Notes under the pieces: model-generated
Databases searched by the model: none
The model's input: only the letters and a program-made list of their open reading frames with translations
What the model was told of the DNA's origin: nothing
Part shown: positions 1 to 56,882 of the stretch, piece after piece
Layout of the letters: every line of letters begins with the position of its first letter
Numbering within the stretch: position 1 is the first letter of the stretch
Position numbers and translations under genes: made by a program
Source: a virus
Length of the DNA stretch: 56,882 bases
Direction: 5' to 3' (one strand)
Virus record (IMG/VR): IMGVR_UViG_3300035136_000021
Coordinates: 1 to 56,882 of that record

Positions 1-372
1 TTGCTACAAAATATTCTTTGCTACAAAATATTCTTTGCTACAAAATATTCTTTGCTACAAAATATTCTTTGCTACAAAATATTCTTTGCTACAAAATATT
101 CTTTGCTACAAAATATTCTTTGCTACAAAATATTCTTTGCTACATTAAGATCTTTGCTACATTAAGATCTTTGCTACATTAAGATCTTTGCTACAAAATA
201 TTCTTTGCTACATTAAGATCTTTGCTACATTAAGATCTTTGCTACATTAAGATCTTTGCTACATTAAGATCTTTGCTACATTAAGATCTTTGCTACATTA
301 AGATCTTTGCTACATTAAGATCTTTGCTACAAAATATTCTTTGCTACAAAATATTCTTTGCTACATTAAGAT
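1..372. repeat. 17-bp tandem repeat array, left end
   Basis: There are 22 head-to-tail copies of a 17-bp unit in two versions. Type A is CTTTGCTACAAAATATT and type B is CTTTGCTACATTAAGAT. The order is A x8, B x3, A, B x7, A x2, B. The constant half is CTTTGCTACA and only the second half varies. Type A also ends the window (56778-56882). The array lies between the FtsK-like gene and the first early gene if the genome is circular. It could be an iteron set, a translocase or partition recognition site, or simply an expanded satellite. Confidence 0.95.
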
Positions 373-388
373 CTTAATGTAGCAAAAG
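356..388. other. Hairpin closing the left repeat array
   Basis: The last type-B unit (356-370) is followed after AT by its reverse complement (373-388, one extra A), giving a 14-15 bp stem. It ends the array with an inverted half unit. It could stop transcription coming from the array or mark the array boundary. Confidence 0.8.
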
Positions 389-412
389 AATTTTATGTAT
401 TATAAATAATAT

Positions 413-441
413 TTGACATATTGTATTAATTTTATTATACT
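413..441 (+). promoter_or_regulatory. Promoter with conserved spacer (P1)
   Basis: TTGACA at 413-418, a 17-nt spacer ending ATTTTAT, and TATACT at 436-441. It faces the first early gene at 482. The spacer belongs to the shared family described in the findings. Confidence 0.8.
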
Positions 442-481
442 TAAAATATATTAAAAAAATCGAAAGGGGTTAATAATAAAA

Positions 482-1159
482 ATGAAAGATATTATGGATG
501 ATATATATTTTGAGAAATTGATTAACAAATTGAAGGTTGAAGAAAAAGACAGTATTGAAGCTAATAATATTATAAATTTATTTACAAAGTATGAATCAGA
601 TTCTATTTTTTATATTGAAATGGATGAAGGAATTTTATGCCTAAATGTTTCTGATATAATATCGATTGAAGATAATTTAATGATTTTAAAGCAAATGATT
701 ATACATGTTACAAATATAAAAAAAATATATGTCACTAATAAAAATGGATGTTATAAAGAAATTAATATTAAAAATAAGTATAAAGATAAAAATAAAGATA
801 TTATAAGACTAATGTATGAGTATGAAGTTTCAGGAATCAAATTAATAGTAGATAAAATGAAGCATGATAATATATCTATTGAAAAAATTGCAAGGTATAT
901 GTATGAAATGAGACGATCTCTTGGAATTAAATATAAATATAAAAGACCGAAAAGTTATAGAAGAAAAATATTTAAAAGAAATCTTGAAAAATATCATAAT
1001 CAATTTGGACCTTTATATATTAATTTTTTCGACCTTGATATCAAAGATCCTTATAATTTCATAATTGAATCAAGTACACGAGTAAATCCAGATTACGAAA
1101 CTTTAAAAGAAAAATATAAATTTGAAGAAATTAAAGATATTGAAGAAATGGAGGATTGA
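482..1159 (+). CDS. Hypothetical protein, first early gene
   Basis: A 225-residue soluble protein I do not recognise. It is Lys/Ile/Asn rich. A helical stretch around residues 130-150 (ISIEKIARYMYEMRRSLGIK) could be a helix-turn-helix, followed by a basic KRPKSYRRKIFKR patch, but this is only suggestive. The ATG follows an AAAGGGGT ribosome binding site. It has its own promoter and leads a run of plus-strand genes; the next gene starts 5 bases after its stop. Its place beside the terminal repeat array makes a DNA-binding role possible, but nothing proves it. Confidence 0.7.
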   Translation: MKDIMDDIYFEKLINKLKVEEKDSIEANNIINLFTKYESDSIFYIEMDEGILCLNVSDIISIEDNLMILKQMIIHVTNIKKIYVTNKNGCYKEINIKNKYKDKNKDIIRLMYEYEVSGIKLIVDKMKHDNISIEKIARYMYEMRRSLGIKYKYKRPKSYRRKIFKRNLEKYHNQFGPLYINFFDLDIKDPYNFIIESSTRVNPDYETLKEKYKFEEIKDIEEMED

Positions 1160-1163
1160 AATA

Positions 1164-1529
1164 ATGGGATATTCTATTTATTGTAAAAATAAAAATAAAA
1201 TTATTACATTTTCTAAACCACATTTCATACAAGGTAGTACGTATGCTGTATCAGGGACGATAGAAGCTTATTACTCAATGACATCTAATTATTCAAAAAT
1301 TATTAGCAAATTTTTGAAAAATGGAATAAAAGAATTACATGATAAAAAAGTTAAAAATACTTTGAAAATTTTAGAAAATATAATGATACAACTTAATAAT
1401 GATACTTATAATGAAAATTATTGGGAATGTACAGAAACTAATGTAAAATTGGCATTATATGACATGTGGAAATTAGGTTTTGAAAGTATGAAAATAGATA
1501 ATGAATGTTTGTGGGATATATCATTTTAA
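1164..1529 (+). CDS. Hypothetical protein
   Basis: A 121-residue protein of unknown function (MGYSIYCKNKNK...). I chose the ATG at 1164 because GGAGG at about 1150 sits at a good distance. The longer reading from 1122 lies inside the previous gene and lacks a site. It contains a Trp/Tyr-rich stretch near NYWECTETNVKLALYDMW and no signal peptide or membrane segment. It is probably co-transcribed with 482-1159. Confidence 0.65.
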   Translation: MGYSIYCKNKNKIITFSKPHFIQGSTYAVSGTIEAYYSMTSNYSKIISKFLKNGIKELHDKKVKNTLKILENIMIQLNNDTYNENYWECTETNVKLALYDMWKLGFESMKIDNECLWDISF

Positions 1530-1605
1530 GTTGATTTTTGTAGATTAAGAAAACAGTTGGTAGACATGTAAAATTTGTTAATAAAATCATAAAGGAGATT
1601 AAATT

Positions 1606-1806
1606 ATGTTGATGGATAGAACTTGTTATTTATCAGAACCTAAAAATATTAAATATATTACCATGATAAAAAATGTAATTGAAAGAGAAATATTAGATGT
1701 AGAAAATAGTAGAAAAAAAACATATACATCTAAACAGGTTATTAAATTATATGAAGCTTTATACAAGAAATTAGCATACAATATAGAATTTAATGAACAC
1801 TTTTAA
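1606..1806 (+). CDS. Small hypothetical protein
   Basis: A 66-residue basic protein behind an AAAGGAG site. No recognised motif; mostly predicted helix (KNVIEREILDVENSRKK). It sits in the early gene run between two other small genes and the RuvC-like gene. Confidence 0.6.
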   Translation: MLMDRTCYLSEPKNIKYITMIKNVIEREILDVENSRKKTYTSKQVIKLYEALYKKLAYNIEFNEHF

Positions 1807-1863
1807 GATATCGATTAATTTTATTAAAACTATAAAAAAAAATAAAGGAGGTATTAAAATAAC

Positions 1864-2304
1864 ATGGATTTAACAAATTTAATTTATATATTATGTTTTG
1901 ATCCAGGTGTCGTTACAGGTTTCATATCTTATGATGTAATAAATCATAAAATAATAGATCATGATTGTTTAAAATCTTATGATGAAATTTATCAAAAATT
2001 CAATCAATTTAAAGATTTTGATTTTTGTACAAATTGTATTAAAAATGGAACAATTGTAATATATGAAAAAAATGTTGGTAAATTAATTACTCAAGACCAA
2101 TTTAATATGTGTAAAAAAGTAGGATTTATCGAAGGGCTTTGTGAATCTTTGAATTTAAAAAGTTTTGCACAAGTGCCAACATTACGATTAGGGTATCTTA
2201 AAATAGCTAAAGAATATTTTAAATCAAATAAAACATCATATGAAATACATGAAATTGATGCGTATGCTCATATATTGAGATTTTTAACAGTTAATAAAAT
2301 ATAA
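1864..2304 (+). CDS. RuvC-like Holliday junction resolvase
   Basis: A 146-residue protein with the RNase H fold signature of phage RuvC-type resolvases. An N-terminal strand carries the first acidic residue (ILCFDPGVVTGF, Asp13). A second strand has IVIYEKN with Glu near residue 69. A C-terminal helix HEIDAYAH (about 129-136) supplies the last Asp. Such enzymes cut branched DNA made during replication and recombination and clear it before packaging. Length fits small phage RuvC proteins. The start follows AAAGGAGGT. It lies among early genes, upstream of the helicase and polymerase. The family call is from motifs only. Confidence 0.75.
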   Translation: MDLTNLIYILCFDPGVVTGFISYDVINHKIIDHDCLKSYDEIYQKFNQFKDFDFCTNCIKNGTIVIYEKNVGKLITQDQFNMCKKVGFIEGLCESLNLKSFAQVPTLRLGYLKIAKEYFKSNKTSYEIHEIDAYAHILRFLTVNKI

Positions 2305-2326
2305 CTAAAAAATAGGAGGAATTAAC

Positions 2327-2701
2327 ATGTTAACAAAATATGAAATTGCAAAAATAATATTTACAACAGTTAATACTATAAGAAAGTTAAATGATGAAAA
2401 GGATATTGAATCTTTTGATGATATATCTGAAGAAAGAAAAAATCAATTATTAAAAAATATCGATGAAATTTTAGAACATCCTGAAATAACAGCAAAAGAT
2501 GAACATGATATTTGGATGAAATTAAAATTAAAAGATGGTTGGAAATATGGAGAAAAAACAGATAGAAATAATAAAATACATAATTGTTTAATACCATATG
2601 AAAATTTGAACGTATATCAACAATTAAAAGATGAGATAGCAATTTGTATTATTAGAACATTATCAAATAAAGGAGTTGATAAAATTGAAAAAATTAATTA
2701 A
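2327..2701 (+). CDS. RyR-domain phage protein
   Basis: A 124-residue protein whose residues about 55-110 match the ryanodine-receptor (RyR, PF02026) repeat pattern. This shows as ITAKDEHDIWM...DGWKYG...DRNNKIHNCLIPYENL....QLKDE, with the W, WxYG, D, H, PY and E positions conserved. Small RyR proteins are common in phages. Their function is not settled; a ligand-binding role linked to nucleotide signals has been proposed. Here it lies close to the Gp49/Tad1-like gene at 3175, which suggests a host-takeover or anti-defence cluster. That link is inference. Confidence 0.75.
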   Translation: MLTKYEIAKIIFTTVNTIRKLNDEKDIESFDDISEERKNQLLKNIDEILEHPEITAKDEHDIWMKLKLKDGWKYGEKTDRNNKIHNCLIPYENLNVYQQLKDEIAICIIRTLSNKGVDKIEKIN

Positions 2702-3095
2702 TTGTGGATTAATTTGCAAAGGTAGTAAATGTAAAAATTATAAAAATTGCACATTATTAAAAAAAAAAAGAAAGGATGTAATTAATATGAAAAAAATAAC
2801 TATGAATAATAAACAATACTGGGAATATAATAAAAATTATTTTGAATGTTCTAAATATGAAGAATCAAATGTTCTGAATATATCAAAAACTTTGATCAAT
2901 TGTATTAATTGTGAAAATTGTGAAAATTGTAAAGATTGTAAAGATTGTAAAGATTGTGAATATTGTGAAGATTGTGAAGATTGTGAAGATTGTGAAAATT
3001 GTTATTATTGTGAAAATTGTTATTATTGTGAAAATTGTGAATATTGTGAATATTGTTATGATTGTTATGATTGTTATGATTGTTATAATAATTAA
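2685..3095 (+). CDS. Cysteine-every-third-residue repeat protein
   Basis: The C-terminal half has 21 consecutive C-x-x triplets (CEN, CKD, CED, CYY, CEY, CYD...) encoded by a 9-bp satellite. Two starts are credible: TTG at 2685 (136 residues, AAAGGAG site) and ATG at 2787 (102 residues, GAAAGGATG site). The part between them is also Cys-rich (CGLICKGSKCKNYKNC) and may be a separate small zinc protein fused by slippage in the A-run just before 2770. No family is recognised. A metal-binding or disulphide-stacked solenoid is conceivable. The repeat is also open in another frame (MKIVKIVKIV), which I treat as a shadow. Confidence 0.55.
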   Translation: MKKLINCGLICKGSKCKNYKNCTLLKKKRKDVINMKKITMNNKQYWEYNKNYFECSKYEESNVLNISKTLINCINCENCENCKDCKDCKDCEYCEDCEDCEDCENCYYCENCYYCENCEYCEYCYDCYDCYDCYNN

Positions 3096-3174
3096 AAAAT
3101 AATATAATAAAGTTTAATAAAAAAATTTTAAAATAAAGTAATTAACGATTAATAAGAAAGGAAATATTAAAAAT

Positions 3175-3741
3175 ATGGATAAATATATAGGAACAAAATT
3201 AATTGAAGCAAAACAAATGAATTTAGGGGATTATAATAAATACAAAGGTTGGACTATTCCTGATAATGAAAACCCTGAAACAGAAGGATATCTTGTAAAA
3301 TATTCTGACTCTTATGAATCTTGGAGTCCTAAAGATGTTTTCGAATATAGTTATAAAAAATTAAATATGAAAACGGATATCCCCGAAATGTTACAACATG
3401 ATTTAATTACATATGATAATACTTATATATCACATGATGAAGAATTATTTAATGCTCCAAATAATTATTTAATTCATGAAAAAAACAGTAAAAGTGGTTA
3501 TGATATATTAGCAGGAATACATTTCCAAGAAGGACCTGTCAAAGTACATGGCTTAAACGGTATATTTATGGAAGATTTACTAGCTATTGTTATCGACAGA
3601 TTATATAAATTTCAGAAAAGTGAATTTAAGTGCCGAGAAAATGCAATAGTTATTACAAAACTGGAAGAATCGTTAATGTGGTTAAGAAAGAGAACGTTAA
3701 ATCGAAAAACAAGAGGAGTTCAAGGAACTTATAAAGTATGA
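3175..3741 (+). CDS. Gp49/Sf6-66 family protein with Acb2/Tad1-like hairpin domain
   Basis: A 188-residue two-part protein. Residues about 3-62 match the N4 Gp49/Sf6 gene 66 family (PF13876): YIGTKLIEAK, YKGWTIPDNENPE, GYLVKYSD, SWSPKDVFEYSY. Residues about 115-188 resemble the hairpin domain of the anti-defence sponges Tad1 and Acb2: HFQEGPVKVHGLNG, LLAIVIDRL, CRENAIVITKLEESLMWL, KRTLNRKTRGVQGT. Tad1 and Acb2 trap cyclic nucleotide signals of Thoeris and CBASS. The LEESLMW stretch recurs in the small gene at 20605. The domain assignment is from memory of family patterns; the sponge function is inferred. Confidence 0.65.
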   Translation: MDKYIGTKLIEAKQMNLGDYNKYKGWTIPDNENPETEGYLVKYSDSYESWSPKDVFEYSYKKLNMKTDIPEMLQHDLITYDNTYISHDEELFNAPNNYLIHEKNSKSGYDILAGIHFQEGPVKVHGLNGIFMEDLLAIVIDRLYKFQKSEFKCRENAIVITKLEESLMWLRKRTLNRKTRGVQGTYKV

Positions 3742-3812
3742 TTACAAAAAAATTTTAGCTTGTCTAATATTAAAAGTATAAAATTAAATATCTGCAAGTA
3801 GGTAATTGCTTT

Positions 3813-3848
3813 AAAAAACCTAAAGATTCTAGAATCTTTAGGTTTTTT
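3813..3848 (+). terminator. Rho-independent terminator
   Basis: A perfect 36-bp palindrome: A6 CCTAAAGATTCT and its complement ending in T6. It follows the 3175 gene and comes just before promoter P3, so it closes the first early transcript. Confidence 0.85.
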
Positions 3849-3862
3849 AAGTTATGTTAATA

Positions 3863-3891
3863 TTGACAATTCGTATTTATTTTAGTATGAT
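3863..3891 (+). promoter_or_regulatory. Promoter with conserved spacer (P3)
   Basis: TTGACA 3863-3868, spacer attcgtatttattttag (17 nt), TATGAT 3886-3891. It drives 3936 and probably the helicase operon. Confidence 0.8.
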
Positions 3892-3935
3892 AATAATATA
3901 AATCAATAAAAAAATTTTGAAAGGAGAAAATTAAT

Positions 3936-4394
3936 ATGGGTAAAAAATTATTTGAGCAATATACGTATTATGATTTTCAAAATAAAGGAAAAGAAAGTTT
4001 ACGAACAGGTTATCATATCTGGTATGATGAAAAATGGTTAATGAATTTTTCATCATTTGTGAAATTAAACAATCCAAGGATTAAAGTACCTAAAAGTAAT
4101 TATAAAGAATATATTGATTTTAACTGTTTTATACATGATGATATAAGCCCTCGTCAAGAAATAGATGATAGTAGACATATTATAAAATACAATTCAAAAG
4201 TAAATGAAGTAAATATATATAGTGATAATAGTAATATAAAATTTAATAATAATATTTTTAGATTTATGTGTAAAATGAATAATCAAAATGAATTTTATTA
4301 TCTTACAAGATCTCATACAATATATTTATATACATGGTCTAAAAATCAATATGATTATGAATTTCAAGGTATGTTATTAGGTTTAAGAAGGTAA
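3936..4394 (+). CDS. Hypothetical protein
   Basis: A 152-residue protein of unknown function, rich in Tyr, Asn and Phe, with no membrane segment. The start follows GAAAGGAG at a standard distance. It is the first gene after promoter P3 and is followed by a 48-residue gene and the SNF2-like helicase, so it may act in replication or takeover. No family pattern recognised. Confidence 0.65.
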   Translation: MGKKLFEQYTYYDFQNKGKESLRTGYHIWYDEKWLMNFSSFVKLNNPRIKVPKSNYKEYIDFNCFIHDDISPRQEIDDSRHIIKYNSKVNEVNIYSDNSNIKFNNNIFRFMCKMNNQNEFYYLTRSHTIYLYTWSKNQYDYEFQGMLLGLRR

Positions 4395-4440
4395 GTATGA
4401 AAATAAATATTATAAATTAAAAAAAAGGAGATGTATTAAT

Positions 4441-4587
4441 ATGTCAAAACCTATAATAATGTACAAAGTATTAATTAATGGTAGGTTGAGAGAAGTTTGT
4501 GGTACAAGTTCAATAGCACAAGAATCGAAAATAAAATTTGAACAAGTTGGAAAAACAAGAGTCACTATTGAAAGATATGAAAAATAA
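4441..4587 (+). CDS. Small hypothetical protein
   Basis: A 48-residue protein (MSKPIIMYKVLINGRLREVC...) behind AAAAAAGGAGATG. Short beta-rich sequence with no known motif. It lies between 3936-4394 and the helicase gene in the same direction, so it is probably co-transcribed. Confidence 0.55.
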   Translation: MSKPIIMYKVLINGRLREVCGTSSIAQESKIKFEQVGKTRVTIERYEK

Positions 4588-4622
4588 AATATGAAATATT
4601 TTTTAAGGAGGTTATAACTAAT

Positions 4623-6341
4623 ATGGAATATAAATTAACTATTGAAAGAAATAAAGTGAAAATTATTGGTGATATATCTATTTTAGATACATCAAATCTA
4701 ATTAATTGGAGTCCTTCGGGACTTCTTGATTCTGGTAGTTTTGACAAAGATAAAGAATCTATAGATTCTTTATGTACTCAAATCAAATCGTTAAATCATA
4801 CTATTGTCGGAGATGATAAAATTAGAACTTGGTATAGAATGCAAAAATCAAAAGAAATGAACGCACAATTGATTCATGATAACACATATCAATTAAATGA
4901 AAATATTTTAAATAATGAGTTAAAAGACTATCAAAAACAAGCTATTAGTTTTTTTGAACAATTAAGAAGTTGTATAATAGCTTACAGCCCAGGTCTTGGG
5001 AAAACATTGATAGGAATAAACTGTATAAAAATTATTAACGCAAAAAAGATATTGGTAGTTTGTCCTAGCTATCTAAAATTTTCTTGGGCTGATGAAATAA
5101 AAAAATGGACTACTGATATGATACCTATCGTCATAAACGGGACTCCAAAACAACGTGATAAACAATACGATAATTTCATTAATACAATTAATTGTACAAA
5201 AATATTAATAGTGAATTATGAACAAATAAGAATCAAAAAATCTAAAAATCATAATGGTAAACAATCTCTAGAAATCAATATTCCAAATATCATAAAAAAT
5301 ATAAATTGGGATATTATAATATGGGATGAAGCTCATCGACTCAAAAGTCGTAATAGCCAAACTACTTTAGGTAATTTTTCACTAAAAACAAAAAATAGAT
5401 TAATGCTCACAGGTACTCCAATAACTAAAAATCCTGGAGAAATTTGGAGTTTATTAAAAATACTTGATAAAGATAGATTCAGAAGTTATTGGGGATTTGT
5501 AAAATTTTATTGCCATGTTTGTGAAGGTTTTAGGAGTCTAGAGATCGGTAATTTAATTAGACCTGAAAAATATAAAAATATGCTTAAACCTTATATGTTG
5601 AGAAAAACTAAAGAAAGTGTGGCTCCGGAATTACCTAAAAAAATATTTAATGAAATATATGTAAGAATGGATGAAAAACAAAAAAAAATATACAACAAAG
5701 CACTTTTAGATTATTTAAAACCAAATTTACAAAGTCCTGGAGAACAAGATATTATCGAGTCAGATATTGAAAAGTTTATTAGATTAAATCAAATAGCTCA
5801 AAATCCAGTTATCTTAGGTGGCGAAAATGTATCTATCATAAAAGATACTTTATCGGATATGTTACAAGATATTGAAGATTCTGTAATTATAGGAACTACA
5901 TATATAAAAATGTCTATAGATTTATATGAATCTATAGCTAAAAAATATAAAAATAGAAATGTATACTTAATCAATTCAAAAGTAAATACAAAAAAACGAT
6001 ATGATATATTAGAAAAATTTAAAAAAGATCTGACAGGTATTCTTATCACAACAATAAGATGTCTTAGTGAAGGTGTTAATTTAGATTGTTGTGATAATAT
6101 TATTTTTTCAGACATTGAGTGGAATTGCGGTGTAAATGAGCAATTTCAGAATAGAATACATAGAATGACAAGTACTAGAGTAAAAACATATTATTTTTTA
6201 GTTGTAAAAGATACTGTTAATGAATATAAACATAAAAAAATATACAAAGAATCTAAAATGAGTCAAAATTCTTTAGGTGATAATGATCAAAAGATTATTA
6301 GAAATTTAATGGCAGAATACAAAAGATCACAAAAGTCTTAA
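4623..6341 (+). CDS. SNF2-like superfamily 2 helicase/ATPase
   Basis: A 572-residue protein with the full SF2 motif set. Walker A is SPGLGKT (about 122-128), motif II is WDEAHRLK (about 234-241), motif III is LMLTGTP (about 260), motif V is TTIRCLSEGVNLDCCD, and motif VI is QFQNRIHRMTS (about 506-516). This is the SNF2/HARP-like layout of phage helicases that translocate on duplex or branched DNA during replication or repair. About 110 N-terminal residues precede the ATPase core. RBS AAGGAGG. It is the main gene of the P3 transcript and is followed by a zinc protein. A palindrome spans its stop codon. Confidence 0.85.
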   Translation: MEYKLTIERNKVKIIGDISILDTSNLINWSPSGLLDSGSFDKDKESIDSLCTQIKSLNHTIVGDDKIRTWYRMQKSKEMNAQLIHDNTYQLNENILNNELKDYQKQAISFFEQLRSCIIAYSPGLGKTLIGINCIKIINAKKILVVCPSYLKFSWADEIKKWTTDMIPIVINGTPKQRDKQYDNFINTINCTKILIVNYEQIRIKKSKNHNGKQSLEINIPNIIKNINWDIIIWDEAHRLKSRNSQTTLGNFSLKTKNRLMLTGTPITKNPGEIWSLLKILDKDRFRSYWGFVKFYCHVCEGFRSLEIGNLIRPEKYKNMLKPYMLRKTKESVAPELPKKIFNEIYVRMDEKQKKIYNKALLDYLKPNLQSPGEQDIIESDIEKFIRLNQIAQNPVILGGENVSIIKDTLSDMLQDIEDSVIIGTTYIKMSIDLYESIAKKYKNRNVYLINSKVNTKKRYDILEKFKKDLTGILITTIRCLSEGVNLDCCDNIIFSDIEWNCGVNEQFQNRIHRMTSTRVKTYYFLVVKDTVNEYKHKKIYKESKMSQNSLGDNDQKIIRNLMAEYKRSQKS

Positions 6342-6355
6342 GACTTTTGTGATCT
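6324..6355. terminator. Perfect 32-bp palindrome over the helicase stop codon
   Basis: AGATCACAAAAGTCTT followed at once by its exact complement; the TAA stop of the helicase lies at the centre (6339-6341). No T-run follows, so it may be an mRNA-stabilising or attenuating hairpin rather than a full terminator. It belongs to the family of TTAA-centred hairpins spread through the left arm. Confidence 0.6.
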
Positions 6356-6385
6356 AAATCACAAAATAGGAAGGAATTAATAACT

Positions 6386-6790
6386 ATGTCAGATTTTTAT
6401 CAAACAAAAATTATAAAAACTCGAAAACATCATTTATGTTGTAGTTGCGGATCACTAATACCTTTAGGTCATACATGTAATTATAATCAAGGTATTTTTG
6501 AGGATGAGTGGTTTAGAAATTATATTTGTCAAATATGTGTTAAATTTTTAAAAAAATCAAAAAATGACAATTCATATGATTATTGTTGGTTATTTGATGA
6601 ATTAGATTATATATATGGTGTATATTTTTTAAACATTAATTATATTATAAATCGTATAGATTTTCGATTGAATCATAATAATATTGTAAGTATTGATATT
6701 AAAGAATTTTTAGAATCAATCGATAATAATACTTTCTCAAAAAAATGGCTCAAACGTCAATATAATAAATATATTAAAATATTTAAATAA
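6386..6790 (+). CDS. Treble-clef zinc-binding protein
   Basis: A 134-residue protein with an N-terminal zinc motif: TRKHHLCCSCGSLIPLGH....YICQIC, i.e. CxxC about residues 18-21 and CxxC about 50-53. This matches small phage proteins of the kind 'KARKxHxCxxCGxxIxxG', which bind one zinc ion. The C-terminal half has no known motif. It follows the helicase with AGGAAGG as its site and may share its transcript despite the palindrome between. Confidence 0.65.
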   Translation: MSDFYQTKIIKTRKHHLCCSCGSLIPLGHTCNYNQGIFEDEWFRNYICQICVKFLKKSKNDNSYDYCWLFDELDYIYGVYFLNINYIINRIDFRLNHNNIVSIDIKEFLESIDNNTFSKKWLKRQYNKYIKIFK

Positions 6791-6793
6791 TAT

Positions 6794-6822
6794 TTGACAT
6801 ATTGAAAATATTTTAGTATACT
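6794..6822 (+). promoter_or_regulatory. Promoter with conserved spacer (P2)
   Basis: TTGACA 6794-6799, spacer tattgaaaatattttag, TATACT 6817-6822. It drives the ssDNA-binding protein and DNA polymerase genes. The first 20 bases are nearly the same as those of P1 and P10. Confidence 0.8.
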
Positions 6823-6871
6823 TAAGTTAAATTTAAAAAAAATCTAAAAAAATCAAAGGAGAATAAATATT

Positions 6872-7594
6872 ATGATTAATAATTCAAAAAGGACTAAAAG
6901 TATCAATTTAACTTTAAAAAGTGATAAGGACATCAGTGTAATCTATCCAAATTTAGCGACACCATGCAAATATAACTTGAAAGACAATAGTTTTACAGTC
7001 CTAGATATTCGTCCTAATAGTTTAGAAGATGGATATAAATATACTGCTACATTATTAATTGATAAAGAAAGTAAAAGTGCAAACGAAATAATGAAAGCAG
7101 TCAAAGAAATTTGGAAAATTTGGGATTTAAAAAATGAAGAAAATCCAAATAACCCAATTAAAGATGGTGATAAAAAAGCGTCTAAACTTGAAAATGAAGA
7201 TAAAAATGGAGATGTATACAAAAATAAATATGTTTTAAGAACATCAACAAAAAAAGTACCAAAAGTTTTTACAAAAACTGGAACATGGAATGGGATTAGA
7301 AAAATTGATGATGAAGCTATCCATGGATATTTTTGTAATGTGATGATATGTGTAAGTTATTATAAAGCTGGTACAAATGTAGGTGTAACATGTTATTTAA
7401 CAGGTTTACAATTAATTGAAGAAAATCCTGATTTACAATATCAAAACCCTGAAAGTGAATTTGATTTTGATGCTAAAGAACCTGAAAAATCAAAAGATGT
7501 AGATTCATTTGATTTTGATGAGGATGATGGTAAAAAAGTAGATGTAAAAAATATAAGTAATGAAGTAGATGATGATGAAGATCCTTTTATGTAA
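6872..7594 (+). CDS. Single-stranded DNA-binding protein (DUF2815-like)
   Basis: A 240-residue protein with the layout of DUF2815 phage ssDNA-binding proteins (T7 gp2.5-like OB fold). The C-terminal half of the core reads EAIHGYFCNVMICVSYYKAGTNVGVTCYLTGLQLI in two pieces of sheet. The tail is strongly acidic and ends DDDEDPFM, as expected for SSB tails that contact replication partners. It lies directly upstream of the DNA polymerase and behind promoter P2, with a partial terminator between the two, so supply in excess of polymerase is likely. Confidence 0.75.
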   Translation: MINNSKRTKSINLTLKSDKDISVIYPNLATPCKYNLKDNSFTVLDIRPNSLEDGYKYTATLLIDKESKSANEIMKAVKEIWKIWDLKNEENPNNPIKDGDKKASKLENEDKNGDVYKNKYVLRTSTKKVPKVFTKTGTWNGIRKIDDEAIHGYFCNVMICVSYYKAGTNVGVTCYLTGLQLIEENPDLQYQNPESEFDFDAKEPEKSKDVDSFDFDEDDGKKVDVKNISNEVDDDEDPFM

Positions 7595-7625
7595 TAAAAT
7601 ATACTTTCATTTAATAAATTATCTT

Positions 7626-7657
7626 AAAAAGACTCTTAAATTTTTAAGAGTCTTTTT
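7626..7657 (+). terminator. Terminator between SSB and polymerase genes
   Basis: AAAAAGACTCTTAAA / TTTAAGAGTCTTTTT, a 15-bp stem with a 2-nt loop. Because no new promoter of the shared type follows, it is probably a partial terminator that lowers polymerase expression relative to SSB. Confidence 0.75.
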
Positions 7658-7687
7658 AAAAAAAAATATCTATATGGAGGTCTTAAT

Positions 7688-10327
7688 ATGAATGAATATA
7701 AATTACAATACAATATAATAGATACTGAGTGTTTAAGTGATTATTGGTCTTTTCAATTTAGATCTAGTAATATGGAAAAATCTAAATTAATAGAATGTAC
7801 TAAAGATCATGATTTTTATGAATTTTATAAAATGCTAGAAAAAACTAAAACATCAATGTATTGTTATTCAATAAATTACGACAAAATAATGTTAAATAGT
7901 CTTTGTAAATTTGTAGAAAATCAAGTATCTAACATTAATTGGAAAATGAGAAGAATCAACGATTATTTGATTTCCGGAAACTTACAATATTTTAGAATAA
8001 ATAGAGAATTTTGGTGTGATAACTTTTATAAATTGGTAGATAAAGGATATGAATCTCAAGAATCTTTTCATATGAGTATCGAAAAAATTAAGAGTAAATA
8101 TAATAATGATAAATTTATAATTGCTTTTTTGGATGAATTTCCTTACTTATTAGGAAAATCTAAAGTTTTTAAGAACCTTAATATTATAGACATTCCAAAA
8201 CTAATGTTCTATTATTCTGTCAGGAAAGATGGGATCATTAGACCTACGATAAGTCTTAAAAATTTACAATTATTTCACGAACAAACAAATATAAAGTTTG
8301 ATTTTTCATATAAATCTATAGAAGACATTAAGAAAAATGATTTATATGATACATTTAAAGAATATTCTTTAAACGATACTGATTATTTGTTTAGATTTTT
8401 CAATGAAAATTGTTTACCTATATTAAATACACGTCTTCAAGCGTGTTTAGTAATTAAAAAATTTGATAATGATTTTATATTTAATGATAAAATGATACAT
8501 TCTGAATCTAATACTAATTTATTAGTTGAAGCGTTCAAAGTTCCTGAAAATCAAAGAAATCAACAAATAACAATGAATTATACAGATCATATAAAAGAAA
8601 CTGGTTATCCGGTATTTGATAACATTGTGAAATTTTCGGAAAAACATAAAGATAAAATAAAAAAAGATAAAACTTTAAAATATATGTATTGTAGTGAATA
8701 TAATAAACAATATATCTTCGATGATAGTAATATTGTCGAAGGTAATAATATAGAAACCAAAATAAATTCAATAGATTCTTTTGATTTATTTGGAACCAAT
8801 GTAACTATTGGATTTGGTGGTATACATGGAGCTATTGAAAATTATAATCAAAAAAATTTATGGAACATTGATTATACTAGTATGTATTCAAGTATCATAT
8901 TAAAATTTAAAAAAATTTATAAAAATATAATAAATGTAGATTTATATGAAGCTCTTTATAATTTTAAAAATAAAGATGTGAAAAAATCAATAAAAGAACT
9001 TGATGATAAATTAAAATTATTAAATGATAATATTAAAAAATCAATTAATGATCTTGTATATATATCTGAAAATGAAAGTAATATTGAAAAATTAGAAGTC
9101 GAAAAAGAACAATTAGAAAAATTAAAAGATGGATCAAAACTTTTGTTAAATAATTTATATGGTATATTAAATAGTGAATTCAATCTGCCTATAAGTAATA
9201 AAACATTAGGTCGTTTCATATGCCTCTACGGTCAATATAGAGCAATAGAATTATGTAAGATTATCAACAAAGAATTAAAAGAATCTAAGTTACCTAATAT
9301 CAATACCGATGGTGTATTCATTGAAAATATAGAAGAATCAATAATCGATAAAATAATAGAAATTGATAAAGATGAATATTTAAATCTTGAAAAAACTAAA
9401 ATTGATCAATTAATACAATATGATGTAAATAATTACATCAAAATTGTAGATCGTAAGTTGAAAATTAAAGGGAATACTTTTGGAACTAAAATAAAACAAA
9501 GTTTCACAAGAAATGAAAAATTAAGTTGCAATATGACAAACGCTTTAAAGCTAATCGAAGGTAAAGATACTGATGTAAAGATATTACCTATATATTTTCA
9601 TAATACTAAAGTAAAATCTAGTGTATTGTTGGAAAATGAAGATTCTAGCATGGATAAAATTTATTATTTAACATCTAAAGACAAGGGGAATTTCGCGATT
9701 AAAAACGTAGTAAAACCGTTAATTTTAAATTTAGATGGTGAAATATATTATTTTACTACCAATAAAAAAGATGCAGATATGAAAGAATATTTTAAATTTG
9801 CTCGACTAACTGAAAATAAGATTTTAGATTTTACAGTAAATAAAGTGAAAAATACTATGAAATATATCAAAAACCCGTTAAATCCGGATCATGAAGAAAA
9901 TATAAAATCTAAAAAATCTATAAGACTTAAGATAAATAAAATATTAAAACCTTTTAATATAAATTGTTGTATCATAAATAATAAATTAGAAATATTAATT
10001 GATGAAAATAATAAAGTATCTGAAAATTATAGTAACTATAATTTGACAGATATATTAAAATCAAAAGAATCTGAGATTTTAGGATTAAAAAATATTCAAG
10101 ATATCGTTTTAGTAAGTACAAAAGATCAAAATATTATAAGATCTTTAGATTCTTTTGAAACTTTTTCTATAGAACATAAAATAACAGGTTTCAAATGTTA
10201 CGTTTTTTCACAGGAATTTTTTTGGACTAATGTTGAATTAGGAAATATCAAAACGTTAAATAATGATATAATACCAATTTGGAATACAAATAATAATTAT
10301 ATATGTAATATCAATCAAATAAAATAA
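7688..10327 (+). CDS. Family B DNA polymerase
   Basis: An 879-residue replicative polymerase. The exonuclease part has IIDTEC (DxE, residues 11-15) and YSLNDTDYLF near 230. Polymerase motif A is NIDYTSMYSS (about 392-401), motif B is KLLLNNLYG (about 483-491), and motif C is INTDGVF (about 537-543). Motif C has Asn where most family B enzymes have the first Asp of DTD; the second Asp, the metal ligand, is kept. Between A and B lies a charged helical insertion (coiled-coil-like). It is the only DNA polymerase of its kind here but shares the genome with a PrimPol helicase. It follows SSB and starts with a GGAGG site. Confidence 0.9.
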   Translation: MNEYKLQYNIIDTECLSDYWSFQFRSSNMEKSKLIECTKDHDFYEFYKMLEKTKTSMYCYSINYDKIMLNSLCKFVENQVSNINWKMRRINDYLISGNLQYFRINREFWCDNFYKLVDKGYESQESFHMSIEKIKSKYNNDKFIIAFLDEFPYLLGKSKVFKNLNIIDIPKLMFYYSVRKDGIIRPTISLKNLQLFHEQTNIKFDFSYKSIEDIKKNDLYDTFKEYSLNDTDYLFRFFNENCLPILNTRLQACLVIKKFDNDFIFNDKMIHSESNTNLLVEAFKVPENQRNQQITMNYTDHIKETGYPVFDNIVKFSEKHKDKIKKDKTLKYMYCSEYNKQYIFDDSNIVEGNNIETKINSIDSFDLFGTNVTIGFGGIHGAIENYNQKNLWNIDYTSMYSSIILKFKKIYKNIINVDLYEALYNFKNKDVKKSIKELDDKLKLLNDNIKKSINDLVYISENESNIEKLEVEKEQLEKLKDGSKLLLNNLYGILNSEFNLPISNKTLGRFICLYGQYRAIELCKIINKELKESKLPNINTDGVFIENIEESIIDKIIEIDKDEYLNLEKTKIDQLIQYDVNNYIKIVDRKLKIKGNTFGTKIKQSFTRNEKLSCNMTNALKLIEGKDTDVKILPIYFHNTKVKSSVLLENEDSSMDKIYYLTSKDKGNFAIKNVVKPLILNLDGEIYYFTTNKKDADMKEYFKFARLTENKILDFTVNKVKNTMKYIKNPLNPDHEENIKSKKSIRLKINKILKPFNINCCIINNKLEILIDENNKVSENYSNYNLTDILKSKESEILGLKNIQDIVLVSTKDQNIIRSLDSFETFSIEHKITGFKCYVFSQEFFWTNVELGNIKTLNNDIIPIWNTNNNYICNINQIK

Positions 10328-10349
10328 ATTTATATAATGTTTTTAAAGT

Positions 10350-10384
10350 TATCAAGATTCTTAAGAATCTTGATACTTTTTTTA
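10350..10384 (+). terminator. Terminator after DNA polymerase
   Basis: A 26-bp perfect palindrome TATCAAGATTCTT + complement (10350-10375), then CTTTTTTTT. Closes the SSB-polymerase operon. Confidence 0.85.
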
Positions 10385-10403
10385 TTTTGTAACATAATAT
10401 TAT

Positions 10404-10432
10404 TTGATTTCTTGAATTTATTTTAGTATCAT
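10404..10432 (+). promoter_or_regulatory. Promoter with conserved spacer (P4)
   Basis: TTGATT 10404-10409, spacer tcttgaatttattttag, TATCAT 10427-10432; weaker boxes but the same 17-nt spacer pattern. Drives 10489. Confidence 0.65.
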
Positions 10433-10488
10433 ATGAATATAATAAGTTTTCAAACTTATTAAATAAAAAATTATGGAGGATTACTAAC

Positions 10489-11013
10489 ATGTTGAATGAA
10501 AAAATATACAATGAATATTTAAAAAGTATAGAAAAAACTGATATTGCGTATTATACGGATGATGAAAATTTAGATGAATTTTATAAAATGCAAAGTGCTT
10601 ATTTTAACTTATATAATTTATTATCTGAAAATGTGAATAAAATATTTATAGAAAATGAAAATGATTACTTATTAAAATTACTTAAAGAACATGATGTAAA
10701 CTATATTATCATTTACCATTCAGATAATATCGAAATAAAATTAAACACCTGTTATAAAAGCTATACATTACGTGAATTAAGTAAAGATTTACAAGGTTTA
10801 TTAAAAGAAATGGTTTCAATTGTTTGCATATATAAAATTAATAAATCATGGTATTATTATATATTAGATTTTGAAGATCAAGAAGATAAAATATTAAATT
10901 ATTTTTCAAAAATAGATTCAAAAGCATTCATATTAAATCCGTATAATTCTATGGTTTCATTTGATTTAAAATCCATACAATATCATATAAAAAATTCATA
11001 TTATGAATTATAA
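10489..11013 (+). CDS. Hypothetical protein
   Basis: A 174-residue acidic, soluble protein with no recognised motif. The ATG follows TATGGAGGA. A sheet-rich middle (VNYIIIYHSDNIEIKL) is followed by helices. It stands alone between promoter P4 and a 34-bp palindrome, so it appears to be regulated as its own unit. Confidence 0.65.
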   Translation: MLNEKIYNEYLKSIEKTDIAYYTDDENLDEFYKMQSAYFNLYNLLSENVNKIFIENENDYLLKLLKEHDVNYIIIYHSDNIEIKLNTCYKSYTLRELSKDLQGLLKEMVSIVCIYKINKSWYYYILDFEDQEDKILNYFSKIDSKAFILNPYNSMVSFDLKSIQYHIKNSYYEL

Positions 11014-11042
11014 TTTTGCAAAACATAAAAACTATATAAGAT

Positions 11043-11076
11043 AGGATCTCAAGATTCTTAAGAATCTTGAGATCCT
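11043..11076. terminator. Perfect 34-bp palindrome
   Basis: AGGATCTCAAGATTCTT followed by its exact complement. It sits between 10489-11013 and the next gene, with only CTTAAAAAAAGGAG after it. On the plus strand it lacks a T-run, so it may act as a hairpin near the next ribosome binding site. Confidence 0.65.
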
Positions 11077-11100
11077 TAAAAAAAGGAGATTATTAATTAT

Positions 11101-11565
11101 ATGAATATATTTATATTAGATTTAAATGTTAAATTGAATTCTAGATACCATTGTGATAAACATGTTGTGAAGATGATTACTGAAACGGCTCAATTATTAC
11201 ATAGTACATATTATTTTACTCAAGAATTCAATAAAGCAAACTATAAATTAACTCATAAAAATCATCCATGTAGTATATGGACTAGGAAATCATTAAGTAA
11301 TTGGAATTATTTAAAAAATCTAGGTATTAATCTATATAACGAATATAAATATAGATACGGTAATAAAAAACATAAAAGCGGAGAACTGTTAACTAATAAT
11401 ACACCTATACCAAATCTAAATGATTACGGATTAACATTATTTACTCAATGTATTCCAGATAAATATAAATCAAATGATCCTGTAAAAGCTTATAGAGAAT
11501 ATTATATACATGAAAAAAGTCACTTATTTTCTTGGAAAAATAGAAATAAACCATATTGGGTTTGA
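11101..11565 (+). CDS. Conserved phage protein (HCDKHVVKM family)
   Basis: A 154-residue protein with a well-conserved phage pattern: MNIFILDLN, YHCDKHVVKMITETAQLL, THKNHPCSIWTRKS, YRYGNKKHKSGE, and FTQCIPDKYKSNDPVKAYREYY near the C-terminus. I recognise the family as widespread in large phages; members are sometimes labelled pyrimidine-dimer glycosylase-like, which I cannot support here. The many conserved His and Cys residues hint at catalysis or metal binding. RBS AAAAAAAGGAG. Confidence 0.6.
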   Translation: MNIFILDLNVKLNSRYHCDKHVVKMITETAQLLHSTYYFTQEFNKANYKLTHKNHPCSIWTRKSLSNWNYLKNLGINLYNEYKYRYGNKKHKSGELLTNNTPIPNLNDYGLTLFTQCIPDKYKSNDPVKAYREYYIHEKSHLFSWKNRNKPYWV

Positions 11566-11604
11566 TATAATACAGATATAAATATAAGAGAGGATATGAA
11601 AAAT

Positions 11605-11814
11605 ATGGGAAGAAGAAAAAAAACTACACAAGCCGAAATGATAGCTGAACAAATAAAATATGAAGAAGAACAAAAAATCCTTCAAGCAAATGAAATAGAA
11701 ATAAGAAAAAAGATGACTGAACATTATAATAAATATAGACCTACCGAAAATAATGTGTTAGGAAAACACAGATCATGGGATGAATGGACCGTATGGGATA
11801 TATTAAAATGGTAA
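11605..11814 (+). CDS. Small hypothetical protein
   Basis: A 69-residue protein when started at the ATG at 11605, which is better spaced from GAGAGGA than the ATG at 11596. It has a basic N-terminus (MGRRKKTTQAEMIAEQ), a helical middle and a Trp-rich end (RSWDEWTVWDILKW). No family known. It lies in a run of short early genes, 39 bases after 11101-11565. Confidence 0.55.
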   Translation: MGRRKKTTQAEMIAEQIKYEEEQKILQANEIEIRKKMTEHYNKYRPTENNVLGKHRSWDEWTVWDILKW

Positions 11815-11824
11815 AAAAAAAATC

Positions 11825-11845
11825 AAAGACTCTTTAAGAGTCTTT
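11825..11845 (+). terminator. Short hairpin
   Basis: AAAGACTCTT T AAGAGTCTTT, a 10-bp stem with a weak T-run. Partial terminator or hairpin ahead of the 11874 gene. Confidence 0.5.
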
Positions 11846-11873
11846 AAATTAAAAAAAGGAGGTTACTATTAAC

Positions 11874-12413
11874 ATGAAATGTAAATGTTGCAAAGAAGAT
11901 AAAAACCCACTAATCAATATACACGATGAATACTTGTGTTTGACATGTTTTATTAATTTATATAATTCACATAACAATTCTTTAAACTCTTTAGATTCTT
12001 TAATATCTTTAGATTCTTTAGATTCTTTAGATTATTTAAAATCTTTAGATTCTTTAGATTCTTTAGAAATTTTAAAAATATATGTATCTAATATTACAAA
12101 AGTATTAAAAACTTTAAATGATTTAAAACTTAACATATCTAAAAAAATAAAAAATGATTATGAACAATCAAAACAAGCAGATATAAAAATATCAGATCAT
12201 TGTATCATCAGATACTTTGAACGTGTATTAAATTATGATATAGAAGATATAAAAACAAAAATAATAACAAATAATGTAAAATATAAATATCACGAATTGG
12301 GTTTAAATAGTAATAAAATTGAAATCGATAAAGATTTTTCGGTTTTGATAAAAGATAATATAGCCATAACAATATTAAAAAATGAAAAAAGAGAGGGGGA
12401 GGATATTAAATGA
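11874..12413 (+). CDS. Zinc-motif protein with LDS repeats and a conserved phage C-terminal domain
   Basis: A 179-residue protein in three parts. The N-terminal zinc motif is KCKCCKEDK...YLCLTCF (CxCC, CxxC). The middle (about 35-65) is made of LDS/LDSLDS triplets encoded by a TTTAGATTC satellite. The C-terminal domain has ISDHCIIRYFERVLNYDIEDIK...FSVLIKDNIAITILK and matches a small phage family with an 'ISDHAxxRYxERV' helix followed by a sheet, DUF4258/RelE-like in outline. The function is unknown; the C-terminal part may bind RNA or DNA. The repeat probably varies in length among relatives. Confidence 0.6.
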   Translation: MKCKCCKEDKNPLINIHDEYLCLTCFINLYNSHNNSLNSLDSLISLDSLDSLDYLKSLDSLDSLEILKIYVSNITKVLKTLNDLKLNISKKIKNDYEQSKQADIKISDHCIIRYFERVLNYDIEDIKTKIITNNVKYKYHELGLNSNKIEIDKDFSVLIKDNIAITILKNEKREGEDIK

Positions 12414-12463
12414 GGAAATGTAAAAATTGTGGAAGTGAGAACTTGAGAATGCAAGTACCATAA
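12410..12463 (+). pseudogene. Tiny ORF, possible zinc-ribbon remnant
   Basis: It overlaps the previous stop (ATGA) behind GGGGGAGGATATTAA and reads MRKCKNCGSENLRMQVP, the first knuckle of a zinc ribbon, then stops. The leader that follows repeats the segment before it: a stretch ATATTAAAAAATGAAAAAAG with GAGAGGATATTAA occurs at about 12373-12409 and 12477-12512. This points to a local duplication or deletion that broke a small gene. Confidence 0.35.
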
Positions 12464-12512
12464 TATAATCATAGCGATATTAAAAAAATGAAAAAAGAGA
12501 GGATATATTAAA

Positions 12513-12968
12513 ATGAAAACTATTGATCAATTAAAACATATCATGCTCCAACTCGAAGAAATTACCAAAAAACCAGAACAATTAAACGATGGTTATCATA
12601 CATTTAATGAATTGTATAACCATAGAATGCAATTAAAACATATCATGCTCCAACTCGAAAAAATTACAGAAAAACCAGAACAATTAAACGATGGTTATCA
12701 TACATTTAGTGAATTGTATAACCATAGAATGATTTTATTTTCAATCATTGTAAATAAACATAAAAATATCGCATGGAAATCAAAATTACATCATGACGGT
12801 ACAATGTTTGAAAATTACTTTATTGTAGGAATTGATACACCAAAAGGTCAATTTACCTATCATTATCAATTAGACAATTGGGATAAATTTAAATGCAAAG
12901 AACTAAAGAAAGCACCGCTTTATGACGGTCATACACCTGACGATATTATTAGACTTTTATCAATTTAA
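12513..12968 (+). CDS. Conserved phage protein with N-terminal duplication
   Basis: A 151-residue protein. Residues about 6-39 and 40-73 are near-identical copies of a 34-residue segment (QLKHIMLQLEEITKKP... / ...QLNDGYHTFNELYNHRM). The rest matches a widespread phage family: ELYNHRMILFSIIV, AWKSKLHHDGTMFENYFIVG, DTPKGQFTYHY, LKKAPLYDGHTPDDIIRLL. The role is unknown. The duplicated part carries the family's 'ELYxHR' motif twice, so it may be a recent in-frame 102-bp tandem duplication. Confidence 0.7.
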   Translation: MKTIDQLKHIMLQLEEITKKPEQLNDGYHTFNELYNHRMQLKHIMLQLEKITEKPEQLNDGYHTFSELYNHRMILFSIIVNKHKNIAWKSKLHHDGTMFENYFIVGIDTPKGQFTYHYQLDNWDKFKCKELKKAPLYDGHTPDDIIRLLSI

Positions 12969-12970
12969 TC

Positions 12971-13013
12971 AAAAAAAAACCATGGATTTTTAAAAATCCA
13001 TGGTTTTTTTTTT
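12971..13013 (+). terminator. Strong bidirectional terminator
   Basis: A9 CCATGGATTTTT and its complement ending in T10. Closes the 11-13 kb transcripts just before promoter P5. Confidence 0.9.
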
Positions 13014-13037
13014 GATCTTATTGTAACATAATAATCT

Positions 13038-13066
13038 TTGATAATTCGTATTAATTTTAGTATAAT
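13038..13066 (+). promoter_or_regulatory. Promoter with conserved spacer (P5)
   Basis: TTGATA 13038-13043, spacer attcgtattaattttag, TATAAT 13061-13066. Spacer differs from that of P3 by very few bases. Drives 13116. Confidence 0.8.
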
Positions 13067-13115
13067 ATAAATATAGTAAGTTATTAAAAAAATTTGAGAG
13101 GGGAAAAAAATTAAT

Positions 13116-13520
13116 ATGAATAATATAAATAAATTAAATGGAAATGATATAAAAAATTGTTTATTTGCAGGTAGGGCAACATTGACATTGGTATCAAGTG
13201 TTACTGATACAAGATATACATACAAAGTGGTTAAAAAAGATAATTTATATTTTGTAAAGTTATTAATGAATGGTGATCAATATAACTACATTGGATATAT
13301 AAAACACAATATATTCAAATGGTCTAAAAAATCATTCGTATCAAAAGATTCTAAAAGTTTTAAAGCTTTTAATTACTTAATTAGAAATATAAATAATGAT
13401 AAAAATTTAGAAAAATTAATAATTTATCATTCAGGAAAATGTTGTAAATGTGGAAAAGAATTAACAACACCAGACAGTATTAAATATGGCTTGGGTCCTA
13501 TTTGCAGGAAATCAAATTAA
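13116..13520 (+). CDS. DUF6011-type zinc-binding phage protein
   Basis: A 134-residue protein. The C-terminal knuckle GKCCKCGKELTTPDSIKYGLGPICRK (CxxC ... C) is the DUF6011 signature, read here as two pieces. The N-terminal part (AGRATLTLVSSVTDTRYTYKVVKK) is a small beta domain often paired with it in phages. Zinc binding is likely; the cell role is unknown. It is monocistronic between P5 and a 19-bp stem hairpin. Confidence 0.75.
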   Translation: MNNINKLNGNDIKNCLFAGRATLTLVSSVTDTRYTYKVVKKDNLYFVKLLMNGDQYNYIGYIKHNIFKWSKKSFVSKDSKSFKAFNYLIRNINNDKNLEKLIIYHSGKCCKCGKELTTPDSIKYGLGPICRKSN

Positions 13521-13534
13521 AAAAAAGTCCTGAG

Positions 13535-13578
13535 GATATAAAAATCCAGGAGTATTAAGACTCCTGGATTTTTATATC
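13535..13578. terminator. Perfect 19-bp stem hairpin
   Basis: GATATAAAAATCCAGGAGT, loop ATTAAG, then the exact complement. No T-run on either side; an efficient RNA 3' end or processing structure behind the DUF6011 gene. Confidence 0.65.
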
Positions 13579-13642
13579 TTATCGTCGATTATACATATTG
13601 CCTATGTTATAATAAATTTTATATAAGAAAATTTATATATTG

Positions 13643-13871
13643 TTGTCACTATGTGGCAATTGGTGATATTACCTATAAGAAATAGTTTGTGGCTATTTCT
13701 TATTTATGTAAAATTATTATTTATCCAGGAATCTTAAGACTCTCAAATCTTAAGACTCTCAAATCTTAATTTTATTTGATTTTTATTATACGTTATGATA
13801 ATATAATCAATGACAGGAAAACATTAGAATAAAGATTCTTAAGATTTTTAATAATCATCTTAAGAATCTTT
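13643..13871 (+). promoter_or_regulatory. Structured leader upstream of the XRE-MazG gene
   Basis: Three hairpins lie in this gap. The first is TTGTCAC/GTGGCAA (13643-13659, one G-T pair). The second is an 11-bp perfect stem ATAAGAAATAG/CTATTTCTTAT (13675-13703). The third is a 15-bp perfect stem AAAGATTCTTAAGAT/complement (13831-13871), ending seven bases before AAGGAAGG. Two copies of ATCTTAAGACTCTCAA sit near 13730-13760. The last stem could attenuate or control translation of 13897. No coding sequence seen in 13579-13896. Confidence 0.5.
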
Positions 13872-13896
13872 ATTGAATAAGGAAGGTTTTTTTTTT

Positions 13897-14367
13897 ATGG
13901 ATATTAAATTATTAAGAGAAAAAATAAATAATTGTACATTATCTAAAAGTGAAATAGCTGACAGTATTGGTATAACTTACACAAGTTTGTACAATAAATT
14001 ATCAGGTATTCGAGAATTTAAGATTGATGAAATATATAAATTATTAAAACTAATTGATTTAGAATTTGATGATTTATATATATCTGTTAATTACAGTCCT
14101 TTAATATTTTTTGATTTAACAAAAAATTTAAAAATAAATGATTTTAGAACACAAGTTCTAAAAATTAAGGAAGAATTCAAAGAATTTAAAGAATCTTTAG
14201 AATTTGGTGAACAAATAAAAATAACTAATGAATTATTAGACCTGGTACAAGCTTGTATTAGTTTGTATCATTTACAACATAAAGATTCTTTAGAACATTA
14301 TGATCGATGGTCAACTAAAATTAAAAAACGCTTGAAAAATAATTATGACTGGGGGAAGAAGGTATAA
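13897..14367 (+). CDS. XRE helix-turn-helix fused to MazG-like domain
   Basis: A 156-residue protein starting at ATG 13897 behind AAGGAAGG (the upstream TTG at 13873 lacks a site). Residues about 3-60 form an XRE-type HTH (SKSEIADSIGITYTSLYNKLSG). Residues about 75-150 resemble all-alpha MazG-type NTP pyrophosphohydrolases: KIKEEFKEFKE, then NELLDLVQACISLYH, giving the EExxE...ExxD pattern. MazG enzymes hydrolyse NTPs and can lower ppGpp. The fusion suggests a regulator that senses a nucleotide. The HTH also resembles the three domains of 53689-54468. Confidence 0.6.
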   Translation: MDIKLLREKINNCTLSKSEIADSIGITYTSLYNKLSGIREFKIDEIYKLLKLIDLEFDDLYISVNYSPLIFFDLTKNLKINDFRTQVLKIKEEFKEFKESLEFGEQIKITNELLDLVQACISLYHLQHKDSLEHYDRWSTKIKKRLKNNYDWGKKV

Positions 14368-14371
14368 AAAA

Positions 14372-14650
14372 ATGGATGATAATAAAATAAAAAAAATAAA
14401 AGAAGTAATCAATAATGATTATTTGAAATTATTATTTATATCAGATCAATTGAATACATGTATGATAAAATACAATTATTTCAAAAATCATTCAATTGAG
14501 GTACATAAAAAAAAATTCTATAATGTTGAATTAAATAAAGAATTAGCTGATTTATATATATTATTAAATATTTATTTATCAGAAGAACTTATCAATTTAA
14601 GAATCGATAAGTTCATTGTACATATTGCCGATTGTAAAAATCAATTATGA
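14372..14650 (+). CDS. Small helical protein, possibly MazG-like
   Basis: A 92-residue protein from ATG 14372 (site GGGGGAAGAAGG lies in the end of the previous gene). It is mainly helical, with VELNKELADLYILLNIYLS resembling the ExxD helix of all-alpha NTP pyrophosphohydrolases, but a full motif set is not visible. Overlap-level spacing with the XRE-MazG gene implies translational coupling and a shared job. Confidence 0.5.
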   Translation: MDDNKIKKIKEVINNDYLKLLFISDQLNTCMIKYNYFKNHSIEVHKKKFYNVELNKELADLYILLNIYLSEELINLRIDKFIVHIADCKNQL

Positions 14651-14667
14651 AAAAAAAGGTGATGAAA

Positions 14668-14814
14668 TTGATAAGACATATTAAAAGAAATAAATTAAAA
14701 AAGTACATAAACTCAAATAAAATCCAAACAACTTGGTTAAATTATCAAATTGAAAAATATGGTTATAAACAATATAAAATAATGTTACTTAAATGTACTG
14801 GTAAACATTATTGA
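14668..14814 (+). CDS. Small basic protein, TTG start
   Basis: A 48-residue basic peptide (MIRHIKRNKLKKYINSNK...). TTG at 14668 is well placed behind AAAAGGTGATG; an ATG at 14647 in the same frame overlaps the stop of the previous gene. It ends before a terminator. No function recognised. Confidence 0.45.
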   Translation: MIRHIKRNKLKKYINSNKIQTTWLNYQIEKYGYKQYKIMLLKCTGKHY

Positions 14815-14852
14815 AATAACTTACAATAGAAACTTGGAAATTAATTAATTAA

Positions 14853-14887
14853 AAAAAACATCAAGATACCGAACTTGATGTTTTTTT
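14853..14887. terminator. Bidirectional terminator
   Basis: AAAAACATCAAG / CTTGATGTTTTTTT, 8-bp core stem with A and T runs. It can end the plus-strand early run and the minus-strand small peptide gene at 14920. Confidence 0.8.
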
Positions 14888-14919
14888 GTATACCTTTGGC
14901 TTAAAATACATGATCTTAA

Positions 14920-15042
14920 TTATAAATCTTTTAATTCAACTATAGTTAGATATAATAGTATTATTAATGCTATTATTGTAAATATGCTAAATATTGCTAC
15001 TATACATCCTGATATACATCCAATATAATCATATATATCCAT
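14920..15042 (-). CDS. Small hydrophobic peptide, candidate type I toxin or holin-like
   Basis: A 40-residue peptide on the minus strand with an AAAGGAG site 7 bases upstream of ATG 15042. It reads MDIYDYIGCISGCIVAIFSI followed by FTIIALIILLYLTIVELKDL: short acidic N-terminus, one long transmembrane helix and a short charged tail. This is the size and layout of type I toxin-antitoxin toxins of Firmicutes, although the usual basic tail is missing. It is a lone minus-strand gene in the early arm, with a hairpin leader (15078-15118) and a bidirectional terminator. Confidence 0.55.
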   Translation of the reverse strand: MDIYDYIGCISGCIVAIFSIFTIIALIILLYLTIVELKDL

Positions 15043-15077
15043 CAATTAACTCCTTTGAACATTTCTACCTTTGGATC

Positions 15078-15118
15078 TTAAAATACCTTTGGATCTTACA
15101 AATCAAAAGGTATTTTAA
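15078..15118 (-). promoter_or_regulatory. Leader hairpin with repeated arm upstream of the small peptide
   Basis: TTAAAATACCTTT pairs perfectly with AAAGGTATTTTAA (13 bp). The phrase ACCTTTGGATCTTA occurs twice (about 15067 and 15086) and a variant near 14892, so alternative pairings are possible. It lies in the minus-strand leader of 14920-15042 and may control its translation. Confidence 0.5.
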
Positions 15119-15197
15119 ATTGCTGAAATGTATATATTTTGTTAAATAATATAATTATACCTTATACTTATAGAAAGATTTCATACACAATATTTAT

Positions 15198-15345
15198 GTG
15201 AACTACTCACCACTTACGCTAACGCTTAGATGTGGGAGCTTCAAAAGAAGTTTGCTAAACTAACCTTATTCTTTTTGGACTATCCACAAGCCCTCTACAC
15301 AGTTTTTCAAAATTGAAATTCTGCTTACTTTTACGTAATAAATAT
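15198..15345 (-). mobile_element. Orphan IS200/IS605-type end, omega-RNA-like (E1)
   Basis: Read on the minus strand, it contains small hairpins (GTTT-AGC-AAAC, CTTC-TTTT-GAAG) and ends GAAGCTCCCACATCTAAGCG / TTAGCGTAAGTGGTGAGTAGTTCAC (split here). This is the pattern I associate with right ends of IS200/IS605 elements and the 3' part of TnpB omega RNAs in clostridia. No tnpA or tnpB is present in the window. It may be a deletion remnant or a non-autonomous element. Identification rests on memory of end patterns, so confidence is moderate. Confidence 0.4.
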
Positions 15346-15361
15346 TATATACCAAAATAAT

Positions 15362-15395
15362 AAAAATTTCTAATATTTTAATATTAGAAATTTTT
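15362..15395. terminator. Hairpin with A/T flanks
   Basis: AAAAATTTCTAATAT / ATATTAGAAATTTTT, 15-bp perfect stem with a 4-nt loop. Could act as a terminator in both directions between E1 and promoter P6. Confidence 0.6.
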
Positions 15396-15492
15396 TAGAA
15401 AAAGTTCATTTGTTCATATCGCACCTTGAATCATTTGAATCATTTTATCATTTTTTTTCAATATTATCATGAAAAATCCAAAAAATCAAATA

Positions 15493-15521
15493 TTGATTTC
15501 TTGGACTCGTTTTAGTATAAT
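15493..15521 (+). promoter_or_regulatory. Promoter with conserved spacer (P6)
   Basis: TTGATT 15493-15498, spacer tcttggactcgttttag, TATAAT 15516-15521. Drives 15618. Confidence 0.75.
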
Positions 15522-15617
15522 TATGTTAACATTTAAATCCACACAATTGTGAAGGGCGAGAATTTTTTATGTTGAAAAATAGTAATTTAATTATATCATA
15601 TAATAGGAGGTATAATA

Positions 15618-15938
15618 ATGATAAAAAAAATAATAAAATTATTATTATTTTCAGATGATGAAATAAATCAAAAGTATTTTAATTTATTAAAGTATCAAAT
15701 AAACAAAAAAGATCAAGAAATTAAAGAACTTAAAATCACTATTAAAATACAAAAAAATACAATCTCTTATATTGAATCAAAAAGTTCATGGTCCTTGATA
15801 GATAAATTAATATTTCTCAGAGATGGTTTATATAAAATCAATGAAATCAAAAAACTAAAGAAGCAAAAAATTAAGGAAGCATCGATTATTGAAAATAAAA
15901 AAATTATAAATTTCAATGATATTCAAAGAAAAATGTAA
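15618..15938 (+). CDS. Hypothetical coiled-coil protein
   Basis: A 106-residue Lys-rich protein (about a third Lys and Ile). Residues about 20-50 (KYQINKKDQEIKELKITIKI) predict a coiled coil. RBS TAGGAGG. A short hydrophobic N-terminus (IIKLLLFSDDE) is not long enough for a membrane anchor. No family known; it stands alone behind P6. Confidence 0.55.
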   Translation: MIKKIIKLLLFSDDEINQKYFNLLKYQINKKDQEIKELKITIKIQKNTISYIESKSSWSLIDKLIFLRDGLYKINEIKKLKKQKIKEASIIENKKIINFNDIQRKM

Positions 15939-15965
15939 CCTTAAAAAAAAAAAAAACCATAAGTC

Positions 15966-16160
15966 CATTTTCTAGCTATTCTATTTATTCATAATCATGA
16001 ATTAATAGATATTGATAAATAGAATCGCTAGAAACTATTAATATTTTAAAACTCTTGATATCAGTAAGTTCTAAAGATTTTTTATGATTTTAAAAACTCA
16101 CTGATATCAAAGGTTCTAGAGTTCTAAATATTTTACTATCAAAATATTATAAAATCACCT
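15966..16160. repeat. Paired long inverted repeats in intergenic gap
   Basis: The gap 15939-16266 has no gene. It holds TTTCTAGCTATTCTATTTAT pairing with ATAAATAGAATCGCTAGAAA (20 bp, one mismatch). It also holds two copies of the dispersed GATATC repeat (16055-16083 and 16098-16125), whose GATATC cores can also pair with each other. An extended -10 box TGATATAAT lies at 16219-16227 for the next gene. Confidence 0.6.
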
Positions 16161-16218
16161 TTAAAAAAAAATAATATTAGACATAATAATACATAAATAT
16201 CTAATATGTTAACTGGTG

Positions 16219-16227
16219 TGATATAAT
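16219..16227 (+). promoter_or_regulatory. Extended -10 promoter element
   Basis: TGATATAAT with a TG one base ahead of TATAAT and no clear -35 box. It does not carry the shared spacer, so 16267 may be regulated differently from the other early genes. Confidence 0.4.
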
Positions 16228-16266
16228 GGATTTATTAAACTATTAAAAAAGGAGGGTTACTAATAT

Positions 16267-17169
16267 ATGGAAATTACAGTATTAACTAAAATATTTAAAA
16301 ATTTAGCATTAAATGATCGTTGTTTGTTTAAATCTATTTATTTAGTTATATATGGAAATGTAAATCATTATAAACATACTGATATTACAAAAATAATAGT
16401 AAAAACTATTGATTATTACATAATAAATAAAAATAATTTAGAAACATTTTTCAAAAGTGATGATGGTAGAATAATGATTTCTAATTCTTTATTATTCATT
16501 AATTTATTAGATTTCTTTAAACTTCACGGATATTCAAATGATCTTGAGGTTAAAGATATTTCTTTAGTTATTCGGAAAAGTAAGATCGATAAGTTCTTAA
16601 ATTTTCTATTTTTATATAAAAAAATAGAAATTCCTAAAAAAATATCTGATTTAAATGCAAATAAATTAACTACAATTCAACATTACCTTATTAATGATAT
16701 TTACAACGGTATTAAAGATGGTTGTATATCCGATAATAAAAGTATATTTAAAATTCCAGAGAACTTAAAATCTTTTGTTAGACCTTATAATGTTAAATCG
16801 AAAATATCTCAAAAATGCTTCAATGCTTTATATAATATAAAATTTAACGAAATAAAAGATATAATGAAATTTGAAGAATTCGTGAATATTAAAAATTTAC
16901 ATTTTCCTACATTTAATCAATATTCAAGATTGTTAAATAATTTTGAATATCAACACAATAAAATAAAATGTAATATTAATAGTAAAATATTTAATATCCA
17001 TAAAAAGTATATAGACTTTGTACATTTAATTTACAGGTACAATATGTTGCAACCTTTAACAAATAATATAGATCTAGGTTTCTTGAGTACTTATGATTCT
17101 TATTCATTAATAATCATACAACATAATGAAATAATAGGTCAGATAATGCCTTTATGTAAAATTATTTAA
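16267..17169 (+). CDS. Hypothetical protein
   Basis: A 300-residue soluble protein with no recognised motif. RBS AAAAAGGAGGG, start ATG. It is rich in Lys, Ile, Asn and Phe and probably all-helical. It is paired with a zinc-ribbon gene 17 bases downstream, and then a long gene desert begins. Its place next to the repeat deserts and parS region leaves a plasmid-maintenance role open, but no replication initiator motif is visible. Confidence 0.65.
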   Translation: MEITVLTKIFKNLALNDRCLFKSIYLVIYGNVNHYKHTDITKIIVKTIDYYIINKNNLETFFKSDDGRIMISNSLLFINLLDFFKLHGYSNDLEVKDISLVIRKSKIDKFLNFLFLYKKIEIPKKISDLNANKLTTIQHYLINDIYNGIKDGCISDNKSIFKIPENLKSFVRPYNVKSKISQKCFNALYNIKFNEIKDIMKFEEFVNIKNLHFPTFNQYSRLLNNFEYQHNKIKCNINSKIFNIHKKYIDFVHLIYRYNMLQPLTNNIDLGFLSTYDSYSLIIIQHNEIIGQIMPLCKII

Positions 17170-17186
17170 AAAAAAGGAGTGTTATT

Positions 17187-17501
17187 ATGAAATCGGTATC
17201 TTGTGATCAATGTAAAAAAATTTTTAAAATAATTCTTAAAAAAATAAAGCTTCAAGAACATTTCATCCATAAAACAATATTTATTTGCCCTCATTGTAAT
17301 AAAGAATATTTATGTTTCTTCGAAAATTCATACACTGATTCATTATTAAATCAAATTAAATTATATGAAATTGGATTAAAACACCTTAACCCACAATCTA
17401 TTAAATATCGTATATTAACTGCAAAAATTCAAGATCTCATGGATAAACGAAAAGATGCTATTAAATACTTGAAACAAGAATATATCCACCTTATTAAATA
17501 A
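17187..17501 (+). CDS. Zinc-ribbon phage protein
   Basis: A 104-residue protein with CDQCKKIFKI (CxxC, about residues 6-9) and FICPHCNKEYLC (CxxC, about 35-38), followed by a helical tail (YEIGLKHLNPQSIKYRIL...KRKDAIKYLKQE). Similar small phage proteins have a zinc ribbon plus coiled coil and unknown function. It is the last gene before the desert; the E2 hairpin and a terminator follow directly. Confidence 0.65.
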   Translation: MKSVSCDQCKKIFKIILKKIKLQEHFIHKTIFICPHCNKEYLCFFENSYTDSLLNQIKLYEIGLKHLNPQSIKYRILTAKIQDLMDKRKDAIKYLKQEYIHLIK

Positions 17502-17520
17502 TATATGCTTCATCTTTATT

Positions 17521-17567
17521 CACAAGGAGACTCCCGCTTCTAAAGCTGTGAGAGGAATTGTGACTAC
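17521..17567 (+). mobile_element. Structured end-like element E2
   Basis: CACAAGGAGACTC, a small hairpin (GCTT-CTA-AAGC), then AGAGGAATTGTGACTACT. The outer CACAA/TTGTG pair matches CGCAA/TTGCG in E3 with a compensating base change, and AGAGGAATTGYGACTACT is shared, so the structure is conserved. It resembles IS200/IS605 terminal hairpins. It overlaps the start of a terminator, so it forms the 3' end of the 16267-17501 transcript. Confidence 0.4.
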
Positions 17568-17595
17568 TCTTAAATTCCTTAAGAGTTTTTTTTTT
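17566..17595 (+). terminator. Terminator after zinc-ribbon gene
   Basis: ACTCTTAA-ATTCC-TTAAGAGT followed by nine T. Closes the left arm transcripts before the desert. Confidence 0.9.
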
Positions 17596-19829
17596 ACCTT
17601 CAATCAATCTAATAACTTGATTCTTTAAATGTATGTTATTTTAAATATACAGGTTCTTTGATTTGTATAGTCTTATGTCGATTTGGAACATACTGTAAAT
17701 TACAGAAATTAGGTGATGTAAAAATTTAGCATGTATATTTCCAATGTATAAAAATGGTCATAAGTATCGTTTAACACATATTACTAAACATGTTAATAAA
17801 AAACATTTGAGATATTGAACAAATACAAAAAATTTAGGCAAATTTTTTGCCTGTTACTAATACCTTACATTATACCGTTATAATCCTTACTATTACTAAG
17901 TTTAGAGATTTGTCAGCTAACATAAGCAGGCATTCTTTAGGCACCAATATACATATCGGTCAAAAATTAGCTACCGTCATTACTATCTTATAGAGATCAG
18001 GCATTTTAGGCATAAAATATTAAAGTCAGCTAGCCAGAAAAAACACCCTAATTTTTTTTTACATTATCAAATTATATATTTATTCGTAGAAAATGCCTAA
18101 AATACCTTAGGGTATTGTACAATAGTGATAATCAGTCTTTAAACGGGTTTTGTCATTTGCCTAAAAATGCCTGTCACCTATAGGTGACGAGGTCTGTATA
18201 CCTGTAATGACGATGGCTAGAAGGTAATTAGGTACTAAAAAAACTTAGGCAATTTTTTTGCCTAACTATGCCTAGAGTAGTCATAATCATTAATTGGGCA
18301 AGGGATCAAAAAGGTTCAAAAAAGATTTGTAAAACAATATTGATTAATAGTCAAAAAACTAATACAAAATAGTCAGGTTAAAAATTTGCCTAAAAGTATT
18401 TAAAAAAGTTAGGCAAAAAATTTGCCTAACTGTGCCTAGAGTAGTTATATCAATTGATTTAATGGGTTTTAAGATATTTTGTTTCATATAATATTGATAT
18501 TTAGAAATTAATTTTTAAATATTGATATGGGCCTTTAAAGCATGATATTACTTATTTAAAGTATTTAGTGTATAAAATATTGATTTAGAATTTAAATTCT
18601 AAATATAAGATTCTAGGCATATTTTTTTGCCTAATTTTTAATCGTGATTTTTAAAATTTTTAAATCAAAAAGATAAAATTGCTTTAAGACCTTTAGTATC
18701 AATAGATTTAAAGAATTTAAGTACTTTTTTTCAATTGTATCTAAAGATTCTATAATTTTTCGTATTTTTAATATAATCCAGTAATATCAATACCGTCAAG
18801 GTTTTATAAAAGTTAATTTAAATTAAATTAGATATATGCAAAACACTACTCGTTTTTTAATTTTTTAATATATTACGACTTTATGACATGGACATCATAG
18901 AGACATAGCGTTAGTTTAACTGTCATTCCATGTAGTGAATTGCTGACATAGATATTTAAAATAACTTTACCATATTTTGTTAATCCAATTCTTAGCTTCC
19001 TTTGAATCTTTTAGGATCTTTGACATTTTATGTATTTCCGAATATTTTACAATTTAATCTGTTTCCAATAATAGGTGATTGACATACACGAATTCAGATT
19101 ACTTTTTTACTTGATAAATTTGTAAATATAACGCCTTACCAAATGTTTTGTTTATCCACTAATAATTGGAAAAAAAAACTTCCAATTCTTGAAACGCTGA
19201 TTATTCAAAATACAAATAAAATTAGTGACACAAAATTTTCATACTAATAATGAACTTTTGTTTTTTAGAATGGCTATGTAAAATCATGTTAAAAACAACA
19301 ATTCTTAGCTTCCTTTTGATTTTAGTGACTTATAGATGTGTAAAAAATATGTTACTAAAATTTGTAGAAAAAAAAAAATACCATCGGGGGGTATGCTGGT
19401 ACGAACCATAATCACTTAAAAAAAAAATATAGTTTTTAAAACTGACAAAGTACTTTAAGACCAGTGATAGTAATGGTTCTAGAGATCATGTGTAAATAAT
19501 TACCAATTGGAAAACATGGTAATTATTTCAATCAAAAGTATACAAGACGTTCCAAATATTTCCAACGGTTTTACTGGCTTACAGCGATTTAGTTATATTT
19601 AAATATTCAAATATTCAAATATTTGAATATTTACAGTTTGAGGATACTTTTGTAATAAAAATATAGTAAATTAAGTAAATAAAAAACGACTTTTAAAATG
19701 ACAAAATATACGTACTGATATCACTAGTTTACATGTACATGGTCGTGGGAAACCTTGTTACAATCAGACATGTAAGAGCTAAAAAAACTTACTTTTTTTA
19801 ACGCACACGTTTGTTACCATATATTAGTA
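17596..19829. repeat. Gene desert of dispersed repeats, copy 1
   Basis: No credible gene. It holds about 18 TGCCTAA/TTAGGCA motifs, several as hairpins (e.g. AGGCAAATTTTTTGCCT near 17838 and TAGGCAAAAAATTTGCCTA near 18411). A longer direct repeat occurs at about 18240-18288 and 18403-18450. Degenerate GATATCAATAGATTCAAAG copies lie at 18440-18472, 18681-18717, 18777-18807 and 19450-19490. It also has a 16-bp palindrome (18173-18188), a 12-bp stem (19494-19528) and a GC-rich islet near 19384-19412. The same families fill 51960-53310. Confidence 0.7.
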
Positions 19830-19857
19830 TTGACAAATATTTTAAATATTGTATAAT
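19830..19857 (+). promoter_or_regulatory. Promoter facing the parS region
   Basis: TTGACA 19830-19835, 16-nt spacer, TATAAT 19852-19857. It lacks the TTTTAG spacer end. No gene follows before the palindrome at 19970, so it may make a short RNA. Confidence 0.5.
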
Positions 19858-19969
19858 AAAAGGTTTGTTAAAAATTAGTTAATTTTAAAATACTATTTTA
19901 TTAAAAAGTATGATATAATGAAAAAAAATTAAAATTTGTCGTATAATAAGTTAAGATTATGTTGGACAA

Positions 19970-20002
19970 GGAAGCTAAGAATTATTAGAATTCTCAGCTT
20001 CC
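19970..20002. repeat. GGAAGCTAAGAATT palindrome, imperfect copy
   Basis: GGAAGCTAAGAATT, loop ATTAG, AATTCTCAGCTTCC; 14-bp stem with one mismatch. Related to the perfect 24-bp palindromes at 20813, 20903 and 53315. It sits 43 bases before the first parS site. Confidence 0.8.
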
Positions 20003-20044
20003 TTAAAATAATTTAAATGAAATAATAATAATACTAAAAAAAAT

Positions 20045-20060
20045 TGTTTCATGTGAAACA
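20045..20060. promoter_or_regulatory. parS-like ParB-binding site, copy 1
   Basis: TGTTTCATGTGAAACA, one base from the bacterial consensus TGTTTCACGTGAAACA. The flanks ATTG...TATAGCATTTAG match those of copy 2 at 21325. No parB gene is in the window, so host ParB would have to bind. Confidence 0.8.
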
Positions 20061-20068
20061 TATAGCAT

Positions 20069-20502
20069 TTAGTTCCCTTAGTTCCCTTAGTTCCCTTAGT
20101 TCCCTTAGTTCCCTTAGTTCCTTTAGTTCCCTTAGTTCCCTGAGTTCCCTGAGTTCCCTTAGTTCCCTTAGTTCCCTTAGTTCCCTTAGTTCCCTTAGTT
20201 CCCTTAGTTACTTTAGTTCCCTTAGTTACTTTAGTTCCCTGAGTTCCCTTAGTTCCCTTAGTTCCCTTATTTCCCTTAGTTCCCTGAGTTTCTTTAGTTC
20301 CCTGAGTTTCTTTAGTTCCTTTAGTTCCCTGAGTTTCTTTAGTTCCCTGAGTTTCTTTAGTTCCTTTAGTTCCCTGAGTTCCCTGAGTTCCCTGAATTTA
20401 TTTAGTTCCCTTAGTTCCTTGAGTTCCCTGAGTTCCCTGAGTTTATTTAGTTCCCTTAGTTCCTTGAGTTCCTTGAGTTCCCTGAGTTTATTTAGTTCCT
20501 TT
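20069..20502. repeat. 9-bp satellite TTAGTTCCC, about 48 units
   Basis: Tandem TTAGTTCCC with variants TGAGTTCCC, TTAGTTCCT, TTAGTTACT, TGAGTTTCT and TGAATTTAT. It begins 9 bases after parS copy 1. The complementary unit (GGGAACTAA) resembles the GGGACTAA units of the array near 21100, so the two arrays face each other. It is open as a poly(Leu-Ser-Ser) frame, but that frame would start inside parS and has no ribosome site, so I do not call it a gene. Confidence 0.9.
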
Positions 20503-20515
20503 TATCATACTATAT

Positions 20516-20544
20516 TTGACAATACGTTTGTATTTTAGTATAAT
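20516..20544 (+). promoter_or_regulatory. Promoter with conserved spacer (P7)
   Basis: TTGACA 20516-20521, spacer atacgtttgtattttag, TATAAT 20539-20544. Drives the Acb2-like gene at 20605. Confidence 0.85.
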
Positions 20545-20604
20545 ATAAACAATAAGTTAACAGATGTAATTTTCATGAAAATTCTGATACTGGGAGTGTT
20601 GATT

Positions 20605-20808
20605 ATGGATTTAAGTATTATTGAAAAAAGTATGACAAATATTAAACCAACAGAAGAACAAATTAAAAAAATTGAATCTTTACGTGAAGATTATAAAAGT
20701 TTAGCAAAATGTGTTAATGAAATATCTAAAGATAGCAGATATAAAAGTTTAGCTATTACAAGTTTAGAAGAATCGTTGATGTGGGCTGTTAAAAATATAT
20801 TGTTGTAA
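20605..20808 (+). CDS. Acb2-like small protein, candidate cyclic-nucleotide sponge
   Basis: A 67-residue all-helical protein (ATG 20605 behind GGGAGTG; the upstream ATG at 20575 lacks a site). The pattern EEQIKKIESLREDYKSLAKC...SRYKSLAITSLEESLMWAVK resembles phage Acb2: a helix with EI..I..L...L..L, then RW.aIA.TdLQ.GfMAl.RAV. Acb2 oligomers trap cyclic di- and trinucleotides and block CBASS. LEESLMW is shared with the hairpin domain at 3175. It has its own promoter and a palindromic terminator and lies between the two parS sites. Homology is inferred by eye. Confidence 0.55.
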   Translation: MDLSIIEKSMTNIKPTEEQIKKIESLREDYKSLAKCVNEISKDSRYKSLAITSLEESLMWAVKNILL

Positions 20809-20812
20809 TAAA

Positions 20813-20836
20813 GGAAGCTAAGAATTCTTAGCTTCC
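20813..20836. terminator. Perfect 24-bp palindrome (GGAAGCTAAGAA type)
   Basis: GGAAGCTAAGAA followed by its exact complement, then TTTATTATT. It begins four bases after the Acb2-like stop codon and probably terminates it. Confidence 0.85.
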
Positions 20837-20902
20837 TTTATTATTAGGTGATGTTAGTTATCATACATCATGTCAAAAACATTAAATAATGTGAAGTATT
20901 AA

Positions 20903-20926
20903 GGAAGCTAAGAATTCTTAGCTTCC
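20903..20926. repeat. Perfect 24-bp palindrome, second copy
   Basis: Same sequence as 20813-20836 but no T-run follows; the GGGACTGAG array starts five bases later. A terminator role is less clear here, so it may have a structural or binding role. Confidence 0.9.
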
Positions 20927-20930
20927 TTAG

Positions 20931-21269
20931 TACTGAGACCTGAGGGACTGAGACCTGAGGGACTGAGACCTGAGGGACTGAGACCTGAGGGACTGAGACC
21001 TGAGGGACTGAGACCTGAGGGACTGAGACCTGAGGGACTGATGAACTTATGTGCTGATGAACTTATGTGCTGATGAACTTATGTTATGTGCTGATGGTAC
21101 TAAGGGACTAAGGGACTGAGACCTGAGGATTTATGTGCTGATGGTACTAAGGGACTAAGGGACTGAGACCTGAGGATTTATGTGCTGATGGTACTAAGGG
21201 ACTGAGGGACTGAGGGACTGAGACCTGAGGATTTATGTCCTGATGGTACTAAGGGACTGAGGGACTGAT
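20931..21269. repeat. Compound satellite of GGGACTGAG-type units
   Basis: It starts with seven 15-bp units ACTGAGACCTGAGGG, then three GATGAACTTATGTGCT units (one altered), then four longer blocks built of GATGGTACTAAGGGACTAAG, GGGACTGAGACCTGAGG and ATTTATGTGCT. The units resemble the reverse complement of the left array (20069-20502). The region is clearly richer in G than the surroundings and strand-biased. It ends 56 bases before parS copy 2. Confidence 0.9.
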
Positions 21270-21324
21270 GATTGTAATAAGAATGCATTTGATAACACCG
21301 ATTTATTGTAGTAGTTTTTTTAAT

Positions 21325-21340
21325 TGTTTCACGTGAAACA
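21325..21340. promoter_or_regulatory. parS site, perfect consensus, copy 2
   Basis: TGTTTCACGTGAAACA, the exact consensus of bacterial chromosomal parS sites bound by ParB/Spo0J. Flanks (ATTG before, TATAGTATTTAG after) match copy 1. Confidence 0.9.
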
Positions 21341-21360
21341 TATAGTATTTAGGAAGCTGA

Positions 21361-21649
21361 GAACAAAAGTTTTTTTTAAGTTTTATATTTTTTTTTTTGT
21401 TATTTTTAATTTTTTGTAATTTTTTATTTTTTTTGATTTTTTAAAATTCTGGGAAATTATAGAAAATTTATTTTTATTTTTTCCGAGGTAGTGAAAATAA
21501 ATCTACGTAATATTTTTTCAATATACTTAAATAAATCCAAGAATTCAATAAACTTAAAGAATCAAAGAACTTAAAGAATTAATGAAATAAAAAAAAATCC
21601 AAAAACTTAAAGAATCAATGAACTAATGAACACAAGGAGAGGATTGACT
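21361..21649. other. T-rich tract and leader, candidate unwinding element
   Basis: 21361-21485 is almost pure T with runs up to about 12, ideal for easy melting. It is followed by repeated CTTAAAGAATCAA/ATTAA phrases (21540-21620) and the ribosome site of the next gene. Next to parS and palindromes, it could be a DNA-unwinding element of an origin. No gene seen. Confidence 0.45.
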
Positions 21650-22036
21650 ATGTTATCAAATACCTTTCAAATTATATTAAAGAAAATAGCCTGTAAAATG
21701 AATTTACAATTAAAAACTGTTGAAAATATTCTTAAGTATATAGAAAATATGAATATTGAAGATTATTTGTATGCAGAAAATTTAGAATCTAAATTTAAAT
21801 TAGACCAAAAAACTATTCTTAAAATATTAACTTTACTTGAAAAAGAAGATATTTTAAAAAAAGTATACAAATTATATTGTCCTAGATGTAATAATTTTAG
21901 TGATGATTCATATGAAACTCTAAAAGATTTAGAGGAATATGAGAATTGTGAAAATTGTGGTAATAAACTAATATCCAAAGATAATTTATATAAATATGTT
22001 ATTATATTTTTTGTGGTGAAAAATAATGGCAAATAA
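21650..22036 (+). CDS. Winged-helix and zinc-ribbon protein
   Basis: A 128-residue protein from ATG 21650 (site AAGGAGAGG). Residues about 30-70 read as a winged helix (IEDYLYAENLESKFKLDQKT, ILKILTLLEKEDILKK). Then comes a zinc ribbon CPRCNNF...CENCGNK (CxxC twice). Such wHTH-ribbon modules are DNA-binding or are N-terminal parts of larger conflict proteins. It overlaps the next small gene by 11 bases, suggesting the two are parts of one former unit. Confidence 0.6.
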   Translation: MLSNTFQIILKKIACKMNLQLKTVENILKYIENMNIEDYLYAENLESKFKLDQKTILKILTLLEKEDILKKVYKLYCPRCNNFSDDSYETLKDLEEYENCENCGNKLISKDNLYKYVIIFFVVKNNGK

Positions 22037-22142
22037 AAAAACTTTCTTTCATGAATATTATGAAAGTATGGGCAAAGATTTTTCAAAAATTTCGTTGTCA
22101 TTTAGTAAAGAAGTGAAAAGTCAAGTTAATTTAATAATTTAG
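22026..22142 (+). CDS. Short protein, possibly truncated
   Basis: A 38-residue protein (MANKKTFFHEYYESMGKDFS...) overlapping the wHTH-ribbon gene and ending 24 bases before the E3 element. No known motif. The coupling and abrupt end suggest either a true small partner or the front of a gene cut by the E3 insertion. Confidence 0.45.
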   Translation: MANKKTFFHEYYESMGKDFSKISLSFSKEVKSQVNLII

Positions 22143-22166
22143 AAAGGAGAATGCAAGGAGAGACTT

Positions 22167-22214
22167 AGTAGTCGCAATTCCTCTCACCACCTAAGATGTG
22201 GTAGTATCCTTGCG
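22167..22214 (-). mobile_element. Structured end-like element E3
   Basis: Read on the minus strand: CGCAAGGATACT, hairpin CCAC-ATCTTAG-GTGG, AGAGGAATTGCGACTACT. Same plan as E2 with a compensating A-T to G-C change in the outer stem. On the plus strand a second, exclusive stem GCAAGGA/TCCTTGC (22153-22159 with 22207-22213) is possible and ends at the ribosome site of the gene at 22222. So it is either an IS200/IS605-like end or a leader RNA switch. Confidence 0.4.
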
Positions 22215-22221
22215 AGGAGTG

Positions 22222-22647
22222 ATGAAATTAGACAAAGATATATATACAATTCCTGAAGTAGTTAGAATCTTAAGATTAAATGATAAAGAAGTGAGAGAAA
22301 TGTTAAGAAATAAAACTTTATCAGGTTTCAAGATGAATAATGGTGATTGGAGAATTAGTAAAGAAGCGATATTAATTTTTTTAAACGATAAAGAATATAA
22401 TATATTTAAAAATCTTGATGGTTATGTTATTAATATTTATCTAATACATAAAGACGTAGATTTATCTAAACTTAAAGGTAAAGATTTTACAAAATGTAAT
22501 TTAGATGATCATTTATTTTCAGATATTAAAAATAATGAAGTAAAATGTGTATTTGGCGGAGTAGAATTTATAAGGAAAGAAGAATTGAATAAATATATTG
22601 GATATACTTCAAGGAATAGAGAAGAAAACAGATATTATCAGTTATAA
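22222..22647 (+). CDS. Excisionase/MerR-type HTH protein
   Basis: A 141-residue protein; ATG 22222 follows GCGAGGAGTG. Residues about 6-53 are a winged MerR/excisionase-type HTH: DIYTIPEVVRILRLNDKEVR, EMLRNKTLSGFK, GDWRISKEAILIFL. The rest is unknown. Such proteins act as excisionase-like architectural factors or repressors. It sits just after E3, so expression could depend on that structure. The next ORF overlaps its end by 50 bases. Confidence 0.65.
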   Translation: MKLDKDIYTIPEVVRILRLNDKEVREMLRNKTLSGFKMNNGDWRISKEAILIFLNDKEYNIFKNLDGYVINIYLIHKDVDLSKLKGKDFTKCNLDDHLFSDIKNNEVKCVFGGVEFIRKEELNKYIGYTSRNREENRYYQL

Positions 22648-22957
22648 TTATGATAAAGAACTTAATATTCTAAAGACTTTAATATCTAATGATAAAAAAT
22701 TACAAGAACTTATTGAATTTTATGATAATTATATTATGGACAAATATGAAGATTTAACGACTTTGTTTTCATTTAAGAATTATGAATTGAATTTGATGTA
22801 TCTACAATCAAAAATTTATAAATACCATAGAGAAATTTATTATACTGGTATAAAAGATATTGAAAAATTTGTAATATATTATTTTGATAATTGTTATAAT
22901 AGTAATATAAATATTTATGATTATTTAAATATGATATATTTTACTATAAAATACTAA
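22598..22957 (+). CDS. Hypothetical protein
   Basis: A 119-residue Tyr- and Ile-rich protein without known motif. The TTG at 22598 lies inside the previous gene with no clear site; the true start may be slightly later, after CAAGGAATAGAG. Helical throughout. It is followed by a terminator. Confidence 0.5.
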   Translation: MDILQGIEKKTDIISYNYDKELNILKTLISNDKKLQELIEFYDNYIMDKYEDLTTLFSFKNYELNLMYLQSKIYKYHREIYYTGIKDIEKFVIYYFDNCYNSNINIYDYLNMIYFTIKY

Positions 22958-22960
22958 CGA

Positions 22961-23006
22961 GACCTTAGAAAAAAAAAGACCTGAAAATATTTTAAGGTCC
23001 TTTTTT
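22961..23006 (+). terminator. Terminator before the late module
   Basis: Inner stem GACCT/AGGTC with outer GACCTTA/TAAGGTC alternative, then CTTTTTT. The gap 23007-23230 holds no gene. Confidence 0.7.
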
Positions 23007-23195
23007 CCATTAGTATTTAAAAGCAGTATTTAAAAGTAGTCATTATGTAACTTATTTTTTTTTGAAAATCGCTAATTAAAATACTTGTTTTAATTTTTTT
23101 AAAAAATAGGGTAAAAAAGTAATTTCTTTATACTAGTTTATACATCATATGAACTAAATTAATTATAATATATAAGATTATATCTTGTCAATTTT

Positions 23196-23203
23196 GTTAT
23201 AAT
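23196..23203 (+). promoter_or_regulatory. Candidate late promoter, extended -10
   Basis: TGTTATAAT (TG-n-TATAAT) with no good -35 box, about 30 bases before the first gene of the virion module. Unlike the early promoters it lacks the TTTTAG spacer, as expected for a differently timed promoter. Confidence 0.45.
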
Positions 23204-23230
23204 ATAAATAAAAAAGGAGTACTTTATTAA

Positions 23231-23479
23231 ATGAATGCTTTAAAAATTGATGAATCTTGGTTTATTTCACTAAATAATTATGAATATTTAAATAAAAAAT
23301 TTACTATCTATAAGACTATAATGCATAAAGATACATGGTTACTTTCATGTTTAACTGAAAATATTACAGATTTTGACTTAAAAACTAATGATTTTAATGA
23401 AGCTTTTAACAAATCTATTAAAAGATTAGAAACTTTATCAAATAATGACAAAAGAAGAAGGAGATTTATAAAAAAATGA
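23231..23479 (+). CDS. Small protein, first gene of the late module
   Basis: An 82-residue protein behind AAAAAAGGAG, with a basic end (KRRRRFIKK) overlapping the next start by four bases. No known motif. Position just upstream of the putative small terminase suggests a packaging accessory, but this is inference. Confidence 0.55.
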   Translation: MNALKIDESWFISLNNYEYLNKKFTIYKTIMHKDTWLLSCLTENITDFDLKTNDFNEAFNKSIKRLETLSNNDKRRRRFIKK

Positions 23480-24174
23480 GTATAAATGAAAATATTTATA
23501 TGAAAATGATTAAAGAATCAAGGTATTTTATGACTATTTTACATTCAAATCAATGTGAAATATGTAAATTATCTGAAGAATTTAAGATAAAGATAAATTC
23601 AATGATTTTCAGAGATGTAAAACCTGTATTAATACAGTCTGAATTAATTAGATATTATCCGGAAAAATTTACTAAGAATGCTGATAAGATATTAGAATAT
23701 CATCAACAGTATATCAAATGTTTGATTGAAGATTTGAATATTAGGAAAATGTTCAAACATTTATCACATAAGATAAAAAGTATTAACAAATTAAATTCAA
23801 CAGATAAAGCTATATTAATTAATGAAATAGAATTAGAACTTAAAAAAGATAATGATATTTGTGATTTCAATGATCATTTGATAACTATGAAAAATAACTT
23901 ATTTAAAGAAACATTACCGTTATCATTAGCGCGGTTAAATTATGAATTAATCCATGGTATAACTGATAATATAAAAAACATTACTAATTCAGTGAATACC
24001 TTATGGAAAATGATGAATAATATACAAATAGTAGATAATATAGAAAATGGTATTGAAGATTTTGACAAAGTATCACAAGACAAAATAGTATCATTAGCCG
24101 ATAAAATAAAAGAGGCTACAAAAAAAACAATACCTGAAGAAACTGAAGAAACTGAAGAAGAAAAGAAAGGTTAA
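23476..24174 (+). CDS. Putative terminase small subunit
   Basis: A 232-residue protein directly ahead of TerL, the usual place for the small subunit that selects the packaging site. The N-terminal part (QCEICKLSEEFKIKINSMIF, DVKPVLIQSELIRYYPE) may be an HTH, followed by long helices and an acidic tail EETEETEEEKKG. The family cannot be fixed by eye. RBS GAAGGAG; three-base gap to terL. Confidence 0.5.
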   Translation: MSINENIYMKMIKESRYFMTILHSNQCEICKLSEEFKIKINSMIFRDVKPVLIQSELIRYYPEKFTKNADKILEYHQQYIKCLIEDLNIRKMFKHLSHKIKSINKLNSTDKAILINEIELELKKDNDICDFNDHLITMKNNLFKETLPLSLARLNYELIHGITDNIKNITNSVNTLWKMMNNIQIVDNIENGIEDFDKVSQDKIVSLADKIKEATKKTIPEETEETEEEKKG

Positions 24175-24177
24175 ATT

Positions 24178-25710
24178 ATGGAATATCCTTATCCTACTAA
24201 ATATAATGATACATGGGAACTTGAAACCATAACCGTACGTGATATCTTTTGGCAAGCTAGTAAAAAAGAACGTATTGAACTTGCTAAAAGTAATCCATGT
24301 ATATTTGGTGAACAATATATAAAACCTTGCATTAAACAATGGATTTATAATACAGCTAAACATCAGTATTATATGCTGTATGAAGCATTGACTAATGACA
24401 ATATTGTAATTCATATCCCGATGGAACATGCAAAATCAACATGGTTCAGTTTAGTTTTACCATTGTGGTTTTTGATCAATGATCGAAACACTTATGGTTG
24501 TATATTGTCTAATACAGCAACACAAGCAACTGGATTTTTATCTGCTATAAAATGGCATATAGAACATAATGAAAAATTTAGAGAGGATTTTCCAGAAATA
24601 CGTCCTGATTATAAATCTAAATGGGCGGAAAATGAGATAAATATTATTCGAGATAAGGATAAACAAAGTAAAGATTATACCATGGTTGCAAAAGGGACAG
24701 GTAATGCTATTCTGGGAGCAAGATTTGAGTGGATTATAGCCGATGATATTTTAGATCTTGAAAATACAGCAACTGAAATCCAAAGAAATAAAGTGAGAAA
24801 ATGGTGGAATCAAACTGTAGATTCTAGAATTATAGAAGGAGGTCGAAAAATAATCATCGGGACATTGCAACATGATAAAGATTTGTTAGTTGAATTAGGT
24901 GAAAAAAAAGATATTTATAAATATATTAATTTAAAAGCATTATATAACAATAAAATTCCATTATGGGAAGAACAATGGAGTTTAAAAAGATTATTGTATA
25001 AAAAAGCTAGTATTGGAATTTTAGATTTTAACAAGACTATGCAAAATGACCGGGAATCTACACAAAATAAATCACTGGATCGTAAATGGTTAAATTATTA
25101 CGGTCCAACAGAACATTATAACTTTAAGATTCATAACCCTAATGTTAGAATATACATAGGTATAGATCCAGCGATAGCTGACGACAAGACAACTGCGGAA
25201 AAAAGACGATTAGATAAATTTGCTCTAATGGTTACTGGTTTCGATTTGACATCAAAGTTGATTTTTGTATGGGATTATTTACAAGGGTACTTTACATTTC
25301 CAGAACAGATTGAAATTATTGATAAACAATATAAAAGATATAAAGAAATTAATGTTGTAAAGGGTATAGGCATAGAACAAACTGCTTATCAAAAAGCGTT
25401 AAAACAACAGGCGTTTTTATTATCTTCACTACCTCCTATAAGAGGTGTAAATACAGGTACATCAAGTAAAGCAACAAGAATTGATAGTCTAGGCGTGTAT
25501 TTTCAGTCTAAAAGAATTTATGTCAAAAGATCTCATGATAGCTTGATAGATGAATTCGTGAGTTATGAACCAGGTGGGTTATCACCTAATTTATTAGATG
25601 CACTGTGCATTATAATAACAATGATCACAGGAGTATCTACTATATCAGATATAAAAGTACATACTAAAAATATTTTTAAAAATGAAAGGAGTTTTATAAC
25701 ACAATGGTAA
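24178..25710 (+). CDS. terL: Terminase large subunit
   Basis: A 510-residue packaging motor. ATPase: Walker A PMEHAKST (81-88, of the PxEHxKST kind), Walker B WIIADDI (about 184-190). Nuclease: GIDPAIADD (about 327-335), GIGIEQTAY and a C-terminal SPNLLDALC (acidic residue of the third site). It packages DNA into preformed heads and makes the cuts. The layout fits Mu-like/headful terminases. It overlaps the following AT-hook gene by seven bases. Confidence 0.9.
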   Translation: MEYPYPTKYNDTWELETITVRDIFWQASKKERIELAKSNPCIFGEQYIKPCIKQWIYNTAKHQYYMLYEALTNDNIVIHIPMEHAKSTWFSLVLPLWFLINDRNTYGCILSNTATQATGFLSAIKWHIEHNEKFREDFPEIRPDYKSKWAENEINIIRDKDKQSKDYTMVAKGTGNAILGARFEWIIADDILDLENTATEIQRNKVRKWWNQTVDSRIIEGGRKIIIGTLQHDKDLLVELGEKKDIYKYINLKALYNNKIPLWEEQWSLKRLLYKKASIGILDFNKTMQNDRESTQNKSLDRKWLNYYGPTEHYNFKIHNPNVRIYIGIDPAIADDKTTAEKRRLDKFALMVTGFDLTSKLIFVWDYLQGYFTFPEQIEIIDKQYKRYKEINVVKGIGIEQTAYQKALKQQAFLLSSLPPIRGVNTGTSSKATRIDSLGVYFQSKRIYVKRSHDSLIDEFVSYEPGGLSPNLLDALCIIITMITGVSTISDIKVHTKNIFKNERSFITQW

Positions 25711-26000
25711 AATTAAACAAAATACAACTTAAAGAAATTATAGATTTAGGTAGAGGAATTGAAAATTTAGAAAAAATTAAAGAAATAACGAAGTATCAAA
25801 AAAATGGCGTTGAATTAACTGAAATGTATAAAAATATTAGAGAACAATTGAGTCAAGAAATGTTGAATATTTATTATCAAGAATCTAAAGATGCTTTAGA
25901 ATCTAAAGAATCTAAAGAATCTAAAGAATCTAAAATACCTAAAGAATCTAAAATACCTAAAGAAAGAAAGAAACCAGGTAGACCAAAAACTAATGAATAG
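25704..26000 (+). CDS. AT-hook protein between terminase and portal
   Basis: A 98-residue protein. Helical N-terminal 60 residues, then ESK/IPK repeats (ESKESKESKES, KIPKESKIPK) and a C-terminal AT-hook RKKPGRPKTNE (GRP core flanked by basic residues), which binds the minor groove of AT-rich DNA. Coupled to terL by overlap. It could help the terminase recognise this AT-rich genome or be a small-terminase-like factor. The satellite inside it is TCTAAAGAA. Confidence 0.65.
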   Translation: MVKLNKIQLKEIIDLGRGIENLEKIKEITKYQKNGVELTEMYKNIREQLSQEMLNIYYQESKDALESKESKESKESKIPKESKIPKERKKPGRPKTNE

Positions 26001-26016
26001 AAAGGATATAAAATAA

Positions 26017-27903
26017 ATGACTACTATATATAACGCGAATGGGAAAGTATATAAAAAAATAAAACCTAAAATAAATGAATTAGGTGGTACTGGGAGATAT
26101 AGAAATCAAAGATTTCAAAGTACATTAGATACAGATGAATATTATAGTAGTTTGAAATTTCCTTATGATATAAATATATATAATAAAATGGGACGGTCAG
26201 ATGCTCAAGTACAAGCTGTTTTATTAATGATTTCTTTACCTATTAGAGCTACTCAATGGTTCATTAGACCATTAGACAAATCAAAAAAAGCTCAAAAAAT
26301 AGCTGAATATATTGATAAATGTTTATTTTCAGGAGTTAATAACGGATTGTATATGGGTTTTGATGAATTCATCAAGAATGTAACTACTATGTATCAATAT
26401 GGACATAGTGTTTTTGAAAAAGTTTTTGAAATTAAAAAATCGATGATAAAATGGAAAAAATTTGCTGTTCGACCTCAATCTACAATTTATGATATACATT
26501 ATGACGATGTAGGTGATGTTAATGGTATAAGTCAATATATGATTGATCAATCATGGAGACAACAATATATTGATATAGATAAGTTATTGATTTTTTCACA
26601 TAATATGGAACAAGGTGATATTAGAGGGGGAAGTATTTTAAGAGCTTGTTATAAACATTGGTATATTAAAGATTTTATTTTAAAAATCATGAATGTCGGG
26701 ATCGAAAGAAATTTAGTAGGTACACCAGTTATAAAGTTACCAGAAGGGTATACACAAGATGATAAAGAATTAAGTGATCAAATTGTTACTACTTTAATGA
26801 GTCATAATTTCGGTGGTATAAGGATGCCGGAATCTTTTATATTAGAAATGTTTGAAGGCAAAAGATCTTTGATTGATGTTTTACCATATTTGAAATATCA
26901 AGATCAAATGATTACGATGAGTATCTTAGCACAATTTATGCAGTTAGGTACTGATGGATCAAGTGGATCATTTGCATTATCTAGCGATCAAAGCAGATTG
27001 TTTTTAATGATGCTTGATGCAAGTGCTAAAAATATATCAAATATCATTAATGTGCATGCTATTCCGGAATTGGTTAATTATAATTTTGCAAGTGATTTAT
27101 ACCCGAAATTATGTTTTAAACCGATTGATTCTACGAAACTTATAAATACATTAAGTAGTTTAGTTAGTGGTAAAATCGTATTACCAGATGATGATTTAGA
27201 GGATTATATAAGAGATATGTTAGATATGCCTGTAAAAAATCCTGCTAAAACTCGTGAAGAATATGCATTAATTTTTGAAGAAAATACAGTGAAAAAGGAT
27301 GAAATCAATGAGTCTAGTGTAATTGATAAACAACAAAAATTAGAAAGTAATGATTTGAATAATAAATCTAACAATTCTAAAGGTCTTAATGATAAAAACG
27401 ATTCTAAAGATCTTATAGATAATAATCAAAAAGGATCAAAAAAACCTATCGAAACTAATAGTAAAAAGAAACAATATATGGATAAAATAAAGGATGATAA
27501 GATTAATTTAATTGAAGATGATAATGTGTATGATAATATTAATCATTATAAATCATTAATATATGGTTTATTTAATCAAAAACATAATGAATTTTACGAT
27601 TTATTTTTACCACAAGTTAAAAGGTTAAAAGAATCAGTAATGAATCGAGAATTAAAAGATATTAGTAAAATAAAAAGTGTTGGAAAAAATGATATCAAAA
27701 ATTATTTAAAATCAAAAATAAATAAGAATAGCTCATTTATGACTGAAGATTATTTTGAATCTTTGATAAATATTATCTCAAACGATATTTCAGAAAAATT
27801 AAAATCAACTTTTTTAAATGAATTTTTGTATTATTTTGATGAAAATAGTAAAACATTACATGATAATTTTGAATATGATGTATTAGAAGAATTTAATTTA
27901 TAA
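26017..27903 (+). CDS. Portal protein, Mu gp29-like (DUF935)
   Basis: A 628-residue protein. The core matches DUF935 portals: DAQVQAVLLMISLPIRATQW, GFDEFIKNVTTMYQYGHSVFEKVF, RPQSTIYDIHYDD, LLIFSHNMEQGDIRGGSILRA, ERNLVGTPVIKLP. About 200 extra C-terminal residues include an Asn/Ser/Lys-rich linker (about 430-490) and a helical domain that I do not recognise. It forms the dodecameric ring at the head vertex. RBS GAAAGGAT. Confidence 0.85.
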   Translation: MTTIYNANGKVYKKIKPKINELGGTGRYRNQRFQSTLDTDEYYSSLKFPYDINIYNKMGRSDAQVQAVLLMISLPIRATQWFIRPLDKSKKAQKIAEYIDKCLFSGVNNGLYMGFDEFIKNVTTMYQYGHSVFEKVFEIKKSMIKWKKFAVRPQSTIYDIHYDDVGDVNGISQYMIDQSWRQQYIDIDKLLIFSHNMEQGDIRGGSILRACYKHWYIKDFILKIMNVGIERNLVGTPVIKLPEGYTQDDKELSDQIVTTLMSHNFGGIRMPESFILEMFEGKRSLIDVLPYLKYQDQMITMSILAQFMQLGTDGSSGSFALSSDQSRLFLMMLDASAKNISNIINVHAIPELVNYNFASDLYPKLCFKPIDSTKLINTLSSLVSGKIVLPDDDLEDYIRDMLDMPVKNPAKTREEYALIFEENTVKKDEINESSVIDKQQKLESNDLNNKSNNSKGLNDKNDSKDLIDNNQKGSKKPIETNSKKKQYMDKIKDDKINLIEDDNVYDNINHYKSLIYGLFNQKHNEFYDLFLPQVKRLKESVMNRELKDISKIKSVGKNDIKNYLKSKINKNSSFMTEDYFESLINIISNDISEKLKSTFLNEFLYYFDENSKTLHDNFEYDVLEEFNL

Positions 27904-27914
27904 GGATGTTATTA

Positions 27915-27998
27915 ATGAAAATTAAAAGATGTTGGAAATGCAATAAAAAAATAAAAAGAAATGATAAAAATTGCCCTTTTTGTGGAGCTATACAATAA
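27915..27998 (+). CDS. Mini zinc-ribbon protein
   Basis: A 27-residue peptide, KRCWKCNKKI...NCPFCGAIQ, with two CxxC knuckles, behind TAAGGATG. Complete zinc-ribbon signature in a very short gene after the portal gene. Confidence 0.5.
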   Translation: MKIKRCWKCNKKIKRNDKNCPFCGAIQ

Positions 27999-28036
27999 AA
28001 AAAAATTAATTTAAATTAAGGAGGTTAAAAGCGATT

Positions 28037-28297
28037 ATGAAAAATTATATAGGTTGTAAAATTATAAAAGCTAAGAAAGTTACATTGAAAGAATATTTTA
28101 TAAAAAAATATGGTAAAGAGTTTCAATACAATGGACAACAAGATTTGAATAGCATGGTATATCTTGTAATATATCCACCTATTGGAATTGATGATAATAA
28201 ACCTTATATTTCAATGAGTCCTGTGTCTGTTTTTGAAAAAGCTTATAGGGAAATTGATAATGATGAAATTAAACTAATGTTGGAGAATATTGATTAA
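28037..28297 (+). CDS. Gp49/Sf6-66 family protein, short form
   Basis: An 86-residue protein: YIGCKIIKAKKVTLKEY, MVYLVIYPP, PYISMSPVSVFEKAYREI. This is the same N4 Gp49/Sf6 gene 66 domain as the N-terminal part of 3175-3741 but without the hairpin domain. The function of the domain is unknown; it is often found close to anti-defence genes. RBS TAAGGAGG. It is unusual inside the head module. Confidence 0.7.
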   Translation: MKNYIGCKIIKAKKVTLKEYFIKKYGKEFQYNGQQDLNSMVYLVIYPPIGIDDNKPYISMSPVSVFEKAYREIDNDEIKLMLENID

Positions 28298-28494
28298 TGG
28301 ATGATACTTTTAATTTTTTAAAAAAAGATTTTCAAGAAGATTTAACAAAATTACTTGATATTTATAATATTGAAATAGATTTTAATTTACCATCATATCA
28401 ATTACAATCCTGTATAATTCAATATTTATTAAGTTTGAAATTAGGAATTCAAGGATATGAAATATTTCATAATATAAAAAAAGGTGATGAATAA
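28297..28494 (+). CDS. Small helical protein
   Basis: A 65-residue protein (MDDTFNFLKKDFQEDLTK...) whose ATG overlaps the previous stop (TAATGG), so translation is coupled. Predicted helical; no family recognised. Confidence 0.5.
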   Translation: MDDTFNFLKKDFQEDLTKLLDIYNIEIDFNLPSYQLQSCIIQYLLSLKLGIQGYEIFHNIKKGDE

Positions 28495-28725
28495 ATGAGT
28501 CCTGACAATTTAGATAAAATATCAAGTATTTATTTAGGTTGTACTATTTCAGATAGTACTATTATTAAATCAGATACAACTAAATATTTAAATATTAATA
28601 ATGTGTTACATCCTAAGAAAAAAAAAAGAAAACAATGGTATTTATTAACACATGTTAAAAAAATAAGAAAAAAGAAAAAATATTTTAAACAATATCATGG
28701 ATATAAAACAATATCATGGATATAA
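28495..28725 (+). CDS. Small basic protein
   Basis: A 76-residue protein starting right after the previous stop behind AAAGGTGATG. The C-terminal half is very basic (PKKKKRKQWYLL, KKIRKKKKYFKQ). The last codons lie in a small direct repeat (CAATATCATGGATATAAAA twice). Unknown function. Confidence 0.45.
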   Translation: MSPDNLDKISSIYLGCTISDSTIIKSDTTKYLNINNVLHPKKKKRKQWYLLTHVKKIRKKKKYFKQYHGYKTISWI

Positions 28726-29086
28726 AAAAAATATAAGATAAATTAAATAATAGAATGTATGAAAAATTATTATTTTTCTGAATTATAAGAAAATTAAGAA
28801 AATTAATAAAATTATTTAAAATATTGAAAATATTTAACTAAATAAAAAATATTGTAATAAAATAAACTATTATGATACAATAGTGTCAAGAAATTTAAAA
28901 TAAATGTGATAAATTTTATATTATGAAAATATTTAATAAATTATATACGAAATATAATGACAAATATTATATAAAATTTAACAATTCTAAGAATCTTGTA
29001 TTTCAACAAGATGACAAAATTGTAAATAGTTTATTTTTCTATTTATTTTAAAATAATAAAAAAAAATTAAAAAAAGGGTGGGTATC
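28726..29086. other. Intergenic gap
   Basis: About 360 bases of very AT-rich DNA without a convincing gene. A 42-residue frame (28923-29051) has no ribosome site. No promoter of the shared type is visible. Confidence 0.5.
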
Positions 29087-29455
29087 ATGGGACAAACTAA
29101 AGGGATACCACAATATAAAAAATATCATTACAAACAATCTTGGAGTTCACAAGCTTCTACTAATTCATATGTTAATTTAGGTAATTCTTGGGATACTGCA
29201 GGATTAAAAAATAAAATTATTCAAATAAATAATACAGGTGATACAAATGATATTGATTATAAGATTTTAGGATCTTTAGATAATTCAAATTTTGATTTAT
29301 TGGTTGATACAAGTACAATTGGGGCACTTGATTTTGAAATAATTAATATAGATTCTTTTTTGGAAAATAGTTATATACCTTATTTGATAATACAAATAAA
29401 ATCTAAAGTTGCAGATAGTCATAGTACAGTTACTGCAATTGGGACATCTATTTAG
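29087..29455 (+). CDS. Putative structural protein
   Basis: A 122-residue beta-rich protein (start ATG 29087 behind GGGTGGG). Patterns SYVNLGNSWDTAGLKNKIIQ, NTGDTNDIDYKILGSLDNSN, PYLIIQIKS resemble small phage surface or decoration proteins ahead of fibre genes. It is the first of three genes that appear to form an inserted host-recognition group between portal and protease. Confidence 0.5.
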   Translation: MGQTKGIPQYKKYHYKQSWSSQASTNSYVNLGNSWDTAGLKNKIIQINNTGDTNDIDYKILGSLDNSNFDLLVDTSTIGALDFEIINIDSFLENSYIPYLIIQIKSKVADSHSTVTAIGTSI

Positions 29456-29499
29456 AATTTCGGTAGTATGAATATATTATACGAGGAGGTATATAAAAA

Positions 29500-29811
29500 A
29501 TGCCTAAAAGAATAAGAAGTAAAAATAATGAAACTATAGGTACTAGTATAGATAATGGTAAAAAGACTATAACAACATCTAGTACTAAAGTATTAAGTGA
29601 ATGTAATAGATCGTATTTAGTTCTTACAAATGTAAATGCTTATGATGTATGGTTAGGATTTGGTGAAACTGCAGTGATAAATGAAGGTATATTATTAGCA
29701 GGGTTTGGAGGGTCTATAGTATTTACAAAAGATAATATATACCAAGGTGATATTTACATGATTGCGAATGGTGGCAGTAATGATATATCTTATGTGGAAG
29801 GGGTTTTATAA
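29500..29811 (+). CDS. Putative structural protein
   Basis: A 103-residue beta-rich protein behind GAGGAGG. Segments STKVLSECNRSYLVLTNVNA and YDVWLGFGETAVINEGILL match small phage proteins found next to tailspike or head-fibre genes. It is followed directly by the beta-helix gene, whose site lies in its last codons. Confidence 0.5.
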   Translation: MPKRIRSKNNETIGTSIDNGKKTITTSSTKVLSECNRSYLVLTNVNAYDVWLGFGETAVINEGILLAGFGGSIVFTKDNIYQGDIYMIANGGSNDISYVEGVL

Positions 29812-29812
29812 A

Positions 29813-31345
29813 TTGAAATATTATAACATACCTTCTATGAGACAAGAATATATAAATGTATTGGATTTATTGGGTAATTATACAAGAGAAGAAATTATTC
29901 AAGCTGCTATTGATATAGCAGTCCTCAATAATAAATGTGTATATGTACCTGGTGGTATATATGAAATTTCAAATACTGTTATTGTAAAAGATAGTGTAAA
30001 AATATATTTAGATAATGCTATTATTAAACCTACATCAAATATTGATGTAGTACAAATAAAACCAAATGCAAAAATTATCGGCTTAACAGTTGATTGTAGT
30101 GCAATAGAAGGATGGAATAAAACAGCTATACTTATATACGGTGGTGATGTTTTTCGAGGATATGATAGATGTTTTTTGAAAAACATAACATTAATAAATA
30201 CCATTACCGGTGACGGGACATTACATTTAGGTAATGGGATAAAAATGTATTGTGATGTTTTAGGACAAGCAATAGAATTTATAAATTTTGAAAATATATA
30301 TACTCAAGGGTTTGGTAAAGGTATATATATTTATAGTACTATAGCGACTAATTATACAAATAGCCCTTGGATAAATGCGAATAATTTTACGGGTTATCAA
30401 AGTTTTAAAGATACCAGTGCAATTTACATAGACTGCAAATATCAAGCAGAAGGAAATATATTTTCTAATTTCCAAATTCAAGGTGATTATTATGGAAGTA
30501 GTGATTATGGTATATATGTAAAATCCAGTAGAAATAAATTTCACGGTGCTATTTACGATTGGGGCGCGAGTTTTCAATCGGAGACAGCAATATATATTGA
30601 AAGTGGAAGTATTAATAATTCATTTGATTTGGTTAATCAAACTATTTATGATGTGAAAAATATTATAATAGATAATGGGGCTAGGACAGTGTTTGAGACA
30701 AATTCAACAAAATCTTTAAATGCTAATTTATCATTAACTTGTGATAAATACGGGATGAATGGAATTCAAGATAATTTTTTATCGTATGCTGATAAAAAAT
30801 TTAGCTGCAGTTTGACAGGTACACCAACATATGGTGGATTATCTAGAATTTTTGATCCTAATAATTATCTTTTAACTCCATTTTCTGAGCAAACAGTAAT
30901 AATAGAGATTGATATGGGTTCAGAATACATGACTAAATGTTTACATATAGGTATACAGTTTGTTTATGGATATTTTGCAGAAAATATAAAATGTGAAATA
31001 GCTAGAATATCAGAATCTTATCAAACTATTTATGATAAAACTGCTAATAATAGTAATTTAATATTAATAAATTTAGGAATCGATACAGATAATGCAATAA
31101 CAAATATCAATAAAATAAAAATAACTTTTTCTGGTGTTGTGGATACAAATATGACTCTTGAAAAAATATTTGCTATAGATAGTTATAAAATTGGAAATAC
31201 TTGGTTATCTAAAAATGGTGGAAATTTGTATAATGATGTAGAATTTGATCAAAATAAAAGTATAGTTGTATGGACACCTAACGGTAATGATCAATATCGG
31301 ATAGGTGTTGATAATGCAGGGAATATAACTACTACTTTAATTTAG
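29813..31345 (+). CDS. Pectate-lyase-fold tailspike/head-fibre protein
   Basis: A 510-residue protein; TTG at 29813 follows GGAAGGGG. The opening matches pectate_lyase_3 spikes: EEIIQAAIDIAVLNNKCVYV, PGGIYEISNTVIVKDSVKIY. Then come repeated short strands of a right-handed beta-helix (ENIYTQGFGKGIYIYS, SDYGIYVKSSRNKFHGAIYD). The C-terminal 190 residues look like a separate beta domain. It likely binds or cuts a cell-surface polysaccharide. Its place between portal and protease is odd for a tail protein and may mean a head-mounted fibre. Confidence 0.7.
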   Translation: MKYYNIPSMRQEYINVLDLLGNYTREEIIQAAIDIAVLNNKCVYVPGGIYEISNTVIVKDSVKIYLDNAIIKPTSNIDVVQIKPNAKIIGLTVDCSAIEGWNKTAILIYGGDVFRGYDRCFLKNITLINTITGDGTLHLGNGIKMYCDVLGQAIEFINFENIYTQGFGKGIYIYSTIATNYTNSPWINANNFTGYQSFKDTSAIYIDCKYQAEGNIFSNFQIQGDYYGSSDYGIYVKSSRNKFHGAIYDWGASFQSETAIYIESGSINNSFDLVNQTIYDVKNIIIDNGARTVFETNSTKSLNANLSLTCDKYGMNGIQDNFLSYADKKFSCSLTGTPTYGGLSRIFDPNNYLLTPFSEQTVIIEIDMGSEYMTKCLHIGIQFVYGYFAENIKCEIARISESYQTIYDKTANNSNLILINLGIDTDNAITNINKIKITFSGVVDTNMTLEKIFAIDSYKIGNTWLSKNGGNLYNDVEFDQNKSIVVWTPNGNDQYRIGVDNAGNITTTLI

Positions 31346-31372
31346 TTTAATAGAAGGTCAATTATAAATTTT

Positions 31373-31558
31373 ATGAAAAAAATAATTTCAAGTGATCGAG
31401 AAATATCTAAAAATGTACTATCAAATTGCAAATATTGTATTTATAATGATTCAACAGGTACAATATTGATTAGTAATTTATATGATTCTTGTAATACAAA
31501 TACGTTTTACATGAATAGTGGAGATGCTAAACAAGCATATTTATTAGATGTACTATAA
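31373..31558 (+). CDS. Small hypothetical protein
   Basis: A 61-residue protein with a weak ribosome site (AGAAGG). It has a CKYCIY motif and beta-like segments (STGTILISNLYDS). It may be a decoration-type protein accompanying the spike gene. Low support. Confidence 0.4.
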   Translation: MKKIISSDREISKNVLSNCKYCIYNDSTGTILISNLYDSCNTNTFYMNSGDAKQAYLLDVL

Positions 31559-31583
31559 GAAAAAATAAGGATATTGATTAAAA

Positions 31584-32714
31584 ATGAATGAATTTAATTA
31601 TATTTGTAAATTAAATGAAGATGAAAATTTACCAGAATCAATTGAAATTTTGAGAAAAGGTTCATGGGATCATCCGATGTATGGGAAATTAGATATTAAT
31701 GATTTAACATTTAATGATTTAATTCAAAATTTTAATAATAATGTTAGAGGTATTGATATTTCTTTTGACTTGGAACATGGTGAAACTAATCATAAAAGTG
31801 AAGCTATAGCATGGGTTAAAAATTTAGAAAAAAAAGATAATAAATTACTAGCATTTATAGATTGGACAAAATTTGGTAAAGAAAAAATAAAAGATAAAAG
31901 TTTTAGATATTTTTCACCAGAATTCAAAAAAATATATAAAGATCCTGAAACTGGTAAATCATATAATAATGTATTATTTGGTGGTAGTTTGACAAATAGA
32001 CCATTTATTAAAAAAATGAAACCTGTTATGTTAAGCGAAGATATTTTCGTTGATAATATTTTTATTGAAAATATCAAAAACAAAAATGAAAAGGGGGATA
32101 TTATGAATCCTGAAATTTTAAAAACACTTAAATTAAGTGAAAATGCAAGTGATGAAGATATAATAAAAACTTTAAAATCTTTAATTGATGATTCAGTAAA
32201 ACTTACAGAAGAAAAAGAAACTTTAACAATTAAACTCAAAGAACTTAACGAATCTTTTGTCAATTTAGAAAAAGAAAAAGAAAATTTGAATACTAAATTG
32301 TCTGAAATCACAAATAAAAAAAGTGATGCTGATAAACAAATTATTAAATTAAATGAAGATGTGAAAAACATTAATTTGAAATTATTAGAAACAGAATGGA
32401 AAAATATAGAAACTATGGGATTAAATGAGGGTAAATTATTACCTAGCATGATTGATACTTTCAAAACTCAATACATGAATAATCCAGAACAAACGCAGAA
32501 AATAATTGATTGTTTACAACCTGTTATAAAATTGGATGAAGCTGGAAGTTCTAAAGGAACTAACGAAACAAGTAATATTAAATTATTTGACGATAAAGTT
32601 AAAAAAATAATGAAAGAAGATAAAAAAGATTATACAGAAGCGGTTATATTAGCAGAAAAAGAAAACCCTGATCTATTTAAACTTGTTGATAATGAAAGGA
32701 GGGGTATTTCATAA
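31584..32714 (+). CDS. Mu-like capsid protease with scaffold C-terminus
   Basis: A 376-residue protein. The first 150 residues match Mu gpI-type head proteases: EILRKGSWDHPMYGKLDI, DISFDLEHGETNHKSEAIAW, FRYFSPEF, GGSLTNRPFIKKMKPVM (the DxEH and ALTNxP positions). The rest is a long coiled coil (about 200-270) and a helical end, i.e. the scaffold. An internal ATG at 32103 with AAGGGGG allows the scaffold to be made alone. It trims scaffold and capsid during head maturation. Confidence 0.8.
   Translation: MNEFNYICKLNEDENLPESIEILRKGSWDHPMYGKLDINDLTFNDLIQNFNNNVRGIDISFDLEHGETNHKSEAIAWVKNLEKKDNKLLAFIDWTKFGKEKIKDKSFRYFSPEFKKIYKDPETGKSYNNVLFGGSLTNRPFIKKMKPVMLSEDIFVDNIFIENIKNKNEKGDIMNPEILKTLKLSENASDEDIIKTLKSLIDDSVKLTEEKETLTIKLKELNESFVNLEKEKENLNTKLSEITNKKSDADKQIIKLNEDVKNINLKLLETEWKNIETMGLNEGKLLPSMIDTFKTQYMNNPEQTQKIIDCLQPVIKLDEAGSSKGTNETSNIKLFDDKVKKIMKEDKKDYTEAVILAEKENPDLFKLVDNERRGIS
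32103..32714 (+). CDS. Nested in-frame scaffold protein
   Basis: A 203-residue product in the same frame as the protease, starting at ATG 32103 (MNPEILKTLKLSENASDEDI) behind AAAAGGGGG. Mainly coiled coil. This copies the Mu I/Z and lambda C/Nu3 arrangement, where the scaffold is made in excess from an internal start. Confidence 0.7.
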   Translation: MNPEILKTLKLSENASDEDIIKTLKSLIDDSVKLTEEKETLTIKLKELNESFVNLEKEKENLNTKLSEITNKKSDADKQIIKLNEDVKNINLKLLETEWKNIETMGLNEGKLLPSMIDTFKTQYMNNPEQTQKIIDCLQPVIKLDEAGSSKGTNETSNIKLFDDKVKKIMKEDKKDYTEAVILAEKENPDLFKLVDNERRGIS

Positions 32715-33091
32715 TGAATCAAGTATTAACAAAAACATTTATTGCAGGTGCAGATTTGTCAAGTTATCAATATAGATTTGTATATTTAAGTTCCCAAGGT
32801 ACAGTAACATACACAGGGGCAGGAGAAGCACCAATTGGTATTTTACAAAATGCACCAGAATCAGGACAATTAGCCGAAGTAATGTTAATGGGAATATCAT
32901 TACTAACTATGTCAGCAGCAGTTGCAGTTATGGCAAAAGTTGGAAGTGCTGCAGGTGGTAAAGGGGTAACTATGTCAAGTGATGATGAAATTTATGGTGC
33001 AATTGCAATAGATGAAGCAAGTGCAGACGGAGATCAAACACGTGTGTTATTGTGTCCAGGTGCGCCAACAATTAGTGGATCAGGTGATTAA
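32714..33091 (+). CDS. Head decoration protein (DUF2190-like)
   Basis: A 125-residue Ala/Gly-rich protein: FIAGADLSSYQYRFVYLSSQ, GEAPIGILQNAPESGQLAEV, DEIYGAIAIDEASADGDQTR. This is the DUF2190 pattern of small capsid-stabilising proteins that come directly before the major capsid gene in Mu-like heads. The start overlaps the protease stop (ATAATG). It uses noticeably more G+C than its neighbours. Confidence 0.75.
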   Translation: MNQVLTKTFIAGADLSSYQYRFVYLSSQGTVTYTGAGEAPIGILQNAPESGQLAEVMLMGISLLTMSAAVAVMAKVGSAAGGKGVTMSSDDEIYGAIAIDEASADGDQTRVLLCPGAPTISGSGD

Positions 33092-33113
33092 TATTGAAAG
33101 GAGATAATAAATT

Positions 33114-34049
33114 ATGAGACCAACGGCATCACAAGTACATCATGATGGAATATTACAAAATATTACAATCATGTATCGAAATAAAAAGTATATTAATGAA
33201 GAAATAGCACCAGTCATACCTGTAGAATTCGCTAGTGATTATTATTATGAATTCACAAAAGCAGATTTTTATAGGGATACTGCCGATTATAGAGCACCAG
33301 GTACATCCAGTAACAGAAATGGTTTTGGAACTTCTAAGACAAAATACAATTGTAAAGAAATATCACAAAGTACGGATCTACCCGATGAAATATATGCAAA
33401 TGCTGATTCGGTATTACAAATTGATAAATCTAAAACGGATTTTTGCACTGAAAAAATAATGTTGAAAAAAGAAAGAATGGCTGAAAGTTTGTTTATGACA
33501 ACGAGTAATTGGGATAATTCCGCGACTCCTACAAATACATGGGACGATTATGTAAATAGTGATCCTGTTACAGATATTGAAACTGCAATTGATGCTTTAG
33601 AGTATTGCAACACTGCAATAATGGCTAAAGATGTATGGAAAAAATTAAAACATCATCCGGCTTTACTTGCTAAGTTATCTAATAATACAAAAAGGATATT
33701 AACACCTAGTGATTTTCAAGAACTTTTTGAAATTGAAAAATTATTTATAGGTATTGCAAGATATAATACAGAACTTCAAGGACAAACAGCATCTTATAGT
33801 GATATTTGGACAAAAGATATGTGGTTAGGATATATCACAAATACACCTGGCCTCATGGAACCAACAGCAACATATACTTTTAGCTGGGATTATACTGGAA
33901 GTAGTGGAAATGAACTTAAAGGTACTAGAGGCGTAAGACGGTGGAGAGATGAAAACGTACATAGTGATATCATAGAAGCTTATGAGTCTTTTGATATGAA
34001 ATCGGTTGGATCAGATTTAGGGTATGTATTAGAAGATGCTATAAATTAA
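33114..34049 (+). CDS. Major capsid protein
   Basis: A 311-residue protein after the decoration gene, with expected length and position for the HK97-fold coat protein. Segments: INEEIAPVIPVEFASDYYYE, TTSNWDNSATPTNTWDDYVN, DIETAIDALEYCNTAIMAKDVWKKLKHHP (split over the spine helix), RGVRRWRDENVHSDIIEAYE. The sequence matches phage coat proteins with an N-terminal 'APVFPV' arm. RBS GAAAGGAG. Confidence 0.8.
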   Translation: MRPTASQVHHDGILQNITIMYRNKKYINEEIAPVIPVEFASDYYYEFTKADFYRDTADYRAPGTSSNRNGFGTSKTKYNCKEISQSTDLPDEIYANADSVLQIDKSKTDFCTEKIMLKKERMAESLFMTTSNWDNSATPTNTWDDYVNSDPVTDIETAIDALEYCNTAIMAKDVWKKLKHHPALLAKLSNNTKRILTPSDFQELFEIEKLFIGIARYNTELQGQTASYSDIWTKDMWLGYITNTPGLMEPTATYTFSWDYTGSSGNELKGTRGVRRWRDENVHSDIIEAYESFDMKSVGSDLGYVLEDAIN

Positions 34050-34081
34050 TTTATTTTTTTAAAGAAAGGAGGTAATAAGTT

Positions 34082-36106
34082 TTGGATTTCAATGATTATT
34101 TAAATAAATCAACAATTAAAAATTTAACAGTTTCACAATCTTTAAAAATTGGTAATCAATCAGTAATAACAAATCAAGGAAATTCGTATTTTGTTGATTC
34201 AGGTGCTACGGGTGCTAGTGATTCAAACGATGGTAAAAGTTGGGCTAATTGTTGTGCTACATTAGATGGTGCAATTAATAAATGTACAGCTAATCAAGGT
34301 GATGTGATTTATATTGCAGAAGGTCATAGCGAATCATGGACGACAACCGGTGCTAAAGCTATTTTTGATACTGCAGGTATTACAGTTATTGGGTTAGGTA
34401 CTGGATCAGATAGACCTACTTTTTCATATGGTCATACTGATGCAACATGGACAATTTCAGCAGCTAATATAACTTTGATTAATTTATTATTTATAACTGC
34501 TGTAGATTCTGTAGTTATTTATGGTACTATCTCAGGTACAGATTGTACAATGATTAATTGTGAATCAAGAGATAGTACTAATAAAGAGGTTCTTGATGCT
34601 TGGACAGTTACTACAACTGCAAATAGATTTAAAGTAGATTTTTATAAACACATAGGTTATATTGGTGGTGATGCTAATGATAGCGTATTCCAATTAACTG
34701 GTGTAGATGATTTTATTATCCAAAATTGTGTTTTCATGACACAATCAGGTACTACAACAGGTTCAGCAGTTATCGAAATGGTTACTGCATGTTTAAGAGG
34801 TTTGATTCAGAATTGTGTTTTTTATGTTGATGGTAAATCTGATTATTCAGATAATATAGTTGATACAGAAGGTACATCAACTGTCATAGTAAAAGATTGT
34901 TATGATTTAGAAGCATGTGGTAAATTTTCAGGTGGTGGTAATGGTTCTTCATTTTCATTAGCAGGTGATGATGTTGGTACTCTTAGTACATCATTAGCAA
35001 CATTACAAGCTGAATTTTCAGGAGCAACAGGAATAACAGCATTTCCAGCAGGAGCAGCAGCAGCAAATAGTGTTTCGGTAGCGGAAGTTATTAGATATAT
35101 TCAAGAAAATATAATTAATGGTGGTACTGTTTTACCTGCAACTCAATCATTATATGATATTTTAGCAGGTACAAATGGAATAGGTACATTTCCAGCAGCA
35201 GCAAATCCAGCTAATGGAGTTTCTATTGCAGAAGTTTTAAGAGATGCATGGGACAACATTGGAGATGCTAAAGCAAGAACAAATCTTCAAAGTTTAGTAG
35301 CTATGTTAGGTAATCCTGATACAGCAGCACAATCTATTTGGGATTGTTTAGCAGGATCGGGCGGTATTGCAACATTTCCAGCAGGAACTGCTGCAGCGAA
35401 TGATGTATCTTTAGCTGAAGTTATTAGATATATTCAAGAAAATATAATCAATGATGGTACTGTTTTACCTGCAACTCAATCATTATATGATATTCTAGCA
35501 GGTGCGAACGGAATAGCTGCATTTCCAGCAGCAGCAGCACCAGCGAACGATGTATCTTTAGCAGAAGTTTTAAGAGATATCTGGGATTCTCTCAGAAATG
35601 GTACTGGTGGAAGTGAGCCAGGAACAAACTTATCTATAATTGATGAGTTGAAAAAAGGTATGGTTCATTATAATAATCCTAATTATTTAGCTGTTACTGC
35701 AGATTTGACTTCTGCAACTTGGAATACAGCAGAAACACATGAATTATTTACTGTGACAGGTTTAGTAAGAATGAGAATTTATGCAGAAGTAACAACAACA
35801 GGTGATGATTCAAGCGGTAACACAGCAAATATTCAGTTAGGTGTTGAAAATACTACAAATGCTTTTATAGCAGCAACAGAAGTTGATGATTTGACTGCAG
35901 GTGAAATTTGGTATGATGCTACACCTACTGTAGTTACAGATGATACAAGTAGTGTAATATTAGATAAAATAGTAAATGGTGAAGATGTAGGTTATGAAAT
36001 AACAGGTGAAGCTGCGATAGATGGTGTTATTGTATTCCATTGTGTATGGGAACCGTTAAATAGTACTGGTAATGTGGTTGCAGGTGATGGCTCAGCTATG
36101 GTTTAG
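34082..36106 (+). CDS. Large structural protein with beta-helix and AFPA repeats
   Basis: A 674-residue protein; TTG start at 34082 behind GAAAGGAGG. Residues about 35-290 form a beta-helix-like domain (YFVDSGATGASDSNDGKSWA, ITVIGLGTGSDRPTFSYGH). Residues about 310-510 contain four related repeats of the type ILAGTNGIGTFPAA.NPANGV, S.AEVLRD.WDN or EVIRYIQENI. The C-terminal domain (about 530-674) is beta-rich. Such genes after the coat gene encode head fibres or large decorations. Richer in Ala and G+C than most genes here. Confidence 0.65.
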   Translation: MDFNDYLNKSTIKNLTVSQSLKIGNQSVITNQGNSYFVDSGATGASDSNDGKSWANCCATLDGAINKCTANQGDVIYIAEGHSESWTTTGAKAIFDTAGITVIGLGTGSDRPTFSYGHTDATWTISAANITLINLLFITAVDSVVIYGTISGTDCTMINCESRDSTNKEVLDAWTVTTTANRFKVDFYKHIGYIGGDANDSVFQLTGVDDFIIQNCVFMTQSGTTTGSAVIEMVTACLRGLIQNCVFYVDGKSDYSDNIVDTEGTSTVIVKDCYDLEACGKFSGGGNGSSFSLAGDDVGTLSTSLATLQAEFSGATGITAFPAGAAAANSVSVAEVIRYIQENIINGGTVLPATQSLYDILAGTNGIGTFPAAANPANGVSIAEVLRDAWDNIGDAKARTNLQSLVAMLGNPDTAAQSIWDCLAGSGGIATFPAGTAAANDVSLAEVIRYIQENIINDGTVLPATQSLYDILAGANGIAAFPAAAAPANDVSLAEVLRDIWDSLRNGTGGSEPGTNLSIIDELKKGMVHYNNPNYLAVTADLTSATWNTAETHELFTVTGLVRMRIYAEVTTTGDDSSGNTANIQLGVENTTNAFIAATEVDDLTAGEIWYDATPTVVTDDTSSVILDKIVNGEDVGYEITGEAAIDGVIVFHCVWEPLNSTGNVVAGDGSAMV

Positions 36107-36121
36107 AGAAGGTGATTTAAT

Positions 36122-36580
36122 ATGGCTTATTGTACTATAGCAGATGTTCAAAAGTTATTAAAATGGTTTATTTTTTCAGCATCATCAAAAGTAACTAGTA
36201 CTGAAGTTACTAGTTATTATATACCAGAAGCAGATACAATAATCGATTCTAAATTATCTAGAATTTACGAAATACCTATTACAGATAGTGATGATATTGA
36301 AGTTTTAAAATTTATATCTTGTAGAATTGTAGCGTGTGAAATAGCACATGTTTTAATATTGCAATCTGGTGGTGAAATCTCAGAAATCGTGAGTAGATGG
36401 TGTGAACAAGCGAACGAGCGATTAAACGATATATTAACACAAGTAATTTTATTACCTAATTCAACTTTACTTGATAATTCGGGAGATTCTGGAGGTAGAT
36501 TATATTCATTTACAGCTCATGGAAATAGTGATAATGATGCTCCTGAATCTATTTGGAAATTAAATGAGGAACAATGGTGA
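36122..36580 (+). CDS. Head-tail connector, Mu gp36-like (DUF1320)
   Basis: A 152-residue protein: MAYCTIADVQKLL, YIPEADTIIDSKLSRIYEIP, ILLPNSTLLDN. This matches DUF1320 adaptor proteins that dock on the portal. It follows the fibre gene and leads the connector set gp36-gpG-gp37. RBS GAAGGTG. Confidence 0.75.
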   Translation: MAYCTIADVQKLLKWFIFSASSKVTSTEVTSYYIPEADTIIDSKLSRIYEIPITDSDDIEVLKFISCRIVACEIAHVLILQSGGEISEIVSRWCEQANERLNDILTQVILLPNSTLLDNSGDSGGRLYSFTAHGNSDNDAPESIWKLNEEQW

Positions 36581-36581
36581 T

Positions 36582-37007
36582 ATGAACATTGGATTCGATA
36601 TACAAGGGATGGATAATATTAAAAAACGGATTAATAAACTAAAATCTACATATAATAATCTATCAGGACCTTTAAAAAAAGTAGTTCAAGATTTTAGTAA
36701 AACAGAATCTAAAGTATTTAATAGTCAAGGTGCTTATGGTTCTAGGCCTCGTTGGACACCGTTAGTGAAACCTGAATTAGGGTCAGGTCGAATTTTGGTA
36801 CAAAGTGGACAATTAAGAAATTCTGTAATAAATCCAAGTACTAAAATTACAAAGAATTCTTTGACTTTGAATTTTAAAGATCGAAAATTCAAGTTTCATC
36901 AAAAAGGAACAAGAAAAATGACTTCAAGACCACCAGTTACCATTACTGAATATCAGAAAAAGAAATGGATCAAAATTATAAGAGATGATATATTGAAAGG
37001 GTTATAA
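36582..37007 (+). CDS. Virion morphogenesis protein, Mu gpG-like
   Basis: A 141-residue protein from ATG 36582: the long helix NIKKRINKLKSTYNNLSGPL, then RPRWTPLVKPELGSGRILVQ, SGQLRNSVI, FHQKGTRKMTSRPP. This is the Mu gpG/P22-type tail completion family (PF05069), used at the head-tail joint. It overlaps the connector stop region and is coupled to 37008. Confidence 0.75.
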   Translation: MNIGFDIQGMDNIKKRINKLKSTYNNLSGPLKKVVQDFSKTESKVFNSQGAYGSRPRWTPLVKPELGSGRILVQSGQLRNSVINPSTKITKNSLTLNFKDRKFKFHQKGTRKMTSRPPVTITEYQKKKWIKIIRDDILKGL

Positions 37008-37478
37008 ATGAATACAGAATACATATTAGGGAATATAAAAACTATTTTAGAAACATATATTGATACTGAAATAGATACAATAGAAATAGAATCAAATAGT
37101 TCAACTTTATTGGATAATATAGCTGAATTTAAATTAGGTGAATTTATTGATCCAAATATTCTTACATTATTTCCTAGTATATGTATTTATAGCCCTGGTT
37201 CAGATAGTAAAAATGATTATCAAAATTTTCAAGAACGTGAAGTAACTATTAATATTTTAACATGGATTGTTGAAAATGATTTAGAAAACTTACATCGATT
37301 TATTTCAAGATGTTCTGATGCAATACAAAGAGTCTTAAGGACTGAAAGTTATTATAATAATAATGATATATATAATCCTATAATAAAAAAGGCAGAAAAC
37401 ACGGATCTTTACAAACGAGATGTTGGTTATGCACAAGGTCTTTTAGTTACTATGACTGTTAATTATTTAATGAGTTAA
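37008..37478 (+). CDS. Tail terminator-like protein (Mu gp37/DUF1834 type)
   Basis: A 156-residue protein in the position of the tail terminator. Segments FPSICIYSPGSDSKNDYQNF and EREVTINILTWIVENDLENL, RFISRCSDAIQRVL fit the DUF1834-like alpha/beta ring fold that caps the tail tube. It starts directly after the gpG-like stop. Confidence 0.65.
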   Translation: MNTEYILGNIKTILETYIDTEIDTIEIESNSSTLLDNIAEFKLGEFIDPNILTLFPSICIYSPGSDSKNDYQNFQEREVTINILTWIVENDLENLHRFISRCSDAIQRVLRTESYYNNNDIYNPIIKKAENTDLYKRDVGYAQGLLVTMTVNYLMS

Positions 37479-37503
37479 AAAAAATCAGAAAGGAGTTGAT
37501 ACA

Positions 37504-38379
37504 ATGGATCCAAGTAATATACATGCAGGAGCAGGGACGTTAACACTAAATCCTGATTCAGAACCAGTAAGTTTTGATAGTTCGAATGATGGAGCAACAT
37601 TAACATATACGGCGGAATTAGAACCAATTGTAGTTGATCAACATTTAAGTCCTGTAGGTTATTTTGTACCTGGTGAAGAATGTACATTTGAAATGATGGT
37701 AGCAGAAGCAACAGCGACTTATATAAGATATGTGTTAGGTGCTACTGATCAAAGTGTAACTACACAAAGTGCGGATGGAGACAATAAAGCATATACCGAA
37801 ATAAAATTTGGCGGTAATTATACATTAACAGATTATGTTTTAGAATATAAAGCGAAACGAAGAAATGCATCAAACTGTTATGTTGTAATAAGACTTTATA
37901 AAGTAAATATAAGTCCTAATGCAGAATTCGCTTATAAAAAAGATGGAGTATCTTTTTATAAGATTACTTTTAAGGCCAAAGCGGATACAACAAAAACCGT
38001 TGGGCAAAATTTAGGTTATTATAGGTTTGAAACAAGCGATGTCACAGGTGGGACCGCTACATTAGCAGTATCATCAACAGATCCTGCGGATACTGATGAT
38101 GATGTTGGAGTTGATGAAAGTATTGCAATAGTATTTAATAGAAATGTAAAACCAGAATCAATTATAGGAGGTAATTTCATACTTATGACAGATGCTGGTG
38201 TTGAAAAAGCTTGTACTGTAGCATTTACAGGTGATGCAGGTACAAATGTAACGGTAACACCAACAAGTAATTTAACAGGGACGACCACTTATTTACTTGT
38301 AATTAGTGCAAATGTTAGGGCCCTTGATGATAATACACCGATGGCTGCGGATGAAATAGTAGATTTCACAACTGTTTAA
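37504..38379 (+). CDS. Tail tube protein with Ig-like domain
   Basis: A 291-residue protein. The N-terminal 180 residues have the position and beta-rich composition of a siphovirus tail tube protein. Residues about 190-291 form an SbsA-type Ig domain (Big_5): STDPADTDDDVGVDESIAIV, FNRNVKPESI, NVTVTPTSNLTGTTTYLLVI, MAADEIVDFTT. Tube proteins often carry such surface domains. RBS GAAAGGAG. No sheath gene is nearby. Confidence 0.75.
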   Translation: MDPSNIHAGAGTLTLNPDSEPVSFDSSNDGATLTYTAELEPIVVDQHLSPVGYFVPGEECTFEMMVAEATATYIRYVLGATDQSVTTQSADGDNKAYTEIKFGGNYTLTDYVLEYKAKRRNASNCYVVIRLYKVNISPNAEFAYKKDGVSFYKITFKAKADTTKTVGQNLGYYRFETSDVTGGTATLAVSSTDPADTDDDVGVDESIAIVFNRNVKPESIIGGNFILMTDAGVEKACTVAFTGDAGTNVTVTPTSNLTGTTTYLLVISANVRALDDNTPMAADEIVDFTTV

Positions 38380-38402
38380 AATAAAAAAAGGAGTTTATTG
38401 AT

Positions 38403-38864
38403 ATGAATAAAAACGAGAAACTTAAAATTTATGATAAATTTAAACAAAGATCTGAAAAGGAAATATTAACAAATAAAGGAGAAACTTTTAGTTTTGGTAA
38501 AAAATTTGAGGGTATAACTTTATATGAATTAGATTGGGATAGTTCAAATACTTTAGAAGATGTTATTATTGATATTGTTGAAAGTTTTTCAAAAGAGTTA
38601 CAATTTAATATTGACATGAACGATCCAACTAAAAGTTTAAAAAACTTTGATTTTCCTGTGTTGTTAAAAAAAATTAGTAAAAAATTATTAAGAGAAGATA
38701 TATTAAAATTAGCTGAAATAGTATCAGAAGGTAAAGTTACTTTAGAATCTATTAAAGAATATAAAGTATCGAAAAATCAAGTTATCGATATTGTTATGAA
38801 TGGAATACTTTTGAATAATAGTCACATAAAAAACTTAATAACCCTAGGAATGACATTGAAATAA
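38403..38864 (+). CDS. Tail assembly chaperone (G-type)
   Basis: A 153-residue helical protein between tail tube and tape measure, the classic place of the lambda G-like chaperone. Near its 3' end lies A_AAA_AAC (38828-38834) in the right frame for a -1 slip into the ORF that ends at 39130. RBS AAAAAAGGAG. Confidence 0.75.
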   Translation: MNKNEKLKIYDKFKQRSEKEILTNKGETFSFGKKFEGITLYELDWDSSNTLEDVIIDIVESFSKELQFNIDMNDPTKSLKNFDFPVLLKKISKKLLREDILKLAEIVSEGKVTLESIKEYKVSKNQVIDIVMNGILLNNSHIKNLITLGMTLK

Positions 38865-39130
38865 AATTAGAAAATGATGTTTTTGACTGGGGTGATATTT
38901 TTGATTTGTTAATGCATGAATATTCTATGAAAATTAAAGATATTATAAAATTAACAAAAAGTCAAATTTTATTATTAGTCGAAAAAATTAAAAAAAGAAT
39001 AAAAAGAAATCAGGATTTTCAAATTTCTTTACATGGTGGTAAACCTAAAAATGAAGGTCTTAATGTAAAAGGAGCAACACCAATCGAACACGTAATTGAA
39101 AATCAAATAAATGATAAAAAAACAATTTGA
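38834..39130 (+). CDS. T-type extension of the chaperone, reached by -1 frameshift
   Basis: The frame is open from 38834 (CTT AAT AAC CCT...) through DWGDIFDLLMHEYSMKIKDI to 39130, with no ribosome site for an independent start. A slip at 38828-38834 gives a fusion of about 242 residues (144 + 98), as in lambda G-GT. It recruits tape measure and tube protein during tail assembly. Confidence 0.7.
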   Translation, partial: LNNPRNDIEIKLENDVFDWGDIFDLLMHEYSMKIKDIIKLTKSQILLLVEKIKKRIKRNQDFQISLHGGKPKNEGLNVKGATPIEHVIENQINDKKTI

Positions 39131-39180
39131 CCGATTAAAAGAATCGGTCAACTTTATTAAGAAAGGAGGGTTTTTTTACA

Positions 39181-41895
39181 ATGGCAAGTTTAGGTGAATT
39201 AATGTTACGTTTAACACTTCGAGGTGCATCTAATGTAACATCAGGATTAAACAGTGTTATGGGAAGTTTAGGTGGAATTGTTCCTATAGGTCTTAAAGCA
39301 GCTAAAGTCTTAGGTGAGATCGCTTTAGCAGGTATCAAAACAGCTATGAAATTTGATCAACAAATGTCTAGAGTTAAAGCTATATCAGGAGCTACCGGGG
39401 ACGAATTTCAACAATTAAGAGACAAAGCACTAGAAATGGGATCAAAAACAATGTTTACGGCATCAGAAACGGCTCAAGCGTTTGAATACATGGGTATGGC
39501 AGGATGGAAAACATCAGATATGATGAGCGGTATTAGTGGTGTAATGAATTTAGCCGCAGCATCTGGTGAAGATTTAGCACTCGTATCTGATATAGTGACC
39601 GATGGAATAACAGCGATGGGTCTTACTGCAAAAGATACAGATATGTTTGTTGATAGTTTAGCTGCAGCAGCAACTAATAGTAATACAAATATTGCCAAAA
39701 TGGGAGAAACTTTCAAATACGCTACACCATTAGCAAATAGCCTAGGATATAATGTAAAAGACTTAGCGGTAGGGATTGGTTTGATGGCTAATGGTGGAAT
39801 TAAAGCAAGTCAAGCAGGTACAAGTTTGAGGATGGGATTGAAAAGATTAGCAGCACCACCAAAAGCAGCAGCAGCAGCGATGGATAAATATGGTATATCA
39901 TTAAAAGATGCAAATGGTAAAATAATGCCGATGTCTCAATTGATGGAACAATTAAGAGGTAAATTAAAAGGTTTGTCTAAAGATGAAAAGATTTCAGCAG
40001 CATCTGCTATTTTTGGAGCTAACGCTATGAGCGGATGGTTAAATGTTATTAATGCATCTGATAAAGATTTTAATAAATTAACTAAAGCTTTGCAAAATAG
40101 TGACGGAGCTGCGGCTAAAATGGCAGAAACAATGCAAGATAATCTTGCCGGTCAAATTACAATAATAAAATCTACAATTGAAGGATTGTTAATAAAAATT
40201 GGGGATCAATTTACTCCAATTTTGAGAGAATTGGCTAAAGCTTTACAAGTTGTTGGTGATTATTTAAATACAAATTTTGAAACAATTTTAATGAGTATTC
40301 ATGATTTAATCCATGGTTTAATTGTAAATGGTTTTCAACCATTTCGAGAAAATGTTTTAAATTTATTTCCACCTGAAATGAAAAATACTGTTAATAATAT
40401 TATTAATAAAATCATTGAATTTAGAACAACTTTAGGTAATGTAGTAAATGCTGTTATGAACTTTTTAGCTCCTATCGGTCAAATGTTCAAGGATACTTTT
40501 ACTGCTATAGATTGGACACCTATTTTAAATGGGTTTAATAGAATTAAAGAAAGTGTCCCGTCCTTATTAAATATTTTAAAATTATTAGGTGTGGTTTTAG
40601 GAATAATAGTAGCTGTGATATTGGGGGTAGTAGTTGGTGCTGTTAATGCTTTAATAGCTGTCTTTGATAATGTAATTGGTATGATTGTAAATGTAATAAA
40701 TATATTTACATCATTAATTGATATCATCGTTGGTTTAGTGACTGGTGATTTTGAAACATTAAAACAAGGGTTTATGAATTTATTTGATAGTATAATAAGT
40801 TTAGTAAATAATTTCAAAGATTTAGCACTTGATTTGATTTTTGGATTTGTCGAAGGAGTTATTCAATTTTTCATGTCGTTGTATCATGCATTGGTCGGAG
40901 GTTCTATTATTCCAGATTTAGTTAATGGAATCATTACATGGTTTACTAATTTGAAAGATAAAGCGATTAATCTTATAAATAGTCTGAAAAATAAATTAAT
41001 AAACATATTTAACACCCTTAAAACAGGTGTTACAAATATTATAAATAAAATAAAATCAACAATAATTAATATTTTTAATAGTATAAAAAATAAAGTAGGA
41101 AATGTTATAAATACTCTTAAAACTAATGCAATTAATAAGTTTAATAGCCTTAAGTCAAGTGCAGTAACTGCAATAAGTAATCTTAGGAATAATGTAATTA
41201 ATAAGTTTAATAGCCTTAAATCGAGTGCAGTAAATGCAATAAGTAATCTTAGAACTAATGCAATTAATAAATTTAATAGCCTTAAATCGAGTGCAGTAAA
41301 TGCAATAAGTAATCTTAGGAATAATGTAATTAATAAGTTTAATAGTCTTAAATCAAGTGCTGTAAATGCAATAAGTAATCTTAGGAATAATGTAATTAAT
41401 AAGTTTAATAGCCTTAAATCAAGCGCCGGAAATGTAATAAATAATTTAAAAAGTTCAATAAGTTCTAAATTTAGTACTTTGGCTAGTTCCGCTTTGAAAT
41501 GGGGATCAAATATAATAAATAATTTTGTTTCAGGGCTTAAAAGCAAATTAAGTTCTGTTAAAACTATAGCTTCAAATATTTCATCGACAATTTCAGGATT
41601 TATTGGATTTAAAAGTCCTACTAAAGAAGGAGCTGGGAGATTTGCTGATGAATGGGCACCAAATTTAATGGATATGTTTATTGATGGAATTAATAATTAT
41701 AAAGGTAAATTAAACAATGTGATGTCAGATATTAGTAATAATATGGGAAATGGATTATCTAATGTAGGTTTAAATACAACAGGTAATAAATCAGCTATAA
41801 TTAATATATATGCTGATAGTTTGACGAATGGTAAAAAAGTAGGTCAAGTTTTGGTAAAAGAATTAAATCGTATGGGTGTGAGAACTCATAAATAA
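39181..41895 (+). CDS. Tail tape measure protein
   Basis: A 904-residue protein, the longest gene of the tail module. The N-terminal 350 residues match the tape-measure core (ISGATGDEFQQLRDKALEMG, TMFTASETAQAFEYMGMAGW, LVSDIVTDGITAMGLTAKDT, SLRMGLKRLAAPPKAAAAAM). Hydrophobic helices lie at about 460-550. Residues about 630-770 hold five near-identical 22-residue repeats (KFNSLKSSAVNAISNLRNNV). It sets tail length and leaves through the tube at infection. RBS GAAAGGAGGG. Confidence 0.9.
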   Translation: MASLGELMLRLTLRGASNVTSGLNSVMGSLGGIVPIGLKAAKVLGEIALAGIKTAMKFDQQMSRVKAISGATGDEFQQLRDKALEMGSKTMFTASETAQAFEYMGMAGWKTSDMMSGISGVMNLAAASGEDLALVSDIVTDGITAMGLTAKDTDMFVDSLAAAATNSNTNIAKMGETFKYATPLANSLGYNVKDLAVGIGLMANGGIKASQAGTSLRMGLKRLAAPPKAAAAAMDKYGISLKDANGKIMPMSQLMEQLRGKLKGLSKDEKISAASAIFGANAMSGWLNVINASDKDFNKLTKALQNSDGAAAKMAETMQDNLAGQITIIKSTIEGLLIKIGDQFTPILRELAKALQVVGDYLNTNFETILMSIHDLIHGLIVNGFQPFRENVLNLFPPEMKNTVNNIINKIIEFRTTLGNVVNAVMNFLAPIGQMFKDTFTAIDWTPILNGFNRIKESVPSLLNILKLLGVVLGIIVAVILGVVVGAVNALIAVFDNVIGMIVNVINIFTSLIDIIVGLVTGDFETLKQGFMNLFDSIISLVNNFKDLALDLIFGFVEGVIQFFMSLYHALVGGSIIPDLVNGIITWFTNLKDKAINLINSLKNKLINIFNTLKTGVTNIINKIKSTIINIFNSIKNKVGNVINTLKTNAINKFNSLKSSAVTAISNLRNNVINKFNSLKSSAVNAISNLRTNAINKFNSLKSSAVNAISNLRNNVINKFNSLKSSAVNAISNLRNNVINKFNSLKSSAGNVINNLKSSISSKFSTLASSALKWGSNIINNFVSGLKSKLSSVKTIASNISSTISGFIGFKSPTKEGAGRFADEWAPNLMDMFIDGINNYKGKLNNVMSDISNNMGNGLSNVGLNTTGNKSAIINIYADSLTNGKKVGQVLVKELNRMGVRTHK

Positions 41896-41906
41896 GGGTG
41901 ATATAA

Positions 41907-43376
41907 ATGGGTTTAAGACATGTATATATAAATGGTGATAAAGATACTGGTACAGAAATACTTATAAAAAAAGATAATTTTACAGTTACAGAATCTTTAG
42001 GATCAAAGTCAACTTTTGATTTTGTTGTAGAAGATGATAATAGTGAAGATATTAATACTAGTTGTGAAATCACATTATATGAAGATACAACATATCTATG
42101 GGGCGGTAGTATTATTGATGTTAAAGATGAATCTAAAAAAATAAATAGACTTGAATATACTGTAAGTTGTGAAGATTATAATGAATTGGTTGAAAGAATT
42201 TTAATTATTAAAGCTTTTATCAATTATTCTATTGAAGATATGGTAAACTATTTAATTTATAATTTTTTTGATGATTATGATATAACTGCAGGTACTATTA
42301 ATGCTACAACAATTATAAATAAAGTAACTTTTAATTATGTATATGGTCATGAGGCTTTAAATCATTTAAGAGATTTTGGAAATTATGTATGGTATATTGA
42401 TAAAAATAAACAATTACATTTTCATGAAATAGGAAATACAACATCAAGTACTCCTATAGTAGATGCATCTTTATCATCCACAATTAATAATTTTAGAAGA
42501 TCTAGAAATATGACAAATTATAGAAATAGACAGTATACAAAAGGATCTGATAGATTATCGATATTACAAGAAAACAAAACCCCAACCCCTTCACCAGATA
42601 GTAACAATCGAGAATTTTTTGTAAAATATAAAATAGGTAAAGAACCAACCGTTGAAGTTGATACTGGTAGTGGATGGGTAACTCAAGTTATGGGGATTAG
42701 AGGACTTGACGATAATAAAACAGGAGTTCAATGGTGGTGGAATTATGGGAGTCCACAAATAAGTCATAATGAAGATGAAACCGTTTTAAGTGATACAGAC
42801 AGTATAAGAGTTAGTTATTATGGTTTAATTCCTTTGATTGTTGTTACTCAAGATTCAACAGAAGTTAATGAAAAAGGATATTATGACGGATATCAATATA
42901 ATAGATTATTAGAAGATACCGTGGATGCTTTACGATATTCAAATCAGCTATTAACAAAATATGCAAATGAAGCAGATACATTTACATTTACAACTTATAC
43001 TAAATTATATACTGTTAATGAATTAGTGAATGTAACTAATACGATTAGAGGAGTTAGTGAAACTTTTCTTATAAAATCGTGTAACTGGGTACCTCGTGGT
43101 AATAATGCCATGTATTATGAATATGAAATAATCGACGGTACACTATTAGGAGGTTGGGAATGTTACTTCAAAAACAATTGGCAAGTATCAAGAATAAATG
43201 TAGAAGATAATGAAGTTATAATATATGTTGAAAATATACCCGAAGAAATAGATATTAATGGTCAATATACTATAACAAATTATACTTCTTTAATTTATCC
43301 AAGTACTACATTATATCCAAGTACTACATTGTATCCAGGTGGGATCGCTGGTGTACCTGTAATAATAAATGATTAA
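41907..43376 (+). CDS. Tail tip / hub protein
   Basis: A 489-residue protein after the tape measure. The first 200 residues resemble siphovirus hub/distal tail proteins (VTESLGSKSTFDFVVEDD, TTYLWGGSIIDVKDE, YTVSCEDYNELVERILI, FGNYVWYIDKNKQLHFHEIG). The C-terminal end has a short repeat YPSTTLYPSTTLYPGG. It likely forms the base of the tail and carries the fibres. RBS AAGGGTG. Confidence 0.75.
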   Translation: MGLRHVYINGDKDTGTEILIKKDNFTVTESLGSKSTFDFVVEDDNSEDINTSCEITLYEDTTYLWGGSIIDVKDESKKINRLEYTVSCEDYNELVERILIIKAFINYSIEDMVNYLIYNFFDDYDITAGTINATTIINKVTFNYVYGHEALNHLRDFGNYVWYIDKNKQLHFHEIGNTTSSTPIVDASLSSTINNFRRSRNMTNYRNRQYTKGSDRLSILQENKTPTPSPDSNNREFFVKYKIGKEPTVEVDTGSGWVTQVMGIRGLDDNKTGVQWWWNYGSPQISHNEDETVLSDTDSIRVSYYGLIPLIVVTQDSTEVNEKGYYDGYQYNRLLEDTVDALRYSNQLLTKYANEADTFTFTTYTKLYTVNELVNVTNTIRGVSETFLIKSCNWVPRGNNAMYYEYEIIDGTLLGGWECYFKNNWQVSRINVEDNEVIIYVENIPEEIDINGQYTITNYTSLIYPSTTLYPSTTLYPGGIAGVPVIIND

Positions 43377-43398
43377 AAGTTAGTGGGAGTGATTAAAA

Positions 43399-43872
43399 AT
43401 CAAACTAAAAAATAATATAGAAGTAAACGGAAAATTTAAGATTTATAGTATTAAAAATAAAAAGAAAACTAAAATAGCTGAATTTAAAAATTTAATAACA
43501 AATGATGCCCTTGATAAAGTGGCTTATGGATTCATCGGGAATTCATTAGGATATTATTATGAAATAAAATATTTAGCTATAGGTGATGATAACACTGCGG
43601 TGACTGCTAGTGATATTACCCTTGGTAATGAAGTACATAGATCGTATTATGTATTGAGAGAGAGATCTTCTCAAAAAATTATAACAACGGAATTTTATAT
43701 AACTGATAGTGAATTTAATGGAACTATCGAAGAATTAGGAATTTTTTGCGGTAATGAAGCAAGTGATACAACAGATTCAGGAAATCTTTTGAGTCATGTA
43801 TTATGGAGTTATTCTAAATCAAGTTCTGAAGAATTGTTAGTCCAATATGTATTGACAATATCTACAAGTTAA
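43399..43872 (+). CDS. Tail fibre-associated protein, start codon unusual
   Basis: A 157-residue protein. The frame extends upstream to 43399 and reads KLKNNIEVNGKFKIYSIKNK, KNLITNDALDKVAYGFIG, the usual opening of small phage fibre proteins with a 'KNLITN' motif. The only start near GGGAG is ATC at 43399 in this frame; a TGA stop lies three codons before. A GTG at 43519 gives a shorter, less likely product. This means ATC initiation, a base error, or a mutated start. Confidence 0.6.
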   Translation: MKLKNNIEVNGKFKIYSIKNKKKTKIAEFKNLITNDALDKVAYGFIGNSLGYYYEIKYLAIGDDNTAVTASDITLGNEVHRSYYVLRERSSQKIITTEFYITDSEFNGTIEELGIFCGNEASDTTDSGNLLSHVLWSYSKSSSEELLVQYVLTISTS

Positions 43873-43882
43873 GGAGATTAAA

Positions 43883-44284
43883 ATGAACACAATAACACAA
43901 AATTTTAAAATAAAAGAAAAAGATAAAAATGGAGATAAATTGAAGGATGAATTTATTTTGAATTGTGAGGCTTTATTTGCTAAATCTATATTAGATTTAG
44001 TTAAAGAAAAAGGAAATGAAATAACAATAAAGAAAGTATTATATAGTAGACAAAATATTGAAGAAGAAGAAAATATAATTGTTAATGATGAAGGTAAACA
44101 AAAGATAGTTAAAGATAAGAAAAAAATAGATTGTTATAATTGTACTGCTTTAATTCAAATTTTAAAAATTACAGATAATACTTTTAGAAATAATAAAAGA
44201 TGTATAAGATCTCTAGAATCTAGAGTATCTTTAAATTCTAATAATGAAATTAGTATTAACAGTAGGAGTGATATACATGGCTAA
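43883..44284 (+). CDS. Tail-module hypothetical protein
   Basis: A 133-residue Lys/Glu-rich protein in the fibre gene cluster behind AAGGAG. Helical, with IQNIEEEENIIV-like charged segments and a Ser/Asn-rich end. It overlaps the next gene by eight bases. Could be a fibre chaperone; unproven. Confidence 0.5.
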   Translation: MNTITQNFKIKEKDKNGDKLKDEFILNCEALFAKSILDLVKEKGNEITIKKVLYSRQNIEEEENIIVNDEGKQKIVKDKKKIDCYNCTALIQILKITDNTFRNNKRCIRSLESRVSLNSNNEISINSRSDIHG

Positions 44285-45995
44285 TTTTAGTGATTATACC
44301 AAATTAACTTATGTTAATAGTACATCTCCCGCGATCAACGCAACAAATTTAAATAAAAACGAAGATTCTTTAGAACTAATTATGGACGAGTTAAATTATG
44401 CCCATGGATGGACTTTTAAAAATGTATTATCTTATTGTTATAACATGTCAACAAGATGTATTGAAAAATTTTTTGACTTGTCTGACGGTTGGACATTTAC
44501 AGGTACTGTTAACGAATATGATATATTATTCGTAAATGAAATTAAAATTGGTAAATCTGGTATAAGAATGGAAGAAACAGATGCATCTAGTGGAACTTTA
44601 GAAATGTACAAAACTTTAACTACTATTGATTGTACAAGTTACCCTGGAGGCACAACATCATATGATAATGATTATATAGTAATGATATTTCATTTATCAG
44701 ATGCTACAAAATTTTCTAATGTTCAGATAAGATTAGGCAATAATGCTGCTAATTTTTATTACTACAATATGACTTATGCAACAGGTCATAATGTAAGATT
44801 AATTCGAAAATCGGTATTTTCGGTAGGTTCTGGAAGTCCTTCATGGTCAACAATTTCTTACATAAATATTAGAGTTATAACAACTGCAAGTGCAACTGGT
44901 GAATATATCACAATGCAAGGAGTATTTTTAACTCGAAGAGATGCAGTAATAACTGAAAGTACTCCTTGGTTTTTTGATGATGGTCAAGGTAATATGTCGG
45001 ATAAACCATACATCAACAATGCATTGAGCTCCCTGGTATATTATGATGATTATTGTAATAAAATGTGTTATCAATTGCTGGAAGAAAATACATCCCCAGC
45101 ATTTGACGATATAATGTGTGATGTGAACAGTTTCGCCATAAAACTTGAAGCTTATTGTAAATATGATGGTTTTGGTCCTGCCGTCATTTGGTATATTGAT
45201 GCATCTAATTATTTCATCGTGGAAGTTGATAGTAATGCTTTGAATTTTTATGAGTATGTTGGTGCATCAGGTTCAAATGTAGCAACACAAACGTTAGATA
45301 TTACAATAGTACCTAATGATAGGATGGAATTATTTATAGAAAAAACATCCGATAATGTGATAAGAGCATCATTAAATACAGATGGTCAACGGTCTGTATT
45401 TCAAGATTATGAAACTAGTTTTTCTACAACTGCACAAGGATGCGTTGGTTTTGTAAATTCTGCTAGTGGTATGCATTATACAATAACTGATATGGTTATC
45501 GGGTATTCACAAGCTAGTTTACCTAATTTTTTAGGATCATTAGAATTAGGAATTTATAAGTATCAAAATGAATATTTGAATAATAGTACAACCGTACAAA
45601 ATGACAATGCATTATTACTTAAATTACCTCCTAATACTACTTTTGAAATCTTTTTGAATATTATAGCATTGTCATCAAGTGATGTACCAGATATTAAAGT
45701 CAAATGGATACTTACAAACGATTATGAAGTAATAACATATAGAAGTAGTATAGGACCACCAACAAGTGTTTCGAATGTTAGTGATACACAATTAAAAAAC
45801 GGATATTATGATTTTAGTACGGAAATTCCATACGGGATTGATGGTACTGCGAATGAATCATATATTTTTGAAAGATGCGTACTGACAACAGGTAATGATG
45901 GATTAAAAATTCAAATTAGATGGGCTCAAAACACATCGAGCGGAACTGAAACGTGTGTAAGAAAAGGAAGTTATATAAGAGCACGAAAAATTTAA
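44277..45995 (+). CDS. Tail fibre / receptor-binding protein with lectin-like domain
   Basis: A 572-residue protein from ATG 44277 (AGGAGTG site). The start MANFSDYTKLTYVNSTSPAI, NATNLNKNEDSLELIMDELN is typical of fibres attached to the tail tip. Residues about 70-220 and 260-420 look like concanavalin/LamG-like beta sandwiches (DGFGPAVIWYIDASNYFIVE, SDNVIRASLNTDG). It is likely the host receptor-binding protein. Confidence 0.65.
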   Translation: MANFSDYTKLTYVNSTSPAINATNLNKNEDSLELIMDELNYAHGWTFKNVLSYCYNMSTRCIEKFFDLSDGWTFTGTVNEYDILFVNEIKIGKSGIRMEETDASSGTLEMYKTLTTIDCTSYPGGTTSYDNDYIVMIFHLSDATKFSNVQIRLGNNAANFYYYNMTYATGHNVRLIRKSVFSVGSGSPSWSTISYINIRVITTASATGEYITMQGVFLTRRDAVITESTPWFFDDGQGNMSDKPYINNALSSLVYYDDYCNKMCYQLLEENTSPAFDDIMCDVNSFAIKLEAYCKYDGFGPAVIWYIDASNYFIVEVDSNALNFYEYVGASGSNVATQTLDITIVPNDRMELFIEKTSDNVIRASLNTDGQRSVFQDYETSFSTTAQGCVGFVNSASGMHYTITDMVIGYSQASLPNFLGSLELGIYKYQNEYLNNSTTVQNDNALLLKLPPNTTFEIFLNIIALSSSDVPDIKVKWILTNDYEVITYRSSIGPPTSVSNVSDTQLKNGYYDFSTEIPYGIDGTANESYIFERCVLTTGNDGLKIQIRWAQNTSSGTETCVRKGSYIRARKI

Positions 45996-46016
45996 AAAAA
46001 AGGAGATGTTATAAGT

Positions 46017-46220
46017 ATGTGTACTGAAAAATGTAATAAACTAGATACTTTATACAGTTATAAAACGGATATCGAATTATTAAAATTACATGTTAGTCAA
46101 TTGACTAATGATCTAAATGAACTAAATAAAAAATTAGCAATGAATAATAAATTATTGATAACATCTCTTACTGGTATTATCATAGGATTAATAGGGATTA
46201 TTGCAATATTTATAAAATAG
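46017..46220 (+). CDS. XhlA-like holin accessory protein
   Basis: A 67-residue protein: coiled coil (YKTDIELLKLHVSQLTNDLN) then one transmembrane helix (LITSLTGIIIGLIGIIAIFI). This is the XhlA/hemolysin-XhlA layout of lysis cassettes. It precedes the amidase. RBS AAAAAGGAG. Confidence 0.7.
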   Translation: MCTEKCNKLDTLYSYKTDIELLKLHVSQLTNDLNELNKKLAMNNKLLITSLTGIIIGLIGIIAIFIK

Positions 46221-46235
46221 AAAGGATGTATTAAT

Positions 46236-46988
46236 ATGGGGATAAAAATAAATGAAATATTAGTAATCTTAGATGATGGTCATGGCTTAGAAACTTTAGG
46301 TAAAAGAACACCTAAATATTCCAATGGTATACAAATAAAAGAAAATGTATTTAATCACGCAACAAAAGAACTTTTAATAAATGAATTAAATAAATTCAAT
46401 ATTAACACATATGACGTAAGTCCTGAAAGAACTGATACATCATTAAAAACAAGAACAGATAGAGCAAATTATAAAATGAATAAAAAAGAATATAATTATT
46501 ATATTTTTATTAGTATTCATTTTAATGCTATAGGGTCATATTGGAACGATAATGTAGGAGGTATAGAAACTTATCATTATCCAGGAAGCGAAAAAGGACA
46601 TATATTAGCTAAAAAAGTACATAATCAATTATTAAAAGGTACTGATTTAAAGGATCGACATGTAAAAAGTGCTAATTTTCATGTATTGAGAGAAACAAAG
46701 ATGCCAGCTATTTTATGTGAATGCGGGTTTATGAGTAATCATATAGAAGCTAATTTGATGAATAATATAAGATATCAAAAAGAATGTGCTAGAGAAATAA
46801 CATCAGGTATTTTTGATTACTTTGAAATAAAAAAACCTAATATCATATCAGAACTTGAAAAATTAACAAAAATAATAAGTCCTCAATATCATAAAACATG
46901 GATGAAACATTTTAATAACTATCCAAATTTAAATTGGTTAGGATTTATTAAAAGTACTTTAGAAAAAGGAAGAAAAACTAATGGGTGA
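46236..46988 (+). CDS. N-acetylmuramoyl-L-alanine amidase (endolysin)
   Basis: A 250-residue Amidase_3-type zinc enzyme. Zinc ligands: His in LDDGHG (about 12-17), Glu in QIKENVFN (about 35), His in FISIHFNA (about 94). Catalytic Glu in ILCECGFMSN (about 168). It cuts the bond between MurNAc and the peptide stem of peptidoglycan. A C-terminal segment of about 55 residues may bind the wall. RBS GAAAGGATG. Confidence 0.85.
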   Translation: MGIKINEILVILDDGHGLETLGKRTPKYSNGIQIKENVFNHATKELLINELNKFNINTYDVSPERTDTSLKTRTDRANYKMNKKEYNYYIFISIHFNAIGSYWNDNVGGIETYHYPGSEKGHILAKKVHNQLLKGTDLKDRHVKSANFHVLRETKMPAILCECGFMSNHIEANLMNNIRYQKECAREITSGIFDYFEIKKPNIISELEKLTKIISPQYHKTWMKHFNNYPNLNWLGFIKSTLEKGRKTNG

Positions 46989-47061
46989 AGATATAGAAAA
47001 TGGAAATTATTAAATTAATGATATAATAATATAGTATCAATAAACTTAACTTCTATTATTG

Positions 47062-47113
47062 CAAAAGAATCTTTAATCTTAATCTTTAATTTTTAAGATT
47101 CTTTTGTACATTG
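47062..47113 (+). terminator. Hairpin after endolysin gene
   Basis: CAAAAGAATCTT pairs with AAGATTCTTTTG around an A/T loop. Partial terminator ahead of the holin-like gene. Confidence 0.65.
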
Positions 47114-47147
47114 TATTAAAAAAAAATTAAGATGAAGATGAAGAAAA

Positions 47148-47363
47148 ATGAAAAAAAAATTAAATCATATTTTAACACTTAAATCTACATATGTGATTTT
47201 AATATCTCAAATCATCTTGTTATTACAAATATTTAATGTTATTGATATTGAAGGTATTAAAAATACTGAAAGAATTTTAACAATAATTTTAGAAACATGT
47301 ACCATATTAGGTTTTGTTTCTGTATATAATACAAAACCTGAAACAAAGGAAGATTACTTATAA
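47148..47363 (+). CDS. Holin-like protein
   Basis: A 71-residue protein with two membrane segments (STYVILISQIILLLQIFNVI and RILTIILETCTILGFVSVY) and a polar tail TKPETKEDYL, the outline of small phage holins (phi LC3 type). It would release the amidase by making holes in the membrane. Last plus-strand gene of the late module. Confidence 0.65.
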   Translation: MKKKLNHILTLKSTYVILISQIILLLQIFNVIDIEGIKNTERILTIILETCTILGFVSVYNTKPETKEDYL

Positions 47364-47371
47364 AGTAATCT
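47351..47371. terminator. Bidirectional terminator between late and lysogeny arms
   Basis: AGATTACTT-ATA-AAGTAATCT with T-rich flank downstream (TCTATTTTTT). It separates converging transcripts. Confidence 0.7.
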
Positions 47372-47551
47372 CTATTTTTTAATAGTTTTTTGTAATTCAA
47401 AATTAAGATTAAAAATTTGATGAGCTTGTGATTCTATAGTCTTTTGTTGTTCATTGATTTTTTCATAACAAAAATTAAGAGTTATATAATTTGTTATAAC
47501 AATTGCGAATAATACAACAAATATTACATGAATTATTGATATGTTCTTCAA
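47372..47551 (-). CDS. Small membrane protein with coiled coil
   Basis: A 59-residue protein; TTG start at 47551 behind AAAGGATG. N-terminal membrane helix (SIIHVIFVVLFAIVIT) followed by a helical polar tail (NEQQKTIESQAHQIFNLNFE). It is the last gene of the minus-strand operon. The layout resembles small spanin-like or membrane adaptor proteins, but the operon context suggests a lysogenic role. Confidence 0.5.
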   Translation of the reverse strand: MKNISIIHVIFVVLFAIVITNYITLNFCYEKINEQQKTIESQAHQIFNLNFELQKTIKK

Positions 47552-47570
47552 TTATTTAACATCCTTTCTT

Positions 47571-48020
47571 TTATAAACTAATTAATAAAATAATTAATAA
47601 TATATTTAATATCCAAAAAATATTATATAAGAATTTATCAAATTTAATGGTGATATTCAGTTTACTACACCACATATCACCTATACAATGTGTAATATAT
47701 CCAGTAGAAAAACCTATCATAAATGTATTTCTTATTAGTATAATTAAAAAAATAGCAAATATAATACCAGTTTTACCATGTGTTAAGCCTCGATGTTTTA
47801 AAAATCCTAATTTTCTTAATTTATCATCAAAAAAAGGAATTGATTGAGAAATCCAAGATTTATGAGTATCAATATCTGGAAATATACTACCAAAAATTAA
47901 ACCGGGAATAAATTCAAAATACGATATATGATTAATATAATTTAAATTATAATATTTTGACATTGTTATAAAACTTAAACCAATAGTTATACTATTAGCT
48001 ATATGTGTTTTACTTAACAT
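47571..48020 (-). CDS. YdjM-like membrane metal-dependent hydrolase
   Basis: A 149-residue membrane protein with the YdjM/LexA-binding hydrolase pattern (PF04307): MLSKTHIANS, FGSIFPDIDTHKSWIS, LKHRGLTHGKTG, GYITHCIGDMW. The His and Asp residues are the putative metal ligands. Four hydrophobic stretches. Family members are inner-membrane proteins often found in prophages and linked to the SOS response; the substrate is unknown. It overlaps the upstream gene by 11 bases. Confidence 0.75.
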   Translation of the reverse strand: MLSKTHIANSITIGLSFITMSKYYNLNYINHISYFEFIPGLIFGSIFPDIDTHKSWISQSIPFFDDKLRKLGFLKHRGLTHGKTGIIFAIFLIILIRNTFMIGFSTGYITHCIGDMWCSKLNITIKFDKFLYNIFWILNILLIILLISL

Positions 48021-49173
48021 TATTTAACTCCTTATCTTTAGTTATTTTTGTTCTATTCCCATAAGATTCTAAAAACCCTTGATTCTTTAAATCATTAATG
48101 TATTTAGAAATTTCTCTTTGTCCTATTTCTAAATTTTCAGAACTTTTTTTAACACCTGGAATTATTGAATTTTTATTATTTTGTTTAATGTATTCAATAT
48201 ATTTATCTTTATTTGTTTGTTTGTTTAATATTATTACATTATTTTTTTTAAGTTCTTTAGATCCATTAAGTTCTTTAGATCCATTAAGTTCTTCAGATCC
48301 ATTAAGTTCTTCAGATCCATTAAGTTCTTTAGATCCATTAAGTTCTTTAGATCCATTAAGTTCTTCAGATCCATTAAGTTCTTCAGATCCATTAAGTTCT
48401 TTAGATCCATTAAGTTCTTTAGATCCATTAAGTTCTTCAGATCCATTAAGTTCTTCAGATCCATTAAGTTCTTCAGATCCATTAAGTTCTTCAGATAACA
48501 TTTTAGTACTATACATTAATATTTGTAATATAGTACCAATTAATAAAAATAATAAAAATATCAAAGTATTACTTTTAATATTTGTTATTTCTTCTAATTT
48601 TAAAATACTATTAGAAATACCTGTTATTTTTATTTTTTTAACAACTGTTTTTTCAGGTTCTTCAAGTTCATTTAATTTTAATTGTATAGATTCTTTATAA
48701 TCTATTAATTTTTGTTTTGCTTGGTCATATTGTTCAATTATTTTTTCTTTTTTTTCCCAACTAGGTATTTGATAAATTTTAATATATTCAGTTATATCAG
48801 GATAATTATTTATATCTTTTTTAGCATCATTTAAATCAATTTTTAAAGCTTTTTTTTCTTCTATATATATTTTATATTTAGGATTTTTAAAGGTCTTATA
48901 TTGACTTTTAAATGCATTATCAATGATATTAATACCATTAGATACAAAACCAAATAAAGAAATTAATGTTGCAAAAAAACAAATTATAATCATTAAAAAT
49001 TTTAACTTAATATTCTTAATATTCTTAAGTTCATTAATATATAACCACATTGATAATTCTAAAATAATAATAACAATAACTAAAATCCAATGTATTTCAA
49101 TATAAAAAGATATACTGAAAATTAAACTAGTAAATAATACTATTATAGATAATATTTTAAAAATATAAGACAT
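48010..49173 (-). CDS. Membrane-anchored winged-helix protein with ELNGS repeats
   Basis: A 387-residue protein. Three transmembrane helices in the first 80 residues, a charged coiled-coil part (about 95-190), and a fourth membrane helix (TLIFLLFLLIGTILQILMYS, about 203-222). Then come 13 hexapeptides EELNGS/KELNGS and a C-terminal winged helix (EIGQREISKYINDLKNQGFL). The end resembles the C-terminus of the FtsK-like protein (RTTINKMREELKNQGYLE). It would hold DNA at the membrane. Promoter P8 carries a 16-bp inverted repeat operator. Confidence 0.6.
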   Translation of the reverse strand: MSYIFKILSIIVLFTSLIFSISFYIEIHWILVIVIIILELSMWLYINELKNIKNIKLKFLMIIICFFATLISLFGFVSNGINIIDNAFKSQYKTFKNPKYKIYIEEKKALKIDLNDAKKDINNYPDITEYIKIYQIPSWEKKEKIIEQYDQAKQKLIDYKESIQLKLNELEEPEKTVVKKIKITGISNSILKLEEITNIKSNTLIFLLFLLIGTILQILMYSTKMLSEELNGSEELNGSEELNGSEELNGSKELNGSKELNGSEELNGSEELNGSKELNGSKELNGSEELNGSEELNGSKELNGSKELKKNNVIILNKQTNKDKYIEYIKQNNKNSIIPGVKKSSENLEIGQREISKYINDLKNQGFLESYGNRTKITKDKELNNVK

Positions 49174-49208
49174 TTGAAAAACCTCCTTTAAAAATTTACT
49201 ATATTCAT

Positions 49209-49237
49209 ATTATACTAAAATAAATACAATATTTCAA
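49209..49237 (-). promoter_or_regulatory. Promoter with conserved spacer (P8, minus strand)
   Basis: Minus strand: TTGAAA (49237-49232), spacer tattgtatttattttag, TATAAT (49214-49209). Drives the membrane-wHTH/YdjM operon. Confidence 0.8.
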
Positions 49238-49261
49238 TAGTATTTTTGAAATATTGTATTT
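49222..49261. promoter_or_regulatory. Operator-like 16-bp perfect inverted repeat over P8
   Basis: AAATACAATATTTCAA (49222-49237) and its exact complement (49246-49261) with 8 bases between. One arm is the -35 and first spacer bases of P8, so a bound dimer or tandem protein would block the promoter. It may also form an RNA hairpin at the end of the primase gene. Confidence 0.75.
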
Positions 49262-49310
49262 ATATTTTTGACATAATTTTAAAATAATGGTATTATTCAA
49301 ATATCTTCAT

Positions 49311-51725
49311 TTATATTTTTAAATTAAATTCATTTGAGGATTCATAATCTTTTATGAATTCATCATTTATTTTTATTCTTTTAAAACCTCTTTGATGTTT
49401 TTTATCAAAGATTTCGAGATTTTTTGAAAAAATCACACTAGGAAATTTTGAATGCATTTCTTCAATGAAATTATTTGTTTTCATTTTTGCGGAATATTTA
49501 TTGTTCAATAGTTCTATGCAAAAATATTTATAATATTTCATCATATCTTTTTGTAAAATCATGTCATTATCAAATGTTGTTATAGTACAACAACTAGTAA
49601 TAAAATCAATTACAGGCGAATCAATGATGCTATAATGATCTTTCAGTAAGTTATTTTCTTCAACTTCTGAAAAATTTAAATTATTTTTCATAAGTCTTTT
49701 TAATCCTTCAACCGCCCATGTCAAAACACCTTGAATATTAAATTTATCAATTAAATTTTTGTCTTGTAAATTTTTAGGACAAACGTTATAAAAAGGGATT
49801 ATCAACATTCTATTAAAAAACTCTTTTGATTTATCTCTACTTGGTGGAAATCTATTCATTGAGAATAATAACCTTGAAGTATTTCTTTGAAATATAGGAT
49901 CTTTACCTTTTTTTTCGAATCTCATGTAATCGTCTCCTGTCAAAAGATTGACAATACTTGAATCTTCAATAGGTAATGCTGGGATATCACCACAAATATT
50001 AACTAATGTGTTTCTAAGAGGTGCAGTATTAAATTTTGAATTTTTGTTCGTTAGATCTTGTAATGACATTGCACTCGTTTGATTTTCACCTATTAATCGT
50101 TTCAAAACTTCTAAAATTACAGATTTTCCACAATCACCAGGTCCATATAAACAGAAAAACTTTTTTGCCCTATTGTTGTTAATTAAACAATAACCAAAAA
50201 TTTCTTGAACTATTTTTTGTTGTTCCTGGCTTAAAGTTTCATTTAAAAACTTTAACCAAACATTGCAATTTATAGTTTTATCATAATCGTAATTTATTAT
50301 GTAAGTATTTTTAAATTCTGGAGATTTGTCAATAACTTTAAGGTTATTATATCCTAAAGATGTTTGTAATATCACATTCTTAAGATTTATTATGTTATTG
50401 CATGTATTGAAATGTTTACTTGACATAAAATTTCTTAAGAGTTGATTATATACCTCAGTTACATAATTATCTTTTTTATATTTATTGTTGTATATACTTG
50501 GTAAATGATTTTCTATTATTTTTTTAAGTTCATAAGGTTTTATATTTTTAAAGTAACCAAAATCATCATATATTAATAATTCGTGTTCTGTATTATACAC
50601 ATAATGTTCATAGATCAAATGATTTCTAAGGATCGTCAAATCTATTTCATATTTACCATTATTAAATATTACCCAATCATAATTTAAATCATTTTCAAAG
50701 CTAAAATCTACATTAAGATCAAAAGCTTCATTTATTTTTTTACAAGATTGTAACATGGTACATTTATCCATATGCATTACAAAGTCTATTATACTACCAC
50801 CCTTTTTGCATCCAAAACAATAAAAAGAATTATCACTTAAATAAAATCGAAACGATGGGGTATTATCTTCATGATCGGGTAGTGGACAATTCATGTTTTC
50901 ATTATCATTAAGTTCTATTTCGTAAAGTCTTAAAATTTCTTCAATAGATACTTTTGATTTTATATAATCAAAAATATCATTTTCATCTAATGATTTATTA
51001 CGTTTTTTTTTATCAACATTTTGAAAGATTTTTGATATATCAAAATGTCGATATTCTTCAAATCTTTTGTATATTTTGATTACATTGTTATTTAATTTTC
51101 CAATTTTCTTAGGATTAAAATTTTTATATACATTTCCTGTAAGTATGATGCAATGATTATTATTAAAAAATTCAATTCCAGATTTATTAGATAATTCTTT
51201 ATATTTTATATGTATTTTTTTCATTTTTATTGATAATATTTTTAAATTATTCCATTTGATAGAGTTTTCAAAAATAATATGTAAACCTTTAAAACTTTTA
51301 GAATATTCTATGTAAGGATTCATATTACTTACTTGATCTACAATATCTTGAGCAAAATCATATAAATTATTATTATTATCTATACAATCATCTAAATCTA
51401 TTACAAAAAAATTATTATGCAAACTTAAAGTATAATATAAGTTATTAATATTATTAGATGTTATATTATCAAAAGAATTAAAGTTCTTGTGATCTATACC
51501 ATTTACATTATATTTATCCGTATTACAAGGAGCTCCAAATTCATTTGAATATAACCAACTTTTAGATTCTTTCAATTGATAGGGTATATTTTTTATAGTT
51601 TTATGCGATATGTGATTTTTCATAAATCGTTTCTGTTTATTATTTTTTTCTTTACCTAAAACTTCAAAAGGACTTATATCAATTGTTTCTATATCTTTTA
51701 TTTTTTCCATGGTATTATTACCCAT
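49311..51725 (-). CDS. PrimPol-zinc finger-SF3 helicase
   Basis: An 804-residue replication protein; ATG at 51725 behind AAAGGAG (18 bases inside the longest frame). AEP primase-polymerase motifs: FVIDLDDC (about 107-114), SKSFKGLHIIF (142-152), IEFFNNNHCIILTG (about 184-197). A CHC2-like zinc finger follows (CPLPDHEDN...FYCFGCKKGG, about 280-310). The helicase has Walker A GPGDCGKS (about 525) and LVNICGDIP, D5/DUF5906 type. It can prime and unwind at the origin. Coupled to the RHH gene by overlap. Confidence 0.85.
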   Translation of the reverse strand: MGNNTMEKIKDIETIDISPFEVLGKEKNNKQKRFMKNHISHKTIKNIPYQLKESKSWLYSNEFGAPCNTDKYNVNGIDHKNFNSFDNITSNNINNLYYTLSLHNNFFVIDLDDCIDNNNNLYDFAQDIVDQVSNMNPYIEYSKSFKGLHIIFENSIKWNNLKILSIKMKKIHIKYKELSNKSGIEFFNNNHCIILTGNVYKNFNPKKIGKLNNNVIKIYKRFEEYRHFDISKIFQNVDKKKRNKSLDENDIFDYIKSKVSIEEILRLYEIELNDNENMNCPLPDHEDNTPSFRFYLSDNSFYCFGCKKGGSIIDFVMHMDKCTMLQSCKKINEAFDLNVDFSFENDLNYDWVIFNNGKYEIDLTILRNHLIYEHYVYNTEHELLIYDDFGYFKNIKPYELKKIIENHLPSIYNNKYKKDNYVTEVYNQLLRNFMSSKHFNTCNNIINLKNVILQTSLGYNNLKVIDKSPEFKNTYIINYDYDKTINCNVWLKFLNETLSQEQQKIVQEIFGYCLINNNRAKKFFCLYGPGDCGKSVILEVLKRLIGENQTSAMSLQDLTNKNSKFNTAPLRNTLVNICGDIPALPIEDSSIVNLLTGDDYMRFEKKGKDPIFQRNTSRLLFSMNRFPPSRDKSKEFFNRMLIIPFYNVCPKNLQDKNLIDKFNIQGVLTWAVEGLKRLMKNNLNFSEVEENNLLKDHYSIIDSPVIDFITSCCTITTFDNDMILQKDMMKYYKYFCIELLNNKYSAKMKTNNFIEEMHSKFPSVIFSKNLEIFDKKHQRGFKRIKINDEFIKDYESSNEFNLKI

Positions 51726-51729
51726 ATAA

Positions 51730-51906
51730 TCACTCCTTTTCATAGTCTATTTCATCAATTAAATGTTCGATTATTTCAGTCATGGTTAAATTATTAGTTT
51801 CACTCATGATTTTTAATTTTTCAATAGTAGTTTCTTTTAATCTAAAATTAATCAGTCTTTTTTTATTTTTTTCGCGATATTCCTTAATATTTGATATAAC
51901 ACTCAT
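51730..51906 (-). CDS. Ribbon-helix-helix DNA-binding protein
   Basis: A 58-residue protein from ATG 51906 (site AAAGGACGG): RLINFRLKETTIEKLKIMSE, NNLTMTEIIEHLIDEI, the strand-helix-helix of the Arc/MetJ/CopG class. Such proteins repress plasmid copy-number or partition operons. It lies between the PrimPol gene and the second repeat desert, so it may bind there and control replication. Confidence 0.7.
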   Translation of the reverse strand: MSVISNIKEYREKNKKRLINFRLKETTIEKLKIMSETNNLTMTEIIEHLIDEIDYEKE

Positions 51907-51942
51907 ATTTTTAACACCGTCCTTTATTATTTGATATTTCTT

Positions 51943-51971
51943 ATTATACAGCATTATTTACATTATGTATA
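51943..51971 (-). promoter_or_regulatory. Weak promoter for RHH-PrimPol operon
   Basis: Minus strand TATACA, 17-nt spacer, TATAAT (51948-51943). The spacer does not end in TTTTAG, so this operon appears to be outside the shared regulon. Confidence 0.45.
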
Positions 51972-51974
51972 TAC

Positions 51975-53312
51975 ACCTTGTAAATATAATATGGTTATTG
52001 TAACTGACAGGCATTTTTTAAAATCCTTGAATCTATTGATATAACTGACTTAAAGACACATAGGTAAAAAAAGCTTAAAACCTTCCTTTAATTTCTGAAA
52101 AAAATTTTAAATCTAAATTTTAATAATTATTAAAAAAAATCTAAAGAACTCTAGATTTATAAGTGTTTTTGATTATATTTATATATTTGAATATTTAGAT
52201 ATTACAATATATTTGTATAAATATGTAAAAAGTACCTTTAGACCACTGATATGAATAGATTCAAAGATCCTTGTATTTTTAAATTATATAACTGTTGATA
52301 AAACTAATGCCTAGACTAACTAAAAAATGCCTAATTCGTGCCTAAACTAACAACACTATATTAAAATTACTAAAATCTTTGACTGGTTCAAATCTACTAT
52401 ATTAGTACAACAGAAAAAAATGGATATTAAATTATACATTAGTTAACAAACCTTAAAACACTATTAAACACTCATTTGATAAAAATAAAAGACAACTGTA
52501 GATAATTTTCGTGCCTAGACTAACAAACGATTAAAATCTAGATGCACTCTTTTGTATCGATAGATTCAAAGGTTTTTTTTAAACCTTAGGCATTTTAGGC
52601 ATTAAAACTGAATAGAATCTATATCAAAAAATTGAATTGAAACATTTATTTACAAAATTTAAAAAAATTATATATGCTGTAATATTACTACAATACATAA
52701 TATAAGTAAAAATAGTATATATTTTATATGTAATATATACATATCTATATATTTTTAAGAAAATTAAAAAAAATAAAATATATATTATAAGCAAATTCAA
52801 TGCCTAAAATGCCTAAAAAAAATGCTGACATATTGAAAGTATTGATATTAGTTACTAGTATTGATAAATTAATAAAAATAAAAAAATGCCTGTTAGTTAT
52901 ACTATCAATGTAATTTTTTATATAATTATTGTGATATCAATGAATTCAAGTTTTTTGTCATGTATACTAACAGGCATTTTTTCAGGCAAAAAAAATGCCT
53001 AAATTAATAAATTGTAAAAATAAGTAAGCATTTATTAGAAATCTTAAGATTCTTAAAGTTATTAAAAATCTTTGAATTTATTGATATTACTGAATTAATA
53101 TTATTATTTTAATTGTAGTATTATTTAAAAAAAAAATTTAAAAATCAAAACAAGGTTTCAAGCTTTTTTTGCCTAAGTGCTTTAAGACTAGTAATATCAA
53201 TAAATTCAAGGATTTTAAAAAATGCCTAAATTAAAAAAAAGCATGTATTAAAAAAGTATATATGATATAATACAAATTGGATAAAATTTTAATTATTAAC
53301 AAAAAAAAATCA
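51975..53312. repeat. Gene desert of dispersed repeats, copy 2
   Basis: No gene seen in about 1.3 kb. About 15 TGCCTAA/TTAGGCA motifs. Degenerate GATATCAATAGATTCAAAG copies lie at 52021-52057 (reversed), 52236-52270, 52544-52580, 52930-52956, 53064-53097 (reversed) and 53179-53216. It is upstream of the RHH-PrimPol operon, a natural place for an origin. Confidence 0.7.
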
Positions 53313-53314
53313 AA

Positions 53315-53338
53315 GGAAGCTAAGAATTCTTAGCTTCC
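53315..53338. terminator. Perfect 24-bp palindrome, third perfect copy
   Basis: Same as 20813 and 20903, more than 32 kb away. On the minus strand it is followed by TTTGATTTTTTTTT and so terminates the small membrane protein gene at 53369. Confidence 0.85.
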
Positions 53339-53368
53339 TTTGTTTCAAAATAATTCTGATTTGTTTAA

Positions 53369-53617
53369 TTATGTTTTGATATCAAATATAGATTCTATAA
53401 ATAATATAAGTTTATTACCTATTACAATTCCTTTATTTATATCATTCACAAACGCTAATAATATACAACTAATTAATATTTGTATTGATATGTTAATCCA
53501 ATTATCACCTTTAACTAAAGATTTAATAACACTTAAAAACATACCTATCACACAAATTACAAATAATAAAGGATTCAAATTATTTAATATATTATTAGTA
53601 TTATTTATAGCATCCAT
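53369..53617 (-). CDS. Small two-helix membrane protein
   Basis: An 82-residue protein; ATG 53617 behind TAGGAGTG. Two transmembrane helices (LLFVICVIGMFLSVIKSLV and ISIQILISCILLAFVNDINK) with a short polar loop. The size and layout resemble VirB2/TcpD-like small proteins of Gram-positive transfer systems, which would fit the FtsK/TcpA-like gene nearby, but no motif proves it. The plus-strand frame over the same bases is a shadow. Confidence 0.55.
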   Translation of the reverse strand: MDAINNTNNILNNLNPLLFVICVIGMFLSVIKSLVKGDNWINISIQILISCILLAFVNDINKGIVIGNKLILFIESIFDIKT

Positions 53618-53688
53618 TTAAATCACTCCTAAAAAATTTTGATATATTAAAAATATTATATCAAAATTCATACAATATATCAAACTAA

Positions 53689-54468
53689 TTATTTCCTAAT
53701 ATAGAAAATATCATTGAAAATATCATTAAAACTAAGATCAAAAAATTTACAAGTATTCACTATATCTTTATACGTAAATGTCGATTTATTATATAATTTA
53801 TTATAAACATGAGGGGTTGTATAACCCAAACATGTCTTAAAATCTTTTATTTTTTTTTCTTGTTTCTTACATAAATTTTTAAAATCTTCAAAATTTATGT
53901 ATAAATTTAACAAATTTATATCTTTTATTTCATTTATTAATTCTACATTTGTATTTTGCCCAAATATTGTATTATTTATTAATTTAACAGTTGGACAAAA
54001 TACATCATTTACTTTTAAATTCAATTTCAACAATAACTTTATACCTTCTTCTAACGTTATTTTAGTTTTTTGATTTATTTTATCGTAAACTGTTACTCTT
54101 TTTTTACCCCATAATTTTTCAATATCTTTTAATTTTAAATTATGTCGCTTAAATAGTGATCTTAAATATTCATTATTTATATTATATTTATTTGATTTTT
54201 CATAGGGTAATGAGTTTAAAATTTTTGATTCGTTTAATACTAAATTTATTTCAGATATAGTTGGTGCAAATAAATTCAATATATTCATTTTCAACATGTC
54301 TGATATGACAATACCTTCGTAAATATATATTAATGAATAACCTGAGAACTTTATATTTAAAGCATTAAGCGTCAAATTAAGATTATTAGCTATATCTTTT
54401 TTGTTAATATTTTTTAATTTTATTATTTTATAAAGATATTTGTTATTATATGTATAATATCTATTCAT
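53689..54468 (-). CDS. Triple helix-turn-helix regulator
   Basis: A 259-residue protein made of three tandem XRE-like HTH domains (about 10-70, 95-155, 193-255). Matching lines: NINKKDIANNLNLTLNALNI, NLKLKDIEKLWGKKRVTVYD, KKIKDFKTCLGYTTPHVYNK, each followed about 25 residues later by NILNLFAP / NDVFCP / NDIFND. It is transcribed from P9, divergent to the FtsK-like gene at P10, and both promoters share one spacer sequence. It is the best candidate for the genome-wide repressor. RBS AGGAGTG. Confidence 0.65.
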   Translation of the reverse strand: MNRYYTYNNKYLYKIIKLKNINKKDIANNLNLTLNALNIKFSGYSLIYIYEGIVISDMLKMNILNLFAPTISEINLVLNESKILNSLPYEKSNKYNINNEYLRSLFKRHNLKLKDIEKLWGKKRVTVYDKINQKTKITLEEGIKLLLKLNLKVNDVFCPTVKLINNTIFGQNTNVELINEIKDINLLNLYINFEDFKNLCKKQEKKIKDFKTCLGYTTPHVYNKLYNKSTFTYKDIVNTCKFFDLSFNDIFNDIFYIRK

Positions 54469-54497
54469 AAAATCACTCCTTTTTAATTTATATCTGA

Positions 54498-54526
54498 ATT
54501 ATACTAAAATTTTTACAATAAGTCAA
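54498..54526 (-). promoter_or_regulatory. Promoter with conserved spacer (P9, minus strand)
   Basis: Minus strand TTGACT, spacer tattgtaaaaattttag, TATAAT. Drives the triple-HTH gene. Forms a near-symmetrical pair with P10. Confidence 0.85.
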
Positions 54527-54548
54527 AAGACATTTTATGTTATTATAT

Positions 54549-54577
54549 TTGACATATTGTAAAAATTTTATTATGAT
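54549..54577 (+). promoter_or_regulatory. Promoter with conserved spacer (P10)
   Basis: TTGACA 54549-54554, spacer tattgtaaaaattttat, TATGAT 54572-54577. Drives the FtsK-like gene. The spacer matches P9 at 16 of 17 bases on the opposite strand, so the pair is an inverted operator. Confidence 0.85.
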
Positions 54578-54637
54578 TATAATTATAATCATAATAAAAA
54601 TATTAAAAATATTAAAAATATTAAAAAGGGTGATCAT

Positions 54638-56614
54638 ATGAAAAAAACTTTTTTAGATGAATATTTAAATGATCTTGTAAAAACATATAAAATGAGAAAA
54701 AAAAATAAAGATATAAGCGACGTAATTTATTTAAATAATATAAATAAAATATTTGCATATAAAGTATATAATAAATTGAAATTGAACCATAGGAAAAATA
54801 TTTTAAAATATTCAACTATTTGTGGAATCTTAAGTTTTTTAGGTATTCAATATTTCGAATTACCTATAATTTTAGATTTGTGTGTTTCTTTATCATTTAC
54901 TTTATTAATAATTAAGAAAATTAATGAATTAAAATATACTATAGTTTTGTATTATAAAGAAAAATTTAAACAAATTAATTTTTGTAAAGAAAATCAAGCA
55001 CCAAAATTGTTAGGGTTTCATAGAAATAATAATAATAAAGAAGTATATTATTTCAGGACAATGTTACCTTTGATTCATTGGAAAAATAATATAGAAAAAT
55101 TAGAAATGATATTTTCTAAATATATTATAGATATAAATAATCATAAAGGTAAATTAAATACCATTGAACTCACATTATCTAATAAAAAAGAAACTTTAGA
55201 TTTAAAAAGTTCTAAAGTTTCTAATGATGTTAAAATCCAAAAATTTTTTGAATTAAAAAATATAGATTGTAAAATTATGAATTATAAAATTAAAGAATAT
55301 CAAGAAATTATAGATTTTAATACTAGTACTGATTTTAAAGATATTAGTAAATACATCAATGATTTACAAATAAAATGTAAATTATCTAAAATATTTTTAG
55401 AACCTGGAGATATCGGAGATTACAAACTATTGATCAATAAAAAAATAAAATTAATAGATTTTTATGAATTTTACAATTCAGGTAAAATAAAACTTAATGA
55501 AAAAAATAATATAAGTCTTGGAATATCTTCAAATTCTGAGATTCAATATTTAGACATTTACAATATTATACATTTGTTATTGGCTGGTACGACAGGTGGT
55601 GGCAAATCTAACACATTAAATACTATCTTGATATCTCTTTATTTGTCAAATAGGAAAAATATTGCTTTTATTTTACTAGATCCAAAAAAAGCTGAATTAA
55701 AAAAATATAGACATTTACCAAATACTGTTTATTCAGGTGATTTTGATAATATGTTGATATTGTTGAAAGAAGCTGAAAAAGAATTAAACAGAAGAGAAAA
55801 TATAATTGATTCGGATGATTTTGTAAAAGATATTGAAGCATGGAATCGTAAATATCCAGATAATAATATGCATTATATTGTGATAGCTATTGAAGAAATA
55901 GCAGATTTATTAAGTAAAGAAAAAAATAATGAAAATAATGAAGAATTTAAAAGATTATTAAAAAGATTCGCTCAAGTTGGGAGGTCTTTAGGATTTCGAT
56001 TAATTTTGTGTACTCAACATCCAAGAGCTGATATAATTGATACACCAATCAAACTTAATTGTTTGACACGTTTAGCATTCAGTTGTGATAATACAAATAG
56101 TTCAAAGCTTATATTAGACAATAATTTAGCGATCAATCTTAAAAAAGGCGAGAGTGTATTAAAAAATAATGGTTATACATTTCTTAAAATCTTTTATATT
56201 AATGATAAAAAAGATTATGTAACTATAGAATATTTAAAAAAATTATATTCTGAAAATATTAATGAATCTGTGAAACTTATGATATCTAATTTTGAAAATA
56301 GTATAGAATCTAAAATAAATGAACCTAAAATTAATGAACCTAAAATTAATGAACCTAAAATTAATGGATCTACACTCACTATTAAAATAAATAATTGTTT
56401 CGATTTATTAAATTTTTATAAAGAAACTAAAAATAACGATAATTCTATAAAATCATTAAACGAAACTGTAAAGTATACTGATAAAGGGCGAACAACAATA
56501 AATAAAATGAGAGAAGAATTAAAGAATCAAGGATATCTTGAAACAAAAGGTGTTGGAAAAAATAAGAAAATGTATATAACAAATCTTGATAAACCTTTGA
56601 TTAGAATTATGTAA
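54638..56614 (+). CDS. FtsK/TcpA-like membrane DNA translocase
   Basis: A 658-residue protein. Two membrane helices (about 53-93), a cytoplasmic domain, and an FtsK motor with Walker A AGTTGGGKSN (about 316-325), LLDPKKAELKKY, Walker B IVIAIEEIADLL (about 414-425) and ILCTQHPRADII. A repeat linker INEPK x4 (about 555-575) leads to a C-terminal winged helix (RTTINKMREELKNQGYLE). It could pump phage DNA for segregation, resolution or transfer (TcpA/TraB style). The terminal 17-bp array lies just downstream and is a possible recognition site. Confidence 0.8.
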   Translation: MKKTFLDEYLNDLVKTYKMRKKNKDISDVIYLNNINKIFAYKVYNKLKLNHRKNILKYSTICGILSFLGIQYFELPIILDLCVSLSFTLLIIKKINELKYTIVLYYKEKFKQINFCKENQAPKLLGFHRNNNNKEVYYFRTMLPLIHWKNNIEKLEMIFSKYIIDINNHKGKLNTIELTLSNKKETLDLKSSKVSNDVKIQKFFELKNIDCKIMNYKIKEYQEIIDFNTSTDFKDISKYINDLQIKCKLSKIFLEPGDIGDYKLLINKKIKLIDFYEFYNSGKIKLNEKNNISLGISSNSEIQYLDIYNIIHLLLAGTTGGGKSNTLNTILISLYLSNRKNIAFILLDPKKAELKKYRHLPNTVYSGDFDNMLILLKEAEKELNRRENIIDSDDFVKDIEAWNRKYPDNNMHYIVIAIEEIADLLSKEKNNENNEEFKRLLKRFAQVGRSLGFRLILCTQHPRADIIDTPIKLNCLTRLAFSCDNTNSSKLILDNNLAINLKKGESVLKNNGYTFLKIFYINDKKDYVTIEYLKKLYSENINESVKLMISNFENSIESKINEPKINEPKINEPKINGSTLTIKINNCFDLLNFYKETKNNDNSIKSLNETVKYTDKGRTTINKMREELKNQGYLETKGVGKNKKMYITNLDKPLIRIM

Positions 56615-56670
56615 AATAATACATTATAGTAAATAATTAATAATATGATGTGTCGAAAAATATATAAAAC

Positions 56671-56717
56671 AAGACTTTTGATTTATTGTGTTTATTGTGT
56701 CAAAAGTCTTTTTTTAT
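56671..56717 (+). terminator. Terminator after FtsK-like gene
   Basis: AAGACTTTTG / CAAAAGTCTT with TTTTTTATT after it. The stretch from here to 56777 has TTTATTGTG direct repeats and no gene. Confidence 0.85.
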
Positions 56718-56777
56718 TAGTGTTTTATTGTGTCAATATTATTTTTTATTGTGCTAATATTATATTATATTTTATTT

Positions 56778-56882
56778 CTTTGCTACAAAATATTCTTTGC
56801 TACAAAATATTCTTTGCTACAAAATATTCTTTGCTACAAAATATTCTTTGCTACAAAATATTCTTTGCTACAAAATATTCTT
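56778..56882. repeat. 17-bp tandem repeat array, right end
   Basis: Six type-A units (CTTTGCTACAAAATATT) running off the window end. Bases 56780-56882 equal bases 1-103, so the two ends overlap as in a circular contig or a linear genome with terminal repeats. Confidence 0.95.

Follow-up and report, generated by a model that had tools for sequence, protein, structure and literature searches.

Bacteria use parS, a short DNA tag, to hand their chromosomes to daughter cells, and ParB (Spo0J) is present in nearly all Bacillota. How phages that neither integrate nor carry partition genes escape loss at cell division is mostly unknown. Two described elements make use of a ParB protein that they do not encode. 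On SGI1, two sequences imitate the parS of the IncC plasmid; the ParB of this plasmid binds SGI1, and its ParABS stabilises the element (PMC10954446). As PMC9437464 states with reference to Meijer et al. (2005), Spo0J helps to bring the DNA of phage phi29 into spores.

The stretch of DNA analysed here, hereafter the window, is a phage contig of 56,882 bases (56.9 kb) from IMG/VR. A preliminary description had reported two host-type parS sites in it, with matching flanks that argued against chance, and that observation is borne out. The sites, with one and zero mismatches (Table 1), are the only matches to TGTTTCACGTGAAACA at up to three mismatches in the 56,882 bases scanned. At this tolerance 0.14 matches are expected, and two were reached in none of 100 dinucleotide shuffles; Markov models (orders 1-3, trained on the window) predict 4e-6 to 8e-6 exact copies and, for the T variant, 4e-5 to 5e-5. 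With the shuffles and an expectation of about 1e-5 exact copies, a chance origin is ruled out, and the window thus holds the 16-bp palindrome and a near variant above chance level, as expected of universal chromosomal-type parS. Site 2 is seen again in an independent contig (G001), an identical 27-kb fragment of the same phage, which starts too late, at 21134, to confirm site 1; the latter is known from the window assembly alone. We also considered that the repeats might be hairpins or terminators, and rejected this because their DNA folds (z of -0.9 and -1.8) are weak beside those of true palindromes (z of -5 to -9).

The matching flanks belong to a 31-nt repeat block, AATTGTTTCAYGTGAAACATATAGYATTTAG, whose copies are 94% identical, in direct orientation and 1,280 bp apart. 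Among 2.9 million viral contigs, the 29-nt core of this block is present only in the window phage (the window and its 27-kb fragment). A 23-nt query of parS plus flank against 84,980 genomes gave four unrelated matches and no known chromosomal parS context, so that neither the origin nor the host of the block could be identified from it; a block copied from a known segment of a host chromosome was rejected on the same grounds.

Along the + strand, an ORF-poor region with a motif cluster is followed by a hairpin, parS 1, a minisatellite and a gene of the Acb2/Tad1 type, and then by two palindromes, G-rich arrays, parS 2, a T-rich stretch and genes up to the terminase at 24178. Because of this order, the parS sites form the outer edges of one 1.3-kb segment, in which two G/C-skewed minisatellites stand around the Acb2/Tad1-like gene. 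The motif cluster could be a replication origin, judging by its iteron-like look. The palindrome after the Acb2 stop codon is probably a bidirectional terminator, and the one at 20900..20929 looks like one as well.

Table 1. Features of the parS-bounded segment and its neighbourhood, in window coordinates
Feature	Position	Strand	Remarks
ORF-free stretch of 2.5 kb (cutoff 60 aa)	17502..20043		Adjoins parS 1
11 TTAGGCA/TGCCTAA motifs (23 in window), iteron-like	17834..18634		Candidate replication origin or control region
Imperfect palindrome	19968..20004		40 bp upstream of parS 1; same family as those at 20806 and 20900
31-nt repeat block, copy 1 (parS + TATAGCATTTAG)	20042..20072	+	Repeat family D15
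parS site 1, TGTTTCATGTGAAACA	20045..20060		One mismatch to consensus, at the central C (T variant)
Minisatellite, about 48 x 9 bp, TTAGTTCCC on + = GGGAACTAA on -	20069..20499	-	Directly after parS 1; G-rich on -
77-aa gene, Acb2/Tad1 hairpin family (anti-CBASS/anti-Thoeris-like)	20575..20808	+	Pfam PF24729, E=4e-14; between the arrays
38-bp perfect palindrome	20806..20843		Directly after the Acb2 stop codon; DNA fold z=-8.65
Second perfect palindrome, family of 20806..20843	20900..20929		From sequence and DNA fold
G-rich arrays (ACTGAGACCTGAGGG; GGGACTAA/GGGACTGA-type 8-bp units)	20932..21268	+	G-rich on +; end about 55 bp before parS 2
31-nt repeat block, copy 2 (parS + TATAGTATTTAG)	21322..21352	+	Repeat family D15
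parS site 2, TGTTTCACGTGAAACA	21325..21340		Exact consensus, perfect 16-bp palindrome

Both arrays of the segment look telomere-like, G-rich in opposite strand sense (GGGAACTAA on -, GGGACTAA/GGGACTGA on +), and their G3 runs, 5-6 nt apart, are quadruplex-prone. Minisatellites inside genes are unusually many window-wide, with periods in multiples of 3 (9, 18 and 66 bp), for example at 2908-3083, 11977-12067, 25879-25964, 41100-41452 and 48248-48496, the last being an ELNGSE/ELNGSK array. Perfect palindromes of 26-42 bp lie at 357, 3811, 6324, 10350, 11043 and 12971, mostly at gene ends, and are probably terminators. A second, weaker Acb2/Tad1-like C-terminal stretch is found at 3175-3741. The early region also encodes an RyR-domain protein (2327-2701; Pfam E=3.5e-12), and since RyR domains occur in bacterial defence contexts too, a counter-defence role is possible.

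The window encodes a terminase (identified by its protein matches), a Mu-type portal, a tape measure protein, an amidase, a SNF2 helicase, an Enc34-type ssDNA-binding protein, a DNA polymerase, a primase-helicase, an FtsK/SpoIIIE-like ATPase, and RHH, Cro/C1-type and HTH_17 proteins; it has no tRNA and no Rfam match. The host is probably a low-GC member of the Bacillota, because the nearest proteins come from Bacillota phages (terminase from Bacillus and Weizmannia, amidase from Geobacillus, Lysinibacillus and Bacillus, the Acb2-like protein from Paenibacillus); a clostridial host is possible. No prophage relatives were found by terminase alignment among 84,980 genomes. The contig ends (1-375 and 56776-56882) share a 103-bp overlap, and since this consists of a 17-bp minisatellite repeat (TTGCTACAAAATATTCT), circularity is suggested, not proven. 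With RHH, Cro/C1-type and HTH_17 proteins at hand, the palindromes might be operators of a phage-encoded regulator that resemble parS by coincidence. This is highly improbable, as an exact 16-bp match to the universal host motif is expected only about 1e-5 times and the enrichment of the 16-mer extends to phages whose regulators are unrelated (see below).

Six-frame searches of the window found no match at E <= 1 to ParB_N (PF02195), HTH_ParB (PF17762), AAA_31/ParA (PF13614), phage integrase (PF00589) or resolvase (PF00239), and control genomes gave matches in each of these profile searches. The preliminary description had seen no ParA, ParB or integrase gene, and a ParB, ParA, integrase or resolvase overlooked by eye can be dismissed as well. 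The window therefore has neither the parA nor the parB of a phage-plasmid with its own ParABS. It does lack a tyrosine integrase and a serine recombinase, as would a non-integrating phage-plasmid and, equally, a lytic phage. The combination of parS-like sites with no ParA and ParB of its own is that of an SGI1-like, cis-only hijacker.

We consider it moderately likely that the two sites form a cis-only centromere, which recruits host ParB, together with ParA/SMC, to position or segregate the phage DNA. Host ParB (Spo0J) would form a CTP-dependent clamp, loaded at the two phage sites, and spread over neighbouring DNA; via ParA (Soj) and SMC, the extrachromosomal phage genome would be tied to the system that positions the host origin and nucleoid. 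The outcome would be a better-than-random partition of a non-integrating phage-plasmid state, managed with no phage-encoded partition system or, alternatively, capture into the forespore if the host sporulates. Each of these steps can occur, since SGI1 and phi29 serve as precedents. We infer that ParB binds, that it recruits ParA/SMC and that the phage gains from this; the pattern is real, and its function likely but unproven. Arguing for a centromere, both sites bound one segment beside the iteron-like region and share the 31-nt block; arguing against it, parS is missing from six related contigs (G002-G007) and site 1 has a central mismatch.

The preliminary description had proposed conservation of both sites in related phages as a check. 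The outcome is mixed: the sites are absent from the six related contigs, but the two among these with overlapping ends (G004, 56.6 kb, and G005, 61.5 kb) are not close relatives, because their terminase identity is only about 66-68%. G004 is probably complete, with a terminal overlap of 144 bp that is free of repeats, and the 106-bp overlap of G005 lies inside a repeat. Both share the gene plan of the window, and upstream of the terminase each has a similar non-coding region that contains GGCA/TGCC-type motifs; by eye, the counterparts of the motif cluster are GGGCA/TGCCC in G004 and AGGCA/TGCCT in G005. The palindrome family of 19968..20004 is conserved in both, with AAAGGAAGCTAAGAACGTTCTTAGCTTCCTTT in G005 and an imperfect copy in G004. 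More generally, the form AAGGAAGCTAAGAA(TT or CGTT)C... is common to the window and G005 and imperfectly present in G004, and a homologue of the Acb2-like protein lies elsewhere in G005. However, no parS at up to three mismatches was found in either genome, in the fragments G002, G003, G006 and G007, or, more distantly, in the 50 kb read of each of Bacillus phage BSP7 and Weizmannia phage Youna2. Single-protein searches of viral contigs with the primase and the polymerase gave no matches, and primase alignment added just one close relative, G005.

Because these relatives keep the region yet have no parS, the sites are, as far as the compared sequences go, lineage-specific, and the segment would most simply be an acquisition by the window lineage into a conserved, origin-like place. 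Conservation of the sites within the family, as in an SGI1-like element, is thus not seen, and a parS function would be neither ancestral nor essential in the group. The absence argues against an essential family function, not against usefulness in the window lineage. It would also suit a neutral passenger, a functionless parS fragment taken up from a chromosome or some other element that became duplicated in a repeat-rich, recombination-prone region; the region is indeed full of minisatellites, and the copies share their flanks, as a duplication would leave them. On the other hand, the flank is unlike known chromosomal parS contexts, and the 16-mer is enriched across unrelated phages, often in several copies with different flanks, which points to repeated selection. 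Because of this general enrichment we regard a passenger as unlikely.

The enrichment was seen in a first survey. Allowing C or T at the centre, parS was found in at least 120 IMG/VR stretches, on contigs that may be fragments or may include host flanks or host DNA in prophage contigs, whereas the control ACAAAGTGCACTTTGT, a single alternative palindrome of the same composition (parS read backwards), was found in one stretch of the whole collection. The exact motif is present in 85 of the IMG/VR matches listed, in 16 of them two to five times. ParB_N was absent (E<=0.001) from 46 of the 50 parS-bearing IMG/VR records examined. The isolate phages of INPHARED gave 358 matching records and 1,024 places, counts in which related isolates recur, palindromes are counted on both strands, and some matches are partial or rest on flank letters; the control matched eight records, none of which covered its 16-nt core. 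The near absence of the control palindrome shows the size of the parS enrichment, and the survey suggests that many unrelated phages carry host parS. For the isolates, ParB status was taken from reading some annotations.

The carriers include phages of Listeria, Lactobacillus, Arthrobacter, Gordonia, Microbacterium, Bacillus and Enterococcus, as well as the Pecentumvirus LMTA-94 (Herelleviridae), phi29-like Salasmaviridae and the gokushovirus SpV4, so that parS is reported across tailed phages of several families, inoviruses and one microvirus. For example, the inovirus bajarodino virus 6 (PQ006135.1; 5,910 bp, from rodent faeces) has six exact parS sites, spread round the genome and with flanks all different, and is a clean test case for ParB hijacking. 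The phi29-like Bacillus phage TBA3 has four TGTTCCACGTGAAACA sites over its genome, and Enterococcus phage Athos carries a pair of exact and T-variant parS, as the window does. In three IMG/VR contigs of 6-12 kb (L025, L066 and L082), which may be phage or host DNA, three to five exact parS are crowded into about 0.7-1 kb; a profile search found no ParB_N in these contigs.

The preliminary description had further suggested that the phage rides on the host ParB system. This fits the non-random sites and the lack of an own ParA, ParB or integrase, and such use of host ParB is plausible because parS without ParB recurs across unrelated phages. We tentatively propose, at a little less than even confidence, that carriage of parS without ParB is a general strategy which phages have evolved repeatedly, and by which host ParB-CTP/SMC, drawn in by cis sites, would position, organise or transmit viral DNA. 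The window would be one new instance of it, with sites that enclose an anti-defence gene and quadruplex-prone arrays beside a putative origin. A literature search, thin in its coverage of subscription journals and weak as evidence of novelty, returned no report of host parS as common in phages.

Phi29-like phages, Pecentumvirus and gokushovirus SpV4 belong to groups usually described as strictly lytic. Because many parS isolates fall in such groups, plasmid-like lysogeny is not the sole reading, and it has a serious competitor in a role in organising DNA, in silencing or in spore capture. Host ParB might be recruited for something other than inheritance, such as SMC loading, compaction or placement of replicating DNA, long-range silencing of neighbouring genes by spreading ParB, or titration of ParB away from the chromosome in lytic growth. 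Plasmid partition is unlikely in LMTA-94, phi29-like phages and SpV4, and in the window ParB that spreads from the sites could silence the anti-defence gene between them; but two copies would remove little ParB, and the position beside an origin-like region suits partition at least equally, which leaves such a role somewhat unlikely. Quite unlikely, in our judgement, is entrapment of the phi29 kind alone, in which parS/Spo0J would take the phage genome into the forespore of a sporulating host and no vegetative plasmid state would exist. The precedent itself (in the cited passage on phi29), the sites of TBA3 and the origin of the nearest structural and lysis proteins in phages of spore-formers are in its favour. 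However, the Spo0A-box core TGTCGAA occurs three times in the window vs twice in each parS-less relative, which is no signal, and the related BSP7, which encodes a putative small acid-soluble spore protein, is free of parS at up to three mismatches in the 50 of its 55 kb that were read.

If host parS is common in phages, ParB/SMC would be a host factor for many of them, which can be tested by standard ParB assays in laboratory strains. The motif would then also hint, from sequence, at carrier-state, plasmid or spore-borne lifestyles of metagenomic phages. The wider pattern is worth following even if the window phage is ordinary, because at least 120 stretches stand against one in IMG/VR, and 358 records against none with the full control core among the isolates.

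Several known systems come close. Chromosomal parS, in the Livny 2007 consensus as PMC7383237 uses it, is identical to TGTTTCACGTGAAACA; the window copy, by contrast, is on a phage contig, with flanks that match no close chromosomal context. Phage-plasmids with their own parABS (P1, and mycobacteriophages of cluster A such as RedRock; PMC7157519) likewise have no integrase and a centromere on the genome, but they encode ParA and ParB beside a private parS (PMC7157519), whereas the window encodes neither. As with phi29, which exploits host Spo0J in the cited account and whose relative TBA3 has parS-type sites, we are dealing with a phage without ParB; unlike phi29, which is small, linear and protein-primed, it is a tailed phage of 57 kb that encodes a DNA polymerase, a primase-helicase and an FtsK-like ATPase. 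Like SGI1, it is a mobile element that has two sites in cis but lacks a cognate ParA/ParB; the sites match the ParB of another replicon, and the proposed gain is stability. SGI1 mimics a plasmid ParB site, with binding and stability proven, while the window has universal chromosomal parS on a phage, for which binding and stability are predicted. The claim for this phage is plausible as a new variant of a known trick, and the wider enrichment of parS is the more interesting outcome.
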